Below, piece by piece: positions 1 through 64,000 of a stretch of 64,000 bases of DNA (position 1 is its first letter; the number at the start of each line of letters is the position of its first letter). The notes under the pieces were generated by a model. That model saw only the letters and a program-made list of their open reading frames with translations, made no database searches and was not told where the DNA came from. Both the position numbers and the translations under genes were made by a program. The stretch is taken from NCBI GenBank assembly GCA_903831085.1, contig CAIKWE010000039.1, positions 1 through 64,000 of the forward strand. Reading direction: 5' to 3'. The DNA comes from an uncultured Verrucomicrobiota bacterium (GTDB lineage: Bacteria > Verrucomicrobiota > Kiritimatiellia > Kiritimatiellales > Tichowtungiaceae).

Positions 1-1
1 C

Positions 2-79
2 CGGAGGCTCAACAACCTGGACTTCCCAATATTGCCCGATGGCGGGTTGCTCGAAGAGTTGACTTCGCCCAAATCCTAA
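2..79 (+). CDS. possible C-terminal end of a gene cut by the window edge
   Basis: One plus-strand frame is open from base 2 to a TAA at 77-79 and would encode about 25 residues ending in LLEELTSPKS. The preceding part of any gene lies outside the window, so no family can be named. It is equally possible that this is non-coding. The remaining stretch to base 292 is AT-rich and holds no ORF of note. Confidence 0.25.
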   Translation, partial: RRLNNLDFPILPDGGLLEELTSPKS

Positions 80-292
80 CTTAGAAACTGGATCCACACA
101 CGGGGGCAGGTCAGGAGCATTAGAATTATTTTTAAAACCGCACTTTGAATCAAAACGAATTAGCTGTATATATGACAGTCGTAATAATTACCTAAACATT
201 TGCATGTTATAGTCTGTCATTTTTACTATTTCAATGTAAAATTCTGAAAATATACGGGTTAAATATACGGCATTTGAGGAGGCAAAAGTGCG

Positions 293-2566
293 ATGATAAA
301 AGAGTTTCAGAGTAAATACGGTCTGACAAATCGCCATCTGGCTTTGCTGTGCGGTTGCTCGCTGGCCACAATCCAGAAGTGGCGCAGCGGCAGTGTTCCG
401 GTTCCCGGAATTACAAAACGGTTGATCGCGTTGTTGGATGCTCTTTTTGGAGGGAACGCCGGGCTTTGTGAGTTTGCCGAGCGGTTTGCAGAGGCCGATG
501 AAACCAACGGCGATCCGTCGGTCATCTTGAGTGATTTTTCCGAGCGGGCGGTTCAGATTGTCCGTGGCCGGGAGTTTTCCCGAGCGGCCGAGGCTCTGGA
601 AGAGAAATTCCAAACCTATTTTGAATTCCTGCCGGATATGGTGATTCTGGTGAAGCCCGATGGAACGATCGCCGGGGTAAACCGGCGGTTTGAGGAGCAG
701 CTGGGCCGCCGCCGCGAAGAGGTGACAGGCGTATCCTTTGACGGAATTTGCCCGGCGGATTCGCTAAAAACGGTCCGGCTGGCCATTGAGCGCGCCCTGC
801 GCGGGGCCAGCGCCGTATTCACTCTGAATCTGCAACACCCTGCCGGGTATACCGTTGGGGTGGAAGCTTCTTTTTCCTCGGTACGCCAAGGTGATGAAAC
901 GCTGGCAATCGGCGTATTGCGCGGTTTACGGACAGCCGCAGAAGGCCGGGATACGACAGAACGACGGCTGCGGTATGACCGGCTTCTATCGGACTTAATC
1001 GAAACCATATCAGAGACATCCTCTGACGGTCCTGATGCAGGGATAAAGAAAATTCTCGGCAAGGCGGGGACTGCCGCCGGAACCGGACGGGCGTTTTTCT
1101 TTCAGTTGAGTGATGCCGGCCGGTTGACCGGTAAGACCGTTGAATGGTGTTCTGCAGGAATATCTTCCGGAGCCGCTGAAATGATGAGCCATCCAGAGTT
1201 ATCCGTTCCCTGGCTGGCGGAAAGACTCCGTAAAAAGCATTTAGTTGCTATAGGGAGCGTTTCGAAGATGGGGCCGGGGGCCGCGGTCGAACAGCAGATT
1301 CTGGCCGCGCTCGGGGCGCAATCGGCGCTGTTCGCCTTGATTACGGATCGCGGAAGCCCGGCGGGTATTGTCGGTCTTGCCGATCTGCAGGGCGACCGTC
1401 AGTGGCATCGGGATGATTTTGAAATGCTGCATGCGGTGTCCGACAGTATCTGGGCTGTGGTGGCCGGCAGCCGCCGTGCCCGTGCGCCGGAGTTTTCGCA
1501 CCATGAGTTTGAGGCGGCGCTGCAGCAGGCGGGGCTTGGATTCTGGCAGTGGGATATTCCGTCCGGCCGTGCAATGTATAACGGAACATGGTGCGCTATG
1601 CTGGGGTATCCTCCGGAGGAGGTTGAGCCGCGCATAGAGTTCTGGAAAAAATGGATTCATCCGGATGACTTCCAGCAAGCCATCGAACAGCTGGATCGGT
1701 ATTTACGCGACAGTTCGGCGGACTACCGGTCTGAGTTTCGTATCCGCCATAGGGACGGGCATTGGATATGGGTGCAGAGCAGGGGGCAGATTACGGTCTG
1801 GGATGCACAGAAAAATCCGGTGCGCATGACCGGTACGCATCTTGATATCACCTGTCAGAAAGAGGCGGAGTTGCGAATGCAGGCGGCTAAGGAGCGGACG
1901 GAGAAATCGAGTCTGGCCAAAGGCGAGTTCTTGTCTGAGCTGAGTCATGATTTGCGCACGCCGATGAGCAGCATTATTGGCACAGGGCAGGTGCTTAAAC
2001 AGGAGTTGCCAAGCGCCGCTTTGCGGGATATGGCCGACATCATTCTGCAGAGCAGTGATGAAATGATGAAGCTTATTGACGGCCTTCTTGACATTCCTGA
2101 TTTGAAGAGCGCAGGCCCGGGAGATTCTGACGGAGCGGTTCTCTGTGACTCCGGCGATGCCAATGCGTCGGCGGTATTGATTGTAGAGGACAATCTCGCC
2201 AATCGGGAAGTATTTGACTTAATGCTCCGGCGGCTAGGATGCCGGACGGAGGTGGCCGGCAATGGACTGGAGGCAGTTGAGAAAGCGGCCGGGAAGTCCT
2301 TTGATTTTATTTTCATGGACATTGAAATGCCGGTTATGAACGGGCTGGATGCTGTGCGGGAAATTCGTCGTAAAGAGACGGCAGACGGGCGCCGTCCAGC
2401 CGTCATCTGTGCGGCAACAGCCTATGCGCGGCCCGGTGACCGGGAGAGATATCTTGCGGCGGGCATGAATGAATATCTCCCCAAGCCGATCAGCCTTGAC
2501 TCGCTTGCTAAGGTGCTTGAAAAGCACAGGCCAAAAGAAAACGAAAATCCCGACTCAAAACGGTGA
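293..2566 (+). CDS. HTH-PAS-GAF-PAS-HisKA-receiver signalling protein lacking a kinase ATPase domain
   Basis: A 757-aa cytoplasmic protein. Order: a Cro/C1-like helix-turn-helix at about residues 5-55, PAS about 105-215, GAF about 230-395, PAS/PAC about 405-530, a HisKA dimerisation helix with H-box SHDLRTP (His552), then directly a receiver domain from about 626 with phosphoacceptor Asp676 in FMDIEMP. Only some 18 residues separate HisKA from REC, so the HATPase_c domain usual in hybrid kinases is absent. The protein therefore probably cannot autophosphorylate; it may act as a phosphorelay acceptor or a DNA-binding regulator (inference). An AGGAGG-like site about 10 bases upstream supports the start. 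It is followed 15 bases later by a full hybrid kinase, a likely phosphodonor. There are no transmembrane segments. Confidence 0.85.
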   Translation: MIKEFQSKYGLTNRHLALLCGCSLATIQKWRSGSVPVPGITKRLIALLDALFGGNAGLCEFAERFAEADETNGDPSVILSDFSERAVQIVRGREFSRAAEALEEKFQTYFEFLPDMVILVKPDGTIAGVNRRFEEQLGRRREEVTGVSFDGICPADSLKTVRLAIERALRGASAVFTLNLQHPAGYTVGVEASFSSVRQGDETLAIGVLRGLRTAAEGRDTTERRLRYDRLLSDLIETISETSSDGPDAGIKKILGKAGTAAGTGRAFFFQLSDAGRLTGKTVEWCSAGISSGAAEMMSHPELSVPWLAERLRKKHLVAIGSVSKMGPGAAVEQQILAALGAQSALFALITDRGSPAGIVGLADLQGDRQWHRDDFEMLHAVSDSIWAVVAGSRRARAPEFSHHEFEAALQQAGLGFWQWDIPSGRAMYNGTWCAMLGYPPEEVEPRIEFWKKWIHPDDFQQAIEQLDRYLRDSSADYRSEFRIRHRDGHWIWVQSRGQITVWDAQKNPVRMTGTHLDITCQKEAELRMQAAKERTEKSSLAKGEFLSELSHDLRTPMSSIIGTGQVLKQELPSAALRDMADIILQSSDEMMKLIDGLLDIPDLKSAGPGDSDGAVLCDSGDANASAVLIVEDNLANREVFDLMLRRLGCRTEVAGNGLEAVEKAAGKSFDFIFMDIEMPVMNGLDAVREIRRKETADGRRPAVICAATAYARPGDRERYLAAGMNEYLPKPISLDSLAKVLEKHRPKENENPDSKR

Positions 2567-2581
2567 TCTGGGTCTCAATGA

Positions 2582-5500
2582 ATGACTGTATCAAGAAAAA
2601 TTAAACGGATGGGCGGTCACTCACCTAAGACCAAAATCGAAGGCGTTTCCGGAGATGGCGGGCGTAGCGGGGTTTGGCTGATCTGGGTTTTTCTGCTGGC
2701 GGGGTTGCTTTCTACTGGCCTGACAATCTGGCACGCGAAATCGGCGGTAGATTTGTCGGCGGAAAAGGAGTTCGAATCCGTATGCAAGGAAATCTGCGGG
2801 AAAATTTCTGACCGGCTCGGGGCACACGAACAGATTCTGCGCAGCGGAGCGGCGTTTATCGAACACTCAGTTGGTGTCAGCCGTCAGGAATGGAAATTTT
2901 TCACCGAACGTCAGAAAGTTGAACGGCAGCTTCCCGGTATTCAGGGTTTAGGTTTCGCCCTGCTGATTCCACGCGAGAAGCTGGTGCAGCATATTCAGGA
3001 GATTCGTGCAGAAGGGTTTCCTTCCTATCAGGTGCGCCCCGAGGGCGAACGCGAAATCTACTCTTCGATTATCTATCTCGAACCGTTTACAAACCGCAAT
3101 CTTCGCGCATTCGGCTACGATATGTTTAGCGAACCGATCCGCCGGGCGGCGATGGAAGTGGCGCGTGATCGGGATGCCGCCGCTCTTTCAGGAAAAGTTA
3201 AGTTGGTTCAGGAAACCGACCAAGATGTTCAGGTCGGCACGTTGATGTACGTGCCGGTGTACCGCTCTGGAATGCCCCATGAAACGGTCGACCAGCGCCG
3301 CGCCGCTATTCTGGGCTGGGTCTACAGCCCCTACCGGATGAATGATCTCATGCAAGGCATTCTGGGAAGATGGGATCTGATAAATGCACAGCGCATTCAC
3401 CTGGAAGTTTTTGACGGAAGGCAGATTCGTTCTGCAGCGTTGCTTTATGATTCCAAGGCGGTTGGCAGATTGTCCCACAGTCCGGCTAACATGATGACCC
3501 TTCAGGTGCCGATCGTAGTTGCCAATCAGAACTGGATATTACAGTTCTCCCAGTCAGTTGCTCCATTGACTGCCGCAGAATACGCCGGAGTCTGGATCCT
3601 AGCCGTCGCCGGAACAACCATCACTCTGCTGCTTGCCCGTCTGCTATTTATGTTGCAGAGCACGCGTTCGAAAGCTGAATGGCTGGCTCGGCAACTCACC
3701 GGAGAGTTGCAACACACCACAGACCGGCTGACCTTGGCGACCAAGGCCGGCGGCGTGGGCATCTGGGATTACGAGGTGATTAATAACGAACTGATCTGGG
3801 ATGAACAGATGTTTGCCTTGTACGGGATCACGCGGAAGCAGTTCGGCGGTGCCTATGAGGCTTGGCAGGCCGGAGTTCATCCTGATGATCGTCATCGCGG
3901 CGATGAAGAAATAAAAATGGCGTTGCGCGGCGAAAAAGAATTCGACACCGAGTTCCGTGTGCTCTGGCCGGACGGAACCGTTCACGATATTCGCGCGCTG
4001 GCCAAGGTGCAACACGACGCATCCGGCCGGCCTTTGCGCATGATCGGCACCAATTGGGATATCACCGTCCGAAAGCAAGCCGAGGCGACGCTCAGTCTGC
4101 GCGAATCCTACCTGTCTGCCATTCTTGAAAACCAGGCGGGTCTCGTTTGGCTTAAAGATGCGGAGAGCCGGTTTCTGGCCGTGAACGAGGCTTTCGCAAC
4201 CGCTTGCGGTAAACAACAGGCGAGCGATCTGGCGGGCCTGACGGATTTGGATATTTGGCCTGCAGAGCTGGCGGAGAAATACCGCAAAGATGATTTTGCT
4301 GTTATGGAACTGCGGAAACCGGTCATGGTGGAAGAACAGGTTTATGAACAAGGGGTGGCTAAGTGGTTTGAAACCTACAAAACGCCTGTCTTTGACGGGC
4401 AGGGTGCTGTGATTGGAACAACCGGTTATGCCCGTGACATTACGCCGCGAAAACAGATGGAGGAGGCTCTGTCCCGGCAGATAGCCCTGCTATCCAACCT
4501 GCTGGACTCGCTTCCGGAGATTGTATTCTTCAAAGATTCCGACGGCATCTATCTCGGTTGCAATCCGTTTTTCGAAGAGTTCCTGGGTAAATCGCGCGAG
4601 GAGATTATCGGACATACGGACGAGGATATCTTCCCGAAAGAAATTGCCGAGTTCTTCCGCGAGAATGACCGCATCATGATGGCGCAGAATAAAGCGCGGC
4701 ACAATGAGGAGTGGATCACCTATCCCGACGGAAGACGGATTCTGATCGACACATTGAAGGCTCCGCTTGTCTCTGCGGACGGAAAAGTTATCGGACTGCT
4801 TGGCGTCAGTCGCGACATTACCGACCGCAAGCAGGCCGAAGATGCGCTGGTGCAGCAATCTCTGCTTCAAAAAATACTAATGGATATTGCCACGACATAC
4901 ATCAATCTGCCGCTAGAAGAGGTGGATCAGTCTGTCCAGACGGCGCTGAGAAATCTGGGAGAGTTTGTCGAAGCGGACCGGGCCTATATTTTTGACTATG
5001 ATTTTTCCGGAGGGATATGCACCAACACGTTCGAATGGTGCCGAGATGGAATCAGTCCTCAAATTGAAGCCTTGCAGGCGGTGCCGCTGGCGGAACTGCC
5101 GGACTGGGTGGAAACGCATCGGCGAGGTGATGCCGTTTATTACCCCGACGTAACGGCACTGCCGCCCGGCGGCGCACGGGATATTCTGGAGCCGCAACAG
5201 ATCAAGAGCCTTTTAACCATTCCTCTTACGCATAGGGATGACTGCCTCGGGTTTGTCGGCTTTGATTCGGTCCGGCGACACCACGTTTATTCAGAAAAAG
5301 AACGCACCCTTCTCACGCTTTTTGCGCAAATGCTGACGAATATCCGGCTCCGCCGGAAGAACGAAGCAGCGTTGGTAAATGCCACTTCGCGGGCCAATGA
5401 CATGGCGGATAAGGCCGCCGCCGCAGCAATAGCCAAGACTATGTTTCTGGCCAACATGTCACACGAAATCCGCACGCCGCTTAATGCGGTGCTGGGCCAC

Positions 5501-6799
5501 GCTCAGATCATGAGCCGCGAGTGCAGCGAATGCCCGACTGCCAGTGAATCCCTGCCGTCCATTGTCCGAAGCAGTGAGCATCTGCTGGAACTGATCAACG
5601 ACATTCTGGGGATTGTCCAGACGGATGTACAAGACATTGTATTGGCGGCTTCGGACTTTGATTTTTATTCCCTGCTGGATTCTGTCCGGGTGATAAGCGG
5701 GCAGAAACACCGTGGAGCTGTTCCTGTTGAAATTGTGATGGCACCGGATTTGCCGCAATTTCTCTATGCGGATAAGGGGAAAATCCGTCAGGTGCTGCTC
5801 AATCTGGTCGGCAACGCGATCAAGTTTACAAAGCAGGGGCGCGTCTGCCTGTCGGCGGGATTCTGCCGAACCGGCACCGACAACGGGTTAGTGCTGACGG
5901 TGGATGTGGAGGACACCGGCGACGGGATAGATGCAGGGCAGCTTGAACGGATATTCAATCTGTTCGAACAGGCCGGACGTGGACAGCAGTTAGGGAAAGG
6001 AACCGGACTGGGACTGCCCCTGAGCCGCCGTTATGCGCAGGCGCTGGGTGGTAATGTCATCGTGCTGCGCAGTATTCCCGGAGAGGGCAGCATCTTCCGG
6101 TTCACCTTCACGGCCCGGCAGGGCCGTTCGGAAAAAACAGGAAACGCCAAGGTGGTCCGTCGCATTGCGCCCGGACAACCCGTTCTCCACATCCTGGCGG
6201 TCGACGATGATTTAGAGAATCTTCAAATGTTGCGGTTCATGCTTGAGGGGGTCGGGTTTGCCGTTGACGTTGCAGAAAGCGGTGCCAGTGCGCTGGACAA
6301 ATGCAATGGAGCAAGCGGATTCAACCTAATCCTGATGGATAAACGGATGCCCGGCATGGACGGTATTGAAACAGTAAAACGCCTGCGAGAACTTCGCGGC
6401 GGGCGAAATATTCCGGTTATTATGGTTACGGCCAGTGAGTTGGCGGATGAAGAGCCGGGGATAGTGGACGGGTACGTGTCCAAGCCGCTGAGTCGGGATT
6501 TTCTGCTGCTGGAAATTCAGCGCCTCACCGGGGTGCAATACGAATATGATCAAGAGACGGTTGTGCCGCAGAACCAGCAGATCGTCATCGGCCTGGACGA
6601 TCTGTTGCAGATTCCGGCGGCCCAACGAGAACTATTACGGGATGCCGTCCATTCCGGAAATATCCGGCAGATGAAAAGTGTAACAAAAGAAATCGCGCGC
6701 TGTCATCCCGAACTAGCGGCCGCCTTGAGCGATCTGATCAGACACTATGATTACGATGAATTAAACCGGTTGCTTAAGCAAAACCAAGGAGAGTCCTGA
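2582..6799 (+). CDS. membrane hybrid sensor histidine kinase: CHASE, three PAS, GAF, HisKA, HATPase, REC
   Basis: A 1405-aa sensor. A transmembrane helix near residues 32-50 and a second near 330-355 enclose a CHASE domain (contains LPGIQGLGFALLIP), the presumed periplasmic ligand sensor. Three PAS/PAC modules follow at about 370-500, 505-630 and 635-755, then GAF about 765-925 and HisKA with MSHEIRTP (His961). The HATPase_c domain has N-box GNAIKF, G1 DTGDGID and G2 GKGTGLGLPLS. A receiver follows with Asp1253 in LMDKRMPGMDG, then a C-terminal tail of about 90 residues. All kinase motifs are present, so this is the probable phosphate source for the two flanking degenerate proteins. Its stop overlaps the start of the next gene (ATGA), so they are translationally coupled. 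The ligand is unknown. Confidence 0.92.
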   Translation: MTVSRKIKRMGGHSPKTKIEGVSGDGGRSGVWLIWVFLLAGLLSTGLTIWHAKSAVDLSAEKEFESVCKEICGKISDRLGAHEQILRSGAAFIEHSVGVSRQEWKFFTERQKVERQLPGIQGLGFALLIPREKLVQHIQEIRAEGFPSYQVRPEGEREIYSSIIYLEPFTNRNLRAFGYDMFSEPIRRAAMEVARDRDAAALSGKVKLVQETDQDVQVGTLMYVPVYRSGMPHETVDQRRAAILGWVYSPYRMNDLMQGILGRWDLINAQRIHLEVFDGRQIRSAALLYDSKAVGRLSHSPANMMTLQVPIVVANQNWILQFSQSVAPLTAAEYAGVWILAVAGTTITLLLARLLFMLQSTRSKAEWLARQLTGELQHTTDRLTLATKAGGVGIWDYEVINNELIWDEQMFALYGITRKQFGGAYEAWQAGVHPDDRHRGDEEIKMALRGEKEFDTEFRVLWPDGTVHDIRALAKVQHDASGRPLRMIGTNWDITVRKQAEATLSLRESYLSAILENQAGLVWLKDAESRFLAVNEAFATACGKQQASDLAGLTDLDIWPAELAEKYRKDDFAVMELRKPVMVEEQVYEQGVAKWFETYKTPVFDGQGAVIGTTGYARDITPRKQMEEALSRQIALLSNLLDSLPEIVFFKDSDGIYLGCNPFFEEFLGKSREEIIGHTDEDIFPKEIAEFFRENDRIMMAQNKARHNEEWITYPDGRRILIDTLKAPLVSADGKVIGLLGVSRDITDRKQAEDALVQQSLLQKILMDIATTYINLPLEEVDQSVQTALRNLGEFVEADRAYIFDYDFSGGICTNTFEWCRDGISPQIEALQAVPLAELPDWVETHRRGDAVYYPDVTALPPGGARDILEPQQIKSLLTIPLTHRDDCLGFVGFDSVRRHHVYSEKERTLLTLFAQMLTNIRLRRKNEAALVNATSRANDMADKAAAAAIAKTMFLANMSHEIRTPLNAVLGHAQIMSRECSECPTASESLPSIVRSSEHLLELINDILGIVQTDVQDIVLAASDFDFYSLLDSVRVISGQKHRGAVPVEIVMAPDLPQFLYADKGKIRQVLLNLVGNAIKFTKQGRVCLSAGFCRTGTDNGLVLTVDVEDTGDGIDAGQLERIFNLFEQAGRGQQLGKGTGLGLPLSRRYAQALGGNVIVLRSIPGEGSIFRFTFTARQGRSEKTGNAKVVRRIAPGQPVLHILAVDDDLENLQMLRFMLEGVGFAVDVAESGASALDKCNGASGFNLILMDKRMPGMDGIETVKRLRELRGGRNIPVIMVTASELADEEPGIVDGYVSKPLSRDFLLLEIQRLTGVQYEYDQETVVPQNQQIVIGLDDLLQIPAAQRELLRDAVHSGNIRQMKSVTKEIARCHPELAAALSDLIRHYDYDELNRLLKQNQGES

Positions 6800-7950
6800 T
6801 GAAAACTGACATACCTAGAGAATCGATTATGATTGTAGACGATGAGCCGGAGAACCTTAATGTGCTCAGCAAAATGCTGGGCCGTCAGGGGTGGAATATC
6901 CGCGTGTTTCCGCGCGGCGACCTGGCGCTGCACTCCGCTTATTCGAACCCACCCGACCTGGTTTTAATGGATGTCATTATGCCGGAGGTTGACGGCTATC
7001 GGGCCTGTCAGGGGTTCAAGAACAACGATACACTGAAAGACATACCGGTTATTTTTTTAAGTGCGTTATCCGGTTTGCAGGACAAGGAACGTGCCTTTGC
7101 GGCTGGCGGAGCTGACTATATTACTAAACCGTTCTATGAGGCGGAAGTGCTTGCCCGTGTTCGCGTACAACTAGAGCTTCGACGGCAGCGCTTGTTTCTC
7201 GAAAATCTGGTATTGCGACGTACCGCCGAGCTGATGGAGGCGCACCGCCGGCTGCGTATATGGGATGATGCCAAAAACCAGTGGCTCAACCTGCTCTCCC
7301 ATGAAATGCGGACGCCATTGACCGGCATCATCGGCATCACCGAGCTGCTTTTTCACAGTCTACCCCCTGAATCCGATATTCACGACCTGCGGCGTGATTA
7401 TGATCTATCCCGTCATCGGATCACTAAACTCATTGATGATGCCTTGGTGCTGACGGAGATCGATGTTACTTCCAAGAAGTTTGCGGTCAGTCGGGTGCCG
7501 TGGGCGGACATTTGCGCCCAATTACGTAAAACCGCCGCCGAAGAATTGCCACATACGGACATCCGGTGGTTGTCTGACGGTCCTGATGCGTCCGTTGCAG
7601 TCGAAGTAGAGTCGGATCTGCTTCAACGCGCATTTTTTGATCTGATAACAACGGCGGCGCATTGCACGCTGAACGGTGAAACGGTCTCTGTTAAATCTTC
7701 CAGTGACGGATTGTGGCTGCGGGTCGCCATTTCTACGAATGGACAGTCTCTGCCTCTATCTGATATGGATACTTTCTTCGAGGTCTGTGGACAACGCACC
7801 TTACTGAAAGGCGGTGGCGATTTCGGACTGGCACCCGCTTTGGCGAAACGTATCATCAGTCTTTTTGAAGGCGAGTGTTCTGTGCGTAACGGGGAGTCCG
7901 GCGGAATAGTTATTGAAATCAAACTCCCGATTTCTGGAGCGGAGGCCTGA
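6799..7950 (+). CDS. response regulator fused to HisKA and a degenerate HATPase domain
   Basis: A 383-aa soluble protein. An N-terminal receiver occupies about residues 8-125 (Asp58 in LMDVIMPEVDG, Lys in TKPF). HisKA has LLSHEMRTP (His168), and an HATPase-like region covers about 260-378. The ATP-binding motifs are eroded: the N-box reads FFDLITTAAHC without the usual Asn, no DxGxG G1 box is visible, and the G2 region is GGGDFGLAPALAKRI. It may thus be a phosphotransfer or scaffold protein rather than an active kinase (inference). Its start overlaps the stop of the upstream hybrid kinase, placing it in the same operon. The REC-first architecture is common in two-component hybrids. Confidence 0.85.
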   Translation: MKTDIPRESIMIVDDEPENLNVLSKMLGRQGWNIRVFPRGDLALHSAYSNPPDLVLMDVIMPEVDGYRACQGFKNNDTLKDIPVIFLSALSGLQDKERAFAAGGADYITKPFYEAEVLARVRVQLELRRQRLFLENLVLRRTAELMEAHRRLRIWDDAKNQWLNLLSHEMRTPLTGIIGITELLFHSLPPESDIHDLRRDYDLSRHRITKLIDDALVLTEIDVTSKKFAVSRVPWADICAQLRKTAAEELPHTDIRWLSDGPDASVAVEVESDLLQRAFFDLITTAAHCTLNGETVSVKSSSDGLWLRVAISTNGQSLPLSDMDTFFEVCGQRTLLKGGGDFGLAPALAKRIISLFEGECSVRNGESGGIVIEIKLPISGAEA

Positions 7951-7951
7951 A

Positions 7952-8230
7952 ATGGTAAAACACATTGTTGTCTGGCAGATGAAAGAAAATGTTTCTGAGG
8001 AACAGAAACGGGAGATGAAGCGACTGCTGGAAGCGCTTGTCAGCCGAATTCCGAGAGTCCTCAAAATAGAGGTTGGAATTGATTCCGAGAACGAAACCAT
8101 GTCGCTCTATTCCGAATTCACCTCGAAAGAAGCTCTGGAGGCTTATCAAGCGCATCCTTCTCATCGGGATGTTGTGACTTTTGTCAGAAAGCTCGTGATA
8201 GCCCGGTCGGTTTGTGATTACACCGTCTGA
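7952..8230 (+). CDS. Dabb-family (stress-responsive A/B barrel) protein
   Basis: A 92-aa protein beginning MVKHIVVWQMKEN, typical of the dimeric alpha-beta barrel Dabb family. The family signature is a VKHIVxW-like first strand, and an HPSHxxVxxFV-like segment lies near the C-terminus (AHPSHRDVVTFV). The ATG at 7952 is chosen because GGAGCGGAGG lies just upstream and the homologous part begins there; the frame is open further upstream from 7913. It follows the signalling operon directly and probably shares its transcript. Members bind small ligands or act in stress responses; no specific reaction can be assigned. Confidence 0.8.
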   Translation: MVKHIVVWQMKENVSEEQKREMKRLLEALVSRIPRVLKIEVGIDSENETMSLYSEFTSKEALEAYQAHPSHRDVVTFVRKLVIARSVCDYTV

Positions 8231-8354
8231 TACCAAGTTCGCATGATCTTCGGTTTTTATTACCGCGCCCAGCGGACGCGGCTACAGAAAATCTTTCTCA
8301 CTGTGGGTGCGGACGGTGGCCGCGCCTTGTACCGATAATCATGCGTATTGGGTA
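8231..8354 (+). repeat. dispersed structured repeat, copy 1, filling a convergent intergenic gap
   Basis: About 104 bases (8231-8334) match, in reverse complement, 49266-49370 at roughly 85-90% by eye. This copy also has imperfect ends in inverted orientation (taccaagttcgcatgat at 8231 against atcatgcgtattgggta ending at 8354), so the whole segment can fold as a long hairpin. It exactly fills the gap between two converging genes and may terminate both. Confidence 0.75.
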
Positions 8355-8357
8355 TAA

Positions 8358-9068
8358 TTATTCACCCAGCGTGTGCTCGGCGATGCGGTTTGCGTTGCGC
8401 TCTTTACCGTCCATCAGATTTTCTGATTTTATTCCGGCATAACCGTTCGCACCGACATCCACGATAGCGATATCCACTCCGATTTCTAAATCCGCATAGA
8501 CTTCTGTCGTTTCGGAGCGCCGTCTGGATCTGGCGTCGAATTTGTCGTAAAGCGGAACCATGATCTCGTACGTAAACGTGCGACCGTCCAGCCGGACAAC
8601 CGCCTTCGCCGGATTATGCGCCGGGAACCGGTCCGTGCCGGCCAGTTTTCTCCAGACGGTGACTTTGTTTTTCGACAGGCCGAAGATGTAGTGCTGCGCG
8701 CTGTTTTGATGTTTTGAATAATCAGCCGGCTTGCTGCCGGTGTCGCCGCGCACAAAAATTTCCACGCAGTCCTGCGCGTTGGAATTCACATAACGGTCCT
8801 GCAGAACAATACTGGAATCGTCATAGCGCACGGCGATGTAAAGCGAGGGATCATCGTTCCACTGGAGCGCCCACTGCGCGTTGGAAATATTGACCGGATT
8901 GCCGGAGAGTGTTTTGTCCAGCGGGGTCCACGCAACATTTCTCCAGTCGTTCAACTGTCCGTCAACCCGGATGCGCCCGGCCTCGGGAATATCTTTTGGT
9001 CGGCCCATTTCGGCGCGGGCGATTCCGATCAGCAGAGCCAGAATCGGGAAAACAATCTGCGGTTTCAT
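8358..9068 (-). CDS. secreted protein with a CBM9/DOMON-like carbohydrate-binding domain
   Basis: A 236-aa protein. The signal peptide is MKPQIVFPILALLIGIARAE with cleavage expected after ARA. The mature part opens with IRVDGQLNDWRNVAWTPL, the hallmark of family 9 carbohydrate-binding-like beta sandwiches that begin with VDGxxDEW-type motifs. It continues with QWNDDPSLYIAVRYDDSS and DCVEIFVRGD, which fit the same fold. No catalytic domain is attached. The ATG at 9068 is preferred over the longer open frame because it starts the signal peptide. The likely role is periplasmic or surface sugar binding; the ligand is unknown. Confidence 0.75.
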   Translation of the reverse strand: MKPQIVFPILALLIGIARAEMGRPKDIPEAGRIRVDGQLNDWRNVAWTPLDKTLSGNPVNISNAQWALQWNDDPSLYIAVRYDDSSIVLQDRYVNSNAQDCVEIFVRGDTGSKPADYSKHQNSAQHYIFGLSKNKVTVWRKLAGTDRFPAHNPAKAVVRLDGRTFTYEIMVPLYDKFDARSRRRSETTEVYADLEIGVDIAIVDVGANGYAGIKSENLMDGKERNANRIAEHTLGE

Positions 9069-9110
9069 GGCCTTTAATGTAGATGGAATTTCTGAAAAAG
9101 AAAAGAAGAA

Positions 9111-9200
9111 GGCATGGAATGTTGGAATGGGGGAATGATGGATGAATGGGTAAAGGGAGCTGCAACAATTCAATAATCCCGTATTCCATTATTCCGTGCC
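9111..9200. repeat. TGGAAT-rich long inverted repeat, copy 1
   Basis: Left arm ggcatggaatgttggaatgg (9111-9130) pairs with gtattccattattccgtgcc (9181-9200) over about 20 bases with four or five mismatches. It lies between divergent genes. Similar TGGAA/TTCCA hairpins occur at 36313-36418 and 44560-44631. Confidence 0.65.
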
Positions 9201-9230
9201 CTTGGTTGCCTTTTCAGTCCGGGTACGGTA

Positions 9231-10025
9231 ATGATTTCCGTCATGGAGAAAATCACCAGCCTGCAGAACGAGCGCGTGAAGCGGATCATCAAGCTTCAGC
9301 GCAAGGCTTCCGTGCGCCGCGAGGAAGGTCTTACCGTTATCGAAGGCGCGCGCGAAGTTTCGCGGGCGATGGAAAACGGCTGGCTGCCCACCGAACTCTG
9401 GCTTTGTTCAGAACTTGGGAGCGACAAACCGCGAATAGACTCGAATGAACACGAATGCTTTCAATGCGCCCGGGCGGTATTCGAAAAAATTTCATACCGG
9501 GAAGGACCGGACGGGGTTTTGGCGGTCGGGCCACTGGTCGGCAAAACGCTCGCCGAACTAAAGCTGCCGAAAAGCCCGCTGATTCTTGTCGCTGAAGGAT
9601 TGGAAAAACCGGGCAACGTCGGCGCACTTCTGCGCACGGCTGACGGCGCGGGCGCGGACGCTGTGATTGTCTGCGATCCGGCGACTGATCTGAATAATCC
9701 GAATGTGATCCGTGCGAGCATTGGAACGCTGTTTTATCTGCCGGTCGCCGAGGCGACTGCGGAAGAGACTCTTGCGTTTTTGAAAGGGAAGGGCGTTAAA
9801 ATTCTTTCCGCTGTGCCGGATGCGAATGCGGTTTATACAGATGTTGATTTAACGGGGCCGGTCGCGATTGTGGTTGGCGCGGAAGACAAGGGACTTTCCA
9901 ATGTTTGGAAAACCGGAGCGGATTTGAATGTTAAAATTCCAATGCTTGGGAAAAACGATTCGCTGAATGTCTCTGTTTCCGCCGCGATTCTGCTCTACGA
10001 AGCGGTCCGTCAGCGCCGCAAATAA
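9231..10025 (+). CDS. SpoU/TrmH-family RNA 2'-O-methyltransferase
   Basis: A 264-aa SPOUT-superfamily methyltransferase. An N-terminal substrate-binding region (residues 1-100, ITSLQNERVKRIIKLQ) precedes the knotted SAM-binding domain. That domain has motif 1 LEKPGNVGALLRTADGAGAD, motif 2 VVGAEDKGLS and motif 3 IPMLGKNDSLNVSVSAAILLYE, so it is probably active on rRNA or tRNA ribose. Two foreign-looking segments lie inside the gene. Bases 9426-9457 carry a CGAATGAACACGAAT repeat, encoding an odd PRIDSNEHE loop in the N-terminal half. Bases 9895-9912 carry a TTCCAATGTTTGGAA palindrome, encoding SNVWK. ATG 9243 is an alternative start; no clear ribosome site is visible. Confidence 0.88.
   Translation: MISVMEKITSLQNERVKRIIKLQRKASVRREEGLTVIEGAREVSRAMENGWLPTELWLCSELGSDKPRIDSNEHECFQCARAVFEKISYREGPDGVLAVGPLVGKTLAELKLPKSPLILVAEGLEKPGNVGALLRTADGAGADAVIVCDPATDLNNPNVIRASIGTLFYLPVAEATAEETLAFLKGKGVKILSAVPDANAVYTDVDLTGPVAIVVGAEDKGLSNVWKTGADLNVKIPMLGKNDSLNVSVSAAILLYEAVRQRRK
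9426..9457 (+). repeat. CGCGAATAGACTCGAATGAACACGAAT-type repeat inside the SpoU gene
   Basis: Imperfect direct iterations of CGAAT(A/G)NAC. Related sequence appears at 62470-62500 (minus sense), 57588-57602 (minus sense) and about 30936-30952. The in-gene copy is in frame. Confidence 0.5.
9895..9912. repeat. TTCCAA-N3-TTGGAA palindrome inside the SpoU gene
   Basis: Sequence tttccaatgtttggaaaa, near-perfect dyad, translated as SNVWK between motif 2 and motif 3 of the methyltransferase. It is the same core as the intergenic copy at 10871-10889. Confidence 0.8.
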
Positions 10026-10065
10026 AAAAGGATTAAGCCAGCCTTCGCTAAAGAGCCTTTAAAAA

Positions 10066-10140
10066 TGGTGCGCCTGCCGGGAGTCGAACCCAGATCACCG
10101 GCTTCGGAGGCCAGCGTTCTATCCATTGAACTACAGGCGC
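10066..10140 (-). tRNA. tRNA-Arg (anticodon CCG)
   Basis: On the minus strand a full cloverleaf is visible. Acceptor GCGCCTG (10134-10140) pairs with CAGGCGC, the anticodon loop shows CCG in context GGCCTCCGAAGCC, and the T arm is GGGTTCGACTCCC. An encoded CCA occupies 10066-10068. It lies between the SpoU gene and rubrerythrin. Confidence 0.95.
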
Positions 10141-10209
10141 GTTCAAAAAGAGTGTTATCTGTTAGCGGTTAATGCCCGCCGAGAAAAGCCAAAACAATTT
10201 AATTCTGTT

Positions 10210-10237
10210 TTGAAATATCAGCGGGAACGCTCATAAT
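10210..10237 (+). promoter_or_regulatory. probable sigma-70 promoter of the rubrerythrin gene
   Basis: TTGAAA at 10210-10215 and CATAAT at 10232-10237, 16 bases apart, about 30 bases upstream of the AAAGGAGG ribosome site for the gene at 10267. Confidence 0.5.
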
Positions 10238-10266
10238 GCGCCCGTTAAACATAAAGGAGGAACACG

Positions 10267-10842
10267 ATGGAACTCAAAGGAAGCCAGACCGAGAAAAACC
10301 TGATGTGCGCGTTCGCCGGGGAATCGCAGGCCCGCAACCGTTACACCTACTACGCCAGCGCCGCCAAAAAAGAGGGCTACGTGCAGATCGCCGATATTTT
10401 TGAGGAAACCGCCAACCAGGAAAAGGAGCACGCCAAGCGTCTCTTCAAGCTGATGGAAGGCGGCGAGATCGAAATTCCGGCGAGCATCTTTCCTGCCGGG
10501 CCGGTCGGCGTGACGTATGACAATCTGCTGGCTGCCGCCGCGGGTGAAGAGCATGAATGGACTTCGATGTATCCTTCCTTCGCCAAAATCGCCAAAGAAG
10601 AAGGGTTCACTTTAATCGCCGCTGTCTTCAGTGCGATTGCCGTCGCCGAAAAACAGCACGACAAGCGCTACAAAGAACTCGCCGCCAACATTAAAGCGGG
10701 CAAGGTGTTTGAGCGCGCAGAAAAAGTCGTCTGGCGCTGCCGCAACTGCGGTTATGTGCATACCGGCACCAAAGCGCCCGCCAAGTGCGTGGCATGCGAT
10801 CATCCGCAGGCGCAGTTTGAACTGCTCGGCGAAAACTGGTAA
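10267..10842 (+). CDS. rbr: rubrerythrin (diiron peroxidase with C-terminal rubredoxin domain)
   Basis: A 191-aa protein. An N-terminal ferritin-like four-helix domain (residues 1-150) carries the diiron ligands in CAFAGESQARNRYTYYA, ETANQEKEHAK and IAVAEKQHDKRY. The C-terminal rubredoxin-like iron site uses two Cys pairs, CRNCGY and CVACDH. Rubrerythrins reduce hydrogen peroxide in anaerobes and microaerophiles, which suggests a low-oxygen lifestyle. A strong AAAGGAGG site precedes the ATG. The gene appears monocistronic, with its own promoter and a strong terminator made from a palindromic repeat. Confidence 0.96.
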   Translation: MELKGSQTEKNLMCAFAGESQARNRYTYYASAAKKEGYVQIADIFEETANQEKEHAKRLFKLMEGGEIEIPASIFPAGPVGVTYDNLLAAAAGEEHEWTSMYPSFAKIAKEEGFTLIAAVFSAIAVAEKQHDKRYKELAANIKAGKVFERAEKVVWRCRNCGYVHTGTKAPAKCVACDHPQAQFELLGENW

Positions 10843-10862
10843 GCCGTCCGGCGCAATATGAC

Positions 10863-10907
10863 AACGCGGGTTTTCCAATGTTTGGAAAATCCGCGTTTTA
10901 TTTTTCC
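10863..10907 (+). terminator. intrinsic terminator of rubrerythrin built on a TTCCAA/TTGGAA palindrome
   Basis: Bases 10863-10878 pair with 10882-10897 over 16 positions with a single G-U and a 3-base loop. The stem is followed by ttttattttt. The upper half of the stem is ttttccaa/ttggaaaa, the dispersed palindrome core. Confidence 0.85.
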
Positions 10908-10919
10908 AACCTTTGGAAA
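10902..10919. repeat. second TTCCAA-N3-TTGGAA palindrome after rubrerythrin
   Basis: Sequence ttttccaacctttggaaa, immediately after the terminator copy. Another short copy, ttccaagggttggaa, lies at 11694-11708 just after the next gene. Confidence 0.75.
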
Positions 10920-10970
10920 GTCCCATTACCGGCGGCAGGTTGCGCGGCGCAATGAGAGGTTGAACCCGAT

Positions 10971-11693
10971 TTGCCGCAGGCCTATGCTCCTGCTTTGAAA
11001 ACCGTGAATAACCTCCATACATCTGAACGGCGTAGCAGTCGGCTGGCGTTCGCGCTCAGTTGTCTGCTGCATATCGCGGCAGGGACACTGATTTTTTTTA
11101 TGGTGCGGAATTTTGCCGTCGAACAGTGGCCGTCGATGGGCCCGGGAGCGGCCAGCCAGAATGTCATGCAGATCGAATTACGGCCCGCTGCGGCGGCGTT
11201 CGCTCAACCGGCATTACCGCCGCCTAAGCCGGCAGAGGTGCCGCTTGAAGAAATCCAAAAACCGCCGGAGCCTGTGCCGCGACCTGATCCCGCTGAGTCG
11301 CGACCTGCCGAAGCGCAGACCGCGCAGGTGGCGCAGTCGGCCTCCGCGCCGGGCGCTCAGGTGGAAGCGGCTGAACCGCTGGCCGGGAAGGGGTTTATCG
11401 GAGAAGTTAACTGGCGCACGCTGGCGGTTGCGAAGGTCCGCGCGATGATTGAGCGCGAAAAACATTATCCACCGTCGGCGCAAAAAGCCGGCTACACCGG
11501 CCGGTTTCTTGCGCTCATCCGCCTCGAGCCGGACGGAACGGTTTCCGGCTGTGAAATCAAAGAGCGGCGCGGGCATCCGCTGCTCGGCAAGGCGGTTGAA
11601 GCCACATTGGAAAAAATTAAGGGCCGGACCGTCGGCATTACCCTGCCGGAGCGGTTTGATATTCTGCTGCCGATAGAATTTGAATTGAACTGA
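10971..11693 (+). CDS. TonB-like energy transducer with C-terminal TonB domain
   Basis: About 240 aa. A single transmembrane anchor (LAFALSCLLHIAAGTLIFFM) lies near residues 25-45. A Pro/Ala/Glu-rich periplasmic linker spans about 65-130, including PPKPAEVPLEEIQKPPEP. A TonB-C domain covers about 145-240 (REKHYPPSAQKAGYTG, ALIRLEPDGTVSGCEI). The family spans the periplasm to energise outer-membrane receptors. No ExbB/ExbD genes are adjacent. The start is uncertain: the open frame begins with TTG at 10971, and GTG at 11004 would also give a complete membrane anchor; no clear ribosome site is seen. The gene ends just before a short palindrome at 11694-11708. Confidence 0.82.
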   Translation: MPQAYAPALKTVNNLHTSERRSSRLAFALSCLLHIAAGTLIFFMVRNFAVEQWPSMGPGAASQNVMQIELRPAAAAFAQPALPPPKPAEVPLEEIQKPPEPVPRPDPAESRPAEAQTAQVAQSASAPGAQVEAAEPLAGKGFIGEVNWRTLAVAKVRAMIEREKHYPPSAQKAGYTGRFLALIRLEPDGTVSGCEIKERRGHPLLGKAVEATLEKIKGRTVGITLPERFDILLPIEFELN

Positions 11694-11727
11694 TTCCAAG
11701 GGTTGGAAGATTTTACTGAGGCGATAG

Positions 11728-11904
11728 ATGAACTGGGATGCGATCAGGATGTGGACGGCGGTTGTTCTGCTGCTGGATGCGGCGTTCGGACTTTGGAACC
11801 ACGAACGGGTTCATGCGTTGGCTCCCAGGCTCAATATTCCGCGCATCGCGCTGATTGAAGCGCTCGCCGCGCTGATTCTGGTTCTGCTTGGTCTGTGGCT
11901 GTGA
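11728..11904 (+). CDS. small two-helix membrane protein, unknown function
   Basis: A 58-aa ORF starting MNWDAIRMWTAVVLLLDAA and ending LAALILVLLGLWL. Two hydrophobic stretches (about residues 8-22 and 42-58) flank a short polar loop with NHERVHALAPRLNIP. Its stop lies 78 bases before the chosen start of the fusion gene downstream. Reading frame and composition look coding, but no family is recognised. It might be a small subunit working with the downstream lipid-modifying protein. Confidence 0.5.
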   Translation: MNWDAIRMWTAVVLLLDAAFGLWNHERVHALAPRLNIPRIALIEALAALILVLLGLWL

Positions 11905-11982
11905 TTGCTTTTACACCGCGTTCTGTGCTTATATCACCAACCAGTAAGACTCTTCCTGATGACGGTTTGCGGAGTAATTTGT

Positions 11983-14517
11983 ATGGTGAAATCCATGTTT
12001 TCGCGGACATGCAGTACGGCGCTCTTTTTCGGCCTGCTGATTTTTCCGCTGGCGGGGCATTCTGCGGAAGGCGGACCGGACTGGCCGCCGTTGACGCAAA
12101 TCACGCTTACACGCGGTGATTTTGATGTTCGGGTTTATGCAACGCCGGGCAACGACCCGCGGGCGCTGGTGGTTTTCGGCTCGGGTGACGGCGGCTGGAG
12201 CGCGTGGGAGCATGTTGTAGCCACCTGGCTGCAGGAAGCCAATGTGGCCGTTGTTGCCTTTGATTTTGAAAAATATTCGGTGACGGATTTTGATCAGCCG
12301 ACCGTTGCCAAGGATATGGCCGCTGTGGCGGCCTTCGCGACGGAACGGCTGAATGCCAAAGGGATTCCGGTTCTTTACGGCGGCTGGAGTATGGGCGCCG
12401 CTCAGGCGATTGCCGCCGCCAGAGGAACAAACCGTCCATCGGAACTTGCCGGACTGCTGCTGATGAGTCTGGACAGCCGCGGCCGCTACGGAATCCGTGC
12501 GCCGGATCTGGTCGGTATTACGCCGACCGGGCCGGGGACGTTCGATCTGAATGAGTTTAATCCGGATTTGAAAGATATCCGGGTGGTGCAGTATCACGGC
12601 ACCGCCGATTTTATGGCCAAGACGACGTGGATTCGTCTGCTGAAATCTCCGCATCAGCTTTATCTGTTAAAGGGGATGAACCACGGGTTCGACGGGCTCG
12701 GCCCTGAGTTCCAGTCGGTGCTGTTGCAAGGCGTGGCATGGGCGCTGGGGGACGATTCCGCCGCAGCTCCGCCGGAAAAAGGCCGACATTTGCGCCCGGT
12801 GCGGATGACCATATATGGAATTCTTCTGCTTATGTTGCTGGCCGGAATGGTTTCGCGCCGGGCATCGCTGATGCTTCTTTCGGCTTCGGTGGCCCTCTGC
12901 GGATTCTCGAACATTCTCGACTCCATCATTCCGTCATCACCCGTGATTATTGATAAAATACAGGAATGGATTCCACTGGAAGTCAGTCAGCACGGGCGTT
13001 TTATTCTATTTGTGTCCGGGGCGATGCTTCTCGCTCTGGCCCGTGGATTACGTCGGCGTAAACGGGTCGCATGGAATATGACGGCAGTTATTCTGTCGGT
13101 GTCTGCGGTTCTGGATTTCACGCAAACCTTCAACTGGAACCGTTCCGCGGTTGCCTTGGTGATCCTGATGGCATTGTTCCGGCGGCGCAAATTATTTGAT
13201 GCCCGGTCGGATGCGCCTTCCTTCCGTCTTGGCATTATCATTGCCGGCACGTTACTGCTGCTGCTCGTGGGCTATGGAACGGTATCTATCCATGGACTGG
13301 GCATGCGCGGACTTTTCGGTGACCGTCTATCGTGGGGCGAGGCCTTTCGCGGAGCGGTCTTTACCGCCCTGCAGGTAAAAACAGAACTTGATGAACTTGC
13401 CGGCCGGGAGGCGGCGCATCTTTTGCGCACAATCCGGCTTCAGGGACTGGGCGTAGGATTTTTTGCGCTGATCATGGTTTTGCGCCCGGTGATTCTCCGA
13501 CGGCATGCGCACACGGTGGAGGATTTTGAAAACGTCAAACGGCTGGTGGAAACCTATTCTGATGACCCTATGGCAGTGTTCGCCCTGCTTCCGGACAAGC
13601 ACTATTATTTTGAAGAGGGTGTGGACGGGGTTGTCGCCTACGCGCTTTGGTGGAATGTCGCGGTGGTGTTGGCGGATCCGATTTGCAGGCCGGATTGCCG
13701 GGAGAAACTGGTGCACGGGTTCATCCGCCATTGCCGCAGTTGCGACTGGAAACCGGTTTTTTACTGTTCTCACTACAGCCATCGGGAGATTTATGACCGC
13801 ATCGGCTTTCAACTGGTCCGGATCGCCGAGGAAGCCAGACTTCAACTGGCGGATTTTAAACTGGACGGCGCCCGGTTTCAGAATTTGCGGACGGCCCGGA
13901 ACAAGGCCCGGAAAAACGGCTTGGTATTTAGCTGGTATGGCGGCGAAGGATCTCAGCCGGATGAGCCGCTTGAGCATCAGCTTTTGGAGTTGTCAAAAGA
14001 GTGGCTGGTACGGAAGTGCGGCGGAGAAATGGGCTTTGATCTGAGCTCTTTTGATTTACAGGCCATTCGCCAAAAGGGAGTGGCCGTGGTTCGCTCGCCC
14101 GACGGCCGCCTGGAGGCCTTTGCCACATGGCATGCCTATGCTCACGGCAAAGGACGGTGTGTTGATCTCATGCGGAGTCATGTCCGGGCCCGGGATGTGA
14201 TGGACTTTCTGATCCTGGAAGCCATTGAGTCATTTCGAGAGCAGGGGGTTGAGGAAGTTTGTTTCGGCAGTGCGCCCCTTGCGAACACATCTGATCCAAG
14301 TGAACACAGTATGTATGACCGTTCCATTCGATTTGTCTTTGAAAATCTCGAACGGTTCTACGGATATAAGCGGCTGTTTCTCTTCAAGCAGAAGTATCAG
14401 CCCAGCTGGTCGGCGCGCTACCTGGCCTATCCCTGCGGCACATCTCTTCTGCTGGTCGGCATGGCGATTGCCGGAGTTCATCTCACGCAGGGGTTCCGGA
14501 GTCTGTTCCGTTCCTGA
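11983..14517 (+). CDS. fusion of AcvB/VirJ-type hydrolase with MprF-type aminoacyl-phosphatidylglycerol synthase
   Basis: An 844-aa membrane protein. A signal sequence (MVKSMFSRTCSTALFFGLL, then HSA/EGG) leads into a VirJ/AcvB alpha/beta-hydrolase of about 230 residues, with nucleophile GGWSMG (Ser136) and likely triad partners Asp209 (HGTADF) and His234 (GMNHGF). About seven transmembrane helices follow between residues 265 and 505. A cytoplasmic DUF2156/MprF-C GNAT-like domain covers about 510-830 (FENVKRLVETYSDDPMAVFALLPDKHYYF; ARNKARKNGL; FGSAPLAN). In rhizobia and Agrobacterium an MprF homologue (LpiA) makes lysyl-phosphatidylglycerol and the neighbouring AcvB hydrolyses it; here both appear in one chain (inference from domains). 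The MprF flippase half is missing. GGAG at 11971 supports this ATG. The gene converges on opgH with a 3-base gap. Confidence 0.85.
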   Translation: MVKSMFSRTCSTALFFGLLIFPLAGHSAEGGPDWPPLTQITLTRGDFDVRVYATPGNDPRALVVFGSGDGGWSAWEHVVATWLQEANVAVVAFDFEKYSVTDFDQPTVAKDMAAVAAFATERLNAKGIPVLYGGWSMGAAQAIAAARGTNRPSELAGLLLMSLDSRGRYGIRAPDLVGITPTGPGTFDLNEFNPDLKDIRVVQYHGTADFMAKTTWIRLLKSPHQLYLLKGMNHGFDGLGPEFQSVLLQGVAWALGDDSAAAPPEKGRHLRPVRMTIYGILLLMLLAGMVSRRASLMLLSASVALCGFSNILDSIIPSSPVIIDKIQEWIPLEVSQHGRFILFVSGAMLLALARGLRRRKRVAWNMTAVILSVSAVLDFTQTFNWNRSAVALVILMALFRRRKLFDARSDAPSFRLGIIIAGTLLLLLVGYGTVSIHGLGMRGLFGDRLSWGEAFRGAVFTALQVKTELDELAGREAAHLLRTIRLQGLGVGFFALIMVLRPVILRRHAHTVEDFENVKRLVETYSDDPMAVFALLPDKHYYFEEGVDGVVAYALWWNVAVVLADPICRPDCREKLVHGFIRHCRSCDWKPVFYCSHYSHREIYDRIGFQLVRIAEEARLQLADFKLDGARFQNLRTARNKARKNGLVFSWYGGEGSQPDEPLEHQLLELSKEWLVRKCGGEMGFDLSSFDLQAIRQKGVAVVRSPDGRLEAFATWHAYAHGKGRCVDLMRSHVRARDVMDFLILEAIESFREQGVEEVCFGSAPLANTSDPSEHSMYDRSIRFVFENLERFYGYKRLFLFKQKYQPSWSARYLAYPCGTSLLLVGMAIAGVHLTQGFRSLFRS

Positions 14518-14520
14518 CGG

Positions 14521-16659
14521 CTACAGATAGAGCGCCGTCTGCGGTTTGCTTTCGAGAATATTGTACTGCCGCAGAGCCATCATCCACCACGGAGCCAGTT
14601 TTTCTGACGGCAGCATCCAGATCTGTTCGTGGAGCCACGCCATGCATTCCGGATTCATCAGCAGAGCCATCTGTTCGCGGCGGCTGAGCACATCGGGGCC
14701 TTCTGCCACGACGCGATCCTGCAGCTGGGTGAAGTAGGTGCCTTCGAGGCGGCGTTTGTTGTGCCGGCGCAGCAACGCGATGTGAATGGCGTTGACGTAG
14801 GGATCGATGACAACCTGCATGAAGCCGTAGTTTTTCTGCAAGGGCTCGAGCGGCGGCACATGCTGGTCGCAGACTTCGAGACTGACCTTCAGTTCGGCCA
14901 GTTCAACCGGCGGTTCGCTTTCCTGAGGAGTGATGAAAAGCTTCATGCGGCGCAGAGCGTTTCCTGCCGACACTTTGCCGAGCAGCACGGTGAGCGGAAT
15001 GGAAACGACGAGGCCGATAAAGATAGGACTCATCCACCAGAAGAAGGCGGGATTGATGTGCCATGCGAGCGATCCCCACAGGATTCCGACGAAAGTGTGT
15101 CCGCCGTAGGCTTCGATGGATTCACCCCAGTCAGCGCCGTTTTCGCCGCCGCGCCGCTGCGGTCCCCAACCGACTTCCTGTCCGGCCATGACACCGAGGA
15201 CGAATCGGGAGTGGAAAAGCATAAGGATGGGGGTGATCAGCATGGATAATAGATGTTCGATAAAGACGCTAATGGTGGCGCGCAGGCGGCCGCCGAACGG
15301 CCGGGCAACCTGCCGATCACGCAGGATAAGAAGCAGTCCGAGCACCTTAGGCAGGAAGAGCAATGAGATGGTGGTGGCGAAGAGGATGATGGCCAGCTGG
15401 CTACCGCCGATGTCGAGAAAAGAGGAGAGGCCGACATCGGAGTCGAACGTGCGGACTGGGAACCGCGAGGCGAGCCAAAACTGAAGCGTACCGATGAGCA
15501 TGAAAAAGAGCCAGAGCGGTGAGGAGAGGTAGCTCATGATGCCGAGGGCGAGGTGCAACCGGTTGATCGGCCGAACGTGGGGCGAGAGCACGAGCCAACT
15601 GTGCTGAAAGTTTCCCCTGCACCAGCGGCGGTCGCGTTTGGCCATGTCTAAGAGCGTCGGCGGGCCGCCTTCGTAGCTTCCGCCGAGGCCGTAGGCAAGC
15701 CAGACTTCGTAGCCGGCGCGGCGCATGAGGGCCGCTTCGACATAGTCGTGGCTCATGAATTTTGCACGCGGCGTTTTACTGGCGGGCAGATCGGGCAGGG
15801 CGCAATGTTCAATAAAAGGCGCCAGCCGGATGATTGCGTTGTGGCCCCAATAGTTGCCTTCGTCGGCCTGCCAGAAGTTAAGACCAGCCTGAAAGACGGG
15901 GCCGTAGAGGGAGCCGGCAAACTGCATGCCGCGCCCAAAGAAAGTTTCGCTGAGCGCCTGAACCGGCGCTGCCTGAATGATGCCGGACTGCGGGTTCAAC
16001 TCCATGAGTTGCGCCAGTTTAACGAGGCAGTCGCCGCTCATCACGCTGTCGGCGTCGAGAATGACCATGTAGCGGTATTTGCTGCCCCAGCGGCGGCAGA
16101 AATCGCTGATGTTGCCGCTCTTGCGGTTGAGAGCAGTTTTGCGTTTACGGTAGAAGATGCGGCCAAAGCCTGAAACCTGTTTGCAAAGTTCCGCCCAGGC
16201 CATTTCCTCTTCAATCCATTTGTTGGGATCGTTGGAGTCGCTCAGGATAAAAAAGTCGAAGCGCGAGAGGTGTCCGGTCCGCTCGACGGAACGATAAATG
16301 GCCCGCAATCCTTCGTATACGCGACTGACATCTTCATTGAAAATGGGGAGGACAACTGCCGTAACAGGAAGCTCCGGCAGGGCGGACGTTTCTTCCAGCA
16401 GGGAGAGCAGGCGGGCAGGGTCGCGGCGCCGCCAAAGGATGATAAAACCGGTCAGCGCCTGAACGACGCCAAGGGAGACCGGAGTGAAGAGGATAGCGAA
16501 GAGAATCAGGGTGGCAATTTCGCAGCTGTTCATGCCGCCGCGCCAGAGGATGTCCGCCATAACCCAGGTGGCCAGCGTGATGAGCAGGAACACCAGCGAG
16601 AAAAAGAGAATCCGCCGCCGGACTTTCTGTGCGCCCGATAGAAATTTTACAGCCGTCAT
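14521..16659 (-). CDS. opgH: osmoregulated periplasmic glucan glucosyltransferase OpgH (MdoH)
   Basis: A 712-aa inner-membrane GT2 enzyme that polymerises UDP-glucose into beta-glucan and passes it across the membrane. Visible landmarks are two N-terminal helices, then VVLPIFNEDVSRVYEGLRAIY, FDFFILSDSNDPN, KRKSGNISDFCRRWGSKY, DADSVMSGD, YWGHNAIIRLAPFIEHCALP and the acceptor motif KRDRRWCRGN. Several C-terminal transmembrane segments follow. It is shorter than the enterobacterial enzyme (about 850 aa), mainly because the long cytoplasmic N-terminal extension is absent. It overlaps the upstream 197-aa gene by ATGA and ends 3 bases from the convergent lipid-modifying fusion gene. Confidence 0.95.
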   Translation of the reverse strand: MTAVKFLSGAQKVRRRILFFSLVFLLITLATWVMADILWRGGMNSCEIATLILFAILFTPVSLGVVQALTGFIILWRRRDPARLLSLLEETSALPELPVTAVVLPIFNEDVSRVYEGLRAIYRSVERTGHLSRFDFFILSDSNDPNKWIEEEMAWAELCKQVSGFGRIFYRKRKTALNRKSGNISDFCRRWGSKYRYMVILDADSVMSGDCLVKLAQLMELNPQSGIIQAAPVQALSETFFGRGMQFAGSLYGPVFQAGLNFWQADEGNYWGHNAIIRLAPFIEHCALPDLPASKTPRAKFMSHDYVEAALMRRAGYEVWLAYGLGGSYEGGPPTLLDMAKRDRRWCRGNFQHSWLVLSPHVRPINRLHLALGIMSYLSSPLWLFFMLIGTLQFWLASRFPVRTFDSDVGLSSFLDIGGSQLAIILFATTISLLFLPKVLGLLLILRDRQVARPFGGRLRATISVFIEHLLSMLITPILMLFHSRFVLGVMAGQEVGWGPQRRGGENGADWGESIEAYGGHTFVGILWGSLAWHINPAFFWWMSPIFIGLVVSIPLTVLLGKVSAGNALRRMKLFITPQESEPPVELAELKVSLEVCDQHVPPLEPLQKNYGFMQVVIDPYVNAIHIALLRRHNKRRLEGTYFTQLQDRVVAEGPDVLSRREQMALLMNPECMAWLHEQIWMLPSEKLAPWWMMALRQYNILESKPQTALYL

Positions 16660-17249
16660 CGTGTTATCCAGAAAAGGTAGGTTAGAAAGGTCAGGAAAAT
16701 AAGCCAGCCGACCAAGGCCTTGATGACGGGACTGCGGTTTAATCTGTCCATGGCATCGTCGGCGATTTCCGGGAAGAGGCCCAGATCAATCGGACGCGGC
16801 ACCATGTTGCTGATTTGCAGTTCGGGCCCGGCACGCATGAGGCTGCGGCGCATTGAAGTTTTCAGATCGGCCGGAATGTTCCGGGGTTCCAGAAAGGCAT
16901 AAGGCCAGCGCAGGGGACCGTCGCAGAGAAAAAGGGCGACGCGGCCGTCGGCGGCGGTGAATTTGGTGTTCGTTTCGGCAGGCAGATCCATGAGGCGGGT
17001 AAACCATTCGTTGAGCAGGCGGTTGGTTTCTTCGATGGCGAGGGTTGCAATCGGGGCTGGTACGGCTTGTCCCTGCCAGCGGCGGCTGACACGGCGCAGA
17101 ACCATGGTGATGAGAGTTGCACGGTGTAAATGACTATCCACCTCGTGAGCCCGCAGGTAGCTCTCGAGTTTTTCGTAGGCGCTGTTCCATTCCTCCGGGT
17201 TGCCCCAGGTGGGAACGAATGGTTCTATGGGTTCCAGAAGTAGGTCCAC
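16656..17249 (-). CDS. hypothetical protein between opgG and opgH, C-terminal membrane anchor
   Basis: A 197-aa protein without recognised family. The first 165 residues are soluble and rather helical (RRVSRRWQGQAVPAPIATLA). An aromatic/proline segment follows (CDGPLRWPYAFLEP), and one hydrophobic helix closes the C-terminus (ALVGWLIFLTFLTYLFW). Its start lies 25 bases inside the end of opgG and its stop overlaps the opgH start by 4 bases, so all three are translationally coupled. Because OpgH here lacks the usual N-terminal domain, this protein may stand in for it or may be a glucan-assembly partner (inference). Confidence 0.8.
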   Translation of the reverse strand: MDLLLEPIEPFVPTWGNPEEWNSAYEKLESYLRAHEVDSHLHRATLITMVLRRVSRRWQGQAVPAPIATLAIEETNRLLNEWFTRLMDLPAETNTKFTAADGRVALFLCDGPLRWPYAFLEPRNIPADLKTSMRRSLMRAGPELQISNMVPRPIDLGLFPEIADDAMDRLNRSPVIKALVGWLIFLTFLTYLFWITR

Positions 17250-18757
17250 GTTTCGCTCCGCGGCAGTCCGCCTGATTGCAGGAAACAGCGTATTTCGACC
17301 GGTTGAGTCCGGTCAATCGGTTCGACATCAAAAGAGACGCGCCATGAGTTACCGAGGTCATTGCGCTGAAGATGTTTGCCTTTCAGATTCCCGTTGGTGA
17401 GAGATACAATCGGCACAACGCTGTCCGGGTTATTGCGATCCATTCCCGGGGTGTTGTTGAAATCGAGGACAAATTTTTTGGCGCTGGGATGTTCAGGGGC
17501 ATTTCCGATTCGGGTGGCCAGTGTTCGCGCCAGCGGCGGCAGGGAGGGATCGTCCTTGAACCAGTGCAGACGGTATGAGAATTCAAGCGGTTTTTCAGGG
17601 GTGAGCGGGTTAGCCGGTTTCCAGAAGGCCACAATGTTGTCGAAATATTCATCACCGTACGGCAGCTCGACGAGACGAACTTCTCCGCTATCCCAGCCCA
17701 GTCCCGGTTCCACCCAGGTGCTGGGGCGGTTGTGATAGAAAGCTTCCAGATCTTCGTAACTGAAGAAATTCCTGTCACGCTGGAGGAGACCGAATCCTCG
17801 CGGTGTTTTGTCGGCAAAGCAGGAAACTCTCACGTCGCCTTCTTTGCAGAGCGGGCGCCAAATCCATTCGTCAGCACCGGTGTGGATAAGCAGACCGTCA
17901 GAATCATGCACTTCGGGACGGAAATCGCCGTGGCGGGATGTGGAACCTTCTCCAAACCAGAACATGCTGGTCAGAGGTGCTAAGCCAAGTTCTTCGACCG
18001 GCTGTCGGGCAAAAAGCGTGGCCTTAACCTCCATGACGGTGTCTACGCCGGGAATCAGGAGTATTTCGTAAGCCCCGGCGAGACTTGGGCTGTTCAATAG
18101 AGCATATATTTTTATGCGGTCTGCCCGGATGTCCGGCTTTTCAATCCAGAACTCCGTGAACTCCGGGAATTCTTCAGAGCCTTTGCCCGCCACGTTGATC
18201 GCCAGTCCACGAGCTGAGAGACCGTAGTGCAACCCCTTCCCCGGCGCCCGGAAGTATGATGCTCCCTGAAAGGCGATGACCTCGTCGAGATATTCCATGG
18301 AATTGAGCGGATAGTGGATACGGAAGCCGTTGAAACCCAGATCATCCGGAAGCCGGCCGTTTATTCTGGCTTGCGAATAATTGAACAGGCTCTTTGAAAA
18401 AGGGATCGGTTCAACCCGTCCGCCTTCGACGGAATTAATGGTGATGCGTCCGTTTTGCGAACCGCCGCGATGAACAAACTGCAACTGGAAAGGAAGTCGA
18501 TCCATGCGCCAGAGGGCAGCCTTGGGGTCAAAGCGGATATTGCGCATGTCATCGTAATTGAAACGCTGCAACTCTTCCGGCAACGACCGGTCCGAAGCTT
18601 GATAAGGCGCGGCGGCGAGATTCTGCGCCCGGTTTTTGAGGGCATTAAAATCGAAGCCGGAACCTTCGTTCTGCGCGGCACCGTTAAGCGCCGCACACAG
18701 CAGGACAACTGGGAGAAGACTGTATTTATTCACGTTCGGAGCATATTCAAAGCACAT
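17225..18757 (-). CDS. opgG: periplasmic glucan biosynthesis protein OpgG (MdoG)
   Basis: A 510-aa secreted protein of the MdoG family, required for branching/assembly of osmoregulated periplasmic glucans. A signal peptide (KYSLLPVVLLCAALNGAAQ) is followed by the large beta-sandwich domain. Family-like stretches include LPEELQRFNYDDMRNIRF, AFQGASYFRAPGKGLHYGLS and LTSMFWFGEGSTSRHGDFRPEVHDSDGLL. The C-terminal Ig-like domain ends near TWTYFWNP. The ATG at 18757 gives the longest form; GTG at 18733 would give a shorter, more standard signal peptide. It is the first gene of the opgG-X-opgH operon. Confidence 0.94.
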   Translation of the reverse strand: MCFEYAPNVNKYSLLPVVLLCAALNGAAQNEGSGFDFNALKNRAQNLAAAPYQASDRSLPEELQRFNYDDMRNIRFDPKAALWRMDRLPFQLQFVHRGGSQNGRITINSVEGGRVEPIPFSKSLFNYSQARINGRLPDDLGFNGFRIHYPLNSMEYLDEVIAFQGASYFRAPGKGLHYGLSARGLAINVAGKGSEEFPEFTEFWIEKPDIRADRIKIYALLNSPSLAGAYEILLIPGVDTVMEVKATLFARQPVEELGLAPLTSMFWFGEGSTSRHGDFRPEVHDSDGLLIHTGADEWIWRPLCKEGDVRVSCFADKTPRGFGLLQRDRNFFSYEDLEAFYHNRPSTWVEPGLGWDSGEVRLVELPYGDEYFDNIVAFWKPANPLTPEKPLEFSYRLHWFKDDPSLPPLARTLATRIGNAPEHPSAKKFVLDFNNTPGMDRNNPDSVVPIVSLTNGNLKGKHLQRNDLGNSWRVSFDVEPIDRTQPVEIRCFLQSGGLPRSETWTYFWNP

Positions 18758-18847
18758 TTAAATGCACGAAAAAAAACAGCGGGCCTGTAAATTGACGGGT
18801 AAACAGACTTTTGGCGGAGAGGTTGATGCTTCATTTCCTGTTTTAAT

Positions 18848-18876
18848 TTGACAACGATGGGTGCTCTTTTTATGGT
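18848..18876 (+). promoter_or_regulatory. sigma-70-like promoter for tRNA-Gln and the prs operon
   Basis: TTGACA at 18848-18853 and TATGGT at 18871-18876 with a 17-base spacer, in the divergent region between opgG and tRNA-Gln. A short GC hairpin (tctctcgggagaga) followed by a T-run lies at about 18885-18911, between the promoter and the tRNA. Confidence 0.65.
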
Positions 18877-18926
18877 TCAACGCTTCTCTCGGGAGAGAGA
18901 GGTGTTTTTTTGGCGTTAAACGGGGC

Positions 18927-18997
18927 TGCCCGATAGTGTAATGGTAGCACACAAGATTTTGATTCTTGGCGTCTAGGTTCAAATCCTAGTCGGGCAA
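18927..18997 (+). tRNA. tRNA-Gln (anticodon TTG)
   Basis: Acceptor TGCCCGA (18927-18933) pairs with TCGGGCA (18990-18996). The anticodon stem CAAGA/TCTTG encloses loop TTTTGAT with anticodon TTG, and the T arm is CTAGGTTCAAATCCTAG. The 3' CCA is not encoded. It lies just upstream of prs, probably on the same transcript. Confidence 0.93.
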
Positions 18998-19062
18998 AAT
19001 CCATTATAACGGAAGGATTCCGGCGCAAAAGAACACGGCCTGTATAAAGAGGAATAGAAACT

Positions 19063-19992
19063 GTGAAAATTTTGACGGGAACAGCTCATCGCGATCTGGC
19101 GGAGCGCATTGCGGCGAAAGCCGGAGAAAAGCTCTGTGATGTGCAGATCAGTCGCTTTCCGGACGGCGAAATCTTCGTGAAGATTGTCGAAAACGTCCGC
19201 GGGCGCGATGTGTACATTATTCAACCAACATCCTATCCTCCGAACGAGAACCTGATGGAGCTGTTGATTATGATTGATGCGGCGAAGCGCGCTTCGGCTT
19301 CGCGCATCACCGCGGTGATGCCATTTTACGGCTATGCTCGGCAGGATCGTAAAGATCAACCGCGAGTTCCGATTACGGCCAAACTGGTTGCCAACCTGCT
19401 GGTGGCGGCCGGCACCAACCGCCTGCTGACGATGGATCTGCATGCGCAGCAGATTCAGGGATTTTTTGACATCCCAGTGGATCACCTCTATGCCGCGCCG
19501 GTGTTTGTGAAATATCTGCGTGATAAAAATTTAAAAGACCTCGTGGTGGTGGCGCCAGATACGGGCGGTATGAAACTGGCTGCGGATTACGCCGATATGC
19601 TGGGTGCCCGCGTCGCCGTGGTCGGCAAAGAACGCAAAAGCGCGGAGCGGGTTGAGGCGACGCATCTGGTGGGCGATGTCAAAGGCTGCAACGCGGTGCT
19701 GGTGGACGACATGACATCAACCGCCGCTACGCTGACAGCGGCCGCCAAGCTGCTCGAACAGGCTGGTGCGAAGTCAATCCGTGCCGCCGTGAGTCATTCG
19801 CTGTTGAGCTCCAAGGGCGTGGAGCGCCTGAACGAGTCGCCGATCATCGAACTGGTGACCACCGACAGTGTGCCGGCGCGTTGCGAAGTCAGTAGCAAGG
19901 TGAAAGTACTTTCCGTGGCGGAACTGCTGGCCGAAGCAATTCGCCGTATTCACGACAACAATTCGGTAACATCACTTTTCAAAATAACTTGA
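19063..19992 (+). CDS. prs: ribose-phosphate pyrophosphokinase
   Basis: A 309-aa cytosolic enzyme making PRPP from ribose 5-phosphate and ATP for purine, pyrimidine, NAD and histidine synthesis. Motifs are SRFPDGEIFVKI near residue 30, YGYARQDRKDQPR in the ATP-binding flexible region, the pyrophosphate loop VAPDTGGMK, and the PRPP-binding signature VLVDDMTSTAATL. The length matches class I enzymes. The start is GTG, with AAGAGGA about 10 bases upstream. It is the first protein gene of the long operon running to lpxD. Confidence 0.97.
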   Translation: MKILTGTAHRDLAERIAAKAGEKLCDVQISRFPDGEIFVKIVENVRGRDVYIIQPTSYPPNENLMELLIMIDAAKRASASRITAVMPFYGYARQDRKDQPRVPITAKLVANLLVAAGTNRLLTMDLHAQQIQGFFDIPVDHLYAAPVFVKYLRDKNLKDLVVVAPDTGGMKLAADYADMLGARVAVVGKERKSAERVEATHLVGDVKGCNAVLVDDMTSTAATLTAAAKLLEQAGAKSIRAAVSHSLLSSKGVERLNESPIIELVTTDSVPARCEVSSKVKVLSVAELLAEAIRRIHDNNSVTSLFKIT

Positions 19993-20005
19993 GGAGAAAA
20001 AAGCT

Positions 20006-20668
20006 ATGGACGCAAAGATTACAGTGAAGAGCAGAGATGCACAGGGTTCCGCCGGCGCGCGCCGGTTGCGCCGCGACGGCTGGGTGCCGGGTGTGATTTA
20101 CAGCGACGGTACTGCGGCTCGCCCGGTTTCGTTGCCGAAACATGAATTCGAGCAAATGCTGCGTCATCATACGAGCGAACACGTGATGATCAAAATTCAG
20201 ATCGACGGCGGCAAGGAAGAGTCCGTGTTGCTGAAAGACGTGCAGCACGATGCTCTTTCCGACAGTGTGGTTCACGTGGATCTGCAGAAAGTGGCGATGG
20301 ATAAGAAACTTCATTTGGAAGTTCCGGTTGAACTCATCGGCGAAGCTGAAGGGGTCAAAAATCAGGGCGGCGTGCTGGATCATCTGTTGCACTACATCGA
20401 AATTTCATGCTTCCCAGCCGATATTCCTGAGTCGATTACGGTCGATGTCAGCGCGCTGAAGCTCGGAGATATGCTCACAGTAAAAGATATCCAGATCGAC
20501 GCTTCGAAATATACGATTCTACTGGATGCCGAGGTCGGCGTAGCTTCCGTCTCGATACCGAAGGTGGTTGAAGAGCCGGTGGCCGAGGAGGCCACGGCGG
20601 CGGCGGCGACGGAGCCGGAAGTGATTCGCGAGAAGAAGCCGGAAGCTGAAGATAAGAAGGCGGAGTAA
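20006..20668 (+). CDS. rplY: 50S ribosomal protein bL25 (CTC/TL5 long form)
   Basis: A 220-aa two-domain L25: an N-terminal 5S rRNA-binding domain (residues 1-95, SAGARRLRRDGWVPGVIYS) and a C-terminal TL5/CTC beta domain. A charged, Ala/Glu/Lys-rich tail follows (VAEEATAAAATEPEV, EAEDKKAE). GAGGAGAAAA precedes the ATG. It is placed between prs and pth, a classical arrangement in many bacteria. Confidence 0.95.
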   Translation: MDAKITVKSRDAQGSAGARRLRRDGWVPGVIYSDGTAARPVSLPKHEFEQMLRHHTSEHVMIKIQIDGGKEESVLLKDVQHDALSDSVVHVDLQKVAMDKKLHLEVPVELIGEAEGVKNQGGVLDHLLHYIEISCFPADIPESITVDVSALKLGDMLTVKDIQIDASKYTILLDAEVGVASVSIPKVVEEPVAEEATAAAATEPEVIREKKPEAEDKKAE

Positions 20669-20694
20669 GCCGTCCTGTTGCGGAGACTATTTGA

Positions 20695-21261
20695 GTGAAG
20701 GTGATTGTCGGGCTTGGAAATCCCGGGCGGGAATATGAAATGACCCGCCACAATATCGGGTTTCTGGTGCTGGACGAGCTCGCCGGACGCCTGAACCTTT
20801 CTTTTCGCCAGAGTTGGTGGTTTCCCGTGCAGACGGCCAAAGGCGAGATCGGGGAGCAGTCGGTGCGATTGGTGAAACCGCAGACGTTTATGAACCGGAG
20901 CGGGCGGGCGGTCGGCCCGGCGCTCCGCAAGGCAGGCGGGAAATTAGACGATCTGCTGGTGGTGTTTGATGATGTGGCGCTCGGTTGGGGTCAGTTGCGG
21001 GTGCGAGCTCAAGGATCGGCGGGCGGACACAACGGAGTGCAGTCGGTGGTGGATGCGCTGGGGGACGGCTCTTTCGGCAGGATTCGGATTGGCATCGGCC
21101 CGAAACCTGATAGTGTGTCGCTCTCAGATTATGTCCTCGGTCCGTTTTTGGACGACGAGCAGCAGAATTTGAAAGAAGTGGTTCGCCGTGCCGCGGATGC
21201 GGTAGAGATGGTTTGCACCGCAGGTGTCGAGCAGGCCATGAACTGCTTTAACAGGGTATAG
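20695..21261 (+). CDS. pth: peptidyl-tRNA hydrolase
   Basis: A 188-aa enzyme that releases peptides from tRNAs that drop off ribosomes. It shows the conserved start VIVGLGNPGREYEMTRHNIGF with catalytic His in TRHN, substrate-binding KPQTFMNRSG, and VFDDVALGWGQLRVRAQGSAGGHNG. The start is GTG. It belongs to the prs-lpxD operon. Confidence 0.97.
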   Translation: MKVIVGLGNPGREYEMTRHNIGFLVLDELAGRLNLSFRQSWWFPVQTAKGEIGEQSVRLVKPQTFMNRSGRAVGPALRKAGGKLDDLLVVFDDVALGWGQLRVRAQGSAGGHNGVQSVVDALGDGSFGRIRIGIGPKPDSVSLSDYVLGPFLDDEQQNLKEVVRRAADAVEMVCTAGVEQAMNCFNRV

Positions 21262-21276
21262 GTAAGGAGAGAGAAA

Positions 21277-21588
21277 TTGAAAACACTGTACGAGGGGCTT
21301 TTTATTTTCCCCGAAACGTTGGATGAGGCACAGCTGGATCAAGCTATTGAAGCCGTCAAAGTCGAGCTGGAGAAGCTGGGCGGCGCACTGGAAAGTTCGA
21401 CACGGCTTGGAAAGCGGTCTTTTGCGCGTCCGCTCAGAAAGAAAAAAGGCGGCATTTATGTGGTGATCATGTTCCGTCTTGAAGGCGGACAGATTGACGC
21501 GCTTAAACGCCGTCTAAAACTCGCCACCAACGTGTTCCGCGCACAGTTTATGGAAAAGAGCGGGGCGGTCACAGCGCAGGAGGCATAA
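21277..21588 (+). CDS. rpsF: 30S ribosomal protein bS6
   Basis: A 103-aa protein with the S6 opening YEGLFIFPETLDEAQLDQAI and core LGKRSFARPLRKKKGGIYV. The start is TTG, preceded by AAGGAGAGAGAAA. It is followed by ssb and rpsR, the standard S6-SSB-S18 order. S6 pairs with S18 on 16S rRNA. Confidence 0.95.
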   Translation: MKTLYEGLFIFPETLDEAQLDQAIEAVKVELEKLGGALESSTRLGKRSFARPLRKKKGGIYVVIMFRLEGGQIDALKRRLKLATNVFRAQFMEKSGAVTAQEA

Positions 21589-21589
21589 G

Positions 21590-22015
21590 ATGTCGACCCT
21601 GAATCGAGTATTCCTGATGGGAAACCTGACTCGCGATCCCGAAGTGCGTTATACGTCTTCGCAAATGGCGGTGGGCACCCTCGGGATGGCCATTAACGAA
21701 AAATATAAAAATAAAGCCGGTGAAACGGTTGAGAAAACGGTTTTTGTGGATGTGGAAGTTTGGGGCCGCCAGGCGGAAACCTGCGCGGAATACCTCCATA
21801 AAGGATCGCCTGTTTTTGTTGAAGGAGGCTTAAAGCTTGATCAGTGGGAAAATCAGCAGAAGGAAAAGCGCAGTAAATTAATGGTAAGTGCAACCCGGGT
21901 GCAGTTTCTCGGGGCACCCAAGCGCGGATCTGAAACCGCGGACGCGCCCCAACACAGCGTGCCGCCGGCAGATTTTGAACCACCGCCTGCGGATGAAGAC
22001 AACATTCCGTTTTGA
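21590..22015 (+). CDS. ssb: single-stranded DNA-binding protein
   Basis: A 141-aa protein. The OB-fold covers residues 1-105 (LNRVFLMGNLTRDPEVRYT, VFVDVEVWGRQAETCAEYL, GSPVFVEGGLKLDQW). A short Pro-rich linker leads to the acidic tip DEDNIPF, which recruits replication and repair partners. It starts one base after the rpsF stop. Confidence 0.96.
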   Translation: MSTLNRVFLMGNLTRDPEVRYTSSQMAVGTLGMAINEKYKNKAGETVEKTVFVDVEVWGRQAETCAEYLHKGSPVFVEGGLKLDQWENQQKEKRSKLMVSATRVQFLGAPKRGSETADAPQHSVPPADFEPPPADEDNIPF

Positions 22016-22034
22016 TAAGGAAAGGATATAGAAC

Positions 22035-22238
22035 ATGGCATATGACAAAGAGGAAAAAAGCGGCCGGCTTCTCGAAGGCGTGACCGAAATTGACTACAAG
22101 GATGCGGAGCTGCTCCGTAAATTCATGACCGAACGCGGCAAAATTCTGTCGCGCCGTTACACCGGTGTAACATCCAAGCAGCAGCGTCAGGTTAAGCGGG
22201 CAATCCGCCAGGCGCGCGTAATGGGACTTTTGCGCTAA
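22035..22238 (+). CDS. rpsR: 30S ribosomal protein bS18
   Basis: A 67-aa basic protein with the S18 core [19 protein letters not shown] followed by [19 protein letters not shown]. The length is usual for the family. It lies within the S6-SSB-S18-L9 cluster. Confidence 0.95.
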
Positions 22239-22261
22239 GGCGCGAATAGAGGAGAATTGAA

Positions 22262-22711
22262 ATGGCTGTAGAAGTTTTATTGATGGATGCGGTGCCGGGA
22301 CTCGGCATCGAAGGCGATGTGGTTCGCGTAGCCGACGGCTACGCCCGGAACTATCTTTTCCCGAACGGGCTGGCCTCGGAAGTAACCGAAGGCAAAAAAC
22401 GCCAGATTGAGAAAAAGCGGATCGTGCGGCTCGAACTGTTGCGCAAGGAACAGACGGCGGCTGAAGAACTGGCGAAAAAGTTTGAAAGCATCTCCTGCAC
22501 GATCGCGGTTAAAACATCGGAAGGCAACAAGATGTTCGGATCGGTCACGGCGGCGCAGATTATCGAAAAACTGGCCGAGCAGGGAATCACGCTTGCTCGT
22601 AATCAGATGAAACTTGATGCGCCTCTGCATGAGCTGGGCGTGTTCGATATTACCGTGACTCTTCACCCGGAAGTGAAAACTGTGCTGAAGGTATGGATCG
22701 TTGAAGAATGA
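22262..22711 (+). CDS. rplI: 50S ribosomal protein bL9
   Basis: A 149-aa protein. The N-terminal rRNA-binding domain shows DAVPGLGIEGDVVRVADGYA and RNYLFPNGLA. A long connecting helix (KRQIEKKRIVRLELLRKEQ) leads to the C-terminal domain (SVTAAQIIEKLAEQGI, FDITVTLHPEVKTVLKVWIV). Its end overlaps the dnaB start by 4 bases. Confidence 0.96.
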   Translation: MAVEVLLMDAVPGLGIEGDVVRVADGYARNYLFPNGLASEVTEGKKRQIEKKRIVRLELLRKEQTAAEELAKKFESISCTIAVKTSEGNKMFGSVTAAQIIEKLAEQGITLARNQMKLDAPLHELGVFDITVTLHPEVKTVLKVWIVEE

Positions 22712-24087
22712 GTTCTATCGATCAGAGCGGGCGTCGTCTTCCGCCCTATAGCGAGGAAGCCGAACGAGGCGTTCTCGGCTCCGCTCTGATCGAATCCACC
22801 CGGGTTATTGAACTCTGTTCCATCAAATCGCTTTCGGCTGAATCATTTTACGTTCCCGCCCACCGGCTGCTCTTTGAGCAGCTTATGGAGATGTATCAGG
22901 CCGGACGTGCGATCGACTTGTTGACCGTCGGCGAGGATCTTAAAAAAAACGGTCGGCTTGATCAGGCCGGCGGATACGGGGTTCTCGAAGGACTGATCGA
23001 CAGCACACCGACATCGGCGCATGCCGAATTCTACATGGATATTGTCCAGCAGAAACATCTGTTGCGGCGCATCATCACTCAGGCGGCCGAAACGATCGAC
23101 CGCTGCTACAGCCCTGACGAAGAGGCGGAGCAGCTGCTCAGCCGGACAGAAGAGGCGTTTTTTGAGTTGAGCGATAAGAAGACCGCCTCTTCCGAAGGTT
23201 GGAAAGATGTGGTTTATAAAACGGCCGGGCAGATCATGGAGGGTAATATCCTCGACAACGGTGTGCCGACCGGCTTTGCCGATCTCGATAAGGAACTGCG
23301 CGGGCTTCACAATACCGACATGATTGTTCTGGCGGCGCGGCCCTCTATGGGAAAAACCTCGCTGGCCATGAACATTGTCGAACACGCTGCGCTCGGGCGC
23401 GGCGGCGGCAAAAAACACGCGGTCGGTGTATTCAGTCTCGAAATGTCGCAGGAACAGCTTGTTCGCCGCATGCTTTACAGCAAAGCCGGGGTGCCGGCCT
23501 GGAAAGATTTTTTTTCTGATACCGATCGCAACCGGCTCACATCTGCTGCGGATCAACTCGGCAAGGCTTCGATTATTGTCGATGACTCCGCCGGTCTGGA
23601 CGTGATGGATCTGCGCGCCCGCGCCCGCCGTATGAAGCGGATTTATAATGTCGATCTGATCGTGATCGACTATTTGCAGCTGCTGAACGACAAGCGCCGC
23701 TCGCGCGATGGGCGTCAGCAGGAAACGGCCTCGATATCAAACAGCATCAAGGCGATGGCTAAAGAGTTGAAAGTTCCGGTGCTGATTCTGAGCCAGCTCA
23801 GCCGCGCGCCGGAACAAGGGGGGCGCGAAGGAAATAAACCGCGGCTTTCCGACCTGCGCGATTCCGGCGCTATTGAACAGGATGCGGACGTCGTGTTATT
23901 GCTCCAGCGGCCTTCTTATTATAATAAAGAGCTGGAAGCCGGCTCCGGAGAGGATACTCTGGCGGTCGTGGATATTGCCAAGCACCGTAACGGGCCGACC
24001 AGTGAGGTGAAGTTGAACTTTTTCAGAGAAATTACGCGATTCGAAGATCGCGACACCCGACACGGAGTGGATGGCGCCGCGGAGTAA
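22708..24087 (+). CDS. dnaB: replicative DNA helicase DnaB
   Basis: A 459-aa hexameric replication-fork helicase. The N-terminal domain is at about residues 10-115 (PPYSEEAERGVLGSALIES). The RecA-like ATPase from about 185 has TGFADLDKELRGLHNTDMIV, Walker A ARPSMGKTSLAMN, Walker B DLIVIDYLQLL and the loop LSQLSRAPEQGGREGNKPR. Full family length; no intein. Translationally coupled to rplI. Confidence 0.97.
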   Translation: MSSIDQSGRRLPPYSEEAERGVLGSALIESTRVIELCSIKSLSAESFYVPAHRLLFEQLMEMYQAGRAIDLLTVGEDLKKNGRLDQAGGYGVLEGLIDSTPTSAHAEFYMDIVQQKHLLRRIITQAAETIDRCYSPDEEAEQLLSRTEEAFFELSDKKTASSEGWKDVVYKTAGQIMEGNILDNGVPTGFADLDKELRGLHNTDMIVLAARPSMGKTSLAMNIVEHAALGRGGGKKHAVGVFSLEMSQEQLVRRMLYSKAGVPAWKDFFSDTDRNRLTSAADQLGKASIIVDDSAGLDVMDLRARARRMKRIYNVDLIVIDYLQLLNDKRRSRDGRQQETASISNSIKAMAKELKVPVLILSQLSRAPEQGGREGNKPRLSDLRDSGAIEQDADVVLLLQRPSYYNKELEAGSGEDTLAVVDIAKHRNGPTSEVKLNFFREITRFEDRDTRHGVDGAAE

Positions 24088-24092
24088 AAAGC

Positions 24093-26468
24093 ATGACGAG
24101 AGAAAACAAAAAACTTCTGGGCATGCTGATACTGACCGCCGGACTGGCCACATCCGGATTCTGCGCTTTGGTGCTCAGCGACATTCGCATAGAAAACGTC
24201 AACAATGCCGTACTGGATGAATCTTTTGTGCAGGCATATACCTCGTTGCGTGCCGGGCAGGCGATTGTAAGCGAAGCCGAACTGAATGCGGCGGTTGCCC
24301 ATGATGTGGATAATTTGAAACGCTCCGAACGGTTCTCCTATGTGCGCGCGGTGGTCGAACAGGACGGCGATAAATTTACATTGGTCTACAAAGTTTCCAG
24401 CCGGTTGCGCCTGCGACAGATTGATATCACCGGCGCGGAAGGAATCGGTAATCGCAAGATCAAGAAGGAGCTCGGGATAGAGCTGGGTGATTATGTGGAC
24501 GAAGCTCTGGTCGGCGAAAAAGCCCGCAAGCTGGAAGCTTACTGCCAGAAAAACAAATATCCTGACGCCAAAGTAACCTGGGAATTAAAGCCGGACGAGA
24601 AAACCGGCGCGGCCGATCTTCTGCTGAAAGTGAATGAGGGCGAAAAACTGCGCGTGAAGCGGATCAGTTTTGAAGGGGGACATCTGGCGAGTGACAGTTT
24701 CTTCCGGCGGCTGATACCCAATATTTTCCCGTCCAGAAAAGCCTCCTCCGATTTTGAACCCAGGGCTCTGCGAAAGGAGATGCAGCAGAAGACGACTTGG
24801 TGGATTACGCCCTGGTTCGGTGAGTATAAGCCGGAGATGAAAGAGGCTGATCAGGCGGTCATCCGTAAATTTTATCAGGATCGCGGTTTTCTGAATGTGA
24901 AAGTAGACGGTCCGGAGCTTAAGCCGCTCGGTGGTGGGGCCCTGGAGCTGGTTTATCATATTGAGGAAGGGATCAAATATCAGATCAGCTCCATCGGTTT
25001 TGACGGGAATACTCTTTATGAAACCGGTGAACTTGGAAAGCAGGTGAAGTTGCAGTCCGGAGCGGTTGCTTCCCGCGCGGCAATTGATGATGCCGCCTCT
25101 GCGGTGAACCGCTACTATGGCAACCGCGGATATATTCGCAACGACGTGCAACCGGTGATCAGCACCGATCCCGAAACGAAAACGGCATCTATCCGCTTTA
25201 GTGTGCATGAAGGCGAGCTGGCGCACATCAACGAAATTGATATTCGCGGCAACGAAAAGACCCGCGATGAGGTGATGCGCCGCGAGCTGGCAGTTTATCC
25301 GGGTGAGATGTTCCACCAGCAGAAAGTGGAAACCAGCGAAAGCCGTCTCAAGAACCTCGGTTATTTCGAAACCGTCAGCAGCTCATATGCGCCGGCCGAA
25401 GGAACGAATAACTACGACCTTGCGTTTAAGGTTAAAGAAAAGGCTATGGGCAGTTTTCTGGTCGGTGCGGGCTTCTCCAGTGTGGACAGTCTGGTCGGCT
25501 TCGCTGAGCTTTCTCACGGCAACTTTGACATTAACCGCTGGCCGCCGGTCGGTGACGGGCAGAAGATGAAAGTTCGTGTGCAGGCTGGCACGAAACGCAC
25601 CGACCTGGAGGTTTCCTTTGTTGAGCCGTGGTTTATGGATCGCAAACTGGCGCTGGGTCAGGATTTTTATTATCGCACCGCCAGCTATTACAGCGATCTG
25701 TTCGACCTGCAGACGGTGGGAAGTAAAACCTCGCTCACCAAACCGATTCTGGACCCCTTTACGCGCGGCACACTGAGTTATTCCCTCGAACAGTTTACCG
25801 TGGACAATTTAAGTACCACGAATGCCGCTATTCTTGCCGATAAGGGAGACACGCTGAAATCAACAGTGGGTGCCAGCATTTCCCGCGACACACGCGATCA
25901 GTTTTATATTCCCACCAAAGGGAACATCAGTTCGGCCGGAGTTGAACTGTCCGGCGGACCGCTGGCTGGAGATGAGAGTATCTATGCGCTAGAGGCCAAA
26001 TCCTCTCAGTTCTGGCCGGTACTGGACGATCATGTGTTTAACCTTAAAGGCGAAGTTCGCACGGTCGACAGTTACGGCAGTTCGGATCATGTTCCGATTT
26101 TCGACCGGCTGTTTCTTGGCGGTCCTCGCACCCTTCGCGGTTTCGCCTATCGGGATGTCAGCCCTCGCGATGCAGCCAGCGGCGATAACGAGCCAATCGG
26201 TGGTCTCAGTAGCTGGTACGCGACCGCTGAGTACACCGTTCCTCTCTGGAGTAAAATCCGTGCCGCAGTCTTTTATGATATCGGTGCGGTTTCAGAAAAA
26301 TCATTTGATCCCTCTACCGCAAACATTGACTCCGACTTCGGTATCGGCGTGCGCATTGATCTGCCGATGTTTCCGCTGCGTCTGGATTACGCGATTCCGC
26401 AGATCACGGACAAGAATAATACCGGTGCCAGCGGACGATTCAGTTTTCTGCTGGGATATGCGTTTTAA
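24093..26468 (+). CDS. bamA: outer-membrane protein assembly factor BamA
   Basis: A 791-aa Omp85 protein that folds beta-barrels into the outer membrane. It carries a signal peptide (LLGMLILTAGLATSGFCA) and about five POTRA repeats (residues 25-440; for example FDGNTLYETGELGKQVKLQSG and IDIRGNEKTRDEVMRREL). The C-terminal barrel ends in the aromatic residue of LLGYAF and contains the lid-lock-type RGFAYRDVSPRD. Its position next to an OmpH/Skp chaperone and lpxD is the classical envelope cluster. Confidence 0.96.
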   Translation: MTRENKKLLGMLILTAGLATSGFCALVLSDIRIENVNNAVLDESFVQAYTSLRAGQAIVSEAELNAAVAHDVDNLKRSERFSYVRAVVEQDGDKFTLVYKVSSRLRLRQIDITGAEGIGNRKIKKELGIELGDYVDEALVGEKARKLEAYCQKNKYPDAKVTWELKPDEKTGAADLLLKVNEGEKLRVKRISFEGGHLASDSFFRRLIPNIFPSRKASSDFEPRALRKEMQQKTTWWITPWFGEYKPEMKEADQAVIRKFYQDRGFLNVKVDGPELKPLGGGALELVYHIEEGIKYQISSIGFDGNTLYETGELGKQVKLQSGAVASRAAIDDAASAVNRYYGNRGYIRNDVQPVISTDPETKTASIRFSVHEGELAHINEIDIRGNEKTRDEVMRRELAVYPGEMFHQQKVETSESRLKNLGYFETVSSSYAPAEGTNNYDLAFKVKEKAMGSFLVGAGFSSVDSLVGFAELSHGNFDINRWPPVGDGQKMKVRVQAGTKRTDLEVSFVEPWFMDRKLALGQDFYYRTASYYSDLFDLQTVGSKTSLTKPILDPFTRGTLSYSLEQFTVDNLSTTNAAILADKGDTLKSTVGASISRDTRDQFYIPTKGNISSAGVELSGGPLAGDESIYALEAKSSQFWPVLDDHVFNLKGEVRTVDSYGSSDHVPIFDRLFLGGPRTLRGFAYRDVSPRDAASGDNEPIGGLSSWYATAEYTVPLWSKIRAAVFYDIGAVSEKSFDPSTANIDSDFGIGVRIDLPMFPLRLDYAIPQITDKNNTGASGRFSFLLGYAF

Positions 26469-26489
26469 TCAGCGAAACAAGGAGAAGAC

Positions 26490-27179
26490 ATGAAGAAATT
26501 TTTACTGTTGAGCGCCGCCGTTTTTATGCTGGCTGGGTCGTCGATGGCCGCAGACAAGATTGTTTTTGTCGATTTGGAAAAAGTTTTTAACGGGTTCTAT
26601 AAAACGCAGCTGGCAAAATCCAAGGTGGAAGTTCAGCAGCAGGATATTGAGGCGGAACGTAAGGTCATGGTGGATGAAATGACCGCCATGACCACTGAAG
26701 TGGACGCGCTGAAAAAAGAGGCGCGCGACACCACGTTGACCGATGAAATTCGTGACAGCAAGCGGATGTTGTACGAAGAAAGATTGCTTAAATTGCGCAC
26801 CAAGCAGAAAGAAATTGAGGATTTTACCACCCGGCGTCAGCAGCAGCTCCAGATACAGGTCACCCGTATGAGTCAGACCATCATGGATGAAATACGGCAG
26901 ACGGCTGTGGAGTTCGCGAAAAGGGAAGGGTTCATGGCGGTCGTCGATAATTCAGCGCGGCGCGCGGCGATCGGCGTTTTTGTTTACACCCATCCCGATG
27001 CCGAAATCACAGACACCATTCTTAAGGAACTGAACAGCAAGCGTCCTGACATATCGAAAGAAGGGGGCCTGTTTGATGACGGAACGGAAACCAACAAGGT
27101 CGTAAAGGGCATAGAACCCAACAAGGCTGTGAAGAGCGCGGAAACCAACAAGGTTACGAAGAGCGGCGGCAAGTTATGA
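26490..27179 (+). CDS. periplasmic chaperone OmpH/Skp-like protein
   Basis: A 229-aa protein. A signal peptide (MKKFLLLSAAVFMLAGSSMA) is followed by DKIVFVDLEKVFNGFYKTQL and a long charged coiled coil (about residues 45-150), as in Skp trimers that hold unfolded outer-membrane proteins for BamA. The C-terminal tail is unusual: three 9-residue repeats with core ETNKVVKG/EPNKAVKS/ETNKVTKS. It lies between bamA and lpxD and overlaps the lpxD start by 4 bases. Confidence 0.92.
   Translation: MKKFLLLSAAVFMLAGSSMAADKIVFVDLEKVFNGFYKTQLAKSKVEVQQQDIEAERKVMVDEMTAMTTEVDALKKEARDTTLTDEIRDSKRMLYEERLLKLRTKQKEIEDFTTRRQQQLQIQVTRMSQTIMDEIRQTAVEFAKREGFMAVVDNSARRAAIGVFVYTHPDAEITDTILKELNSKRPDISKEGGLFDDGTETNKVVKGIEPNKAVKSAETNKVTKSGGKL
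27084..27164 (+). repeat. 27-base coding tandem repeat, three units, in the ompH-like gene
   Basis: Three diverged 27-base units encode nine residues each with core ENKxxK. Unit number could vary between strains. Confidence 0.7.
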
Positions 27180-28216
27180 AGCTTTCCGAACTAGCCCGTC
27201 AAATTGACGGAGTTTTTACTGGCGATGGCGCAGTAGACATTCGCGGCGTTGCCGGTATTCGCGAGGCCGGAAACGGCGAGGTTTCCTTTATTGCCAATCC
27301 GCGCTACGCCCCGGAAGCCGCCACAACCAAAGCTTCGGCGGTGATTGTCGCGGAGGACTGGGCTGCGGCTTGCCCGGCCACATTAATTCGCGTTAAGAAT
27401 CCTGATGAGGCGTTTGCTAAGGCCGCCGCGATTTTCTACATACCGGCGCCCGTCCCCGTAACCGGCGTGCATCCATCCGCTGTTGTGGCGCAGGACGCCG
27501 AATTGGGTGCGGGAGTTTGTATCGGCCCGCTTTGTGTTATTGAATCCGGCGCGAAAATCGGTGCCGGAACAGTGATTTCCGCGCAGTGTTACATCGGGTT
27601 CCGATCCGTTATCGGCGACAAAAGCTTTCTCCATCCTCAGGTTTCCTTGCGCGAGTTCGTGAAGATTGGAAGCCGCTCCATCATCCATAACGGAACCGTG
27701 ATCGGAAGTGACGGCTTTGGCTACTCGGTTGACGGCGAGGGTGTCCGGACAAAAATCCCGCAGATTGGAATTGTTGAAGTCGGTGATGATGTAGAAATCG
27801 GCGCGAACGTAACCATTGATCGCGCCCGCTTTGGAACAACAAAGATCGGTAATGGCGTCAAAATCGATAATCTGGTTCAGATCGCCCATAACGTCGTTGT
27901 CGGTGACCATGCGGTTATCGTTTCACAGGTTGGTATCTCTGGCAGCACGACCATTGGATCAAAAACCATTCTTGCCGGACAGGCCGGTATCTCCGGTCAC
28001 CTTCGTATCGGGTCGGGGGTAATCATTGGCCCTGGGGCTGGCGTCTCCAAAGATATTCCGGACGGGCTGCATGTTCTGGGCGCACCGGCGATGCCCGTCG
28101 ACAAAATGAAGCGCACGCACGCCAACATTATGCTTCTTCCCAAAATGAGGGAACGTATTGCGGCTCTCGATGCCAGAATCCGTAAGCTTGAGGAAGGTGG
28201 CCAATCCAAAGTTTGA
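27176..28216 (+). CDS. lpxD: UDP-3-O-acylglucosamine N-acyltransferase
   Basis: A 346-aa lipid A biosynthesis enzyme that adds the second acyl chain to UDP-3-O-acyl-glucosamine. The N-terminal uridine-binding domain (about 1-100: EVSFIANPRYAPEAATTKASAVIV) precedes the left-handed beta helix of hexapeptide repeats (ELGAGVCIGPLCVIESGAKI onward). The catalytic His lies in IAHNVVVGDHAVIVSQVGISG, and a C-terminal helix closes the protein. It ends the prs operon here; fabZ and lpxA do not follow. Confidence 0.96.
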   Translation: MKLSELARQIDGVFTGDGAVDIRGVAGIREAGNGEVSFIANPRYAPEAATTKASAVIVAEDWAAACPATLIRVKNPDEAFAKAAAIFYIPAPVPVTGVHPSAVVAQDAELGAGVCIGPLCVIESGAKIGAGTVISAQCYIGFRSVIGDKSFLHPQVSLREFVKIGSRSIIHNGTVIGSDGFGYSVDGEGVRTKIPQIGIVEVGDDVEIGANVTIDRARFGTTKIGNGVKIDNLVQIAHNVVVGDHAVIVSQVGISGSTTIGSKTILAGQAGISGHLRIGSGVIIGPGAGVSKDIPDGLHVLGAPAMPVDKMKRTHANIMLLPKMRERIAALDARIRKLEEGGQSKV

Positions 28217-28466
28217 ATACACAATTGTATTTAAAATTTTCAGGAAGTTACATTTTGGTTCCATGTAAAGAAAAGCTGGCGGAACAGGGTCTGGATTTTA
28301 TTCGGCGTAATCCGTTAGCCGTAAGTGTATTGAGAATAAAAATTCCCGGTTTATTTCGGAGGTACAGTTATTGCTAAACTAAACGGTTCCTTTGTTAAAT
28401 ATCCGGCACAAAAATGAGGCGGGAATTTACAGTTTCATGGTGAACATATAGTTAAGGAGAAAGAAA
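28217..28466. other. 250-base intergenic region upstream of glutamine synthetase
   Basis: AT-rich. A weak hairpin, aatacacaattgtatt, at about 28216-28231 may end the lpxD transcript. No clear sigma-54 or sigma-70 pair and no long ORF is visible. A GGAGG at 28360-28364 precedes a 15-codon open stretch lacking a standard start codon, probably fortuitous. Confidence 0.4.
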
Positions 28467-30518
28467 ATGGCTAATCCGACAGAACTGTTTGGTGAAAATG
28501 TATTCAGCATGCGCGTCATGCGCGAGCACCTTTCCGAGAAGACCGTAAAATCACTCGAAGCGACCATCAAGACCGGCAAGAGTCTTGATGCGAGCATTGC
28601 GGACGAAGTGGCTGAGGCCATGAAAGAGTGGGCTGTCTCAAAAGGCGCGACACACTTCACTCACTGGTTCCAGCCGCTGACCGGCTCTACCGCTGAAAAG
28701 CATGACTCCTTTATCGTTCCGGACGGGCAGGGCTCCGTGGTCTGCAAATTCTCCGGCGCGGAACTCATCCAGGGCGAACCGGATGCCTCCAGCTTCCCGT
28801 CAGGCGGCCTGCGCGCCACCTTCGAAGCCCGCGGCTACACTGGCTGGGATCCCAGCAGTCCTGCATTCATCAAAGATAACACGCTTTGCATCCCGACTGT
28901 TTTCTGCGGTTACCACGGCGAAGCGCTCGACAAGAAGACTCCGCTCCTGCGCTCCATGAAAGTCCTCAGTCAGCAGGCCGAACGTCTCGCCAAGCTTTTC
29001 AAGGTTCCTTGCAAGCAGACCGCGTTCTCCACGCTGGGCGCCGAGCAGGAATATTTCCTGATCGATGAAGAGATGTACAACGCCCGACTTGACCTGCAGC
29101 AGACCGGCCGCACCTTGTTCGGCAGCAAGCCGGCCAAGCACCAGCAGCTGGAAGATCACTATTTCGGTGCCATCAAAACCCGCGTGCTGGCCTTCATGGA
29201 GGATTTGGATGCCGATCTTTGGAGACTGGGAGTTCCATCCAAAACCCGACACAATGAAGTCGCTCCCGCCCAGTTTGAAATGGCCCCGGTATTTGAAGAA
29301 CTCAACTTGGCAGTTGACCATAATATGATTGCCATGGAAGTGATGCGCAAGACCGCTGAAAAGCACGGCTTTGTCTGCCTGTTGCATGAAAAGCCCTATG
29401 CGGGTGTCAACGGCTCCGGCAAACACAACAACTGGTCGCTCTGCGGCCCGGATGGTAAAAACTGGCTCTCGCCCGGCGATAACCCGCACGAAAACGCCAA
29501 GTTCATGACCATGATCTGTGCGCTGATGAAAGCGGTCGACACTCATTCAGACCTTCTCCGCGCCACGGTCGCCACCGCTGGTAACGATCATCGTCTGGGT
29601 GCCAACGAAGCGCCCCCGGCCATCATCTCCATCTTCCTCGGCGATCAGCTCACCGACATCGTCGAACAGATCGAGAAAGGCGGCGCCAAGAGCTCCAAGG
29701 CGGGCGGCCACATCAATCTGGGTGTGGATACTCTGCCGGCTCTGCCGCGCGGTAACACCGACCGCAATCGCACCTCCCCGTTTGCCTTCACTGGCAATAA
29801 GTTCGAGTTTCGTGCGGTCGGTTCAAACCAGAGCTGCGCCGGTTCCAACGTAGTGATCAACACCATCGTGGCGGAAGCGCTCGATGAAATCTGCACCAAG
29901 CTCGAAGCCGACGTCAAAGCCGGCAAGAACTTCAATGAAGCTCTGCAGACGCTTCTTGCCGGTATCATCAAAAAGCACAAACGGATTCTCTTCAACGGCG
30001 ACAACTACACTGAAGCCTGGGCCAAAGAAGCGGTAAAACGCGGTCTGCCTAACGTCAAGAAGACACCGGAATCTCTCAAAGCGTTCAACACTGAAAAGGC
30101 GAAGAAACTCTTCAGCAAATACGGTGTCCTTTCCGAGAAAGAGCTGCACTCCCGTTTCGACATCTACAATGAGACCTATGAAAAGATCATCGAGATCGAA
30201 GCAGGCGTAACGCTGACCATGGCCAAAACCATGATCATTCCGGCGGCCATGACCGCGCAGGCGGAACTGGCGGCCTCCGTCAAAGCGATCACGGCGGCGG
30301 GCGGAACAGCCACGGGTGCCAAGGTGGCTCTCAAGGCGATGAGCTCTGAAACCGAAAAGCTGTACAAAGCAGTCGCTCTGCTGGAAAAAGCTCACGGCGC
30401 AGAAAAGCTGATTGATGCGACGGGCAAAGTCCGCGCTTCCGCCGATGCCATCGAAAAGATGGTTCCGGACGACATCTGGCCGATGCCGACCTATGCCGAA
30501 ATGCTGTTCATGATGTAA
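28467..30518 (+). CDS. glnN: glutamine synthetase type III
   Basis: A 683-aa ammonium-assimilating enzyme of the large GSIII class found in Bacteroidetes, cyanobacteria and PVC bacteria. Landmarks are [19 protein letters not shown] near residue 70, [31 protein letters not shown], the ATP/glutamate region [20 protein letters not shown] and [16 protein letters not shown]. The length separates it clearly from type I (about 470 aa). AAGGAGAAAG precedes the ATG, and an intrinsic terminator follows, so it is a single-gene unit. Confidence 0.97.
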
Positions 30519-30544
30519 TCGCGGAAGAACATCAAAATAGAAAA

Positions 30545-30570
30545 GGCTCCCTGCGAAGGGAGTCTTTTTT
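30545..30570 (+). terminator. intrinsic terminator after glutamine synthetase
   Basis: Stem ggctccct/agggagtc (8 pairs, one G-U) with loop gcga, followed by tttttt. Confidence 0.85.
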
Positions 30571-30596
30571 GTTGGAGTATAATCACGGGCCGGGCT

Positions 30597-31706
30597 CTAT
30601 GAAAATTTCTCATGGAGGTCGCAGAACGCCTGACATAGTTCTTCAACGCCGGTTTGAGGGGAGCGAAGTAGCCAGGATATCTCTTCGCGGTCCGCATGCT
30701 TCGTCAACAGCAGCGGTAGCGCCGCGTAAAGCCGCAAACGCGGATGGACGAGACAATAAGGCAGAACGCCCCGCCCGAAGATTCGCAGATTATGCACTGC
30801 GTTTTTCAGCGGCGAACCTTCGTTTCCAAGGTCTGGAAAAGCGTGGGCGTATTTTTCCACGGTTTTGAACTTACGGTTGAGCCGCCGGCGCTCGTACCAG
30901 AGAAAAAACTCCTCATAACGCGTTGAGATCTCCGCGAACCGCGAATAGACGTTGCCGTTTTCCAGAGTTTGGAAATCCGCCCGCTCCTTAAAATCAATCG
31001 CGCGGTTGTAGGCATCCGTGAAAGCGCGGGCGTGATCCAGCCCGGAAAGGTCAATCTTCGGCAGGCGGCTCCGTTTAACAGCATACGAAGGATCGTAAGC
31101 TCCGCGCAGCAGCAACGCGCAGTCGCCGAAGGCGAGGTCAACCTTGAACAGAAATTTCAAAAACTGTTCCCGTTCTTCACGCGTCAGCGTTTCCGGCCGG
31201 GCGAGGCGGCGCTTGATATCGAGCAGCAGCCTACCGCGGTTCATCAGCAGGCGCGTGCCTTCAGATTGCGGAATCGCATCGTGCGCATAGGCTGGCACGG
31301 CATTGAGAATGGTTTGATTGCCGCGGATCACGCGGTGGCCGCACTTCATTTCGTAGTTCAAAAGCGAGAACTCGCTCTTCGGCAGCGCGGCGGCGAGACA
31401 GGGGCGCAGATTAACTGTCAGGCCGAGCTCCTCCGAGAGGTCCTTTTCCAGCTTCTTGAGTGCATGCTTCAGCAGAGGATCAAGCGAGTTGGTCACCACG
31501 GCCAGATTATAGTCGTTAAACGGCCGTTCTTCGCCGTCCGGGCCGACCATCAGCGAGCCTTCGCCGCGTCCGTAACTTCCGGACAGCACCAGCGCCTTCC
31601 AATGTCTGGAAAAAGCCGACGCATAAACTGCGTCGGCAATGCGCTTCATATCCGCATCAACACGCGCATCGAACGCCGGGGAGCCTTTGACGGAATACTT
31701 GCCCAT
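30597..31706 (-). CDS. predicted nucleotidyltransferase
   Basis: A 369-aa protein. Near residues 40-70 it has LSGSYGRGEG followed by FNDYNLAVV, the GS...RGEG plus acidic-pair pattern of polymerase-beta-like nucleotidyltransferases; the second acidic residue is Asn/Asp-ambiguous (NDYN). The rest is mainly helical. It overlaps no neighbour and follows ugd by 2 bases in the same direction, which points to exopolysaccharide or sugar-nucleotide work. Three TTCCAA/TTGGAA-type palindromes lie inside it, encoding SRHWK, FQTLE and FPDLG. The substrate is unknown. Confidence 0.65.
   Translation of the reverse strand: MGKYSVKGSPAFDARVDADMKRIADAVYASAFSRHWKALVLSGSYGRGEGSLMVGPDGEERPFNDYNLAVVTNSLDPLLKHALKKLEKDLSEELGLTVNLRPCLAAALPKSEFSLLNYEMKCGHRVIRGNQTILNAVPAYAHDAIPQSEGTRLLMNRGRLLLDIKRRLARPETLTREEREQFLKFLFKVDLAFGDCALLLRGAYDPSYAVKRSRLPKIDLSGLDHARAFTDAYNRAIDFKERADFQTLENGNVYSRFAEISTRYEEFFLWYERRRLNRKFKTVEKYAHAFPDLGNEGSPLKNAVHNLRIFGRGVLPYCLVHPRLRLYAALPLLLTKHADREEISWLLRSPQTGVEELCQAFCDLHEKFS
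30823..30974. repeat. two TTCCAA/TTGGAA-type palindromes inside the nucleotidyltransferase gene
   Basis: tttccaaggtctggaaaa at 30823-30840 and tttccagagtttggaaa at 30958-30974. A third, cttccaatgtctggaaaaa, lies at 31596-31614. Each departs slightly from a perfect dyad. Translated on the minus strand as FPDLG, FQTLE and SRHWK. Confidence 0.65.
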
Positions 31707-31708
31707 AT

Positions 31709-33076
31709 TCAGATGTGCTTTAGAGCGGCTTTGCCGATCGAATAGACGTTGAAGCCGGTTTTGTGCAGCGCTTTATGGTCGAGATGATTGCGTCCGTCGA
31801 ACAGGAACGCGGGCTGAACCATGCCGTCGAAAATCTTTTTGTAATCAAGCGTCTTGTACTCTTTCCACTCCGTCAGCAGGGCGATGGCGTGCGCGCCTTT
31901 GGCCGCCTTGTAGGGATCGGACTCAAACTTGACGCGGTCGATGACGTCCGCCAGATCAACCTTAGCGTGTTCAATCGCCTGCGGATCGGTGATGACCACT
32001 TCGGCGTTTTCTTCCAGCAGTTCGCGGGCGATCAGAATGGCGGGGCTTTCACGGGTGTCACCGGTATCGGCTTTGAAGGCAAACCCGAACAGCGCGATGC
32101 GTTTGCCGGAAATCGTGTTGAACATTTCCTTAAGCATACGCGAAACAAAGCGGCGCTCCTGATATTCGTTCATCTTGACGACTTGCCGCCAGTATTCGGC
32201 GACTTCGGTCAGACCGTAGGTCTCGCAGAGATAAACGAGATTTAGAATGTCCTTCTTAAAGCATGAGCCGCCGAACCCGACGCTGGCTTTCAGGAACTTC
32301 GGGCCGATCCGGCTGTCCATGCCGATCGCCCGCGCCACTTCGCCGACGTCGGCATCGGTCGCTTCGCACAGCGCGGAAATGCTGTTAATGGAGCTGACGC
32401 GTTGGGCAAGGAATGCGTTGGCCGTCAGTTTGGACAGCTCGCTCGACCAGAGATTGGTGGTCAGGATTTTTTCCTTCGGCACCCACGTGGCGTAAATATC
32501 CACCAGCGCTTTGACGGCTTTACGGCCTCTGGGCGTTGGATGCCCGCCGATCAGAATCCGGTCGGGATTTTCCAGGTCGGCGATGGCTGTGCCTTCCGCC
32601 AGAAACTCGGGATTGGAGAGTACGTCAAACTGCACACCGGTCTTGCCGCTGTGCAGGATGCGCTCCATGGCGGCGGCGGTACGGACGGGCAGGGTGCTCT
32701 TTTCGACCACGATCTTATCGGAGGTGGAAAGTTCGAGAATACGCCGCGCGCATTTTTCCCAGTACTGCAGGTCGGCGGCGCAGCCCGCGCCGTGGCCGAA
32801 GGTTTTGGTCGGCGTGTTCACGCTCACGAAAATAATGTCGGCTTCCTTGATGCCTTTATCCACGTTGGTGGAGAAAAAGAGGTTTTTACCGCGCGCCGCT
32901 TTAACGACCTCGTCGAGGCCCGGCTCATAGATCGGCAGATTATCGGAATTCCAGGCATCGATGCGCTTCTGGTTGATGTCCACCACGGTCACTTTGACCT
33001 TGGGATTCTTCTTGGCGATCATCGCCATCGTCGGCCCGCCGACATAACCCGCACCGATGCAAAGAATTTTGACCAT
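31709..33076 (-). CDS. ugd: UDP-glucose 6-dehydrogenase, animal-type
   Basis: A 455-aa NAD-dependent enzyme oxidising UDP-glucose to UDP-glucuronate for polysaccharide synthesis. It has Rossmann start [41 protein letters not shown]-like [20 protein letters not shown], and catalytic Cys in [19 protein letters not shown]. The length and the AWNS/YEPGL wording resemble animal UGDH more than E. coli Ugd. The ATG at 33076 is chosen because CAGGAG lies about 6 bases upstream; the frame is open to a TTG at 33082. The nucleotidyltransferase follows 2 bases downstream. Confidence 0.95.
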
Positions 33077-33120
33077 AATCAACTCCTGAATTTTCCAAAT
33101 GTAAGAAGGGAACCTAACCG

Positions 33121-33160
33121 TTTTCCCAATGCTTGGAAACTTTTTTCCAGTGCGTTGGAA
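33121..33160. repeat. pair of TTCCAA/TTGGAA-type palindromes between nadE and ugd
   Basis: ttttcccaatgcttggaaa (33121-33139) and ttttccagtgcgttggaa (33143-33160) lie side by side in the gap downstream of nadE and upstream of ugd. Confidence 0.65.
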
Positions 33161-33173
33161 GATAGCAACAAGC

Positions 33174-34763
33174 TTACCCGCGATAGCGGTTGGTGATGGG
33201 CATGCGGCGGTCGCGGCCGAAGGCTTTCGGCGTGATCTTGATGCCGGGCGGACCTTGGCGGCGTTTGTATTCGCTCAGGTCAACCAGCCGGACGGCTTTA
33301 CGCACGGCGGCTTCGTCGAATCCGGCGGCGAGCATCGCATCCACGCCCATATCTTTTTCAACGTAGGCTTCAAGAATCGGGTCGAGCACGTCGTACGGCG
33401 GGAGCGAGTCACTGTCTTTCTGGTCGGGCCGCAGTTCAGCGGTCGGCGGGCGGTCGATGGTGGACGGCGGAATGACAACGCCTTGTTTATTGCGCCAGCG
33501 GCAGAGATCGAACACCAGCGTTTTCGGAACATCCTTGATGACGGCGAAGCCGCCAGCCATATCGCCGTAAAGCGTGCAGTAGCCAGTGGCGAACTCGCTC
33601 TTGTTGCCGGTGGTGAGCACCAGCCAGCCGAATTTATTCGAGAGCGCCATGATCAGCGTGCCGCGAATGCGCGCTTGCAGATTTTCTTCGGCGAGATCGG
33701 GCTTGGCATCCTTCCAAACCTTGGAAAGCTCGTCGGTGAATTTTCCAAAGATTGGAAAAATCGGAATCGTGTAGAACTCCACACCGAGATTGGCGGCAAT
33801 CAGTCCGGCATCAGAAAGCGTTTCGTGCGACGAATACTGCGACGGCATGGTGACGGCGGCGACGTGGTCTTTGCCGAGCGCATCAACCGCCAGCGTCAGC
33901 ACCAGCGCCGAGTCGATTCCTCCGCTGACTGCGACAACGGTCTTCTTGAAGCCGTTTTTGTTCACATAATCCCGCAGACCGAGCTTGAGCGCTTCATAAA
34001 CTTCTTCGACTGGGTCTAAAGGTTTCCAATCATTGGAACCCATCAAGGTGTATTCCTGAAAGAGCGGAGCACGGGCGGTGACGGTTCCCTTGGCATCAAA
34101 AGCGGCGCTGCCGCCGTCGAAGACCAGTTCGTCCTGTCCGCCGACCTGATTACAGAAGAGCAGGGGAGCTTTGAGTTTTTTCGCGGCGGTGGCGAAAACG
34201 GCTTCGCGCTCGAACCGTTTGCCGCGGTGGTAGGGCGAGGCGGAAAGGTTGATCACCAGTTCCGGCTTTTCAGCGGCGAGCGCGCGGCAGGCTTCGCCGT
34301 CGGGCTGCCACGAGTCTTCACAGATATGGATGCCGACTTTTGTTCCGAAGGCGTCAAAGGTGAACGCATCGCGGCCGGCGTCGAAGACCCGTTTTTCGTC
34401 GAAGACGCCGTAGTTCGGCAAAAGCATTTTTCGGTAGATACCGACGACCCCGCCTTTATGAAAAACAACGGCGGCGTTGTAACGGCCGGTGCCGTCGGCG
34501 ATCGGCGCGCCGACGACAGTAAAAACCTGCTTCGGCAGTTTGTCCGCCAGCCGCTTGAGCTGTTTGTCGCAATCCTGAATGAACTGCGGGCGCAGAATGA
34601 GATCTTCGGGCGGATAGCCACAGAGCGCCAGTTCGGGAAAAACAATCAGTTGCGCGCCGTTTCCGGCCGCGCTCAGCGCATCGGCAATAATGCGGTTTGC
34701 ATTTTCCTCGAGCGCCCCGACGGAAGGGTTCATTTGAACGAGCGCTGTTTTTAGAGCGTGCAT
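33174..34763 (-). CDS. nadE: glutamine-dependent NAD+ synthetase
   Basis: A 529-aa two-domain enzyme. The N-terminal nitrilase-type glutaminase has Glu in [15 protein letters not shown], Lys in [16 protein letters not shown] and nucleophile Cys in HICEDSWQ. The C-terminal synthetase has PP-loop [13 protein letters not shown]. It converts deamido-NAD to NAD using glutamine nitrogen. The start overlaps the guaB stop (TAATG), so the two are coupled. Three TTCCAA/TTGGAA palindromes are inside the coding region, encoding SKVWK, PIFGK and SNDWK in loops of the synthetase half. Confidence 0.95.
33711..33759. repeat. two in-gene TTCCAA/TTGGAA palindromes in nadE
   Basis: cttccaaaccttggaaag (33711-33728) and ttttccaaagattggaaaa (33741-33759) lie 12 bases apart in the same gene. 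A third copy, tttccaatcattggaa, lies at 34023-34038. Confidence 0.8.
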
Positions 34764-36253
34764 TACCGCCGGTAGTTCGGTGCTTCTTTGGTGATTTTGA
34801 TGTCGTGAGCGTGGGCTTCGAGCGCTCCGGCGTGCGAAACGCGGACGAGCTGTCCGGTTGCCTGCAGCTCGGGAATCGTGCGGCATCCGCAGTAGCCGAG
34901 GCTGGCCTGAAGTCCGCCGCTGTACTGCTTGAGCATTTTGCTGACGGCACCGGCGTAGGGCACGACACCTTCGATGCCTTGCGGAACGAGGTCATCTTCG
35001 GCCCCGTCTTTTTGTCCGTAGCGCTGGCGGGAGCCTTCGCGCGACTTCATGGCGTCGAGGCTGCCCATGCCGCGGTAGACGACAAACTGGCGGCCTTCGT
35101 AGAGAATCTTTTCGCCGGGGCTTTCGTCGGTGCCTGCCAGGACGGAGCCCATCATGACGCTGGAGGCGCCGGCGACAAGCGCTTTGGCGATGTCGCCGGA
35201 GTGGCGGACGCCGCCGTCAGCGATAACCGGAATGGAGCCTTCAAGAGCGGAAGCGCAGTTGTAAATGGCGCTGATCTGCGGAATGCCGACGCCGGCGACG
35301 ACGCGGGTGGTGCAGATCGAGCCGGGGCCGATACCGACTTTAACGGCGTCTGCGCCCGCTTTGCGCAGGGCCAGAGCCGCTTCGCCCGTGGCGATGTTGC
35401 CCGCGATCACGTCAATGCCCGGAAGATTCTTTTTAACCCATGTTGTCATTTCGATGACGCCTTTGCTGTGGCCGTGAGCGGTATCGACGACGAGCACGTC
35501 CACCTCAGCCTTGGCGAGAGCTTCGGCGCGGACATAGTCGCCGGGGCCGATGGCGGCGGCGGCGCGCAGGCGGTACTGTTCATCGCGGTTATAGAGCGGG
35601 CGGGTGTTTTCGATCAGGTCGGCGACGTCGGTGTAGCTGTAGAGTCCGACCAGTTTTCCGTTTTTAACCAGCGGCAGCTTGCCGATCTTGTTTTCCTTCA
35701 TGATTTCGTAGGCTTGCCGCAGATCCGTTCCTTCTGCGGCAGTAATAACCTCTTTGCTCATGATGTCGCTGGCGCGGACATTGTTGCTGGCGGCGTACTT
35801 AATATCCTTGGTGGTCAGAATTCCCGCGAGGTTGCCGCTGTCGTCCATGATCGGGAACCCGCTGAAGCTATAGCCTTTTTCCAGCCGGTGCTGCTGAATC
35901 TGGGCGAGCGTCTGATTGGCATTGAAGGTGATCGGCTTGCCGATCAGACCGTTGAGGTAGTGTTTAACCCGTGATACGTCACCGGCCTGCCGCTCGGGGT
36001 CGAGATTTTTGTGAATCACACCGATGCCGCCGTGCAGAGCCATGGCGATCGCCATATCGGCTTCGGTGACGGTGTCCATCGCCGCGCTGAGGAACGGGAT
36101 GTTGACTTTTATGTTAGTGGTCAGGCGGCTGGTGATGTCCGTGTCGGCCGGCAGAAAGTCGGCGTACTGGGTGATCAGTGAGACGTCGTCGAAGGTGAGT
36201 CCTTCAAAAGGAAAGGAACTCATAAATTTTTCGAGGTGCTTATTGTGGCTCAT
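34763..36253 (-). CDS. guaB: inosine-5'-monophosphate dehydrogenase
   Basis: A 496-aa enzyme for the first step from IMP to GMP. A TIM barrel is split by two CBS domains at about residues 100-225 ([20 protein letters not shown]). It has [20 protein letters not shown], catalytic loop [35 protein letters not shown] and [10 protein letters not shown]. An AAAGGA lies upstream of the ATG. Operon with nadE downstream. Confidence 0.97.
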
Positions 36254-36312
36254 GGCGTGTGTCCTTTTGCCGCAACAGCTTGGAGACTGGCGGCGGTGTA
36301 GTCAATATGGAA

Positions 36313-36418
36313 AAATGGAAGACTGGAATCTTGGAAGGATGGATTGATGTCTGAGCAGGATTTGAGTTTCCTTCCAGAGCCCATTTATCCACTATTCCAG
36401 CATTCCAATATTCCATTT
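36313..36418. repeat. TGGAAT-rich long inverted repeat, copy 2
   Basis: Left arm aaatggaagactggaat (36313-36329) against right arm attccaatattccattt (36402-36418), 14 of 17 paired. It fills the divergent gap between guaB and the monooxygenase gene. Confidence 0.65.
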
Positions 36419-36431
36419 AGAGGAGGTTCCT

Positions 36432-36749
36432 ATGCTGGCCGTACACGTAAATATCCAAGTGAAGCCGGATTGTGTGGAACGCTTCATTGAAGCGACCAAA
36501 GAAAACGCCAAAAACAGCCTCAAAGAAGCGGGAATTGCGCGGTTTGATCTCATTCAGCGGCAGGACGATCCGACCTGCTTTATGCTGGTGGAAGTCTATC
36601 GCGACGCCGAGGCTCCGGTTCGTCACAAAGAAACCGCCCACTACGCCCGCTGGCGAGACACTGTTGAATCCATGATGGCTGTTCCGCGCAGCAGCATAAA
36701 ATACACAACGGTTTTTCCCGCAAATGAATCCAGCTGGAGAAGCGCATGA
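36432..36749 (+). CDS. ABM-family (antibiotic biosynthesis monooxygenase-like) protein
   Basis: A 105-aa dimeric ferredoxin-like barrel protein. It has [39 protein letters not shown] and [15 protein letters not shown], matching the small ABM/LsrG-type family. GAGGAGG lies 7 bases upstream. Its stop overlaps the start of the iron-type alcohol dehydrogenase by 4 bases, so the pair probably acts together on a small carbonyl or quinone-like substrate (inference). Confidence 0.85.
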
Positions 36750-37891
36750 CGTTTGAATTTGCAACCGCCGGAAGGATACTTTTCGGCAACGGAACGCTGG
36801 CGCAGGCCGCGCCGGCCGCCGCCGGGTTGGGCCGTCGTGCGTTGGTCGTGACCGGACGGAACACGGAGCGCGCCCGTCCTTTGCTCGACGCATTGCAAAA
36901 AGAAAATGTCGGCGCGGAACTTTTCACCGTCGGTGGTGAGCCGACGGTTGCGGAGGTTCTTAAAGCGGTGGAACGCGCCCGATCGGCGCAGTGCGATCTG
37001 GTGATCGGCTTTGGCGGCGGCAGTGTCATTGATCTCGCCAAAGCGGCCGCCGCGCTGATGACCAATCCCGGCGATCCGTTTGATTATCTGGAAGTGATCG
37101 GTAAAGGTCTGCCGCTTAGGGAGCGGCCCGCGCCGTGCATCGCGATTCCAACCACCGCCGGAACCGGGGCGGAAGTGACGAAAAATTCCGTGCTGGCTTC
37201 GCCGGAACATCGCGTCAAAGTCAGCATCCGTCATCCGCTGATGATGCCGGTTCTGGCCATCGTCGATCCCGAATGTACGCTTTCTATGCCGCCCGCCGTG
37301 ACGGCGGCGACCGGACTTGACGCGCTGACCCAGTTGCTGGAAGCCTTCATTTCCAAAAAGGCCAATCCGGCGACCGATGGATTCTGCCGCGAGGGACTGC
37401 CGTGTATAGTGCGCTCACTGTGCCGCGCCTTTGAAAACGGATCGGATCTCAAAGCACGCGAGGACATGTCTCTGGCTAGCCTGTTCAGCGGACTGGCGCT
37501 CGCCAATGCCGGACTCGGCGCGGTGCATGGATTTTCCGGGCCGATCGGTGGAATGTTCGACGCGCCGCACGGCATGGTCTGCGCGGCTCTGCTTCCGCAT
37601 GTTATGAAAGCCAATCTGACGGCGCTTAAAGCACGTCAGCCGGAATCGCCCGCGCTGGTGAAGCTGACGGAATTTGCGCAACTGACCGGCGGCGCAACGG
37701 CGGAAGACGGAATTAAATGGATTGCCGGACTGTGCCGCGACTTGCAGGTTCCGCCGCTCTCCGCGCTCGGTGTGGCGGAAAAAGATTTTTCCGCGCTGGT
37801 TGCAAACGCACAGCGCGCCAGCAGTATGAAGACCAATCCGGTTGAACTGACGGAGCGCGAGCTGACGCAGATTTTGCATGCCGCCTTATGA
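36746..37891 (+). CDS. iron-containing alcohol dehydrogenase
   Basis: A 381-aa NAD(P)-dependent family III alcohol dehydrogenase. It has nucleotide loop [32 protein letters not shown], and metal ligands expected at Asp in [12 protein letters not shown] and the His residues of [20 protein letters not shown]. Typical length. The substrate cannot be told. It overlaps the ABM gene upstream and the pseudouridine synthase downstream by 4 bases each. Confidence 0.93.
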
Positions 37892-38790
37892 ATTCATACA
37901 GCAAATCCATCATTCCGTCTTATGTGACTCTTCCTGAGGACGGTGGCTTTGCGACGATTTATGAGTTTATTTTGTTTCGGTTCCCGCGCATTCCGGAATC
38001 GGTTTGGCGGGAACGAATTGAACTTCATAAGGTGCGTTTCGATGATGGCGAGCTGATCGGGCTGGTTACCCCTTATCAGGCGCACCGCCGCATCTGTTAT
38101 TATCGGGAGGTCATCAACGAAATGAAAATCCCTTTCGAGGAAGATGTCATCTTTGAGAATGATGATTTCCTGGTGGCCGATAAGCCCCATTTTCTGCCGG
38201 TTCATCCTGCGGGGGAATATGTAAACGAGACGCTGGTCACGCGACTGCGCACGAAGTACGGATATGAAGAGCTGGGTCACGCGCATCGGATCGACCGATT
38301 AACCGCCGGCCTGGTGCTCTGTGTAAAAAACTGTTCAAAGCGCGGTTTGTACCAGCAGATGTTTAGGGAAGGTTCGGTGAAAAAGATTTACCTCGCGGCG
38401 GGAAAGCTTCCGGCGGAGACCGGCCAAACTCATTGGCATATCAAGGCGCGGATGGAAACCCGCGACCATTTTCACATGCAGATTGTTCCGGGCGGGCCGG
38501 TCAATTCGGAGAGCATCATTGACCTCATCGACCGCCGTGACGGGATCGGGTTGTTCCGCCTGCAACCAGTAACGGGCAAAAAACATCAACTCCGCGTGCA
38601 TCTGTGTGAGATCGGATCGTGCATCATTAACGACCCGTTGTATTCGGATTATTCAGATCTGGAAGCCGGGGATGATTATCAGCGGCCGATGCAGCTGCTG
38701 GCGCACCGCATTGAATTCACTGATCCGGTGACGGGAAAGCACATGGAGTTCAAGAGTAAGCGGTTGCTCAGCTTATTTCCCGAACCTTAG
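37888..38790 (+). CDS. RluA-family pseudouridine synthase
   Basis: A 300-aa RNA-modifying enzyme. The catalytic Asp lies in HAHRIDRLTAGLVLCV, preceded by VADKPHFLPVHPAGEYVNET and followed by LQPVTGKKHQLRVHLCEIG. The N-terminal 85 residues are not a clear S4 domain. The target (rRNA or tRNA uridine) is uncertain. Coupled by ATGA to the dehydrogenase. Confidence 0.92.
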   Translation: MNSYSKSIIPSYVTLPEDGGFATIYEFILFRFPRIPESVWRERIELHKVRFDDGELIGLVTPYQAHRRICYYREVINEMKIPFEEDVIFENDDFLVADKPHFLPVHPAGEYVNETLVTRLRTKYGYEELGHAHRIDRLTAGLVLCVKNCSKRGLYQQMFREGSVKKIYLAAGKLPAETGQTHWHIKARMETRDHFHMQIVPGGPVNSESIIDLIDRRDGIGLFRLQPVTGKKHQLRVHLCEIGSCIINDPLYSDYSDLEAGDDYQRPMQLLAHRIEFTDPVTGKHMEFKSKRLLSLFPEP

Positions 38791-38818
38791 AGTTTTGCAG
38801 AAATTGGTGCAGGCGGTG

Positions 38819-39097
38819 TCACTCTGAAAGGTCGATGTGTTTTAGTTTTTTCTTCACGGCCAGAAAGCGCCGCCAGCCCCAGATGGCGCAAAAGGCCGCG
38901 CTGCCCATCAGCAACCATCCGCTGATCTGCAGGATGATGCTTTCCGGGAAAAATTTAATCATGCTCCCGCCCGCCGCCAACAAGCCGATGGAGGTTCGCA
39001 GGTAGGCCAGCCAGGTTCGTTCATTCGCCAGCGCTGTGCGCTCCTGCGCCAGATGATCGCGCAGAATCATTTCTTCTTTGCTGAACTGTGAGTACAT
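38819..39097 (-). CDS. DUF202-family small membrane protein
   Basis: A 92-aa protein with the DUF202 signature HLAQERTALANERTWLAYLRT and two hydrophobic helices (SIGLLAAGGSMIKFF; IILQISGWLLMGSAAFCAIW). Function is unknown in the family. It is divergent from lplA, whose chosen start is 63 bases away. Confidence 0.88.
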   Translation of the reverse strand: MYSQFSKEEMILRDHLAQERTALANERTWLAYLRTSIGLLAAGGSMIKFFPESIILQISGWLLMGSAAFCAIWGWRRFLAVKKKLKHIDLSE

Positions 39098-39159
39098 ACC
39101 GGTTTCCTGTTTGGTTTTTAGGTCGAGATTCTGCTGAAAGGCCGCTAATTTACTGCACC

Positions 39160-40029
39160 ATGCTGATCGTCACAACAGATAATCGTGATATTTACCGCAA
39201 CCTCGCGGTCGAGGAATGGCTACTCGATCATGCCGACCGGCTTCGCCCTGAGGCTTCGCCGCGTCAAGTCCGGCGCGGGCCGATTCTGTTTCTATGCGTC
39301 AATTCGCCGTGCGTGGTAATTGGTAAAAATCAGAACCCGTGGAAAGAGTGCCGGTTGTCGCTGATGGAAAAAGAGGGCGTGCCGCTGGCGCGGCGGATTT
39401 CCGGTGGCGGCGCGGTCTATCACGACGAAGGCAACCTTAACTTCGGCGTCATCGTGCCGCGCACGGAATACCGCGAGGGGAAGCAGTATGAACTGATTTT
39501 CCAAACTCTGGAAAAATTCGGGGTGAAGGCTTCCAAGCTTCGGAAAAACTCGCTGGCGGTGGACGGCAAAAAGTTTTCCGGACAGGCTTTCTGTTTTCGC
39601 GGACAGCACGTTTTGCATCACGGCACACTGCTGGTCAACAGCGACCTCGACCGGCTCGGACGCTACCTCGGTTCTGAAATCGAAGGTATCCAGACTAAAG
39701 CCGTTGCTTCCGTTCCGTCGGAAGTGATGAATCTGGCGGATGCCGCGCCGGGGATCACGGTGGAGAAGCTCTCTGATGCGCTTATTGAAACATTCAAGGG
39801 GATGTATGGGAAGGATGGAAGATCGGAAGAATGGAAGGATGAAAATATTCCGGAGGCGGAGCTTTTTCCGACCATTGGAAAAATTTCTTCCAACGATTGG
39901 AAACTAAACCACACTCCGCGCTTTCAGGTGACGATCAATGGCCAAACGCTCGAAGTCGAAAAAGGCCTCATCACCAATCTCGCGGGCAATCCGCTGTTTA
40001 AAGATTGGCCGGATGGGCATTCCCGCTAA
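39160..40029 (+). CDS. lplA: lipoate-protein ligase A
   Basis: A 289-aa enzyme attaching lipoate to lipoyl domains. It has WLLDHADR and LCVNSPCVVIGKNQNPW, the catalytic/binding RRISGGGAVYHDEGNLNFGV, and the lipoyl-AMP lysine region RKNSLAVDGKKFSGQAF. The ATG at 39160 is chosen because homology begins at MLIVTTDNRDIYRNLAVEEW; the frame is open back to 39088. The gene holds three TTCCAA/TTGGAA palindromes (encoding FQTLEK, FPTIGK and SNDWK) and a GGAAGGATGGAAGAT-rich stretch at about 39805-39845. Two displaced copies of its last 60-100 bases lie downstream. Confidence 0.93.
   Translation: MLIVTTDNRDIYRNLAVEEWLLDHADRLRPEASPRQVRRGPILFLCVNSPCVVIGKNQNPWKECRLSLMEKEGVPLARRISGGGAVYHDEGNLNFGVIVPRTEYREGKQYELIFQTLEKFGVKASKLRKNSLAVDGKKFSGQAFCFRGQHVLHHGTLLVNSDLDRLGRYLGSEIEGIQTKAVASVPSEVMNLADAAPGITVEKLSDALIETFKGMYGKDGRSEEWKDENIPEAELFPTIGKISSNDWKLNHTPRFQVTINGQTLEVEKGLITNLAGNPLFKDWPDGHSR
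39497..39515. repeat. in-gene palindrome in lplA encoding FQTLEK
   Basis: ttttccaaactctggaaaa, one mismatch from a perfect dyad, in frame. Confidence 0.7.
39863..39903. repeat. two adjacent in-gene palindromes in lplA
   Basis: tttttccgaccattggaaaaa (39863-39883) and ttccaacgattggaa (39888-39902), in frame, encoding FPTIGK and SNDWK just before the conserved C-terminal tail. Confidence 0.75.
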
Positions 40030-40683
40030 TCAACGTGCAGGGGTTTGATCCCGCAGATATTTCAGTGCATTCATGACGAAAATTCTGCGCGTCTCAGTTA
40101 ATCCCGTTATTCGCAAGCGTTGCGGGCCTTCCATCACAATGGCATACGATGAACCGTTTGAGCGCTGCATCCGGATCGAATCTTCACGGATACTTTTAAC
40201 CGCCATCCAGTCGAACGGCCGCTTCCAGCCGAGCGGGCCGACCCCGATAAATAAGAAGCTCTCTCTACCGATGGACACTTCGACTTTGCCGAAAGCTGAC
40301 ATGAGCGCAATGCTTCCCAACACAAGGGTTCCGAGAAGGAAGGGGATTCCGAAAAGCGACATCGTGAGATCGAATTTTCCTCTGGCAATCTGTGAGCCGT
40401 AGATTCCGCCGAGCGATCCGCCCGACCAGACGCACATGAACGGAATGAGAAAGAAAGCAATCGGCGAACGGGTTGACGCGCCGACAACGACCCGATCCAT
40501 CTCTTTCCGGAACCAGGTGCCTTTCGGAGGATCGCGTAAAACATCGGCGCTGACCGGTTCCTGATCGATGACTTCTGAAATCTTAAACCCGTCATTGCAC
40601 TGGGGGCAGAAAGCCAGATCCGTTGTCATATTCACCTGATCGGGCGGCACGGTCTGTTTACACTTCGGGCATTGAATCTTCAT
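40030..40683 (-). CDS. zinc-ribbon membrane protein, unknown function
   Basis: A 217-aa protein beginning MKIQCPKCKQTV, with a second Cys pair in FCPQCNDGF (a zinc ribbon). Two to three hydrophobic stretches follow (SPIAFFLIPFMCVWSGG; FGIPFLLGTLVLGSIALMSAF), then a C-terminal PH-like beta region (VEVSIGRESFLFIGVGPLGW). The ATG at 40683 follows AGAGGATCAAG; the frame is open to 40722. Its stop abuts the lplA stop tail to tail (40029/40030). It carries a promoter shared in sequence with the gene at 41967-42494. Confidence 0.7.
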   Translation of the reverse strand: MKIQCPKCKQTVPPDQVNMTTDLAFCPQCNDGFKISEVIDQEPVSADVLRDPPKGTWFRKEMDRVVVGASTRSPIAFFLIPFMCVWSGGSLGGIYGSQIARGKFDLTMSLFGIPFLLGTLVLGSIALMSAFGKVEVSIGRESFLFIGVGPLGWKRPFDWMAVKSIREDSIRMQRSNGSSYAIVMEGPQRLRITGLTETRRIFVMNALKYLRDQTPAR

Positions 40684-40720
40684 CTTGATCCTCTTGCTGT
40701 TCAGTGGAGAAGTTGCGGGC

Positions 40721-40749
40721 ATTAAATGCTTTGGGTGCGATCAACTCAA
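40721..40749 (-). promoter_or_regulatory. promoter of the zinc-ribbon gene, shared with a downstream gene
   Basis: On the minus strand TTGAGT and TTTAAT are 17 bases apart, within an AAGCATTTAATGCCC context also found at 42542-42570. A TTCCAAACATTGGA palindrome (40764-40780) sits just upstream of both. Confidence 0.6.
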
Positions 40750-40763
40750 GCGTTCGTGGGGAA

Positions 40764-40847
40764 TTTTCCAAACATTGGATAGGCGATGAATTGGTGAAAC
40801 GCGACCGCCTGTCCTGAGTTCACCGAAGGGCCGGGCGCGGTTTCTCC
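40764..40847. repeat. palindrome plus GGTGAAACGCGACCGCC hairpin element
   Basis: ttttccaaacattggat (40764-40780), then an element from 40793 to 40847 whose arms ggtgaaacgcg and cgcggtttctcc pair. The left arm matches the element at 51994-52048 (ggtggaacgcgaccgcc). Confidence 0.6.
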
Positions 40848-40864
40848 TGCGGCGGACAAGTAAT

Positions 40865-40928
40865 CGCACTCGAAGTTGAAAAGGGCTGCATCACCAAGCT
40901 TGACGGGAATCTGCCGTTTTCAGATCGG
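40865..40928 (+). pseudogene. displaced fragment of the lplA 3' end, copy 1
   Basis: In one frame it reads ALEVEKGCITKLDGNLPFSD, matching the LplA tail TLEVEKGLITNLAGNPLFKD. It has no start and lies 0.9 kb downstream of the true tail in the same orientation. The end of the following minus-strand gene overlaps it. Confidence 0.75.
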
Positions 40929-41714
40929 TTTTTTAGCCTGAAGGTGAGTCGATCCGGAAAGTTGCGTGAGCCGGCTCACCGCATCCTCGAGCGGCTTAAG
41001 GGAGACATCCTCCCACGAATCGTTTTCGTAGTATCCGAACGGATTATCAAGATCCCGAATGAGCATGAGCAGATAGATCATCAGATACGAGATGACGCTG
41101 ACGAAGAACAGCGATTCGTAGAACGGTTCAATCTTCGCCAGAACGAGCCCGACGCAGAGAAGGATGGTGATAATGTCGGCGAGCAAATAGCCCGTGGAAA
41201 CGAAAGAGGTTTCGCGGATCGTGTGGATGCGAATGAGGGTGCGCCGGAGATTGCTCTGTTCCTGCTTCAGGCGAGCGATCAGCGTCGCTTGCGCCCATTG
41301 TTCCATCGCCGCGAACTGCGGGGTTAAATCGTTTAAGTGATCCAGCAGTTCCGCCGTGCGGTGCTTCTTGTGAAACCAGCTCAGAATATCCTGACCCAAT
41401 TGCGACAGAAGAATCAGGCAGGAATTTACATTGGCTTCAGGTTTGGCGATTCCAATGCCGCGAACCTCCTGCGCGAGATTTTCCAGGCAGGCACCCAGTT
41501 CGCCGGGGATACGTTCGCTTTCTTTGAAATCCGCCAGAACTCCGCTCAAAAGAAATCCCATCAGGAAGACGTTGGCGGCTACAATTCCGGAGAACAGCGG
41601 GTTGATGGAAAGGATCTCCCATCCAATGAAATGAATGATGAGTTTTGCGGCGACCACCATGGCGACGACGGCGCTTACTCGCAGTAGAAGCCGGAACCGG
41701 TTATGAATGCGCAT
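40920..41714 (-). CDS. membrane protein of unknown function, bestrophin-like layout
   Basis: A 264-aa protein with four hydrophobic helices in two pairs: residues about 10-30 and 38-60 (IVAANVFLMGFLLSGVLA), then about 172-190 and 198-218 (SLFFVSVISYLMIYLLMLI). A helical cytoplasmic region lies between them, and DLDNPFGYYENDSWEDVSL follows the last helix; the latter resembles the post-helix acidic segment of DUF4239/bestrophin-type proteins. No firm family call. Its C-terminus (LQAKKPI) is encoded antisense to lplA tail fragment 1. Confidence 0.6.
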   Translation of the reverse strand: MRIHNRFRLLLRVSAVVAMVVAAKLIIHFIGWEILSINPLFSGIVAANVFLMGFLLSGVLADFKESERIPGELGACLENLAQEVRGIGIAKPEANVNSCLILLSQLGQDILSWFHKKHRTAELLDHLNDLTPQFAAMEQWAQATLIARLKQEQSNLRRTLIRIHTIRETSFVSTGYLLADIITILLCVGLVLAKIEPFYESLFFVSVISYLMIYLLMLIRDLDNPFGYYENDSWEDVSLKPLEDAVSRLTQLSGSTHLQAKKPI

Positions 41715-41885
41715 TTTTATCCTTACTGTCGAACGAACTTTAACTGTGGTTTATGTGGCGGGTTACTTCTCAATGCTGGTTCTGAAAGTATGGTCTGCAT
41801 GGTTGCGGGTCAATGGAGAAAACGGATTTGCCCTGTCTCGCCACGCTTCAACCCGATCAATGGCAACTTACGCCGGTGTTTCCCG

Positions 41886-41984
41886 CGCTTTCAGGTGACG
41901 CTCAACGGCCAAACGCTTGAAGTTGAAAAAGGCCACATCACAAACCTAGAAGGCCATCCGCTGTTATCAGAATTTCGGAGTTGA
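41886..41984 (+). pseudogene. displaced fragment of the lplA 3' end, copy 2
   Basis: Frame reads RFQVTLNGQTLEVEKGHITN then LEGHPLLSEF and a stop, close to the LplA tail RFQVTINGQTLEVEKGLITN. Upstream (41715-41885) the frame is open but has no recognisable LplA content. The end of the next minus-strand gene overlaps it. Confidence 0.8.
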
Positions 41985-42494
41985 CGCCTTGCGTTGCTGT
42001 TCTTTTTCTTCTCGGTATGCCTTTGTGAAGGCTTCAGCCTCCGGCGTTTCAACAACAAGTGCCAATTTCGCAACTGTAAAGTAGGCGATATTACCGTTGG
42101 TGTTCTTCCAGGTCTTGGGCCGGCTCTGTGTGTCTAAGAACGATGCGATAGGGTTAATAGAGTTAGACTTCTCTTTCCATTGCCCTTCGCCAGCCTCACC
42201 CGCGAGAACGGCTTGTGCTTCGTCAGGTTGAATACGAGGTGATTCCGCAGTTTTTCCTGTCCTGCGGTACTCAAGACGTACGGCCTTTCCGTTTATGAAC
42301 GCGGCTCTAATTCGCCAGCCCTGATAGTTGTACTCTCGGTTGATGGCACCATCGAGGAGCGGCGCAAAGGTGGTTGCAGATTTTCCGTAGCGGTTCAGGC
42401 ATTCTGCCTCCGTCTCGCCGAGTCGGGCGAAGGTTGAGATAGGAGATGCAACGATTATCATAACGAGCACGATGAGACCCCATACGTTTTTCAT
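41967..42494 (-). CDS. secreted hypothetical protein
   Basis: A 175-aa protein with signal peptide MKNVWGLIVLVMIIVASPIS (cleavage near TFA/R). The mature part includes RLGETEAECLNRYG, YQGWRIRAAFINGKAVRLEY and a Lys/Gln-rich tail. No family is recognised. AAAGGAG lies about 7 bases before this ATG. A conserved promoter is at 42542-42570. Its last codons are antisense to lplA fragment 2. Confidence 0.65.
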   Translation of the reverse strand: MKNVWGLIVLVMIIVASPISTFARLGETEAECLNRYGKSATTFAPLLDGAINREYNYQGWRIRAAFINGKAVRLEYRRTGKTAESPRIQPDEAQAVLAGEAGEGQWKEKSNSINPIASFLDTQSRPKTWKNTNGNIAYFTVAKLALVVETPEAEAFTKAYREEKEQQRKASTPKF

Positions 42495-42541
42495 TATCAT
42501 CTCCTTTATAGTTGAGCGTGGTGTTGCCGCGAACTCGGGGC

Positions 42542-42570
42542 ATTAAATGCTTCGGGCGGAAGCAAATCAA
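42542..42570 (-). promoter_or_regulatory. promoter of the secreted hypothetical gene
   Basis: Minus strand TTGATT and TTTAAT, 17-base spacer, with AAGCATTTAATGCCC context identical in layout to 40721-40749. Palindrome ttttccaaaccttggaa at 42586-42602 lies upstream. Confidence 0.65.
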
Positions 42571-42585
42571 TTGCTAGTGAGAAAT

Positions 42586-42602
42586 TTTTCCAAACCTTGG
42601 AA
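42586..42602. repeat. TTCCAA-N3-TTGGAA palindrome upstream of two divergent genes
   Basis: ttttccaaaccttggaa, perfect inner dyad, between the secreted hypothetical gene and the alanine symporter. Confidence 0.8.
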
Positions 42603-42702
42603 GCCTGCGGCCTGAAGTCTGCCGTCTAATTTGCTCTGTTCGCTTGCGGAAGGCGGGCGGAATGTTTAACACTCCCCGAATTCATTTTGAGGAAGGGCGA
42701 GC

Positions 42703-44040
42703 ATGCAAACATTTGAAAAACTGATTTCCATTTTATCGGGCTGGGTGTGGGGCCCGCCGATGCTGATTCTGCTGGTCGGAACCGGCATTTATCTGACGTT
42801 CCTGCTTAAAGGCCTTCAGTTCCGCGCGCTGCCGATGGCGTTTCGCATGATCTGGGAGAAAGATCATGGCCACGCGGGCGATATCAGCCATTTCCAGGCG
42901 CTGATGACGGCGCTGGCGGCGACGGTGGGCATCGGCAATATCGTTGGCGTGGCGACGGCGATTTCGCTGGGCGGCCCCGGCGCGGTGTTCTGGATGTGGA
43001 TGACCGGCCTGGTCGGGATGGTGACGAAGTATTCCGAGGCGGTGCTGGCGGTGAAGTACCGCGAGCACGGACCGCACGGCATGCGCGGCGGGCCGATGTA
43101 TTATCTTTCCAAAGGCGTCGGGCTTCCATGGCTTGGAACGCTGTTTGCCATTTTCACCGCGCTGGCGACGTTCGGGATTGGCGATATGACGCAGGCCAAT
43201 GCCACCGCCTCAATTTTCCAGACGGTCTTTCACATCGAACCGTGGGTCACCGGGCTGGTGCTGATGGTGCTGACGGCATTGGTGATTATTGGCGGAATCA
43301 AATCCATCGGCAAATTCACCTCGTTCCTCGTGCCGATCATGATTCTCGGCTACGTGATCGCCGCGCTGATTGTGCTGTTGCTGAATGCAGGCGAGATTCC
43401 GCATGCCTTCGCGCTGATTTTCCGTCACGCCTTTTCGCCTATTGCCGCTGGCGGAGGCATTGCAGGCGCAACCGTTGCGGCGGCAATGCGCTTCGGGATT
43501 GCGCGCGGTGTGTTTTCCAACGAGTCCGGTCTTGGCTCGGCGCCGATCGCCGCCGCTGCGGCGCGTACGCATGATCCGGTCAAGCAGGCGCTGGTGAGCA
43601 TGACGCAGACGTTTATTGATACGCTGGTGGTCTGTACGATGACAGCGCTGGTAATTCTGACGGCGACCTCCTGGACGCAGGGCGTTGCGGCCGGCGAGCT
43701 GACCAGCGCCAGTTTTGCCGAAACGCTGGGCGAGCCTGGACGGATTATCGTGGCGATTTCCACCGCGCTGTTTGCCTATTCGACGCTGATCGGCTGGAAT
43801 TATTACGGCGAGAAAGCGATCGAGTATTTGCTCGGTCCACGCTCAATCAAAATCTATCGCATCATTTTCATCGCGGCGGTAATGGTCGGCTGTATGACCA
43901 AGCTGGAACTGGTCTGGAATATTTCCGACCTGATGAACGGTCTGATGGCTCTTCCCAATCTGATCGGGCTGCTGGTACTGTCCAAGGTGATCAAGGATGA
44001 GACTGACTGCTATTTTAAATCTGCTAAAAAGGATAAATGA
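42703..44040 (+). CDS. alanine/glycine:sodium symporter (AGCS family)
   Basis: A 445-aa inner-membrane transporter with about ten helices. Family features are WGPPMLILLVGTGIYLTFLL, ATVGIGNIVGVATAISLGGP, GPGAVFWMWMTGLVGMVTKY and HGMRGGPMYYLSKG. It imports alanine or glycine with sodium. GAGGAAGGGCGAGC precedes the ATG. The nitroreductase gene follows closely. Confidence 0.95.
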   Translation: MQTFEKLISILSGWVWGPPMLILLVGTGIYLTFLLKGLQFRALPMAFRMIWEKDHGHAGDISHFQALMTALAATVGIGNIVGVATAISLGGPGAVFWMWMTGLVGMVTKYSEAVLAVKYREHGPHGMRGGPMYYLSKGVGLPWLGTLFAIFTALATFGIGDMTQANATASIFQTVFHIEPWVTGLVLMVLTALVIIGGIKSIGKFTSFLVPIMILGYVIAALIVLLLNAGEIPHAFALIFRHAFSPIAAGGGIAGATVAAAMRFGIARGVFSNESGLGSAPIAAAAARTHDPVKQALVSMTQTFIDTLVVCTMTALVILTATSWTQGVAAGELTSASFAETLGEPGRIIVAISTALFAYSTLIGWNYYGEKAIEYLLGPRSIKIYRIIFIAAVMVGCMTKLELVWNISDLMNGLMALPNLIGLLVLSKVIKDETDCYFKSAKKDK

Positions 44041-44044
44041 CACC

Positions 44045-44566
44045 GTGGAAACGATAAAAACGATTATGACGCGGCGAAGTATCCGCGCGTTTGAAAAAAC
44101 GCCGGTGACGGAGGCGCAGATTAAGATTCTGCTGGAGGCCGCGATGAATGCGCCGAGCGCGGGCGACGGACGTCCGTGGTGTTTTGTTGTTACCACCGAC
44201 CGCGCGAAGCTCGACGCGCTGGCCGATGCGGTGGACGAAGGTAACGCGATGTTTAAGCAGGCGCAGGCCGCGATTCTGATCTGTCTGGATGAATCGCTCG
44301 AAAAGTTTAAGGGCTTTGGTCCGCAGGACTGTTCCTGTGCGGCGCAGAATCTTCAACTGGTTGCGCATGATTTGGGGTTGGGCACGGTTTGGATTGCGAT
44401 CATTGGTGTGCCGCCGCGCGTTGCTGGCTGCCGCAAGGTGTTCGGCGTTCCGGAACACATCAAACCGTTTGCGCTTTTTCCGCTCGGCGTTCCTGCTGAA
44501 ACACTGCCCGCCGAAGCCCGGTATGATGAAGCACGAATTCACAGGGAGAGTTGGAGAACGGAATGA
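44045..44566 (+). CDS. nitroreductase-family flavoprotein
   Basis: A 173-aa FMN enzyme. It has TIMTRRSIRAFEKTPVTEAQ (FMN-binding RRSIR), AAMNAPSAGDGRPWCFVV, AAQNLQLVAHDLGLGTVWIA and PFALFPLGVPAE. The GTG at 44045 with AAAAGGAT upstream is preferred over an in-frame ATG at 43997 that lies inside the symporter gene. Electron-acceptor substrate unknown. Confidence 0.9.
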   Translation: METIKTIMTRRSIRAFEKTPVTEAQIKILLEAAMNAPSAGDGRPWCFVVTTDRAKLDALADAVDEGNAMFKQAQAAILICLDESLEKFKGFGPQDCSCAAQNLQLVAHDLGLGTVWIAIIGVPPRVAGCRKVFGVPEHIKPFALFPLGVPAETLPAEARYDEARIHRESWRTE

Positions 44567-44631
44567 TGGAGTGGTGGAACGATGGAATGTTGATGGGGTT
44601 CTTTTCCAGCCTTCCAGTATTCCATCATTCC
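44560..44631. repeat. TGGAAT-rich long inverted repeat, copy 3
   Basis: ggaatgatgga (44560-44570) pairs perfectly with tccatcattcc (44621-44631), with further GGAA/TTCC iterations between. It overlaps the last codons of the nitroreductase gene and may end its transcript. Confidence 0.7.
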
Positions 44632-44677
44632 AAACCGTTTGCCTGAACAGTAGATTTGATAACAATCTGAGGTTAAT

Positions 44678-45379
44678 TTGACATCTATGAGCGCCCGCAA
44701 AACATATTCGATCCGCTGTCCGCAGTGCGGGCATGAGCAGAAGGTGGAACTTTACGATTCCGTCAACGTGACGCAGCAGCCGGAACTGAAAACCGCACTG
44801 TTCGAAAACCGGCTGAACCGCGTTCTATGTAAATCGTGCGAAGCCTCGTTTCGTATTGATAAGCCGTTGCTTTACCACGACCCGGGTCGCAACATCCTGA
44901 TTCACTGGATGCCGGACACCGCCGTTTCGCGCGAAGAGATTCTCGACGAGTTTGACAAGAGCATGGAGGAGCTGCGCGCTGCACTGCCGCCAGACATCGA
45001 GCCGCCGCGCGTGCGGCTGGTTTTCACCCGCGCCGAGCTGGTCGAACTGGTTTTTATCATCGAGGCGGGCATGGAGGAGCGGGTGGTGGAATATATCAAA
45101 TACACCATTCACATGCAGAATATGAAGCGCGTGCCGCCGGCGGAAAAACAGTTGCTGCTCAACGTGCAGGATTCAACCGCCGACGAACTGCTTTTCGCGA
45201 TCCAAAACGCGATGACGTTCGAACTGGAGGATGTTCTGCGCTATCCGCGGACGGCTTACCGCAGTGTGCGTGAAATGTACCGGAAGAATCCGGACGAGTT
45301 CACTGAACTGTTCCCCGGGCCTTATATCAGCGCGCGCGGCGCGCTCATGGCGGAAGAATCCGCCGGCGAAGAGGAATGA
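44678..45379 (+). CDS. CpXC-domain protein
   Basis: A 233-aa soluble protein. The N-terminal zinc-binding pattern IRCPQCGHEQ with a second pair CKSCEASFRI, then PLLYHDPGRNILIHWMP, is characteristic of CpXC proteins, which are of unknown function. The C-terminal half is acidic and helical. TTG at 44678 has GAGG 5 bases upstream; ATG at 44687 is the alternative start. Confidence 0.75.
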   Translation: MTSMSARKTYSIRCPQCGHEQKVELYDSVNVTQQPELKTALFENRLNRVLCKSCEASFRIDKPLLYHDPGRNILIHWMPDTAVSREEILDEFDKSMEELRAALPPDIEPPRVRLVFTRAELVELVFIIEAGMEERVVEYIKYTIHMQNMKRVPPAEKQLLLNVQDSTADELLFAIQNAMTFELEDVLRYPRTAYRSVREMYRKNPDEFTELFPGPYISARGALMAEESAGEEE

Positions 45380-45380
45380 T

Positions 45381-46040
45381 CTACTTCTGCTGAGCTGATT
45401 CGTTCAGCTGCTTCAGTGCGCTTTCAGCCGTTCCAGCCCACGCCGTGCCGGCGTTCTGGGTCAGGAAGTCTTCGAGCACCACGCGCGCTTCATCTTTTCG
45501 TCCAGCCTGTTCCATGCAGCGGGCGACGCTTAGAATAGCCATGGGATGCAGATAACCGCTGCTATGCTTTTTGGCGAAGTCGGCAAACTGCACGGCCGCA
45601 TCGTTGAATTTTCCATCCGCTTCGGTGCAGTAGGCCAGTCCGAGTTCTGCTGTCGAACGCAGATCGTGTTTGCCGTATTTTTTCAGGAAGCGTTCGTACT
45701 GTGCGCGGGCTTGCGCATAGTCACCCATATTAAAAAGAGTTTTTGCCATATCGAGCAGGGCGACCGGCGCGGACGGCGTCGAGCCATACTTGGTTACCAC
45801 TTCTTCAAGCTGCTGCGGAGTTTTCGCGGTCATCAGCGCCTTCTCGGCGTTGGTCAGCCGAGAGGCTTTATAATTAGCACTTCCTATGGAGACGAGCACG
45901 GTTACCGCCGCGGCGAGAACACCTGCGCCGATCAGCTTTCCGTAACGCGTCAGAAATCCGAGGACTTCCGTTACCTCATGTTTTTCAAGTTCCTGCTTTT
46001 TCTGTAAATCGTCGTGCTGCGGGGCGGTTTCGTTATTCAT
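45381..46040 (-). CDS. membrane-anchored TPR protein, YfgM-like
   Basis: A 219-aa protein: a charged cytoplasmic N-terminus (residues 1-34), one transmembrane helix (LIGAGVLAAAVTVLVSIG), then periplasmic tetratricopeptide repeats (SAPVALLDMAKTLFNMGDYA; STAELGLAYCTEADGKFNDA; AILSVARCMEQAGRKDEARV). This layout resembles YfgM, a BAM/translocon-associated protein; the assignment is by architecture only. It faces the CpXC gene convergently with a 1-base gap and lies downstream of aroK. Confidence 0.75.
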   Translation of the reverse strand: MNNETAPQHDDLQKKQELEKHEVTEVLGFLTRYGKLIGAGVLAAAVTVLVSIGSANYKASRLTNAEKALMTAKTPQQLEEVVTKYGSTPSAPVALLDMAKTLFNMGDYAQARAQYERFLKKYGKHDLRSTAELGLAYCTEADGKFNDAAVQFADFAKKHSSGYLHPMAILSVARCMEQAGRKDEARVVLEDFLTQNAGTAWAGTAESALKQLNESAQQK

Positions 46041-46081
46041 TGTGGTGAGCTCCTGGTTTGAAAGCGGGTACTCTTATCTTT

Positions 46082-46600
46082 TCAGCCGCGGGATTCAAGC
46101 GCGTACATCTCCAGAATCCGGTCGGCGGTCTGTTCGTCGGTCAGATTATCGGTGTTGATGCCGTGGACGATGGCGACATACAGTGGATGGCGCTTTTCCA
46201 GCAGGGCGCTGATCTGTGCCCTCTTGTCTCCCGAAAGCAGGGGGCGGTTCGTGTCTTTTTCCACTCTTTGGAAAATCACGTCCGGCGAAGCCGTCAGGCA
46301 GACAACCAGCCCGCTTTTTTCAAAATCAGCGATATTATCAGGATTCAGCACAATGCCGCCGCCGGTGGAAACGATCAGGCCGCTGCGGGCTGAAAGCTCA
46401 TTGACCAGTTCACGCTCCAGTATACGGAAGGCGGGTTCGCCTTCCTGAGCAAAAATTTCTGGGATGGTTTTGCCCCGGCGTTCCTCGATGATGGAGTCCA
46501 TATCGACCAGTTTCATGCCGGTGCGCCGCGCCAGCACGCCGCCGGTCACCGTTTTACCGGTTCCCATGAACCCGACCAGAATGATATTCCGTTTGCTCAT
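46082..46600 (-). CDS. aroK: shikimate kinase
   Basis: A 172-aa kinase of the chorismate pathway: P-loop GFMGTGKTVTGGVLARRTG, shikimate-binding DMDSIIEERRGKTIPEIFA and STGGGIVLNPDN, lid Arg in NRPLLSGDKR. A palindrome (46256-46275) sits in the lid region, encoding FQRVEK. Confidence 0.95.
   Translation of the reverse strand: MSKRNIILVGFMGTGKTVTGGVLARRTGMKLVDMDSIIEERRGKTIPEIFAQEGEPAFRILERELVNELSARSGLIVSTGGGIVLNPDNIADFEKSGLVVCLTASPDVIFQRVEKDTNRPLLSGDKRAQISALLEKRHPLYVAIVHGINTDNLTDEQTADRILEMYALESRG
46256..46275. repeat. in-gene palindrome in aroK encoding FQRVEK
   Basis: tttttccactctttggaaaa; degenerate dyad of the TTCCAA/TTGGAA family. Confidence 0.6.
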
Positions 46601-46619
46601 CGCTTTTCCTGTTCCAATG

Positions 46620-46646
46620 AAAAACGCCCCGAATCTTCGGGGCGTT
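46620..46646 (-). terminator. intrinsic terminator after the small basic protein gene
   Basis: Perfect 11-base stem aacgccccgaa/ttcggggcgtt with a 2-base loop, followed on the minus strand by five Ts. It separates this gene from aroK. Confidence 0.85.
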
Positions 46647-46675
46647 ATACAGAAAGAAAACCGTTCAAACCAGCT

Positions 46676-46858
46676 TTAGACTTTGGCTTTCTGCAGTGCT
46701 TCGCGTATGTCTTTATTGGTCATCCGGCGAAGGACGGCTTCTGTGATACCGGCTCCGGCGAGACGTTTTTTCTGCTGGGCGATACGGTAACGCTTAGGTC
46801 CGGCTTTTTTGGTCGGACGGCGAAGCGGCTTTTTACGCATTGAACGGCGAATTCTCAT
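46676..46858 (-). CDS. small highly basic protein, unknown function
   Basis: A 60-aa protein, very rich in Arg and Lys (MRIRRSMRKKPLRRPTKKAG) with C-terminal RRMTNKDIREALQKAKV. Size, charge and a strong dedicated terminator suggest an abundant RNA- or ribosome-associated protein (inference). No family is recognised; it is not a standard ribosomal protein that I can name. AGGAGAAG-like sequence precedes the ATG. Confidence 0.7.
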   Translation of the reverse strand: MRIRRSMRKKPLRRPTKKAGPKRYRIAQQKKRLAGAGITEAVLRRMTNKDIREALQKAKV

Positions 46859-47084
46859 GGTTCTTCTCCAAAGGCTTATCGTTTTAAAATGAGCGACGTA
46901 AACTACCCGCGCAGATTGACATAATCAACCATTAAACAGGGAAAATTTGCTTCTCCGGCTCCCGGCCCGAGAAAGGGGCCGGGCAGTTTATTCAAAACCG
47001 GACTTTCAATGCCGCCTGTTCTGTTTATTCTGCCCAATAACGAACAACCAATTGACCCATTAACCGCCGACGAAGGAGTCTCCA
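46859..47084. other. divergent intergenic region with a GC hairpin
   Basis: Holds a strong stem cccggccc/gggccggg at 46961-46983 and otherwise AT-rich sequence. TTGACA at 46916-46921 has no convincing -10 partner. No ORF. Confidence 0.4.
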
Positions 47085-47510
47085 GTGGCCCGTATAAAAC
47101 TCGAAATGCCAACGGTCTATCCCTTTAAAACCGAGCTGACCGTCCGGATCACCGACATCAACTACGGCGGGCATCTTGGAAACTCCAATGTCCTAGATCT
47201 GATACACGAAGCCCGTGTCCGTTTTCTCAAATCCTTTGGTTACAGCGAAATTGACGTCGAAGGCTTCGGCACCATCATGCTCGATTCGGTCGTCATCTAC
47301 AAAGCACAGGCCTTTGCCGGCGATGTTTTGCAGATTGAAGTGGCCGCCGGTGACTTCAGTCGCCTCGGGTGCGACATCTCCTACCGCATCACGAAGAAGG
47401 ATGGCGGTGCCGAAGTTGTGCTGGCCAAAACCGGTATTGCTGTTTTCGACTATGCCAACCAGAAGCGCATTTCGCCGCCCGAAGCCTTCGTCAAAAAACT
47501 CGGTGGCTAG
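47085..47510 (+). CDS. acyl-CoA thioesterase-like hotdog protein (4HBT)
   Basis: A 141-aa hotdog-fold protein: VRITDINYGGHLGNSNVLDL, HEARVRFLKSFGYSE, MLDSVVIYKAQAFAGDVLQI. Asp in the D-Y-G-HL region is the typical catalytic residue of YbgC/4HBT thioesterases. The start is GTG after AAGGAGTCTCCA. Substrate unknown. Confidence 0.85.
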   Translation: MARIKLEMPTVYPFKTELTVRITDINYGGHLGNSNVLDLIHEARVRFLKSFGYSEIDVEGFGTIMLDSVVIYKAQAFAGDVLQIEVAAGDFSRLGCDISYRITKKDGGAEVVLAKTGIAVFDYANQKRISPPEAFVKKLGG

Positions 47511-47527
47511 CCCGGGCGCTTTATTTA

Positions 47528-47564
47528 TTCCATGGATTGGAAACTTTTCTTCCAAACCTTGTAA
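47528..47564. repeat. two short palindromes between thioesterase and Lrp genes
   Basis: ttccatggattggaa (47528-47542) and the degenerate ttccaaaccttgtaa (47550-47564). Confidence 0.6.
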
Positions 47565-47603
47565 ATCCAGTCTATAAAGCAGACTTTCCAAAGGGGGAAG
47601 AAT

Positions 47604-48083
47604 ATGGACGAACTGCTCAAACTGATTAAAGACAACGCCAAAGAGACTCCTGAAAATCTGGCTAAACTGCTCGGCACCACCGCCGCGAAGGTGAAGACCA
47701 AGATCAAAGGCTACGAAAAAGCCGGCATCATTCAGGGCTATCAGACTGTCATCAACGAGGACAAGCTCGACGACGCGCCCGTCACGGCGGTCATCGAAGT
47801 TCGTCTCACCGCCGAACGCGAAGGCGGCTTCAACCGCGTTGCCGAACGGATCAGCCGTTTTCCCGAAGTCCGCTCCGCCTTCCTGATGTCGGGCGGTTAC
47901 GACCTGCTTCTTTTCGTCAGCGGCAAAACGCTGAACGAAGTCGCCAGTTTTGTCAGCGAAAAGCTCTCGACGCTCGGCGGCGTGGTTGGCACGGCCACTC
48001 ACTTCATGCTCAAAACCTACAAGAAGAACGACGTTCTCATGCGTGGCTCTAATGAAAATGAACGACCCCAAATCTCTGCGTGA
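47604..48083 (+). CDS. Lrp/AsnC-family transcriptional regulator
   Basis: A 159-aa DNA-binding regulator. The N-terminal winged HTH (LLKLIKDNAKETPENLAKLL, KIKGYEKAGIIQGYQTVIN) is followed by a RAM ligand-binding domain (AVIEVRLTAEREGGFNRVAE, SGGYDLLLFVSGKTLNEVAS). It overlaps the aminotransferase gene, which is its likely target and whose amino-acid substrate is a likely effector (inference). RBS GGGGGAAG upstream. Confidence 0.9.
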   Translation: MDELLKLIKDNAKETPENLAKLLGTTAAKVKTKIKGYEKAGIIQGYQTVINEDKLDDAPVTAVIEVRLTAEREGGFNRVAERISRFPEVRSAFLMSGGYDLLLFVSGKTLNEVASFVSEKLSTLGGVVGTATHFMLKTYKKNDVLMRGSNENERPQISA

Positions 48084-49233
48084 TCGCATCGCCGGCCACG
48101 TGCGCGACATCCCGCGCTCCGGAATCCGCGATTTCTTCGATATCGTGAGCACCCGCGACGACGTCATCAGTCTCGGCGTGGGCGAGCCGGATTTTATCAC
48201 GCCTTGGCATATCCGCGAGGCCGCCATCAAGGCGCTGGAGCAGGGCGTCACCAGCTACACCTCCAACCTCGGCCTGCTGGCTCTGCGCAAAGAAATTTCC
48301 GGCTACGTGCAGAAAATTACCGGCGTCAGCTACAACCCGGAAACAGAAATCCTGATCGCCGTCGGCGTCAGCGAAGCGATGGATTTGGCTGTCCGCGCTC
48401 TGGTTGAGCCCGGCGACGAAGTGCTCTACCACGAGCCCTGCTACGTTTCCTACAGTCCGGTCGTCATTTTTGCGCACGGCGTTCCGGTCAAAGTCGAAAC
48501 CACCGCCGAAAACGGGTTTAAGCCCACCATCGCCCAGCTCGAAGCCAAGGTCACCAAAAAGACCAAACTGCTCATGCTCAACTTCCCGACCAATCCGACC
48601 GGGGCTGTCCTTTCGCAGAAAGAGGTCGAGGAGATCTCCGCCTTCGCCATCAAGCACGACCTGATTGTGCTCACCGACGAAATCTACGGCGAACTCACCT
48701 ACGATCAGCCGCACGCCAGCTTCATTTCCGTTCCTGGTATGAAGGAGCGCACCGTCTATCTGCACGGCTTTTCCAAAGCCTGGGCCATGACCGGCTTCCG
48801 TATGGGCTTTTCCTGCGCCCCGCCGGAACTCACCGAAGCCATGATGAAAATCCATCAGTACACCATGCTCTGCGCTCCGGTTCTCAGCCAGAAAGCCGCT
48901 ATCGAAGCGCTGCGCGACCCGGAGCGCGACATCGCTGAAATGCGCGACTCCTACTGTGTGCGCCGCAACTACATGCACCACGCTTTCCAGGAAATGGGTG
49001 TAGAATGCCACTTGCCCGGCGGAGCTTTCTACATGTTTCCAAGCATTGAAAAATTCGGGCTTTCCTCCTACGACTTCGCCATGAAGCTGCTTGAGGAAGA
49101 GAACGTCGCTGTCGTTCCCGGCACCGCCTTCGGTGCCTGCGGACAGGGCTCGGTGCGCTGCTGCTACGCCACCGCCCTCGACGACATCAAAGAGGCCATG
49201 ACCCGCATCGCCCGCTTCGTCTCGAAGCTGTAA
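48052..49233 (+). CDS. class I/II PLP-dependent aminotransferase
   Basis: About 393 aa. It shows ISLGVGEPDFITPWHIREAA, YTSNLGLLALRKEISGY, NFPTNPTGAVLSQKEVEEIS, LTDEIYGELTYD, the PLP lysine in HGFSKAWAMTGFRMGF and VAVVPGTAFGACGQGSVRCC. This is the fold type I aspartate-aminotransferase superfamily; donor and acceptor are not determinable. The ATG at 48052 (or 48058) lies within the end of the Lrp gene, so they are coupled. A decayed palindrome at about 49035 encodes FPSIEK. Confidence 0.93.
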   Translation: MKMNDPKSLRDRIAGHVRDIPRSGIRDFFDIVSTRDDVISLGVGEPDFITPWHIREAAIKALEQGVTSYTSNLGLLALRKEISGYVQKITGVSYNPETEILIAVGVSEAMDLAVRALVEPGDEVLYHEPCYVSYSPVVIFAHGVPVKVETTAENGFKPTIAQLEAKVTKKTKLLMLNFPTNPTGAVLSQKEVEEISAFAIKHDLIVLTDEIYGELTYDQPHASFISVPGMKERTVYLHGFSKAWAMTGFRMGFSCAPPELTEAMMKIHQYTMLCAPVLSQKAAIEALRDPERDIAEMRDSYCVRRNYMHHAFQEMGVECHLPGGAFYMFPSIEKFGLSSYDFAMKLLEEENVAVVPGTAFGACGQGSVRCCYATALDDIKEAMTRIARFVSKL

Positions 49234-49234
49234 T

Positions 49235-49262
49235 GTGGAAGCGGCATCCCTGCCGCTTTATT
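49235..49262 (+). terminator. hairpin after the aminotransferase, related to the pabBC elements
   Basis: gtggaagcggcatccctgcc, then gctttatt: stem aagcggca/tgccgctt followed by a short T-rich run. It is a half-copy of the element found twice inside pabBC. Confidence 0.65.
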
Positions 49263-49265
49263 AAG

Positions 49266-49370
49266 TCGGCACAAGGCGCGGCCATCGTCCGCACCCACAG
49301 GAAGAAAGATTTCTGTAGCCGCGCACGGTGGGCGCGGTAATAAAAACCGAAGATCATGCGAACTTGGTGC
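49266..49370 (-). repeat. dispersed structured repeat, copy 2
   Basis: Reverse complement of 8231-8334. Internal arms gcgcggc/gccgcgc and caga/tctg pair, and end arms ggcacaag/cttggtgcc pair imperfectly. It occupies the convergent gap between the aminotransferase and a secreted protein gene. Confidence 0.75.
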
Positions 49371-49419
49371 CAGAGGGGTTTCTCTGCGCCCTCCAAATCT
49401 CTGCGAGGGAAAAAGATTT

Positions 49420-50100
49420 TTATTCGGCCCGAACCTTCACCCGATAGAAACGGTTCGATAGGTTTGCGGAATCCAGGAATGAAATCGAGGCACCGGAGCC
49501 GGGAACTTCAAATGGATAGGACTGCCAATCCGCTTTCAGCGAATCGGAGTACTGGAAGGTGTACGCACGGCCTTGCACACCGAACCATGACAGCCTCTTC
49601 TGCCCGTTCGCTAAAAACTCACAGGCAACTGAGAGCACACTGTTCCGGTTGGTTGGCGAAGTGCCGGCAATCAATTCCTGCGCATCGTTCATGCCGTCCG
49701 CATCACTGTCCGCCAGTATCGGACTGGTTCCGTAGGTTTTGACTTCAGCGGAGTCAGACAATCCATCGCCGTCCGTATCGCTGTTGTATAGGCTTGAGCC
49801 AGCTATGATTTCTTCACCATCCAGCAGGCCATCACGGTCATTATCCGGATTCCATTCATCTGCCAATCCACTGAAAGCGGTTTGGGGCTGGAGGATGAAA
49901 CCGGCGGCAAAACCGGAATAGTTATAGAGCGAGCCAGATTGAGAAGTTTGCCCGCCGACAGGGACAAGCGACCCGATGCTGGTATAGCCGCCGCCGGACA
50001 TTGCACCGCCGCACGCCGTGATATTCAGCGTGGCGTTGGTATAAGCCGCCCGAGCGAAACAGCCAGCCAGAAGAACTAAACAGAAAGCCAGCCGCTTCAT
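49420..50100 (-). CDS. secreted protein with thrombospondin type 3-like calcium-binding repeats
   Basis: A 226-aa protein with signal peptide MKRLAFCLVLLAGCFARAA. An N-terminal beta region is followed by repeats DEWNPDNDRDGLLDGEEIIA, NSDTDGDGLSDSAEV and ADSDADGMNDAQELIAGTSP. This is the DxDxDG(L/M)xDxxE pattern seen in many PVC surface proteins. The C-terminal beta sandwich ends FYRVKVRAE. Probably exported and calcium-stabilised. GTG at 50109 is an alternative start. Confidence 0.8.
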   Translation of the reverse strand: MKRLAFCLVLLAGCFARAAYTNATLNITACGGAMSGGGYTSIGSLVPVGGQTSQSGSLYNYSGFAAGFILQPQTAFSGLADEWNPDNDRDGLLDGEEIIAGSSLYNSDTDGDGLSDSAEVKTYGTSPILADSDADGMNDAQELIAGTSPTNRNSVLSVACEFLANGQKRLSWFGVQGRAYTFQYSDSLKADWQSYPFEVPGSGASISFLDSANLSNRFYRVKVRAE

Positions 50101-50177
50101 TACCAGCACCAGAAAAACTATGTTGTCCCGTTTCAGATTCTTATTTGCCTACTTTTATTACTTCCAGCGGACAGAGA

Positions 50178-51896
50178 TTATGGGAGTGTCTTAGTTATAT
50201 TCAAACGATGGATTTTAATATAGCCCGACTTCATTCCATAAAAGTTAAGAGTGAATCTTACGATATAATCTCCATTTCCAAGTACTCCCGTTTTTGGTGT
50301 GGACAAAACAAATCTATTCGATGCGGGGTAGGCCGTAATAGCTCGGTAACCTTGTGAAATCATGAATGAAGAAACAACAACATTTGTCAATGGGTATCCC
50401 TTACCAACTTCTAACTGTATTACAGGCTGGAACAAACAATTAGTGGCGGCAGACACCTCTGTGGCACTATACTCAACATCAGCAAAAGCCTGATAAACAT
50501 ACCCCGTAGTAATATAAGGCTGACTGCTTTCTGAGTACTGCAAACCGAAAGAGTTCAGATAATTATTTGTGACACCTAATACCAAAGTGTTCCCAAAAAA
50601 CTCCGTACTGCCGACAAGGGATGTTGTAAAGTTTGTGCCATCATTTGCCCAGCCGCTCGTCGTATTAAAACACATAACGGCGGGGTTTATTCCTGAACTC
50701 TTATCCCCCGCATGTGTCCACGATCTAGAGTCACCACGAGCGGCAGGGATTATGGTTTTTATAGCATCGGCAACCACTCGTCCGGTTAGTTGTCCGCCTA
50801 CTTCGTTCGGATGAAGTCCGTCTGAAGTATACTGCGCAACTGATAACCCATTAGATGGGCAAGTCATTAGTTTATTCACATCAGCAACGGCTATATTATT
50901 CCCGTAGATATTAGGAAGTGTTCTAATGTAACTATTCACATCTTTAATAAACAGCCATTGATTGGTACTGTCTGTTGAAGCAGGATAAACAGTTAAAACG
51001 ACTACCTTTTTGCCAGAAGCAAGAAGAGTTGAAACTATGGTAGTAAGGTTTGAATTAAAAGTAACCGCAGATGTTGATTTATCGTTGGTTCCAACTTCAA
51101 GAAGAACTAAATCGGCACTAGAAGCGACAACCGTTGGGACTTGTGAGAGTACAATAGACATTCCCGCTCCGCTTATCCCACAATTTGTCACAATTACACA
51201 TTCACAACCAAGATAACCCCTCGCCCATCCTGCATATCCACCAGAATAAACCCAAGAAAGATAATTATATGGGTTAACATTCTCCCTTGTATATCCAGCA
51301 GTAATGCTTGTCCCTAACATTGAAATTCTCAACTGAGCATTAGATGCAAGACCAATAGCCGCTCTAAAGGCAGGGGCATTGGTGATGTTCGTCCCATCAG
51401 TCCTTACAGTATTTCCCGTATAGGCCGCCCCAATAGAGTCCCGGAACGCCGCCAAGCTCGTAATATTCGAACCGGTTAGAAGCACATACCGTGTATCCAG
51501 CGCCTCCTGCGTAATGTTGAGTGTCGAGCTTCCGGGGTTCAGAGCATATGGAACGGAGACCAGCCGTTCGCGTGGCGAAAGGGTTTCGCCGTTGACGGTC
51601 AGTTCGAGATAAACCGCCGCATTAGTCATGGCGCTGGTCAGAGAACCGTAAACTGTGTTGTCTCCGATATAGGTCGAATAAAGTCCGTCTACCACCAGAA
51701 CGGAATTGGAATCTTCATAGAGCACCCCCCCCCCCCCGCTCAGTGCGTCATACAGTTTGAAACTCATCGGCACAGTGGCGTTGACCAGATTGGTTCCGTC
51801 CACCAGCCGTCCTTGATAACGAAACATTTCTGGAATCTGCGCCCAAAGCTGAAAGGCCGTTGCGATTATGAGTCCTGTTACGATCCATTTTTTCAT
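50178..51896 (-). CDS. secreted SGNH/GDSL hydrolase with an N-terminal surface-protein module and a poly-G tract
   Basis: A 572-aa protein. Signal peptide MKKWIVTGLIIATAFQLWAQ, then an N-terminal module (IPEMFRYQGRLVDGTNLVNA; ELTVNGETLSPRERLVSVPY) of the kind attached to many secreted PVC proteins. An SGNH hydrolase follows from about residue 190: block I MLGTSITAG, block III LEVGTNDKS, and catalytic pair in DGLHPNEVGG. A C-terminal beta domain closes it. A run of 13 Cs (Gs on the coding strand) at 51725-51737 encodes part of LSGGGGVLYED, so slippage would switch the gene off. The hydrolase half is clearly more AT-rich than the first 140 codons. AGGAG lies 8 bases before this ATG. Confidence 0.85.
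   Translation of the reverse strand: MKKWIVTGLIIATAFQLWAQIPEMFRYQGRLVDGTNLVNATVPMSFKLYDALSGGGGVLYEDSNSVLVVDGLYSTYIGDNTVYGSLTSAMTNAAVYLELTVNGETLSPRERLVSVPYALNPGSSTLNITQEALDTRYVLLTGSNITSLAAFRDSIGAAYTGNTVRTDGTNITNAPAFRAAIGLASNAQLRISMLGTSITAGYTRENVNPYNYLSWVYSGGYAGWARGYLGCECVIVTNCGISGAGMSIVLSQVPTVVASSADLVLLEVGTNDKSTSAVTFNSNLTTIVSTLLASGKKVVVLTVYPASTDSTNQWLFIKDVNSYIRTLPNIYGNNIAVADVNKLMTCPSNGLSVAQYTSDGLHPNEVGGQLTGRVVADAIKTIIPAARGDSRSWTHAGDKSSGINPAVMCFNTTSGWANDGTNFTTSLVGSTEFFGNTLVLGVTNNYLNSFGLQYSESSQPYITTGYVYQAFADVEYSATEVSAATNCLFQPVIQLEVGKGYPLTNVVVSSFMISQGYRAITAYPASNRFVLSTPKTGVLGNGDYIVRFTLNFYGMKSGYIKIHRLNITKTLP
51725..51737 (-). repeat. 13-base homopolymer (C on plus, G on coding strand) in the hydrolase gene
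   Basis: Uninterrupted run within codons about 54-58 of the hydrolase gene; a candidate phase-variation tract, or a sequencing/assembly-sensitive spot. Confidence 0.9.
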
Positions 51897-51993
51897 CAAC
51901 GACACTCCTTTTTAAAAGCGAACTGTTTTTGCGTCACGGAGCCGAAAATAGCCGCCCATCCTGACTTTGGACAGGCTTTTTAGCGGGAAACTT

Positions 51994-52048
51994 GGTGGAA
52001 CGCGACCGCCGGGCGCGTTCTAAGCGTGCTCGGCGATCACGCTCCACC
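51994..52048. repeat. cloverleaf-like element: outer stem with two hairpins
   Basis: Outer arms ggtgg (51994-51998) and ccacc (52044-52048) enclose hairpins aacgcg...cgcgtt (51999-52019) and agcgtg...cacgct (52023-52043). Left arm shared with 40793-40810. Confidence 0.7.
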
Positions 52049-52308
52049 TTTGCATTCCCCGGGGCCATCCGCCGTCGCCGAAGGCTATGGCGGGACAGGT
52101 CGGCCCCGGCTACAGAAGAAGTCATTCGTATTCTGTAGGTGAGCCCGGTGGGCTCGCCAGTCAGGTTTTCTGCGTCTTCTGCGGGTGGTAAAATCCCTTG
52201 TTTTGGGCCGCCCTTCGTTATCCTCCGTTTCCTTCTGTAAAAAATGTTTCCGGCGTTTGCAGTTCGTGCTTAAATCCAGCCTCAATCATTTTCCTAAGGA
52301 GCTGCCAA
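52049..52308. other. hairpin-rich leader region upstream of purH
   Basis: Three more dyads in series: ccggggcc...ggccccgg (about 52058-52110) with an inner ccgcc/ggcgg, ctacagaa...ttctgtag (about 52110-52139), and gagcccggtgggctc (about 52141-52156). The rest up to purH is plain, with AAGGAG at 52295-52300. No purine riboswitch core is recognised. Confidence 0.5.
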
Positions 52309-53922
52309 ATGACAAAAATTACGCGGGCGCTGTTGAGCGTCTCAGACAAAGCCGGAATTGTTGAATTCGCCAAGGCGCTGGCCGCGCGCGGTGTCGAACT
52401 GCTCTCCACCGGCGGAACCGCCAAAGCGTTGCGCGACGCAGGGATCAAAGTAAAAGACGTTTCCGAGTTTACTGGTTTCCCGGAAATGCTCGACGGTCGC
52501 GTCAAGACGCTGACGCCGCAGGTTCACGCGGGTCTGCTCCATTTGCGCGACAGCGAAGAGCACATGGCCACGATGAAAAAGCACGGCCTCCAGCCGATTG
52601 ATCTCGTCTGCGTGAATCTCTATCCTTTCGAAGCCACCATCGCCAAAGCCGGCGTGCCGCTGCACGAAGCGATTGAGCAGATCGATATCGGCGGCCCGAC
52701 CATGATCCGCTCCGCCGCCAAGAACATGAAGTTTGTCACCGTCATCACCGATCCAGCCGACTACGCCCGCGTTCTCGAATCTATGGATGCCAACGGCGGC
52801 GGCACGACCGAAGAACTTCGCTTCGAACTCGGCCAGAAAGTGTTCGCCCGTACGGCGGCCTACGACGCGACGATTGCCAACTATCTTGCCGGACAGATGA
52901 AAACCGCCGCGCCGCGCCCGTTTGTTAAAACCGCCGGAAACGGCGTCGAACTGCGCTACGGCGAAAACTCGCACCAGAAGGCGTGGCTTTACGTAGATGC
53001 CAAAGCCTCCGAAGCCTGTATCGCTCACACCGATGTCCTTCACGGCAAAGAGATGAGCTACAACAACTATGTGGATGGCGAAGGGGCGCTCGAAGCGGTC
53101 AAAGAACTTTCCGGCAAGCCCGGTGTCGCGGTGATCAAGCATACCAATCCGTGCGGCTACGCCACCGGCGCAACGCTGGCCGAAGCCTTTGAAGCTGCGT
53201 GGAACGGCGATCCCGTTTCCGCTTTCGGCAGTGTGATTGCCGTAACGCAGAAAGTCGATATGGCGACCGCTGAACTGCTGAAAGGCCGTTTTATTGAAGC
53301 GCTGATTGCGCCGGACTTCGAACCGGCCGCGCTCGAACTGCTTAAAGCCAAGAGTAAAAATATCCGCCTGCTCAAACTGCGCCAGCCGATGTCGAAAGCC
53401 GTGCCGCGTAAAATGATCAAGGACATCAACGGCGGCATCCTCGTGCAGGATGTCGATACCGACTCGATTGCCGAGTGGAAAGACGTTACCAAAACGGCGT
53501 TTGATCAATCCAAGCGGGCGCTGGCGGAGTTCGGTATTGCCGCCGCCAAGCACACCAAGTCCAACGCCATTATGGTGGTTCAGGAATACAAGCCGGGGCA
53601 GTTCCGCGTTCTCGGCATGGGCGCCGGACAGCCTAACCGCGTAGATTCTCTGCGCAAACTGGCCGTACCGAAAGCAATTGAAAATCTCAAGTTGCAGAAT
53701 CCTAAAATCACCGAACATGAAATCGCGAAAACCATCGGCAACTGCGTTTTTGTCTCCGAGGCGTTCTTCCCGTTCGCCGACAGCATCGACGAAGCTCACG
53801 CCGTCGGCGCGCGCTTTATCGTTCAGCCCGGCGGATCGATCCGCGACGACGAAGTCATCGCCGCCTGTGACAAATACGGTATCGCCATGGCGTTTACCGG
53901 CATGCGCCACTTTAAACATTGA
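52309..53922 (+). CDS. purH: bifunctional AICAR transformylase/IMP cyclohydrolase
   Basis: A 537-aa enzyme for the last two purine steps to IMP. The N-terminal MGS-like cyclohydrolase domain (about 1-200) has ALLSVSDKAGIVEFAKAL, LSTGGTAKALRDAG and FPEMLDGRVKTLTPQVHAGL. The C-terminal transformylase has ENSHQKAW, VIKHTNPCGYATG and NAIMVVQEYKPGQ. AAGGAG precedes this ATG; the frame is open back to 52198. A long hairpin begins at its stop codon. Confidence 0.97.
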   Translation: MTKITRALLSVSDKAGIVEFAKALAARGVELLSTGGTAKALRDAGIKVKDVSEFTGFPEMLDGRVKTLTPQVHAGLLHLRDSEEHMATMKKHGLQPIDLVCVNLYPFEATIAKAGVPLHEAIEQIDIGGPTMIRSAAKNMKFVTVITDPADYARVLESMDANGGGTTEELRFELGQKVFARTAAYDATIANYLAGQMKTAAPRPFVKTAGNGVELRYGENSHQKAWLYVDAKASEACIAHTDVLHGKEMSYNNYVDGEGALEAVKELSGKPGVAVIKHTNPCGYATGATLAEAFEAAWNGDPVSAFGSVIAVTQKVDMATAELLKGRFIEALIAPDFEPAALELLKAKSKNIRLLKLRQPMSKAVPRKMIKDINGGILVQDVDTDSIAEWKDVTKTAFDQSKRALAEFGIAAAKHTKSNAIMVVQEYKPGQFRVLGMGAGQPNRVDSLRKLAVPKAIENLKLQNPKITEHEIAKTIGNCVFVSEAFFPFADSIDEAHAVGARFIVQPGGSIRDDEVIAACDKYGIAMAFTGMRHFKH

Positions 53923-54027
53923 TATCGGCTGATTTCGGCGCATGGACTTCGTTGCAAAGGGTTCGCAGTATTTCATATACAGCTTCACCCTTTGCGCCTT
54001 GTCTCTGCGCCAAACTGAGCCGATATC
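53921..54027. repeat. 107-base inverted repeat at the purH 3' end
   Basis: gatatcggctgatttcggcgc (53921-53941) pairs with gcgccaaactgagccgatatc (54007-54027) at 18 of 21 positions. The interior has further partial pairing (gcaaaggg/ccctttgc). It may terminate or stabilise the purH mRNA. Confidence 0.7.
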
Positions 54028-54061
54028 AGAAAGGTGGGGCGGGCTCTCCGAGCACGCCGTT

Positions 54062-54096
54062 CCGATGTTTGGAAATATTTTTTCCAAACATTGGAA
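54062..54096. repeat. double palindrome forming a 14-pair hairpin before the phosphohexomutase gene
   Basis: atgtttggaaa (54065-54075) pairs perfectly with tttccaaacat (54081-54091), extended by CC/GG and one G-U. The right half also contains ttccaaacattggaa. Confidence 0.75.
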
Positions 54097-54147
54097 CCCC
54101 AAGCAGATTTATGCTATTCGTGAGCCTCATTTTAAAGGAGAACGTAG

Positions 54148-55662
54148 ATGGGCCAGACCTGGTTTAAGCTGCAGAATGGAAGTGATGTTCGCGGTGTTGC
54201 ACTCGAAGGTGTGCTCGGCGAACCGGTTACCTTAACCACTGAAATCGTCCGTCCGATCGGCTATGCCTTCGCGCAGTGGCTGGCGGAAAAGAAAGGCGTC
54301 CCGGCGAATCAGCTTAGGATTGCCGTCGGGAATGATTCCCGGCTTTCTGCGGAAAAAATCAAAGCGGCGGTTTTCCAGGGATTGGAAAAAGCGGGTTGCG
54401 GAATGGCGGACAGCGGACTGTCTTCGACGCCCGCGATGTTCATGGCGACCGTTTTTGAAAATCATGCCTATGACGGTTCGATCATGCTGACGGCCAGTCA
54501 CCTGCCGTTCAACCGCAACGGCCTCAAGTTTTTCACCCGCGACGGCGGACTTGAAAAACAGGACATCAAAAAAATTCTGACCATCGCGACGGAAACCGGC
54601 GTGTTTGTTTCCAAACCGGTTAAAAAAGTGGCGAAGATCAATCTGATGGACGACTACGCTGCGTCGCTGGTTGACGTGATCCGTAAGGGTGCGGGGCAGG
54701 GCGATAAGCCGCTGGCGGGGCTGAAGATTGTGGTCGACGCCGGTAACGGCGCGGGCGGATTCTTTGTAGACAAGGTGCTGAAGCCGCTGGGTGCGAACAC
54801 CAAAGGCAGTCAGTTTCTTGATCCGGACGGCAATTTCCCGAACCACATTCCGAATCCGGAAGAAAAAGCGGCGATGGATGCAATCATCACCGCTGTGGAA
54901 AAAAACGGTGCCGATCTCGGCATTATTTTCGACACCGATGTGGATCGTGCCGGCGCGGTCGATAAAAACGGCAAGCCGATCAACCGCAACCGCTTTATCG
55001 CGCTGATGGCCTCCATCGTTCTCGAAGAGCATCCCGGCACGGTCATCGTCACAGACTCTGTCACTTCCACCGGCCTGAAATACTGGATCGAAGAAAAACT
55101 CGGTGGCGTTCACCACCGGTTTAAACGCGGCTACAAGAATGTGATCAACGAATCCATCCGGCTGAATCAGGAAGGCAAGGACTCCTGGCTGGCGATGGAA
55201 ACTTCCGGTCACGGCGCGCTGAAAGAAAATTATTTCCTCGATGACGGCGCTTACCAGATTGCCAAAATTCTGATCAAAGTTGCGCAGCTTCACGCGAACG
55301 GCAAAGGTTCTGTGGTTGAACTGCTGGCTGGCGTACCGGAACCGGCGGAGGCCCGGGAATTCCGCGCAAAAATTAAGACTGAAGATTTCGGCGCGTACGG
55401 CGGGCAGGTGCTGGATGCCTTCACGAAGTTTGTCGAACAGGAGCCGGGCTGGTCGCTCACGCCGAATAATTTTGAAGGCATCCATGTGACGGTCGACGCC
55501 GCGCACGGCAACGGCTGGGCGCTGCTGCGCAAGTCGCTGCACGATCCGGTGCTGCCGCTGAATATCGAGAGCGAAGAAGATGGCGGGGTCGCTAAAATCG
55601 CCGCGCGCATGAAAGCCTTCCTCGCGCAGTTCGATCAGCTTGACGTTCCGGCAATGAAGTAA
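54148..55662 (+). CDS. phosphomannomutase/phosphoglucomutase
   Basis: A 504-aa phosphohexomutase with all four domains: DVRGVALEGVLGEPVTL at the start, phosphoserine loop MLTASHLPFNRNGLKFF, metal loop FDTDVDRAGAVDKNG, and sugar-binding METSGHGALKENYFLDDGAY. It interconverts hexose 6- and 1-phosphates for polysaccharide and LPS precursors, fitting with ugd elsewhere in the window. AAAGGAG precedes the ATG. A palindrome at 54371-54390 encodes FQGLEK. Confidence 0.93.
   Translation: MGQTWFKLQNGSDVRGVALEGVLGEPVTLTTEIVRPIGYAFAQWLAEKKGVPANQLRIAVGNDSRLSAEKIKAAVFQGLEKAGCGMADSGLSSTPAMFMATVFENHAYDGSIMLTASHLPFNRNGLKFFTRDGGLEKQDIKKILTIATETGVFVSKPVKKVAKINLMDDYAASLVDVIRKGAGQGDKPLAGLKIVVDAGNGAGGFFVDKVLKPLGANTKGSQFLDPDGNFPNHIPNPEEKAAMDAIITAVEKNGADLGIIFDTDVDRAGAVDKNGKPINRNRFIALMASIVLEEHPGTVIVTDSVTSTGLKYWIEEKLGGVHHRFKRGYKNVINESIRLNQEGKDSWLAMETSGHGALKENYFLDDGAYQIAKILIKVAQLHANGKGSVVELLAGVPEPAEAREFRAKIKTEDFGAYGGQVLDAFTKFVEQEPGWSLTPNNFEGIHVTVDAAHGNGWALLRKSLHDPVLPLNIESEEDGGVAKIAARMKAFLAQFDQLDVPAMK
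54371..54390. repeat. in-gene palindrome in the phosphohexomutase encoding FQGLEK
   Basis: ttttccagggattggaaaaa, same frame and wording as the pabBC copy at 60714. Confidence 0.7.
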
Positions 55663-55681
55663 ATTCAGTTTGATGATCGGT

Positions 55682-56500
55682 ATGAAAATAAAATTTCTGC
55701 TCGGCCTGGTTTGTATGCTTTTGCTGGCGGGTTGCTCCACAATGGATGCGGTGACCGGCCAGCAGACCCGTAACTTTTATTCCCTGCAGGACGACGTTGA
55801 TATCGGCACGCAGGTATACAGCGGAACCATTGAAGAGATGCGCGCCCGCGGCATAAAGGTTAATGCCGACGCGGCGAGAGTCGCGCAGCTTAAAGAAATG
55901 GTGCGCCGTATCAAATCAGTTTCTAATCTGCCGGATCTACCGTACGAAGTAGCGCTGATCCAGACGAATGTGGTCAACGCCATGGCCGCGCCCGGCGGCA
56001 AGATCATGGTCTATGAAGGGTTGTGGAATCCGAAAGACGGTCTGGTGAAAGACGATGATGAACTGGCCGCCGTGCTGGCGCATGAAATCGCTCACGTCAA
56101 CTGCCGCCACTCGACCGAAGCCATGACCCGCAATATGCTGCCCAGCCTGATGTTTATGGGCGGGGCGATTATCGCTCAGGCCAAAGACCGCGAAGATATT
56201 GCGCAGGCGTTGAGCGGTGTCTTTGTAGTCTACAACGGTATTTGGGTGACGCGCTACTCCCGCATGGATGAAACCGAGGCCGATACGGTCGGTCTGATGT
56301 ATATGGCCAAAGCCGGATACGATCCGCGCGCCGCTCTCCGTATCTGGGAACGCTCCGCGCAGCATCGCACCGGCGCCGATCCGGCCTCCAGCATTTTCTC
56401 CACCCATCCTGCTGACAGTGTTCGTTTGCAAAACCTGCGTGCGAAGCTGCCTGCCGCGCTGGCGGCCTATGAAGCCAGTCCGTACCGGAAAAAATTATGA
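55682..56500 (+). CDS. M48-family metalloprotease lipoprotein
   Basis: A 272-aa protein with lipoprotein signal MKIKFLLGLVCMLLLAGCST (lipobox LAGC). The zinc protease has AVLAHEIAHVNCRHS (HExxH) and third ligand in SRMDETEADTVGLMYM; NAMAAPGGKIMVYEGL is also conserved. It resembles BepA/LoiP-type periplasmic proteases that monitor outer-membrane assembly, but lacks a TPR domain. Starts at 55673 and TTG 55670 are alternatives; no clear ribosome site. It overlaps the next gene by 4 bases. Confidence 0.88.
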   Translation: MKIKFLLGLVCMLLLAGCSTMDAVTGQQTRNFYSLQDDVDIGTQVYSGTIEEMRARGIKVNADAARVAQLKEMVRRIKSVSNLPDLPYEVALIQTNVVNAMAAPGGKIMVYEGLWNPKDGLVKDDDELAAVLAHEIAHVNCRHSTEAMTRNMLPSLMFMGGAIIAQAKDREDIAQALSGVFVVYNGIWVTRYSRMDETEADTVGLMYMAKAGYDPRAALRIWERSAQHRTGADPASSIFSTHPADSVRLQNLRAKLPAALAAYEASPYRKKL

Positions 56501-57483
56501 AGGAACAATTCCGCTGGGGTATCATCGGTTGCGGAAGGATCGCGCGGAGCTTTGTGCGCGGCATCGAAAAACTGCCTGACGCTCAAGTGGTCGCGGCGGC
56601 CTCGCAGTCGCTGAAGCGGGCTAAAGTTTTTGGGGCCGATTGCGGTGTGCCGGCGGTTTACGGCGATTACGAGGAAATGCTGACCAGCGAAAAGCTGGAC
56701 GCGGTTTACATCGCCACCACGCACAACTTTCATTACGACAACACCAGGCTTTGCCTGCAGTACAACCGCCCCGTGCTGTGCGAAAAAGCTTTCACCGTCA
56801 ATGCCGCGCAGGCGGCGGAGCTGATTGATCTGGCGCGGAAGAAAAAACTCTTTTTGATGGAGGCGATGTGGACGCGTTTTATGCCTTGTATCGTCCGGCT
56901 GCGCGGACTGCTTCAGGACGGCGTGATCGGCGAGGTGACGCACCTGAAAGCATCATTTGGTATTCACACGAAGAAAATATTCCCGTGGCAGCGGATGCTC
57001 AGTAAAAAACTGGCGGGCGGCGCACTGCTCGATCTCGGCATCTATCCGGTTTCCTTTGCCCGCATGGTGTTCGGTCAACCGCCCGCGGAAATCACCAGTC
57101 GCGCCAAGATCGGCTGGACCGGCGTGGATGAGACCTCGGAATATTTTTTCAACTATCCAAACGGTGCCCGCGCCGAACTGTTCTCCTCGTTCCGAAAGAG
57201 AGTTCCGCACGACGCCATATTGACCGGCACAGAGGGAGCCATTCACATTCCTGATTTTTTTCATCCCTCACGCATGACCATTGCCCGGCGCGGTGCCGCG
57301 CCTGAAACGCTTGAAATTCCTTATGAACCGACCGGCTACCAGTATGAAGCCTCTGAAGTCGCCGCCTGCCTACGCGATGGGCGCACCGAAAGCACCGTGA
57401 TGCCGCTCGATGAAACCCTCGAAATCATGCGCACGCTCGATACGCTTCGCGCCCAGTGGAATATGAAATACCCCGGCGAGTAG
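56497..57483 (+). CDS. Gfo/Idh/MocA-family NAD(P)-dependent oxidoreductase
   Basis: A 328-aa enzyme. Rossmann start WGIIGCGRIARSFVRGIEKL, then YIATTHNFHYDNTRLCLQYN and the EKP-like motif VLCEKAFTVNAAQA with its Lys. The C-terminal alpha/beta domain contains GGALLDLGIYPVSFARMVFG. It resembles trans-dihydrodiol/1,5-anhydrofructose-type members; the substrate is unknown. Coupled to the M48 protease gene. Confidence 0.9.
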   Translation: MKEQFRWGIIGCGRIARSFVRGIEKLPDAQVVAAASQSLKRAKVFGADCGVPAVYGDYEEMLTSEKLDAVYIATTHNFHYDNTRLCLQYNRPVLCEKAFTVNAAQAAELIDLARKKKLFLMEAMWTRFMPCIVRLRGLLQDGVIGEVTHLKASFGIHTKKIFPWQRMLSKKLAGGALLDLGIYPVSFARMVFGQPPAEITSRAKIGWTGVDETSEYFFNYPNGARAELFSSFRKRVPHDAILTGTEGAIHIPDFFHPSRMTIARRGAAPETLEIPYEPTGYQYEASEVAACLRDGRTESTVMPLDETLEIMRTLDTLRAQWNMKYPGE

Positions 57484-57626
57484 GGCGCCTTTCCACCCGA
57501 GCAACGCGAGAGAGGCACCGCTATTGCGGGGCAACGACCAACGGGAGAGGCAAACATCGGAAAATCGGGTTTGGCATCCCCTTCCATTCGTGTACATTCG
57601 GTGCCTCTTTTGGAAAAGGAATTTCT

Positions 57627-60600
57627 ATGATTTACCGGATTGAAATCGGACTGAAGCCGGGCGTGCCGGATGCACGTGGACGCGGCGTGATCGGCCGGGC
57701 GAAAAGCGCACTGGGCATGAAAATCAAGGCCTGCCAGACGCGCGACGTTTATAAGGCGGTTGCCAACATCAAGAAATCCGAAGCCAAGGCTGTTCAGCTC
57801 GGCTTCGCCGATGCCGTGGTCGCCCGTTCCGCACTCGGCCGCTTGAAAGCGCCGGGCAGTTTTGACTGGATGCTCGAAATCGGTTTTAAACCGGGCGTCA
57901 CCGATAACGTCGGCCGCACCGCCCGCGGCGCAATGGCCGATATTCTCGGTCGTGAACTGGCGTGGGAAGAACAGGTTTACACGTCGCTCCAATATTTCCT
58001 GAAAGGCGACCTGACGCGCGAAGACATTCTGCATCTCGGCAAAGACCTGCTGGCCAATACGCTGATTCAGACGATTCAGGTTTTCTCCAAAGAGGAGTGG
58101 CTGGCCGCGGAACCGGATCTGACCGCCCCGATCTTCGATGATCATCCCGAAATCAAGGTCAACCTCATTGAACTGCCGGACAATGACGCCGCGCTGATGA
58201 AAATCTCCAGCGACGGCATCCTGTCGCTCTCACTCGATGAAATGCGCGCGATCCGCAATCATTATCTGCACGACGACGTGAAAGTACATCGCACCGAACT
58301 GGGTCTGCCGCAGTGGCCGACCGATGTCGAACTCGAGTGCATCGCCCAGACCTGGTCGGAACATTGTTCGCACAAAATTTTCGCCGGAACGGTTGAGTAC
58401 AAAGACGCCGAAACCGGCGAAGAGGAACTCATCAACTCGCTCTATAAAACCTACGTCAAAGCCTCGACCAAGAAGGTGGCCGAAAAAATCGACTGGCTGG
58501 TTTCTGTCTTCACCGACAACGCGGGTGTGATCAAATTCAACGAAGACCTCCATCTGGTCTATAAAGTCGAAACGCACAACTCGCCGTCCGCGCTGGATCC
58601 GTTTGGCGGGTCGATGACCGGTATCGTCGGCGTCAATCGCGACCCGATGGGTACCGGTATGGGCGCCCAGCTGGTTTCCAATGTCTGGGGCTACTGCCTC
58701 GGCTCACCGTTCTACGATAAAGAAATTCCCGCCGGTCTGATGCACCCGCGCCGCATTCGTGACGGCGTGCATGACGGCGTGATCGCGGGCGGCAATGAGT
58801 CGGGCGTTCCGTACAGCCGCGGCTTTGAATGTTTCGACGAACGTTACCTCGGCAAGCCGCTGGTATACTGCGGCACGATGGGAACTCTGCCGGTCAATGT
58901 TGGCGGTCGGCCTTCTGAACGCAAAGAGGTGCAGGTTGGCGACTGGACCGTCATGTGCGGCGGCCGCATCGGCAAAGACGGCATTCACGGCGCGACGTTC
59001 TCGTCCGAAGAACTGCGCACCGAATCTCCCGCGCAGGCGGTGCAGATCGGCGACCCGCTCACCCAGCGCAAGCTCTACGAATTTCTGATGGAAGCTCGCG
59101 ACCTTGGACTCTTCCGCTGCATCACCGACAACGGTGCTGGCGGAATTTCCTGCTCGTTCGGCGAGATGGGTAAATATTCCGGCGGCTGTGAATGCGAACT
59201 CAAAGACGCGCCGCTCAAATATGAAGGGCTCCAGCCGTGGGAAATTCTGGTTTCCGAGGCGCAGGAGCGCATGACGCTGGCCGTCCAGCCGGAATGCCGC
59301 GAAGCCTTCGAAAAGCTCGCCAAACAACGCGATGTTGAAGTCGCCTTCATGGGCAAATACAACGACTCCGGCTACTTTACCGTCAAGTATGACGGCGAGG
59401 TTGTCGCCAGCCTCGACATGGATTTCCTTTATGAAACGGGTTGTCCGAAACTGCACATGAAGGGCATCTGGAAAAAACCCGAAATTCCGACTCCGGAAAA
59501 AGCGCGCGGCGGCAACCGCACCAAACAGCTCCGCCAGATGATGGGTCGCCTCAACATTTGCTCCCGCGAATATAAGAGCCGCATCTACGATGGCGAGGTC
59601 AAAGGGCTTTCCGTTGTGAAACCGTTTGTCGGCGTTAACGCCGATGTGCCGTCCGACGCCACCGTCATGCGCATCGAGTACGACAAAGATCGCGGCGCGA
59701 TTCTGGCCGAAGGCATCAACCCGTGGTTTTCGGATATCGACACCTACCACATGACCGCATCAGTCATCGACGAAGCGATCCGTCGTGTCATCAGCGTCGG
59801 CGGACGTCTCGACCGTATCGCCATTCTCGACAACTTCTGCTGGCCCGATCCGGTACAGTCGGACAAGACGCCCGACGGCGAATACAAAATGGCGCAGCTC
59901 GTCCGCTCCAACAAGGCGCTCTACGACTACACCGTCGCGTTCGGCACGCCGGCGGTTTCCGGTAAGGACTCCTGCAAGAACGACTCGACGCGCGGCGGCA
60001 AGAAAATCTCTATTCCGCCGACGCTGCTCATCTCGTCGATCGGTCAGATCGACGATGTGAAGAAGGCCGTCACTATGCCGCTCAAAGAGGCGGGCAGTCT
60101 GATTTATATGGTCGGCGTGACGAAAAACGAGCTCGGTGCCTCCGAATGGAACCGCATGCTCGCCGAAGAGCAGGGCAATCCATGGAACTACGGTGGCGAC
60201 GCGCCGGCCGTGGACGCCAAAGCCGCGCTGGCGATTTACCGCGCGATGAACAAAGCGCAGGACGAAGGGATTCTTCTTTCCTCGCACACGCCGTCTAAAG
60301 GCGGACTCGCCGTCGGCCTCGCACTCATCTGTATGGGCGGCGGTCTCGGCGCGGAAATTGATCTTTCCAAAGTCCCGATGGTTGGGAAACAGAAGCTCAA
60401 AGACGATTCGATTCTCTTCTCTGAATCCAACAGCCGCTTCGTTGTTTCGGTGAAACCTGAAAACGCGGCACGCTTCGAAGAACTCTTCGCCGGACTGCCG
60501 GTCGCTCAGATCGGAACCGTCACCGCTGACAAGAAGCTGGTTGTGAAGGGCGGCAAAGGTGCTACACGAATCGACACCGACCTCGAAACACTCCGTAAGC

Positions 60601-60629
60601 CGTTCAAAAAAACCCTCTACGGCATTTGA
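57627..60629 (+). CDS. purL: phosphoribosylformylglycinamidine synthase, PurL with fused N-terminal PurS-like repeats
   Basis: A 1000-aa ATP-dependent FGAM synthase subunit. The first 160 residues contain two PurS-like halves, MIYRIEIGLKPGVPDARGRG and DWMLEIGFKPGVTDNVGRTA. The PurL body follows: TWSEHCSHKIFAG, ETHNSPSALDPFGGSMTGIV, GNESGVPYSRGF, TDNGAGGISCSFGEMG and the second half with VSVGGRLDRIAILDNFCWPD. The glutaminase domain is not attached; purQ lies 1.9 kb downstream. The ATG at 57627 is chosen as homology begins there (AAAAGGAATTTCT upstream); the frame is open to 57456. It overlaps pabBC by ATGA. Confidence 0.95.
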   Translation: MIYRIEIGLKPGVPDARGRGVIGRAKSALGMKIKACQTRDVYKAVANIKKSEAKAVQLGFADAVVARSALGRLKAPGSFDWMLEIGFKPGVTDNVGRTARGAMADILGRELAWEEQVYTSLQYFLKGDLTREDILHLGKDLLANTLIQTIQVFSKEEWLAAEPDLTAPIFDDHPEIKVNLIELPDNDAALMKISSDGILSLSLDEMRAIRNHYLHDDVKVHRTELGLPQWPTDVELECIAQTWSEHCSHKIFAGTVEYKDAETGEEELINSLYKTYVKASTKKVAEKIDWLVSVFTDNAGVIKFNEDLHLVYKVETHNSPSALDPFGGSMTGIVGVNRDPMGTGMGAQLVSNVWGYCLGSPFYDKEIPAGLMHPRRIRDGVHDGVIAGGNESGVPYSRGFECFDERYLGKPLVYCGTMGTLPVNVGGRPSERKEVQVGDWTVMCGGRIGKDGIHGATFSSEELRTESPAQAVQIGDPLTQRKLYEFLMEARDLGLFRCITDNGAGGISCSFGEMGKYSGGCECELKDAPLKYEGLQPWEILVSEAQERMTLAVQPECREAFEKLAKQRDVEVAFMGKYNDSGYFTVKYDGEVVASLDMDFLYETGCPKLHMKGIWKKPEIPTPEKARGGNRTKQLRQMMGRLNICSREYKSRIYDGEVKGLSVVKPFVGVNADVPSDATVMRIEYDKDRGAILAEGINPWFSDIDTYHMTASVIDEAIRRVISVGGRLDRIAILDNFCWPDPVQSDKTPDGEYKMAQLVRSNKALYDYTVAFGTPAVSGKDSCKNDSTRGGKKISIPPTLLISSIGQIDDVKKAVTMPLKEAGSLIYMVGVTKNELGASEWNRMLAEEQGNPWNYGGDAPAVDAKAALAIYRAMNKAQDEGILLSSHTPSKGGLAVGLALICMGGGLGAEIDLSKVPMVGKQKLKDDSILFSESNSRFVVSVKPENAARFEELFAGLPVAQIGTVTADKKLVVKGGKGATRIDTDLETLRKPFKKTLYGI

Positions 60630-62431
60630 TGAACGTTCTTCTTCAGCACGGAAACGACTGGCTTCGCTTCTCGGAGCCGGTCGAAGTGCTGACGGCCCGT
60701 ACGGCAGGCGAAGTTTTCCAGGCATTGGAAAAAATCGAAAAGAGCGGGCTTTGGGCCGCCGGTTTTATTTCCTACGAAGCGGCCGGCGCGTTTGACGAGG
60801 CTCTAAAAACTCATGCGCCGGGTGGCTTGCCGCTTTTACAATTCGGGCTTTTTGAGAAGCCAAAGGTAGGGACGTCTCTCCGAGACGTCCGAGGATGGCT
60901 GGGACAGCCGTCCCTACCCAACTACCAATTGGGAAACTGGACGCCGTCGGTGACGCGAGGCGAATATGCGCAGGCGATTGCGGCGATCAAAGAGCATATT
61001 GCGGCAGGCGACACCTATCAGGTCAATTATACCTTCCGGCTGAATGCTGAGTTTTCCGGTTCGCTGTTCGACTTTTTCTGTGATCTGGCCGAAGCCCAGC
61101 AGGGCCGCTATGCCGCCTTCATTGAAACCGATGAGTTTGCGATTTGCTCTGCTTCGCCGGAACTTTTCTTTGAGCTCAAAGACGGCGTGATCGTTTCCCG
61201 TCCGATGAAGGGCACCCTGCCGCGCGCCTTGACGGCGGAGGCCGACCGCGCCGTCGCCGAGGCACTGAAGAATTCGGCGAAGGATCGTGCGGAAAATATC
61301 ATGATCGTCGATATGATCCGCAACGACATCGGGCGCATTGCCGAGGCCGGTTCGGTCGAAACGCTCAGCCGATTCGATGTCGAAAAATATCCGACCGTCT
61401 GGCAACTGACTTCGACGGTGCAGGGCAGGGTGGCTGCGGCTTCCAGCCGCAGCAATCAGCGGCAGGATGCCGCTGCCACGTTGGGAGATTTGTTCAAAGC
61501 ATTGTTTCCCTGCGCGTCGATCACCGGTGCGCCGAAGGCCAAGACGATGGAGATTATCCAGGGATTGGAAACTTCGCCGCGCGGCATTTATACCGGCGCG
61601 ATTGGCTTCATCGCGCCGGACGGCACGGCGCAGTTCAGCGTCGCTATCCGCACGGCGGTGATTCAGAACGGCAAGGCGGAATACGGGATTGGCGGCGGCA
61701 TCGTGTGGGATTCTGATGCGGACGCCGAATATAACGAGGCGCTTTCCAAGGCACGGATTCTGACGCGGCGTTTTCCGGAATTCCAATTGTTGGAAACCAT
61801 GTTGTACGAACCGGGGCAGGGCATCTTTTTGCTGGAGCGCCACCTGAATCGGCTGGCCTGTTCGGCTGAGTATTTTGGTTTTATTCTAAATGCCGGTGCG
61901 GTTCGTGAACAGCTGTGTAGTTTGACGTTTGCTGAACCGATGCGTATCCGTCTGTTGGTGGACCGAGCCGGACTTTTTAAGGTGGAAGCGGCATCCTGCC
62001 GCTTGCAGAGGCTGGAAGCCTCTGCCACTTTAGCAATCGCGAAAGAGCCGGTCGATTCGGGGGATGTATTTTTCTATCACAAGACGACGAACCGCGCGGT
62101 GTATGAAAGGGCGAAAGCGGACTTCCCCGATGCCGACGACGTTCTGCTGTTCAATGAGCGTGGCGAAGTAACCGAGAGTTGCATCGCCAATGTAGTGGTC
62201 GAGCTGGACGGACGAAAAGTTACGCCGCCGATTTCGTGTGGTCTTCTCGCGGGGACATTCCGTGACGAACTGATCGCGAAGGGCGAGATAGAAGAGCGGA
62301 TCATCACACTCGCCGACCTGAAACGGGCAAAAGCCGTCTGGCTGATAAATTCTGTTCGCAAATGGAGAAAAGTCACTTTGTCGCAGAATTGTTGGCCGCA
62401 AAAGGGCGCAGAGAACTCAAAAAATCTATGA
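60629..62431 (+). CDS. pabBC: fused aminodeoxychorismate synthase component I and aminodeoxychorismate lyase, with repeat insertions
   Basis: A 600-aa folate enzyme. The PabB part covers about 1-390: GEYAQAIAAIKEHIAAGDTY, PELFFELKDGVIVSRPMKGT, MIVDMIRNDIGRI, ASITGAPKAKTMEIIQGLET, GIGGGIVWDSDADAEYNEAL. The PabC part covers about 395-590: LLETMLYEPGQGIFLLERHL, catalytic Lys in FFYHKTTNRAVYE, TESCIANVVVELDG, GLLAGTFRDELI. It makes 4-aminobenzoate from chorismate with glutamine or ammonia from a PabA-type partner. Three cloverleaf-like elements (60865-60918, 61430-61479, 61982-62028) and two short palindromes are inserted in frame. The last 25 residues also run into repeat-like DNA. It lies between purL and purQ. 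Confidence 0.93.
   Translation: MNVLLQHGNDWLRFSEPVEVLTARTAGEVFQALEKIEKSGLWAAGFISYEAAGAFDEALKTHAPGGLPLLQFGLFEKPKVGTSLRDVRGWLGQPSLPNYQLGNWTPSVTRGEYAQAIAAIKEHIAAGDTYQVNYTFRLNAEFSGSLFDFFCDLAEAQQGRYAAFIETDEFAICSASPELFFELKDGVIVSRPMKGTLPRALTAEADRAVAEALKNSAKDRAENIMIVDMIRNDIGRIAEAGSVETLSRFDVEKYPTVWQLTSTVQGRVAAASSRSNQRQDAAATLGDLFKALFPCASITGAPKAKTMEIIQGLETSPRGIYTGAIGFIAPDGTAQFSVAIRTAVIQNGKAEYGIGGGIVWDSDADAEYNEALSKARILTRRFPEFQLLETMLYEPGQGIFLLERHLNRLACSAEYFGFILNAGAVREQLCSLTFAEPMRIRLLVDRAGLFKVEAASCRLQRLEASATLAIAKEPVDSGDVFFYHKTTNRAVYERAKADFPDADDVLLFNERGEVTESCIANVVVELDGRKVTPPISCGLLAGTFRDELIAKGEIEERIITLADLKRAKAVWLINSVRKWRKVTLSQNCWPQKGAENSKNL
60714..60734. repeat. in-gene palindrome in pabBC encoding FQALEK
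   Basis: ttttccaggcattggaaaaaa, TTCCAA/TTGGAA family. A second one, ttccaattgttggaa, at 61781-61795 encodes FQLLE. Confidence 0.7.
60865..60918. repeat. cloverleaf-like element 1 in pabBC (GTAGGGACG type)
   Basis: Perfect 10-base outer arms ggtagggacg/cgtccctacc enclose hairpins gacgtctctccgagacgtc and ggctgggacagcc. It is 54 bases (18 codons), in frame, in the linker before the chorismate-binding core. Confidence 0.85.
61430..61479. repeat. cloverleaf-like element 2 in pabBC (GTGGC type)
   Basis: Outer arms gtggc/gccac; inner hairpins tgcggcttccagccgca and agcggcaggatgccgct. Translated as AAASSRSNQRQDAAAT-like low-complexity sequence between QGRV and LFKALFPC. It is homologous to element 3 in reverse orientation. 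Confidence 0.85.
61982..62028. repeat. cloverleaf-like element 3 in pabBC (GTGG type, reversed)
   Basis: Outer gtgg/ccac; inner aagcggcatcctgccgctt and gcagaggctggaagcctctgc. Translated as VEAASCRLQRLEASAT in the lyase domain. Confidence 0.85.
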
Positions 62432-62500
62432 ACTTTGTGCTCTTTGCGCTCTTTCGCGGCTATTTGAATATTCGCGTAAATTAGCGTTCATTCGCGGTTT
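62396..62500. repeat. inverted GCGCAGAGA/TCTTTGCGC repeat and CGAATGAACGC repeat after pabBC
   Basis: gccgcaaaagggcgcagaga (from 62396) pairs imperfectly with tctttgcgctctttcgcggc (to 62460). It is followed by ttcgcgtaaattagcgttca, then ttcgcgg, the reverse of the repeat in the SpoU gene. The pabBC frame runs into the first arm before stopping at 62431. Confidence 0.6.
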
Positions 62501-62524
62501 GTTTTCTGTTTAACTCCGTCAGCT

Positions 62525-63319
62525 ATGAAACCAAAGATTTTGATTATTACGGGTTACGGAGTGAACTGCGAGGCGGAGTCGTCGCGGGCGTGGGAGTTGG
62601 CTGGCGGGTCGCCGGTTAAGGTTCACCTGAATGACCTGCTGGATAATCCGGCGCAGATGCGCGATTTCCACGGACTGATGTTTATCGGCGGCTTTTCCTA
62701 CGGCGACCACATGACCAGCGGCCACGTTTTTGCTCTGCGGGTGAAACACCATCTGCGCGAAGAGCTCCAGAAATTTATCGACGATAAGAAAATTATTCTC
62801 GGCGTCTGCAACGGGTTCCAGACGATGACCAAGATCGGTCTGCTTCCGGGGCTGAACGGAGAATATTTTGAGCCGAAGGTTTCGCTGATGCAGAACGACT
62901 GCGGCCACTTCCAAAATTTCTGGGTCAATTTGAAGTTTGAAGCGCAGTCGCCGTGTATCTTCACCAAAGGGTTCGATACGATGCCGCTGCCGATCCGCCA
63001 CGGCGAAGGCAAAATTTTCACGACGGATGCCAAGGTGATTGAGCAGATCGAAGCGCTGGGTTGCGCCGCCGCGCGCTATGCCGACGCAGACGGCAATCCG
63101 ACCAAGGATTTCCCGGCTAACCCGAACGGTTCGCTCAACGCCATTGCCGGACTGTGTGATCCGACCGGCCGTATCTTCGGCCTGATGCCGCATCCCGAAG
63201 CCTACCTTTTTCCTGAGAACCATCCCAACTGGGACGTGCAGAAGTTGAACGGCACGCTGCCCGCGCAGGGGCTCGGCCTGAAGTTTTTTGAAAACGGCGT
63301 GAAGTATCTTGTTGGCTAA
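62525..63319 (+). CDS. purQ: phosphoribosylformylglycinamidine synthase glutaminase subunit
   Basis: A 264-aa class I glutamine amidotransferase: KILIITGYGVNCEAESSRAW, FIGGFSYGDHMTSGHVFALR, nucleophile Cys in ILGVCNGFQTMTKIGLLPG, and His/Glu in GLMPHPEAYLFPENHPNWD. It supplies ammonia to PurL. It is longer than B. subtilis PurQ (227 aa), in keeping with variants related to the large-type glutaminase domain. There is a 93-base repeat-rich gap after pabBC. Confidence 0.94.
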   Translation: MKPKILIITGYGVNCEAESSRAWELAGGSPVKVHLNDLLDNPAQMRDFHGLMFIGGFSYGDHMTSGHVFALRVKHHLREELQKFIDDKKIILGVCNGFQTMTKIGLLPGLNGEYFEPKVSLMQNDCGHFQNFWVNLKFEAQSPCIFTKGFDTMPLPIRHGEGKIFTTDAKVIEQIEALGCAAARYADADGNPTKDFPANPNGSLNAIAGLCDPTGRIFGLMPHPEAYLFPENHPNWDVQKLNGTLPAQGLGLKFFENGVKYLVG

Positions 63320-63345
63320 GGTCGCATCTTTCGAGAAAAGAGACA

Positions 63346-63374
63346 TTGACGGGGCGGGGCTTTCCACGTAAAAC
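63346..63374 (+). promoter_or_regulatory. sigma-70-like promoter for ilvC
   Basis: TTGACG (63346-63351), a 17-base spacer, then TAAAAC (63369-63374), 57 bases upstream of the ilvC ATG. No leader peptide or T-box is evident. Confidence 0.6.
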
Positions 63375-63431
63375 CCCCGCTTGCTTGTTCAGGGATTTAA
63401 CGCACCTGATTACATAACTAAGGAGAATACC

Positions 63432-64000
63432 ATGGCAGTTATCAATTTCGGCGGCACAAAAGAAACCGTCGTAACCCGCAAAGAGTTTTCGCTGGCGAAA
63501 GCCCGCAAAGTTCTGAAAAACGAAGTCATCGCGGTTATCGGCTACGGCGTACAGGGCCCGGCCCAGGCGCTCAACCTGCGCGACAACGGCTTCAAAGTCA
63601 TCATCGGTCAGTCCAAGCAGTTCATGCAGGACTGGAACCGCGCCATCAAGGACGGCTTCGTCCCCGGCAAAACCCTGTTCGAAATCGAAGAAGCGGTTCA
63701 AAAGGGAACGGTCATTCAGTACCTGCTTTCCGACGCCGCCCAGAAACTCTGCTGGCCGCAGATCAAGCGCAACCTGAAAGCGGGCGACGCCCTCTACTTC
63801 AGCCACGGCTTCTCGATCGTTTACAAAGATCTGACCAAAATCATCCCGCCGAAAAACGTGGACGTGTTGCTGGTCGCTCCGAAAGGTTCCGGGCTGAACG
63901 TCCGCCGCAACTTCCTGAGCGGCGCGGGCATCAACTCCAGCTTCGGCGTATTCCAGGACGCCACCGGCCGCGCCGAAGAGCGTTGTATTGCTCTTGGTAT
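63432..64000 (+). CDS. ilvC: ketol-acid reductoisomerase, 5' part (cut by window end)
   Basis: At least 189 residues before the window ends: MAVINFGGTKETVVTRKEFS, Rossmann loop VIAVIGYGVQGPAQALNLRD, QYLLSDAAQKLCWPQI, FSHGFSIVYKDLTKIIPPKN, VDVLLVAPKGSGLNVRRNFL. It catalyses the isomeroreduction step of valine/isoleucine synthesis with NAD(P)H. AAGGAGAATACC precedes the ATG. The SHGFS and GSG-LNVRR wording recalls the plant/Bacteroidetes-like group. Confidence 0.95.
   Translation, partial: MAVINFGGTKETVVTRKEFSLAKARKVLKNEVIAVIGYGVQGPAQALNLRDNGFKVIIGQSKQFMQDWNRAIKDGFVPGKTLFEIEEAVQKGTVIQYLLSDAAQKLCWPQIKRNLKAGDALYFSHGFSIVYKDLTKIIPPKNVDVLLVAPKGSGLNVRRNFLSGAGINSSFGVFQDATGRAEERCIALG

What the first reader, a model, noticed from the sequence alone, without database searches (positions are those of the whole stretch)
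60865..62028. Three cloverleaf-like palindromic elements inserted in frame in pabBC
Seen: elements at 60865-60918, 61430-61479 and 61982-62028 each have outer complementary arms enclosing two hairpins. The second and third are the same family in opposite orientation. All keep the reading frame and add low-complexity peptide in places where PabB/PabC proteins normally have short linkers. Known: Rickettsia palindromic elements insert in frame in genes. Inference: an analogous, separately evolved element family in this lineage.
Basis: partly seen in the sequence, partly recalled or inferred. Interest (0 to 1): 0.8.

Follow-up and report, generated by a model that had tools for sequence, protein, structure and literature searches.

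The report
Transposase and hairpins inside working genes
Three small DNA hairpin repeats sit in frame inside a bacterial folate-synthesis gene; two of them belong to a repeat family whose transposase is itself lodged, in frame and without stops, inside the gene of a replication-restart helicase, and related transposases sit the same way in many other housekeeping genes.

Summary
The three elements are real and in frame. They are not an RPE-like family of their own: each is a REP plus inverted REP (REPIN), GTGG…CCAC (e2, e3) or GTAG…CTAC (e1). In-frame REP dimers in genes are published, also for Verrucomicrobia. Against shorter relatives e1 and e2 add about 7-13 aa; e3 adds almost nothing.

The unexpected part lies elsewhere in the genome. 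The only RAYT (Y1 HUH transposase) found sits between two REPINs of the e2/e3 family, with no stop, inside priA, between its 3'-binding and winged-helix domains. At least 17 of 58 genomes searched (own included) carry a RAYT there; others have REPIN-like or plain linkers. PriA_3primeBD occurs once in each of 16 carriers tested. Related RAYTs lie in frame in cca, xseA, radical-SAM, mvaD, hypF, cmoB-like, leuS, carB, hsdR and Eco57I/MmeI genes of several phyla; 38 of 80 named hits have at least 100 aa of open frame on both sides. Catalytic motifs are kept, dN/dS is low, and RAYT lineages largely sort by host gene. My searches of open-access papers listed no report of this residence. Translation of the fusions and mobility are inferred.

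The parts
60866..60917 (+). e1: GTAG-type REPIN (GTAG, hairpin with TCC loop, spacer, hairpin with GGA loop, CTAC), 52 nt, read in frame as VGTSLRDVRGWLGQPSLP
   Evidence: a half-element pattern of this type has 18 matches at 15 places in the genome against 0 in the reversed-pattern control
61430..61479 (+). e2: GTGG-type REPIN, 50 nt, in the Chorismate_bind part, read in frame as VAAASSRSNQRQDAAAT
   Evidence: (71.2 bits; it is one of the model's own sequences); G012 has the same type at this site
61982..62028 (+). e3: GTGG-type REPIN, 47 nt, in the Aminotran_4 part, read in frame as VEAASCRLQRLEASAT
   Evidence: (also one of the model's own sequences); same type at this site in G009 and G012
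60626..62431 (+). host gene pabBC (aminodeoxychorismate synthase component I fused to aminodeoxychorismate lyase), 601 aa, frame open through e1-e3
49235..49298 (.). weaker, degenerate REPIN-like element at a gene end or between genes, partly overlapping a repeat of about 115 nt
   Evidence: (35.8 bits, E 2e-6)
51995..52047 (.). REP-like dimer of a further type, between genes

Best explanation
e1-e3 are REPINs (REP plus inverted REP), non-autonomous mobile hairpins moved in trans by a RAYT transposase like TnpA_REP subclass 2.4 / RAYT group 4. SHOWN: the e2/e3 family flanks the only RAYT found in this genome; that REPIN-RAYT-REPIN unit lies in frame, without a stop, inside the only priA found; the same arrangement recurs in many host genes and genomes. 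INFERRED: the RAYT copies or inserts REPIN DNA as single strand; insertions that break a frame are removed by selection, while those in a linker and in frame survive as a translated peptide. The GTGG type is nearly free of stops in all six frames, which makes survival likelier. The RAYT exploits the same property: flanked by stop-free REPINs it persists as an internal domain of an important protein, is expressed with it, and cannot easily be lost by inactivation because that would break the host protein. It may leave by in-frame deletion, giving the REPIN-like or half-REP linkers seen in relatives. For e1 (GTAG type) no cognate RAYT was found in this 94.6% complete assembly.
For: Anatomy and family. 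One Y1_Tnp match in the genome, C20:5511-5750, in a 968-aa frame with PriA domains on both sides; flanking REPINs at C20:5144-5194 and 5761-5811 (both are among the model's sequences). PriA_3primeBD has one match in each of 16 RAYT carriers tested. R1 matches are more numerous in the four same-genus genomes with the priA-A RAYT (35, 6, 22, 25) than in the ten others (0-18), one-sided p 0.007. Embedded RAYTs: H-x-H in 54 of 54 (NH[VIFLM]H in 52), tyrosine in 53 of 54; dN/dS 0.036-0.162 in the printed pairs with finite dS. Hairpins with a GT[AG]G foot within 150 nt on at least one side in 61 of 83 embedded RAYTs, both sides in 48, against 37 of 1660 control windows. GTGG elements: 5.6 of 6 frames open against 4.75 shuffled, 0 of 300 as high. 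16 of 39 listed places in this genome lie in frame in Pfam-supported genes.
Against: No transposition, translation or enzyme activity was measured. Counting in-frame insertions by a spanning frame is biased: frame-breaking ones would not span. The other 23 places lie between genes or at gene or contig ends; only four flank pairs were tested for a split gene, two of them uninformative. GTAG elements are no more stop-free than shuffles (3.67 against 3.69, 177 of 300 as high). One embedded RAYT (G003) has lost the tyrosine. 22 of 83 embedded RAYTs lack a GT[AG]G hairpin nearby; in the nine of these that I read there are hairpins with other feet. G008 and G009 have many R1 matches without the priA-A RAYT. 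R1 was built on this genome, which favours its count, and genomes are related. Most genomes are drafts. dS is saturated in most pairs. In 7 of 26 named frames Y1_Tnp itself did not pass E 1e-5.
Confidence: 0.82

Rival explanations
1. A domesticated PriA-RAYT fusion with a job for the host: a ssDNA-processing enzyme tethered to the replication-restart helicase.
For: priA RAYTs form two lineages (A and B), each present in two families of the order; between families RAYT and PriA identity are alike (for example 0.67 and 0.65, G000-G031) and the RAYTs are under purifying selection.
Against: State at the site (A, B, REPIN-like, plain, unclear; labels by hand) needs 15 changes on a 30-row PriA tree, near the shuffled mean of 16.7; at least 13 genomes read have no RAYT there; the same kind of RAYT sits in unrelated hosts.
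Confidence: 0.2
2. The insert is removed after transcription or translation (intron-like splicing, protein splicing or ribosome bypass), so the host protein is made without it.
For: Hosts include genes that should be essential (leuS, priA; recalled); bypassed hairpins and inteins exist elsewhere (recalled).
Against: The frames have no stop and keep phase, which removal would not need; Pfam finds only Y1_Tnp in the insert of the ten frames; Rfam finds nothing in six priA or leuS carrier loci; low dN/dS across the RAYT suggests its protein sequence is selected.
Confidence: 0.08
3. One reading: a separately evolved family analogous to Rickettsia palindromic elements, without link to REP/RAYT.
For: In-frame palindromes in housekeeping genes; for e1 no cognate RAYT was found.
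Against: GT[AG]G…C[CT]AC feet, dimer form, and a RAYT flanked by the e2/e3 family.
Confidence: 0.05
4. Ordinary coding sequence or conserved RNA structure at these sites, not inserts.
For: At e3, and in some relatives at e2, there is a segment of similar length without the element.
Against: Near-identical elements lie outside genes elsewhere in the genome; relatives lack them or carry other REP-like sequences at the same sites.
Confidence: 0.02

Closest known systems
REPIN / BIME / REP dimers (Bertels and Rainey 2011 PMC3116915, seen only as a search listing; Di Nocera et al. 2013 PMC3733652, sections read)
   Same: GT[AG]G foot, two hairpins in inverted arrangement, dispersed, partly in frame inside genes, including uvrA and DNA ligase in Opitutus terrae
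   Different: Here the listed copies are few (39 places), the GTGG type is nearly stop-free in six frames, and three sit in one gene
TnpA_REP subclass 2.4 = RAYT group 4 (Quentin et al. 2018 PMC6006769, section 13 and passages read)
   Same: NH[IFV]H, WQ and Y-I-x-x-N-P motifs, 'double foot' GT[AG]G…C[TC]AC REPs, REPs inserted in frame even within the transposase gene, scattered over phyla
   Different: Table length 194 aa for the subclass; [quoted passage not shown] Here the gene lies inside a host gene as an internal, stop-free domain, repeatedly and often at the same site
Rickettsia palindromic elements (RPE)
   Same: Palindromes in frame in housekeeping genes
   Different: RPE-4/-6 are CGTC-tagged, a class with no associated transposase (Di Nocera 2013); here the feet are GT[AG]G and a transposase is present for the GTGG type
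Inteins with homing endonucleases (recalled); IStrons (PMC4227781, passages read)
   Same: A mobile enzyme lodged in protein-coding genes, with occupied and empty alleles
   Different: No splicing module found; the insert appears to stay in the protein

Membership tests
REPIN (REP + inverted REP) | Conserved GT[AG]G tetranucleotide at the foot of each hairpin, the two in inverted orientation | tested here: met
   e1-e3 sequences; scanner and R1
REPIN (REP + inverted REP) | Multiple dispersed copies in the genome | tested here: met
   GTGG type: 16 strong places (best E about 2e-11 or lower), 11 of them behind the model's own sequences, and four weaker at E 7e-7 to 0.009 (only 150 of 5566 candidates were scored). 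GTAG type: 18 half-element matches at 15 places, control 0
REPIN (REP + inverted REP) | Cognate RAYT in the genome flanked by the same REP: GTGG type (e2, e3) | tested here: met
   C20 RAYT with REPINs at both ends
REPIN (REP + inverted REP) | Cognate RAYT in the genome flanked by the same REP: GTAG type (e1) | tested here: not met
   No second Y1_Tnp match in the 94.6% complete assembly; e1 is called a REPIN by anatomy only
REPIN (REP + inverted REP) | Shown to be mobilised by the RAYT | not testable with these tools
   Only occupied, partial and empty sites among relatives
TnpA_REP subclass 2.4 / RAYT group 4 | HUH motif NH[IFV]H, WQ and YIxxNP motifs | tested here: met
   A3 alignment of nine; NH[VIFLM]H in 52 of 54, H-x-H in 54, Y[IVL]xxN in 53
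TnpA_REP subclass 2.4 / RAYT group 4 | Y1_Tnp family; homology to solved TnpA_REP | tested here: met
   Pfam PF01797; PDB 4er8 best hit E 2.3e-5, other chains named transposase close behind
TnpA_REP subclass 2.4 / RAYT group 4 | Placement in the group by a tree with reference members | not tested
   Group suggested from the published motif table and REP feet only
TnpA_REP subclass 2.4 / RAYT group 4 | Stand-alone gene (table length 194 aa) | tested here: not met
   Own RAYT lies in a 968-aa PriA frame. The enzyme is therefore called 'like' this group, not filed as an ordinary member
Rickettsia palindromic element | CGTC tag (RPE-4/-6) and no transposase | tested here: not met
   GT[AG]G tags, RAYT present
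Intein | Protein-splicing domain around the enzyme | tested here: not met
   No such Pfam domain in the 10 embedded frames

The most novel reading that the evidence does not exclude
These RAYTs are an intein-like class of selfish domains without splicing: transposases that live permanently as translated, stop-free internal domains at fixed linker sites of essential proteins (PriA, LeuS, CarB and others), with host-site-bound lineages, rapid gain, loss and exchange at the site, and a cloud of in-frame REPINs elsewhere in the proteome. A bold extension is that they re-enter the same site in a homing-like way.
Probability: 0.4. Interest if true: 0.92.

Novelty: new variant of a known kind. Interest (0 to 1): 0.8.

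Why it matters
How palindromic elements come to sit in frame inside important bacterial genes is open for the Rickettsia elements, whose CGTC class has no known transposase. Here family, transposase and occupied and empty sites occur together. The transposase itself lives inside important proteins, which suggests a way for a mobile enzyme to persist: be translated as part of something the cell cannot lose. It would also mean that at least some long 'fusion' RAYTs set aside in surveys are a real and widespread state, and that some annotated housekeeping proteins carry a transposase domain.

Tried and rejected
RPE-like independent family: rejected on feet, dimer form and RAYT. Known RNA element: Rfam gave only two tRNAs in the window and nothing in six carrier loci. 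Phage-borne source: 16 pattern stretches in viral contigs, none a RAYT relative by tblastn. Net-insertion borders in pabBC: attempted by protein alignment; one search read one strand only and missed 18 of 30 loci, repeated on both strands; no target duplication could be defined because flanks have diverged and lengths differ. Solo-REPIN formation by recombination between the two flanking REPINs: suggested by the linkers of G025 and G009, not tested. Whether priA RAYTs move horizontally or are lost repeatedly from an old allele: not resolved. Structure prediction was not run. The priA count of 17 is a minimum: not every priA was read. The trees are quick searches with many weak branches.

Full report
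THE ELEMENTS. e1 (60866-60917), e2 (61430-61479) and e3 (61982-62028) lie in one open frame, 60626-62431, a PabB-PabC fusion. Each reads foot, hairpin with TCC loop, spacer, hairpin with GGA loop, complementary foot; the feet are GTAG/CTAC in e1 and GTGG/CCAC in e2 and e3. Each folds better than all of its 200 shuffles. Because the unit is an inverted dimer, the reverse strand has the same architecture, and a covariance model built on ten GTGG sequences (e2 and e3 among them) hits both strands.

THE FAMILY IN THIS GENOME. The genome held (G000) has 2.14 Mb in 60 contigs, 94.6% complete. R1 finds 16 strong GTGG-type places (best E about 2e-11 or lower); 11 of them gave the model its ten sequences, so five are independent; four weaker places have E 7e-7 to 0.009. 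Only 150 of 5566 first-look candidates were scored, so this is a minimum. A GTAG half-element pattern has 18 matches at 15 places against 0 for its reversed control. In the stretches fetched for these hits plus the window, an architecture scanner finds 29 elements and none in the reversed sequence. Of 39 listed places, some of them partial, 16 lie in frame in genes with Pfam support: pabBC three, priA two, and one each in tilS, a DFP (coaBC-like) gene, a Mur ligase, a PDDEXK (addB-like) gene, prmC, ligA, a radical-SAM/Methyltransf_30 gene, uvrA, a B12 radical-SAM gene, a pseudouridine synthase and tatD. The other 23 lie between genes or at gene or contig ends, many within ten bases of a long frame. 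The count is biased toward in-frame cases, since a frame-breaking insert has no spanning frame. Four flank pairs were tested for a split gene: two have different families on the two sides, two have a domain on one side only.

SITES IN RELATIVES. In 30 pabBC loci, own included, e3's type is also at its site in G009 and G012, and e2's in G012. Other genomes carry other REP-like peptides or none that I recognised at the same three places. Between fixed anchors G000 has 23 aa at each site. e1: 13-16 aa in 21 of 28 relatives, 20-38 in 7 (G011 is cut by a contig end). e2: 10-15 aa in 16 of 29, but 23-42 in 9, some of them (G009, G003) without a REP that I could see. e3: 21-27 aa in 27 of 29. So against shorter relatives e1 and e2 lengthen the protein by about 7-13 aa, less than their own 16-17 codons, and e3 hardly at all: host bases seem to have been lost with or after insertion. 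E. coli PabB is 11 aa shorter at e2 in the alignment.

THE TRANSPOSASE. Y1_Tnp has one match in G000. It lies in a 968-aa frame with PriA domains on both sides: 3'BD at 18-113, Y1_Tnp at 264-340, helicase from about 430, C-terminal domain to 963. REPINs of the e2/e3 family flank it at C20:5144-5194 and 5761-5811. No stop separates RAYT from PriA, so a RAYT made from this gene carries the rest of PriA unless processed. In the alignment with 4nl4, 29 residues (123-151) lie between the two aligned blocks; in G000 246 do.

THE SITE ACROSS RELATIVES. Fifty-eight genomes were searched, own included: same genus, same order and same class. At least 17 have a RAYT at this linker, all in two families of the order. 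Thirteen further linkers were read: six with REPIN-like or half-REP peptide, five plain, two unclear, labels by hand. PriA_3primeBD is found once in each of 16 of the 17 carriers (G034 not tested); nine are at least 90% complete and at most 5% contaminated. On a quick PriA helicase tree of 30 rows the state changes at least 15 times (shuffled mean 16.7; as low in 32 of 200): it is close to unstructured by PriA ancestry. Yet the RAYTs there form two lineages.

OTHER HOSTS. Stop-to-stop frames around RAYT matches in relatives gave 57 frames, 54 with at least 100 aa beside the RAYT: priA 17, cca 10, radical-SAM 9, xseA 9, mvaD 2, Eco57I-type 2, tatD 2, and one each of fic, hypF, cmoB-like. All eleven frames scanned have Y1_Tnp and a host domain; in TatD and Fic the RAYT is C-terminal. 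A scan of named genomes kept the best 80 of 469 relatives: 38 have at least 100 aa of open frame on both sides, 7 upstream only, 3 downstream only and 32 neither; some are cut by contig ends. Of 26 scanned with Pfam at E 1e-5, 24 have host domains and 19 Y1_Tnp; in the other seven the RAYT rests on tblastn. Hosts include LeuS three times, CarB, HsdR, Eco57I, MmeI, adenosine deaminase, UxaC, SNF2 and GH38 proteins; in several I saw a host domain on one side only. Record labels are Verrucomicrobiota, Chloroflexota, Bacteroidota, Pseudomonadota, Planctomycetota, Nitrospirota and others. In the three LeuS carriers the editing-domain match stops at profile position 143-146 of 185, shortly before the insert, and is the only strong match in each genome; two weak ones per genome lie in frames of 512-930 aa; completeness of these genomes was not told. 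All ten cca carriers tested have a second PolyA_pol gene, so there the single-copy argument does not hold.

SORTING BY HOST GENE. In a quick tree of 74 RAYT domains, 11 labels need 12 changes (least possible 10; shuffled mean 46.6; as low in 0 of 200). In a wider, faster tree of 146 rows, 30 labels need 41 changes (least possible 29; shuffled 91.1), with hsdR, mmeI and Eco57I hosts hit by several lineages and stand-alone RAYTs mixed in. Relatedness of genomes contributes to this clustering. Divergence of priA-A RAYTs is near that of PriA between families and somewhat larger in most pairs within the genus, which fits old residence with repeated loss. A and B types in close relatives (G000 and G008: PriA part 87% identical, RAYTs 55%) fit replacement. 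I could not decide between them.

FUNCTION KEPT. H-x-H is present in 54 of 54 embedded RAYTs (NH[VIFLM]H in 52) and the tyrosine in 53; G003 has histidine there. dN/dS is 0.036-0.162 in printed pairs with finite dS (RAYT identity above 0.55), but dS is high or saturated, so only 'well below 1' is safe. GTGG elements (15 sequences) are open in 5.6 of 6 frames (4.75 in shuffles, 0 of 300 as high); nine GTAG elements show no such excess. R1 matches are more numerous in same-genus genomes with the priA-A RAYT (one-sided p 0.007; not corrected for ancestry; three genomes with unread priA counted as lacking it; R1 built on G000).

KNOWN AND NEW. In-frame REPs and REP dimers in genes are published (PMC3733652). 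The RAYT fits subclass 2.4 / group 4 by motifs and REP feet (PMC6006769, section 13 and passages). Eight searches of an open-access library listed no report, that I saw, of RAYTs residing inside host genes; several returned far more papers than the 10-20 listed, so this is weak evidence of absence. The closest statement is that unexpectedly long proteins were discarded as fusions or annotation errors. The 2017 RAYT classification cited in PMC6006769 and PMC8049555 was not read. I therefore rate the elements as members of a known kind and the residence of the transposase as a new variant.

ORGANISM.

Noticed in passing
window 9896-61795 (11 places), e.g. 61781-61795 in pabBC: A separate palindrome TTCCAA-N3-TTGGAA: 11 in the window against 0.05 expected, 379 in the genome against 2 for the control, at least one in 53 of 58 genomes, 1349 in G048; often spaced 31-32 nt in the listed places of G048 and G057; one lies near the PabB-PabC junction. 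Unexplained.
   Followed up: partly
window 8223-8335 and 49266-49377: An inverted pair of copies of about 115 nt, 91% alike, the second overlapping a degenerate REPIN-like element.
   Followed up: no
L058:2406-2469 (G000 C24:22389-22452): A further REP type (GTAGACGCGACG…CGTCGCGTCTAC) in frame in tilS; a similar peptide (NVDATPSSR) flanks priA-B RAYTs of relatives.
   Followed up: partly
L185, L258, L262, L184: priA-B RAYTs carry a REP-like peptide (NVDATPSSR or similar) inside the transposase domain, upstream of the HUH motif.
   Followed up: no
L182, L179, L242, L183, L313, L319, L341, L346, L348: RAYTs in radical-SAM, hypF, leuS, carB and a Flavobacterium Eco57I-type gene have hairpins beside them with feet other than GT[AG]G, such as GTACC/GATAC.
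   Followed up: partly
G047 and G049: Genomes of other families in the class have many R1 matches (43 and 13, both strands counted) and may hold larger REPIN populations.
   Followed up: no
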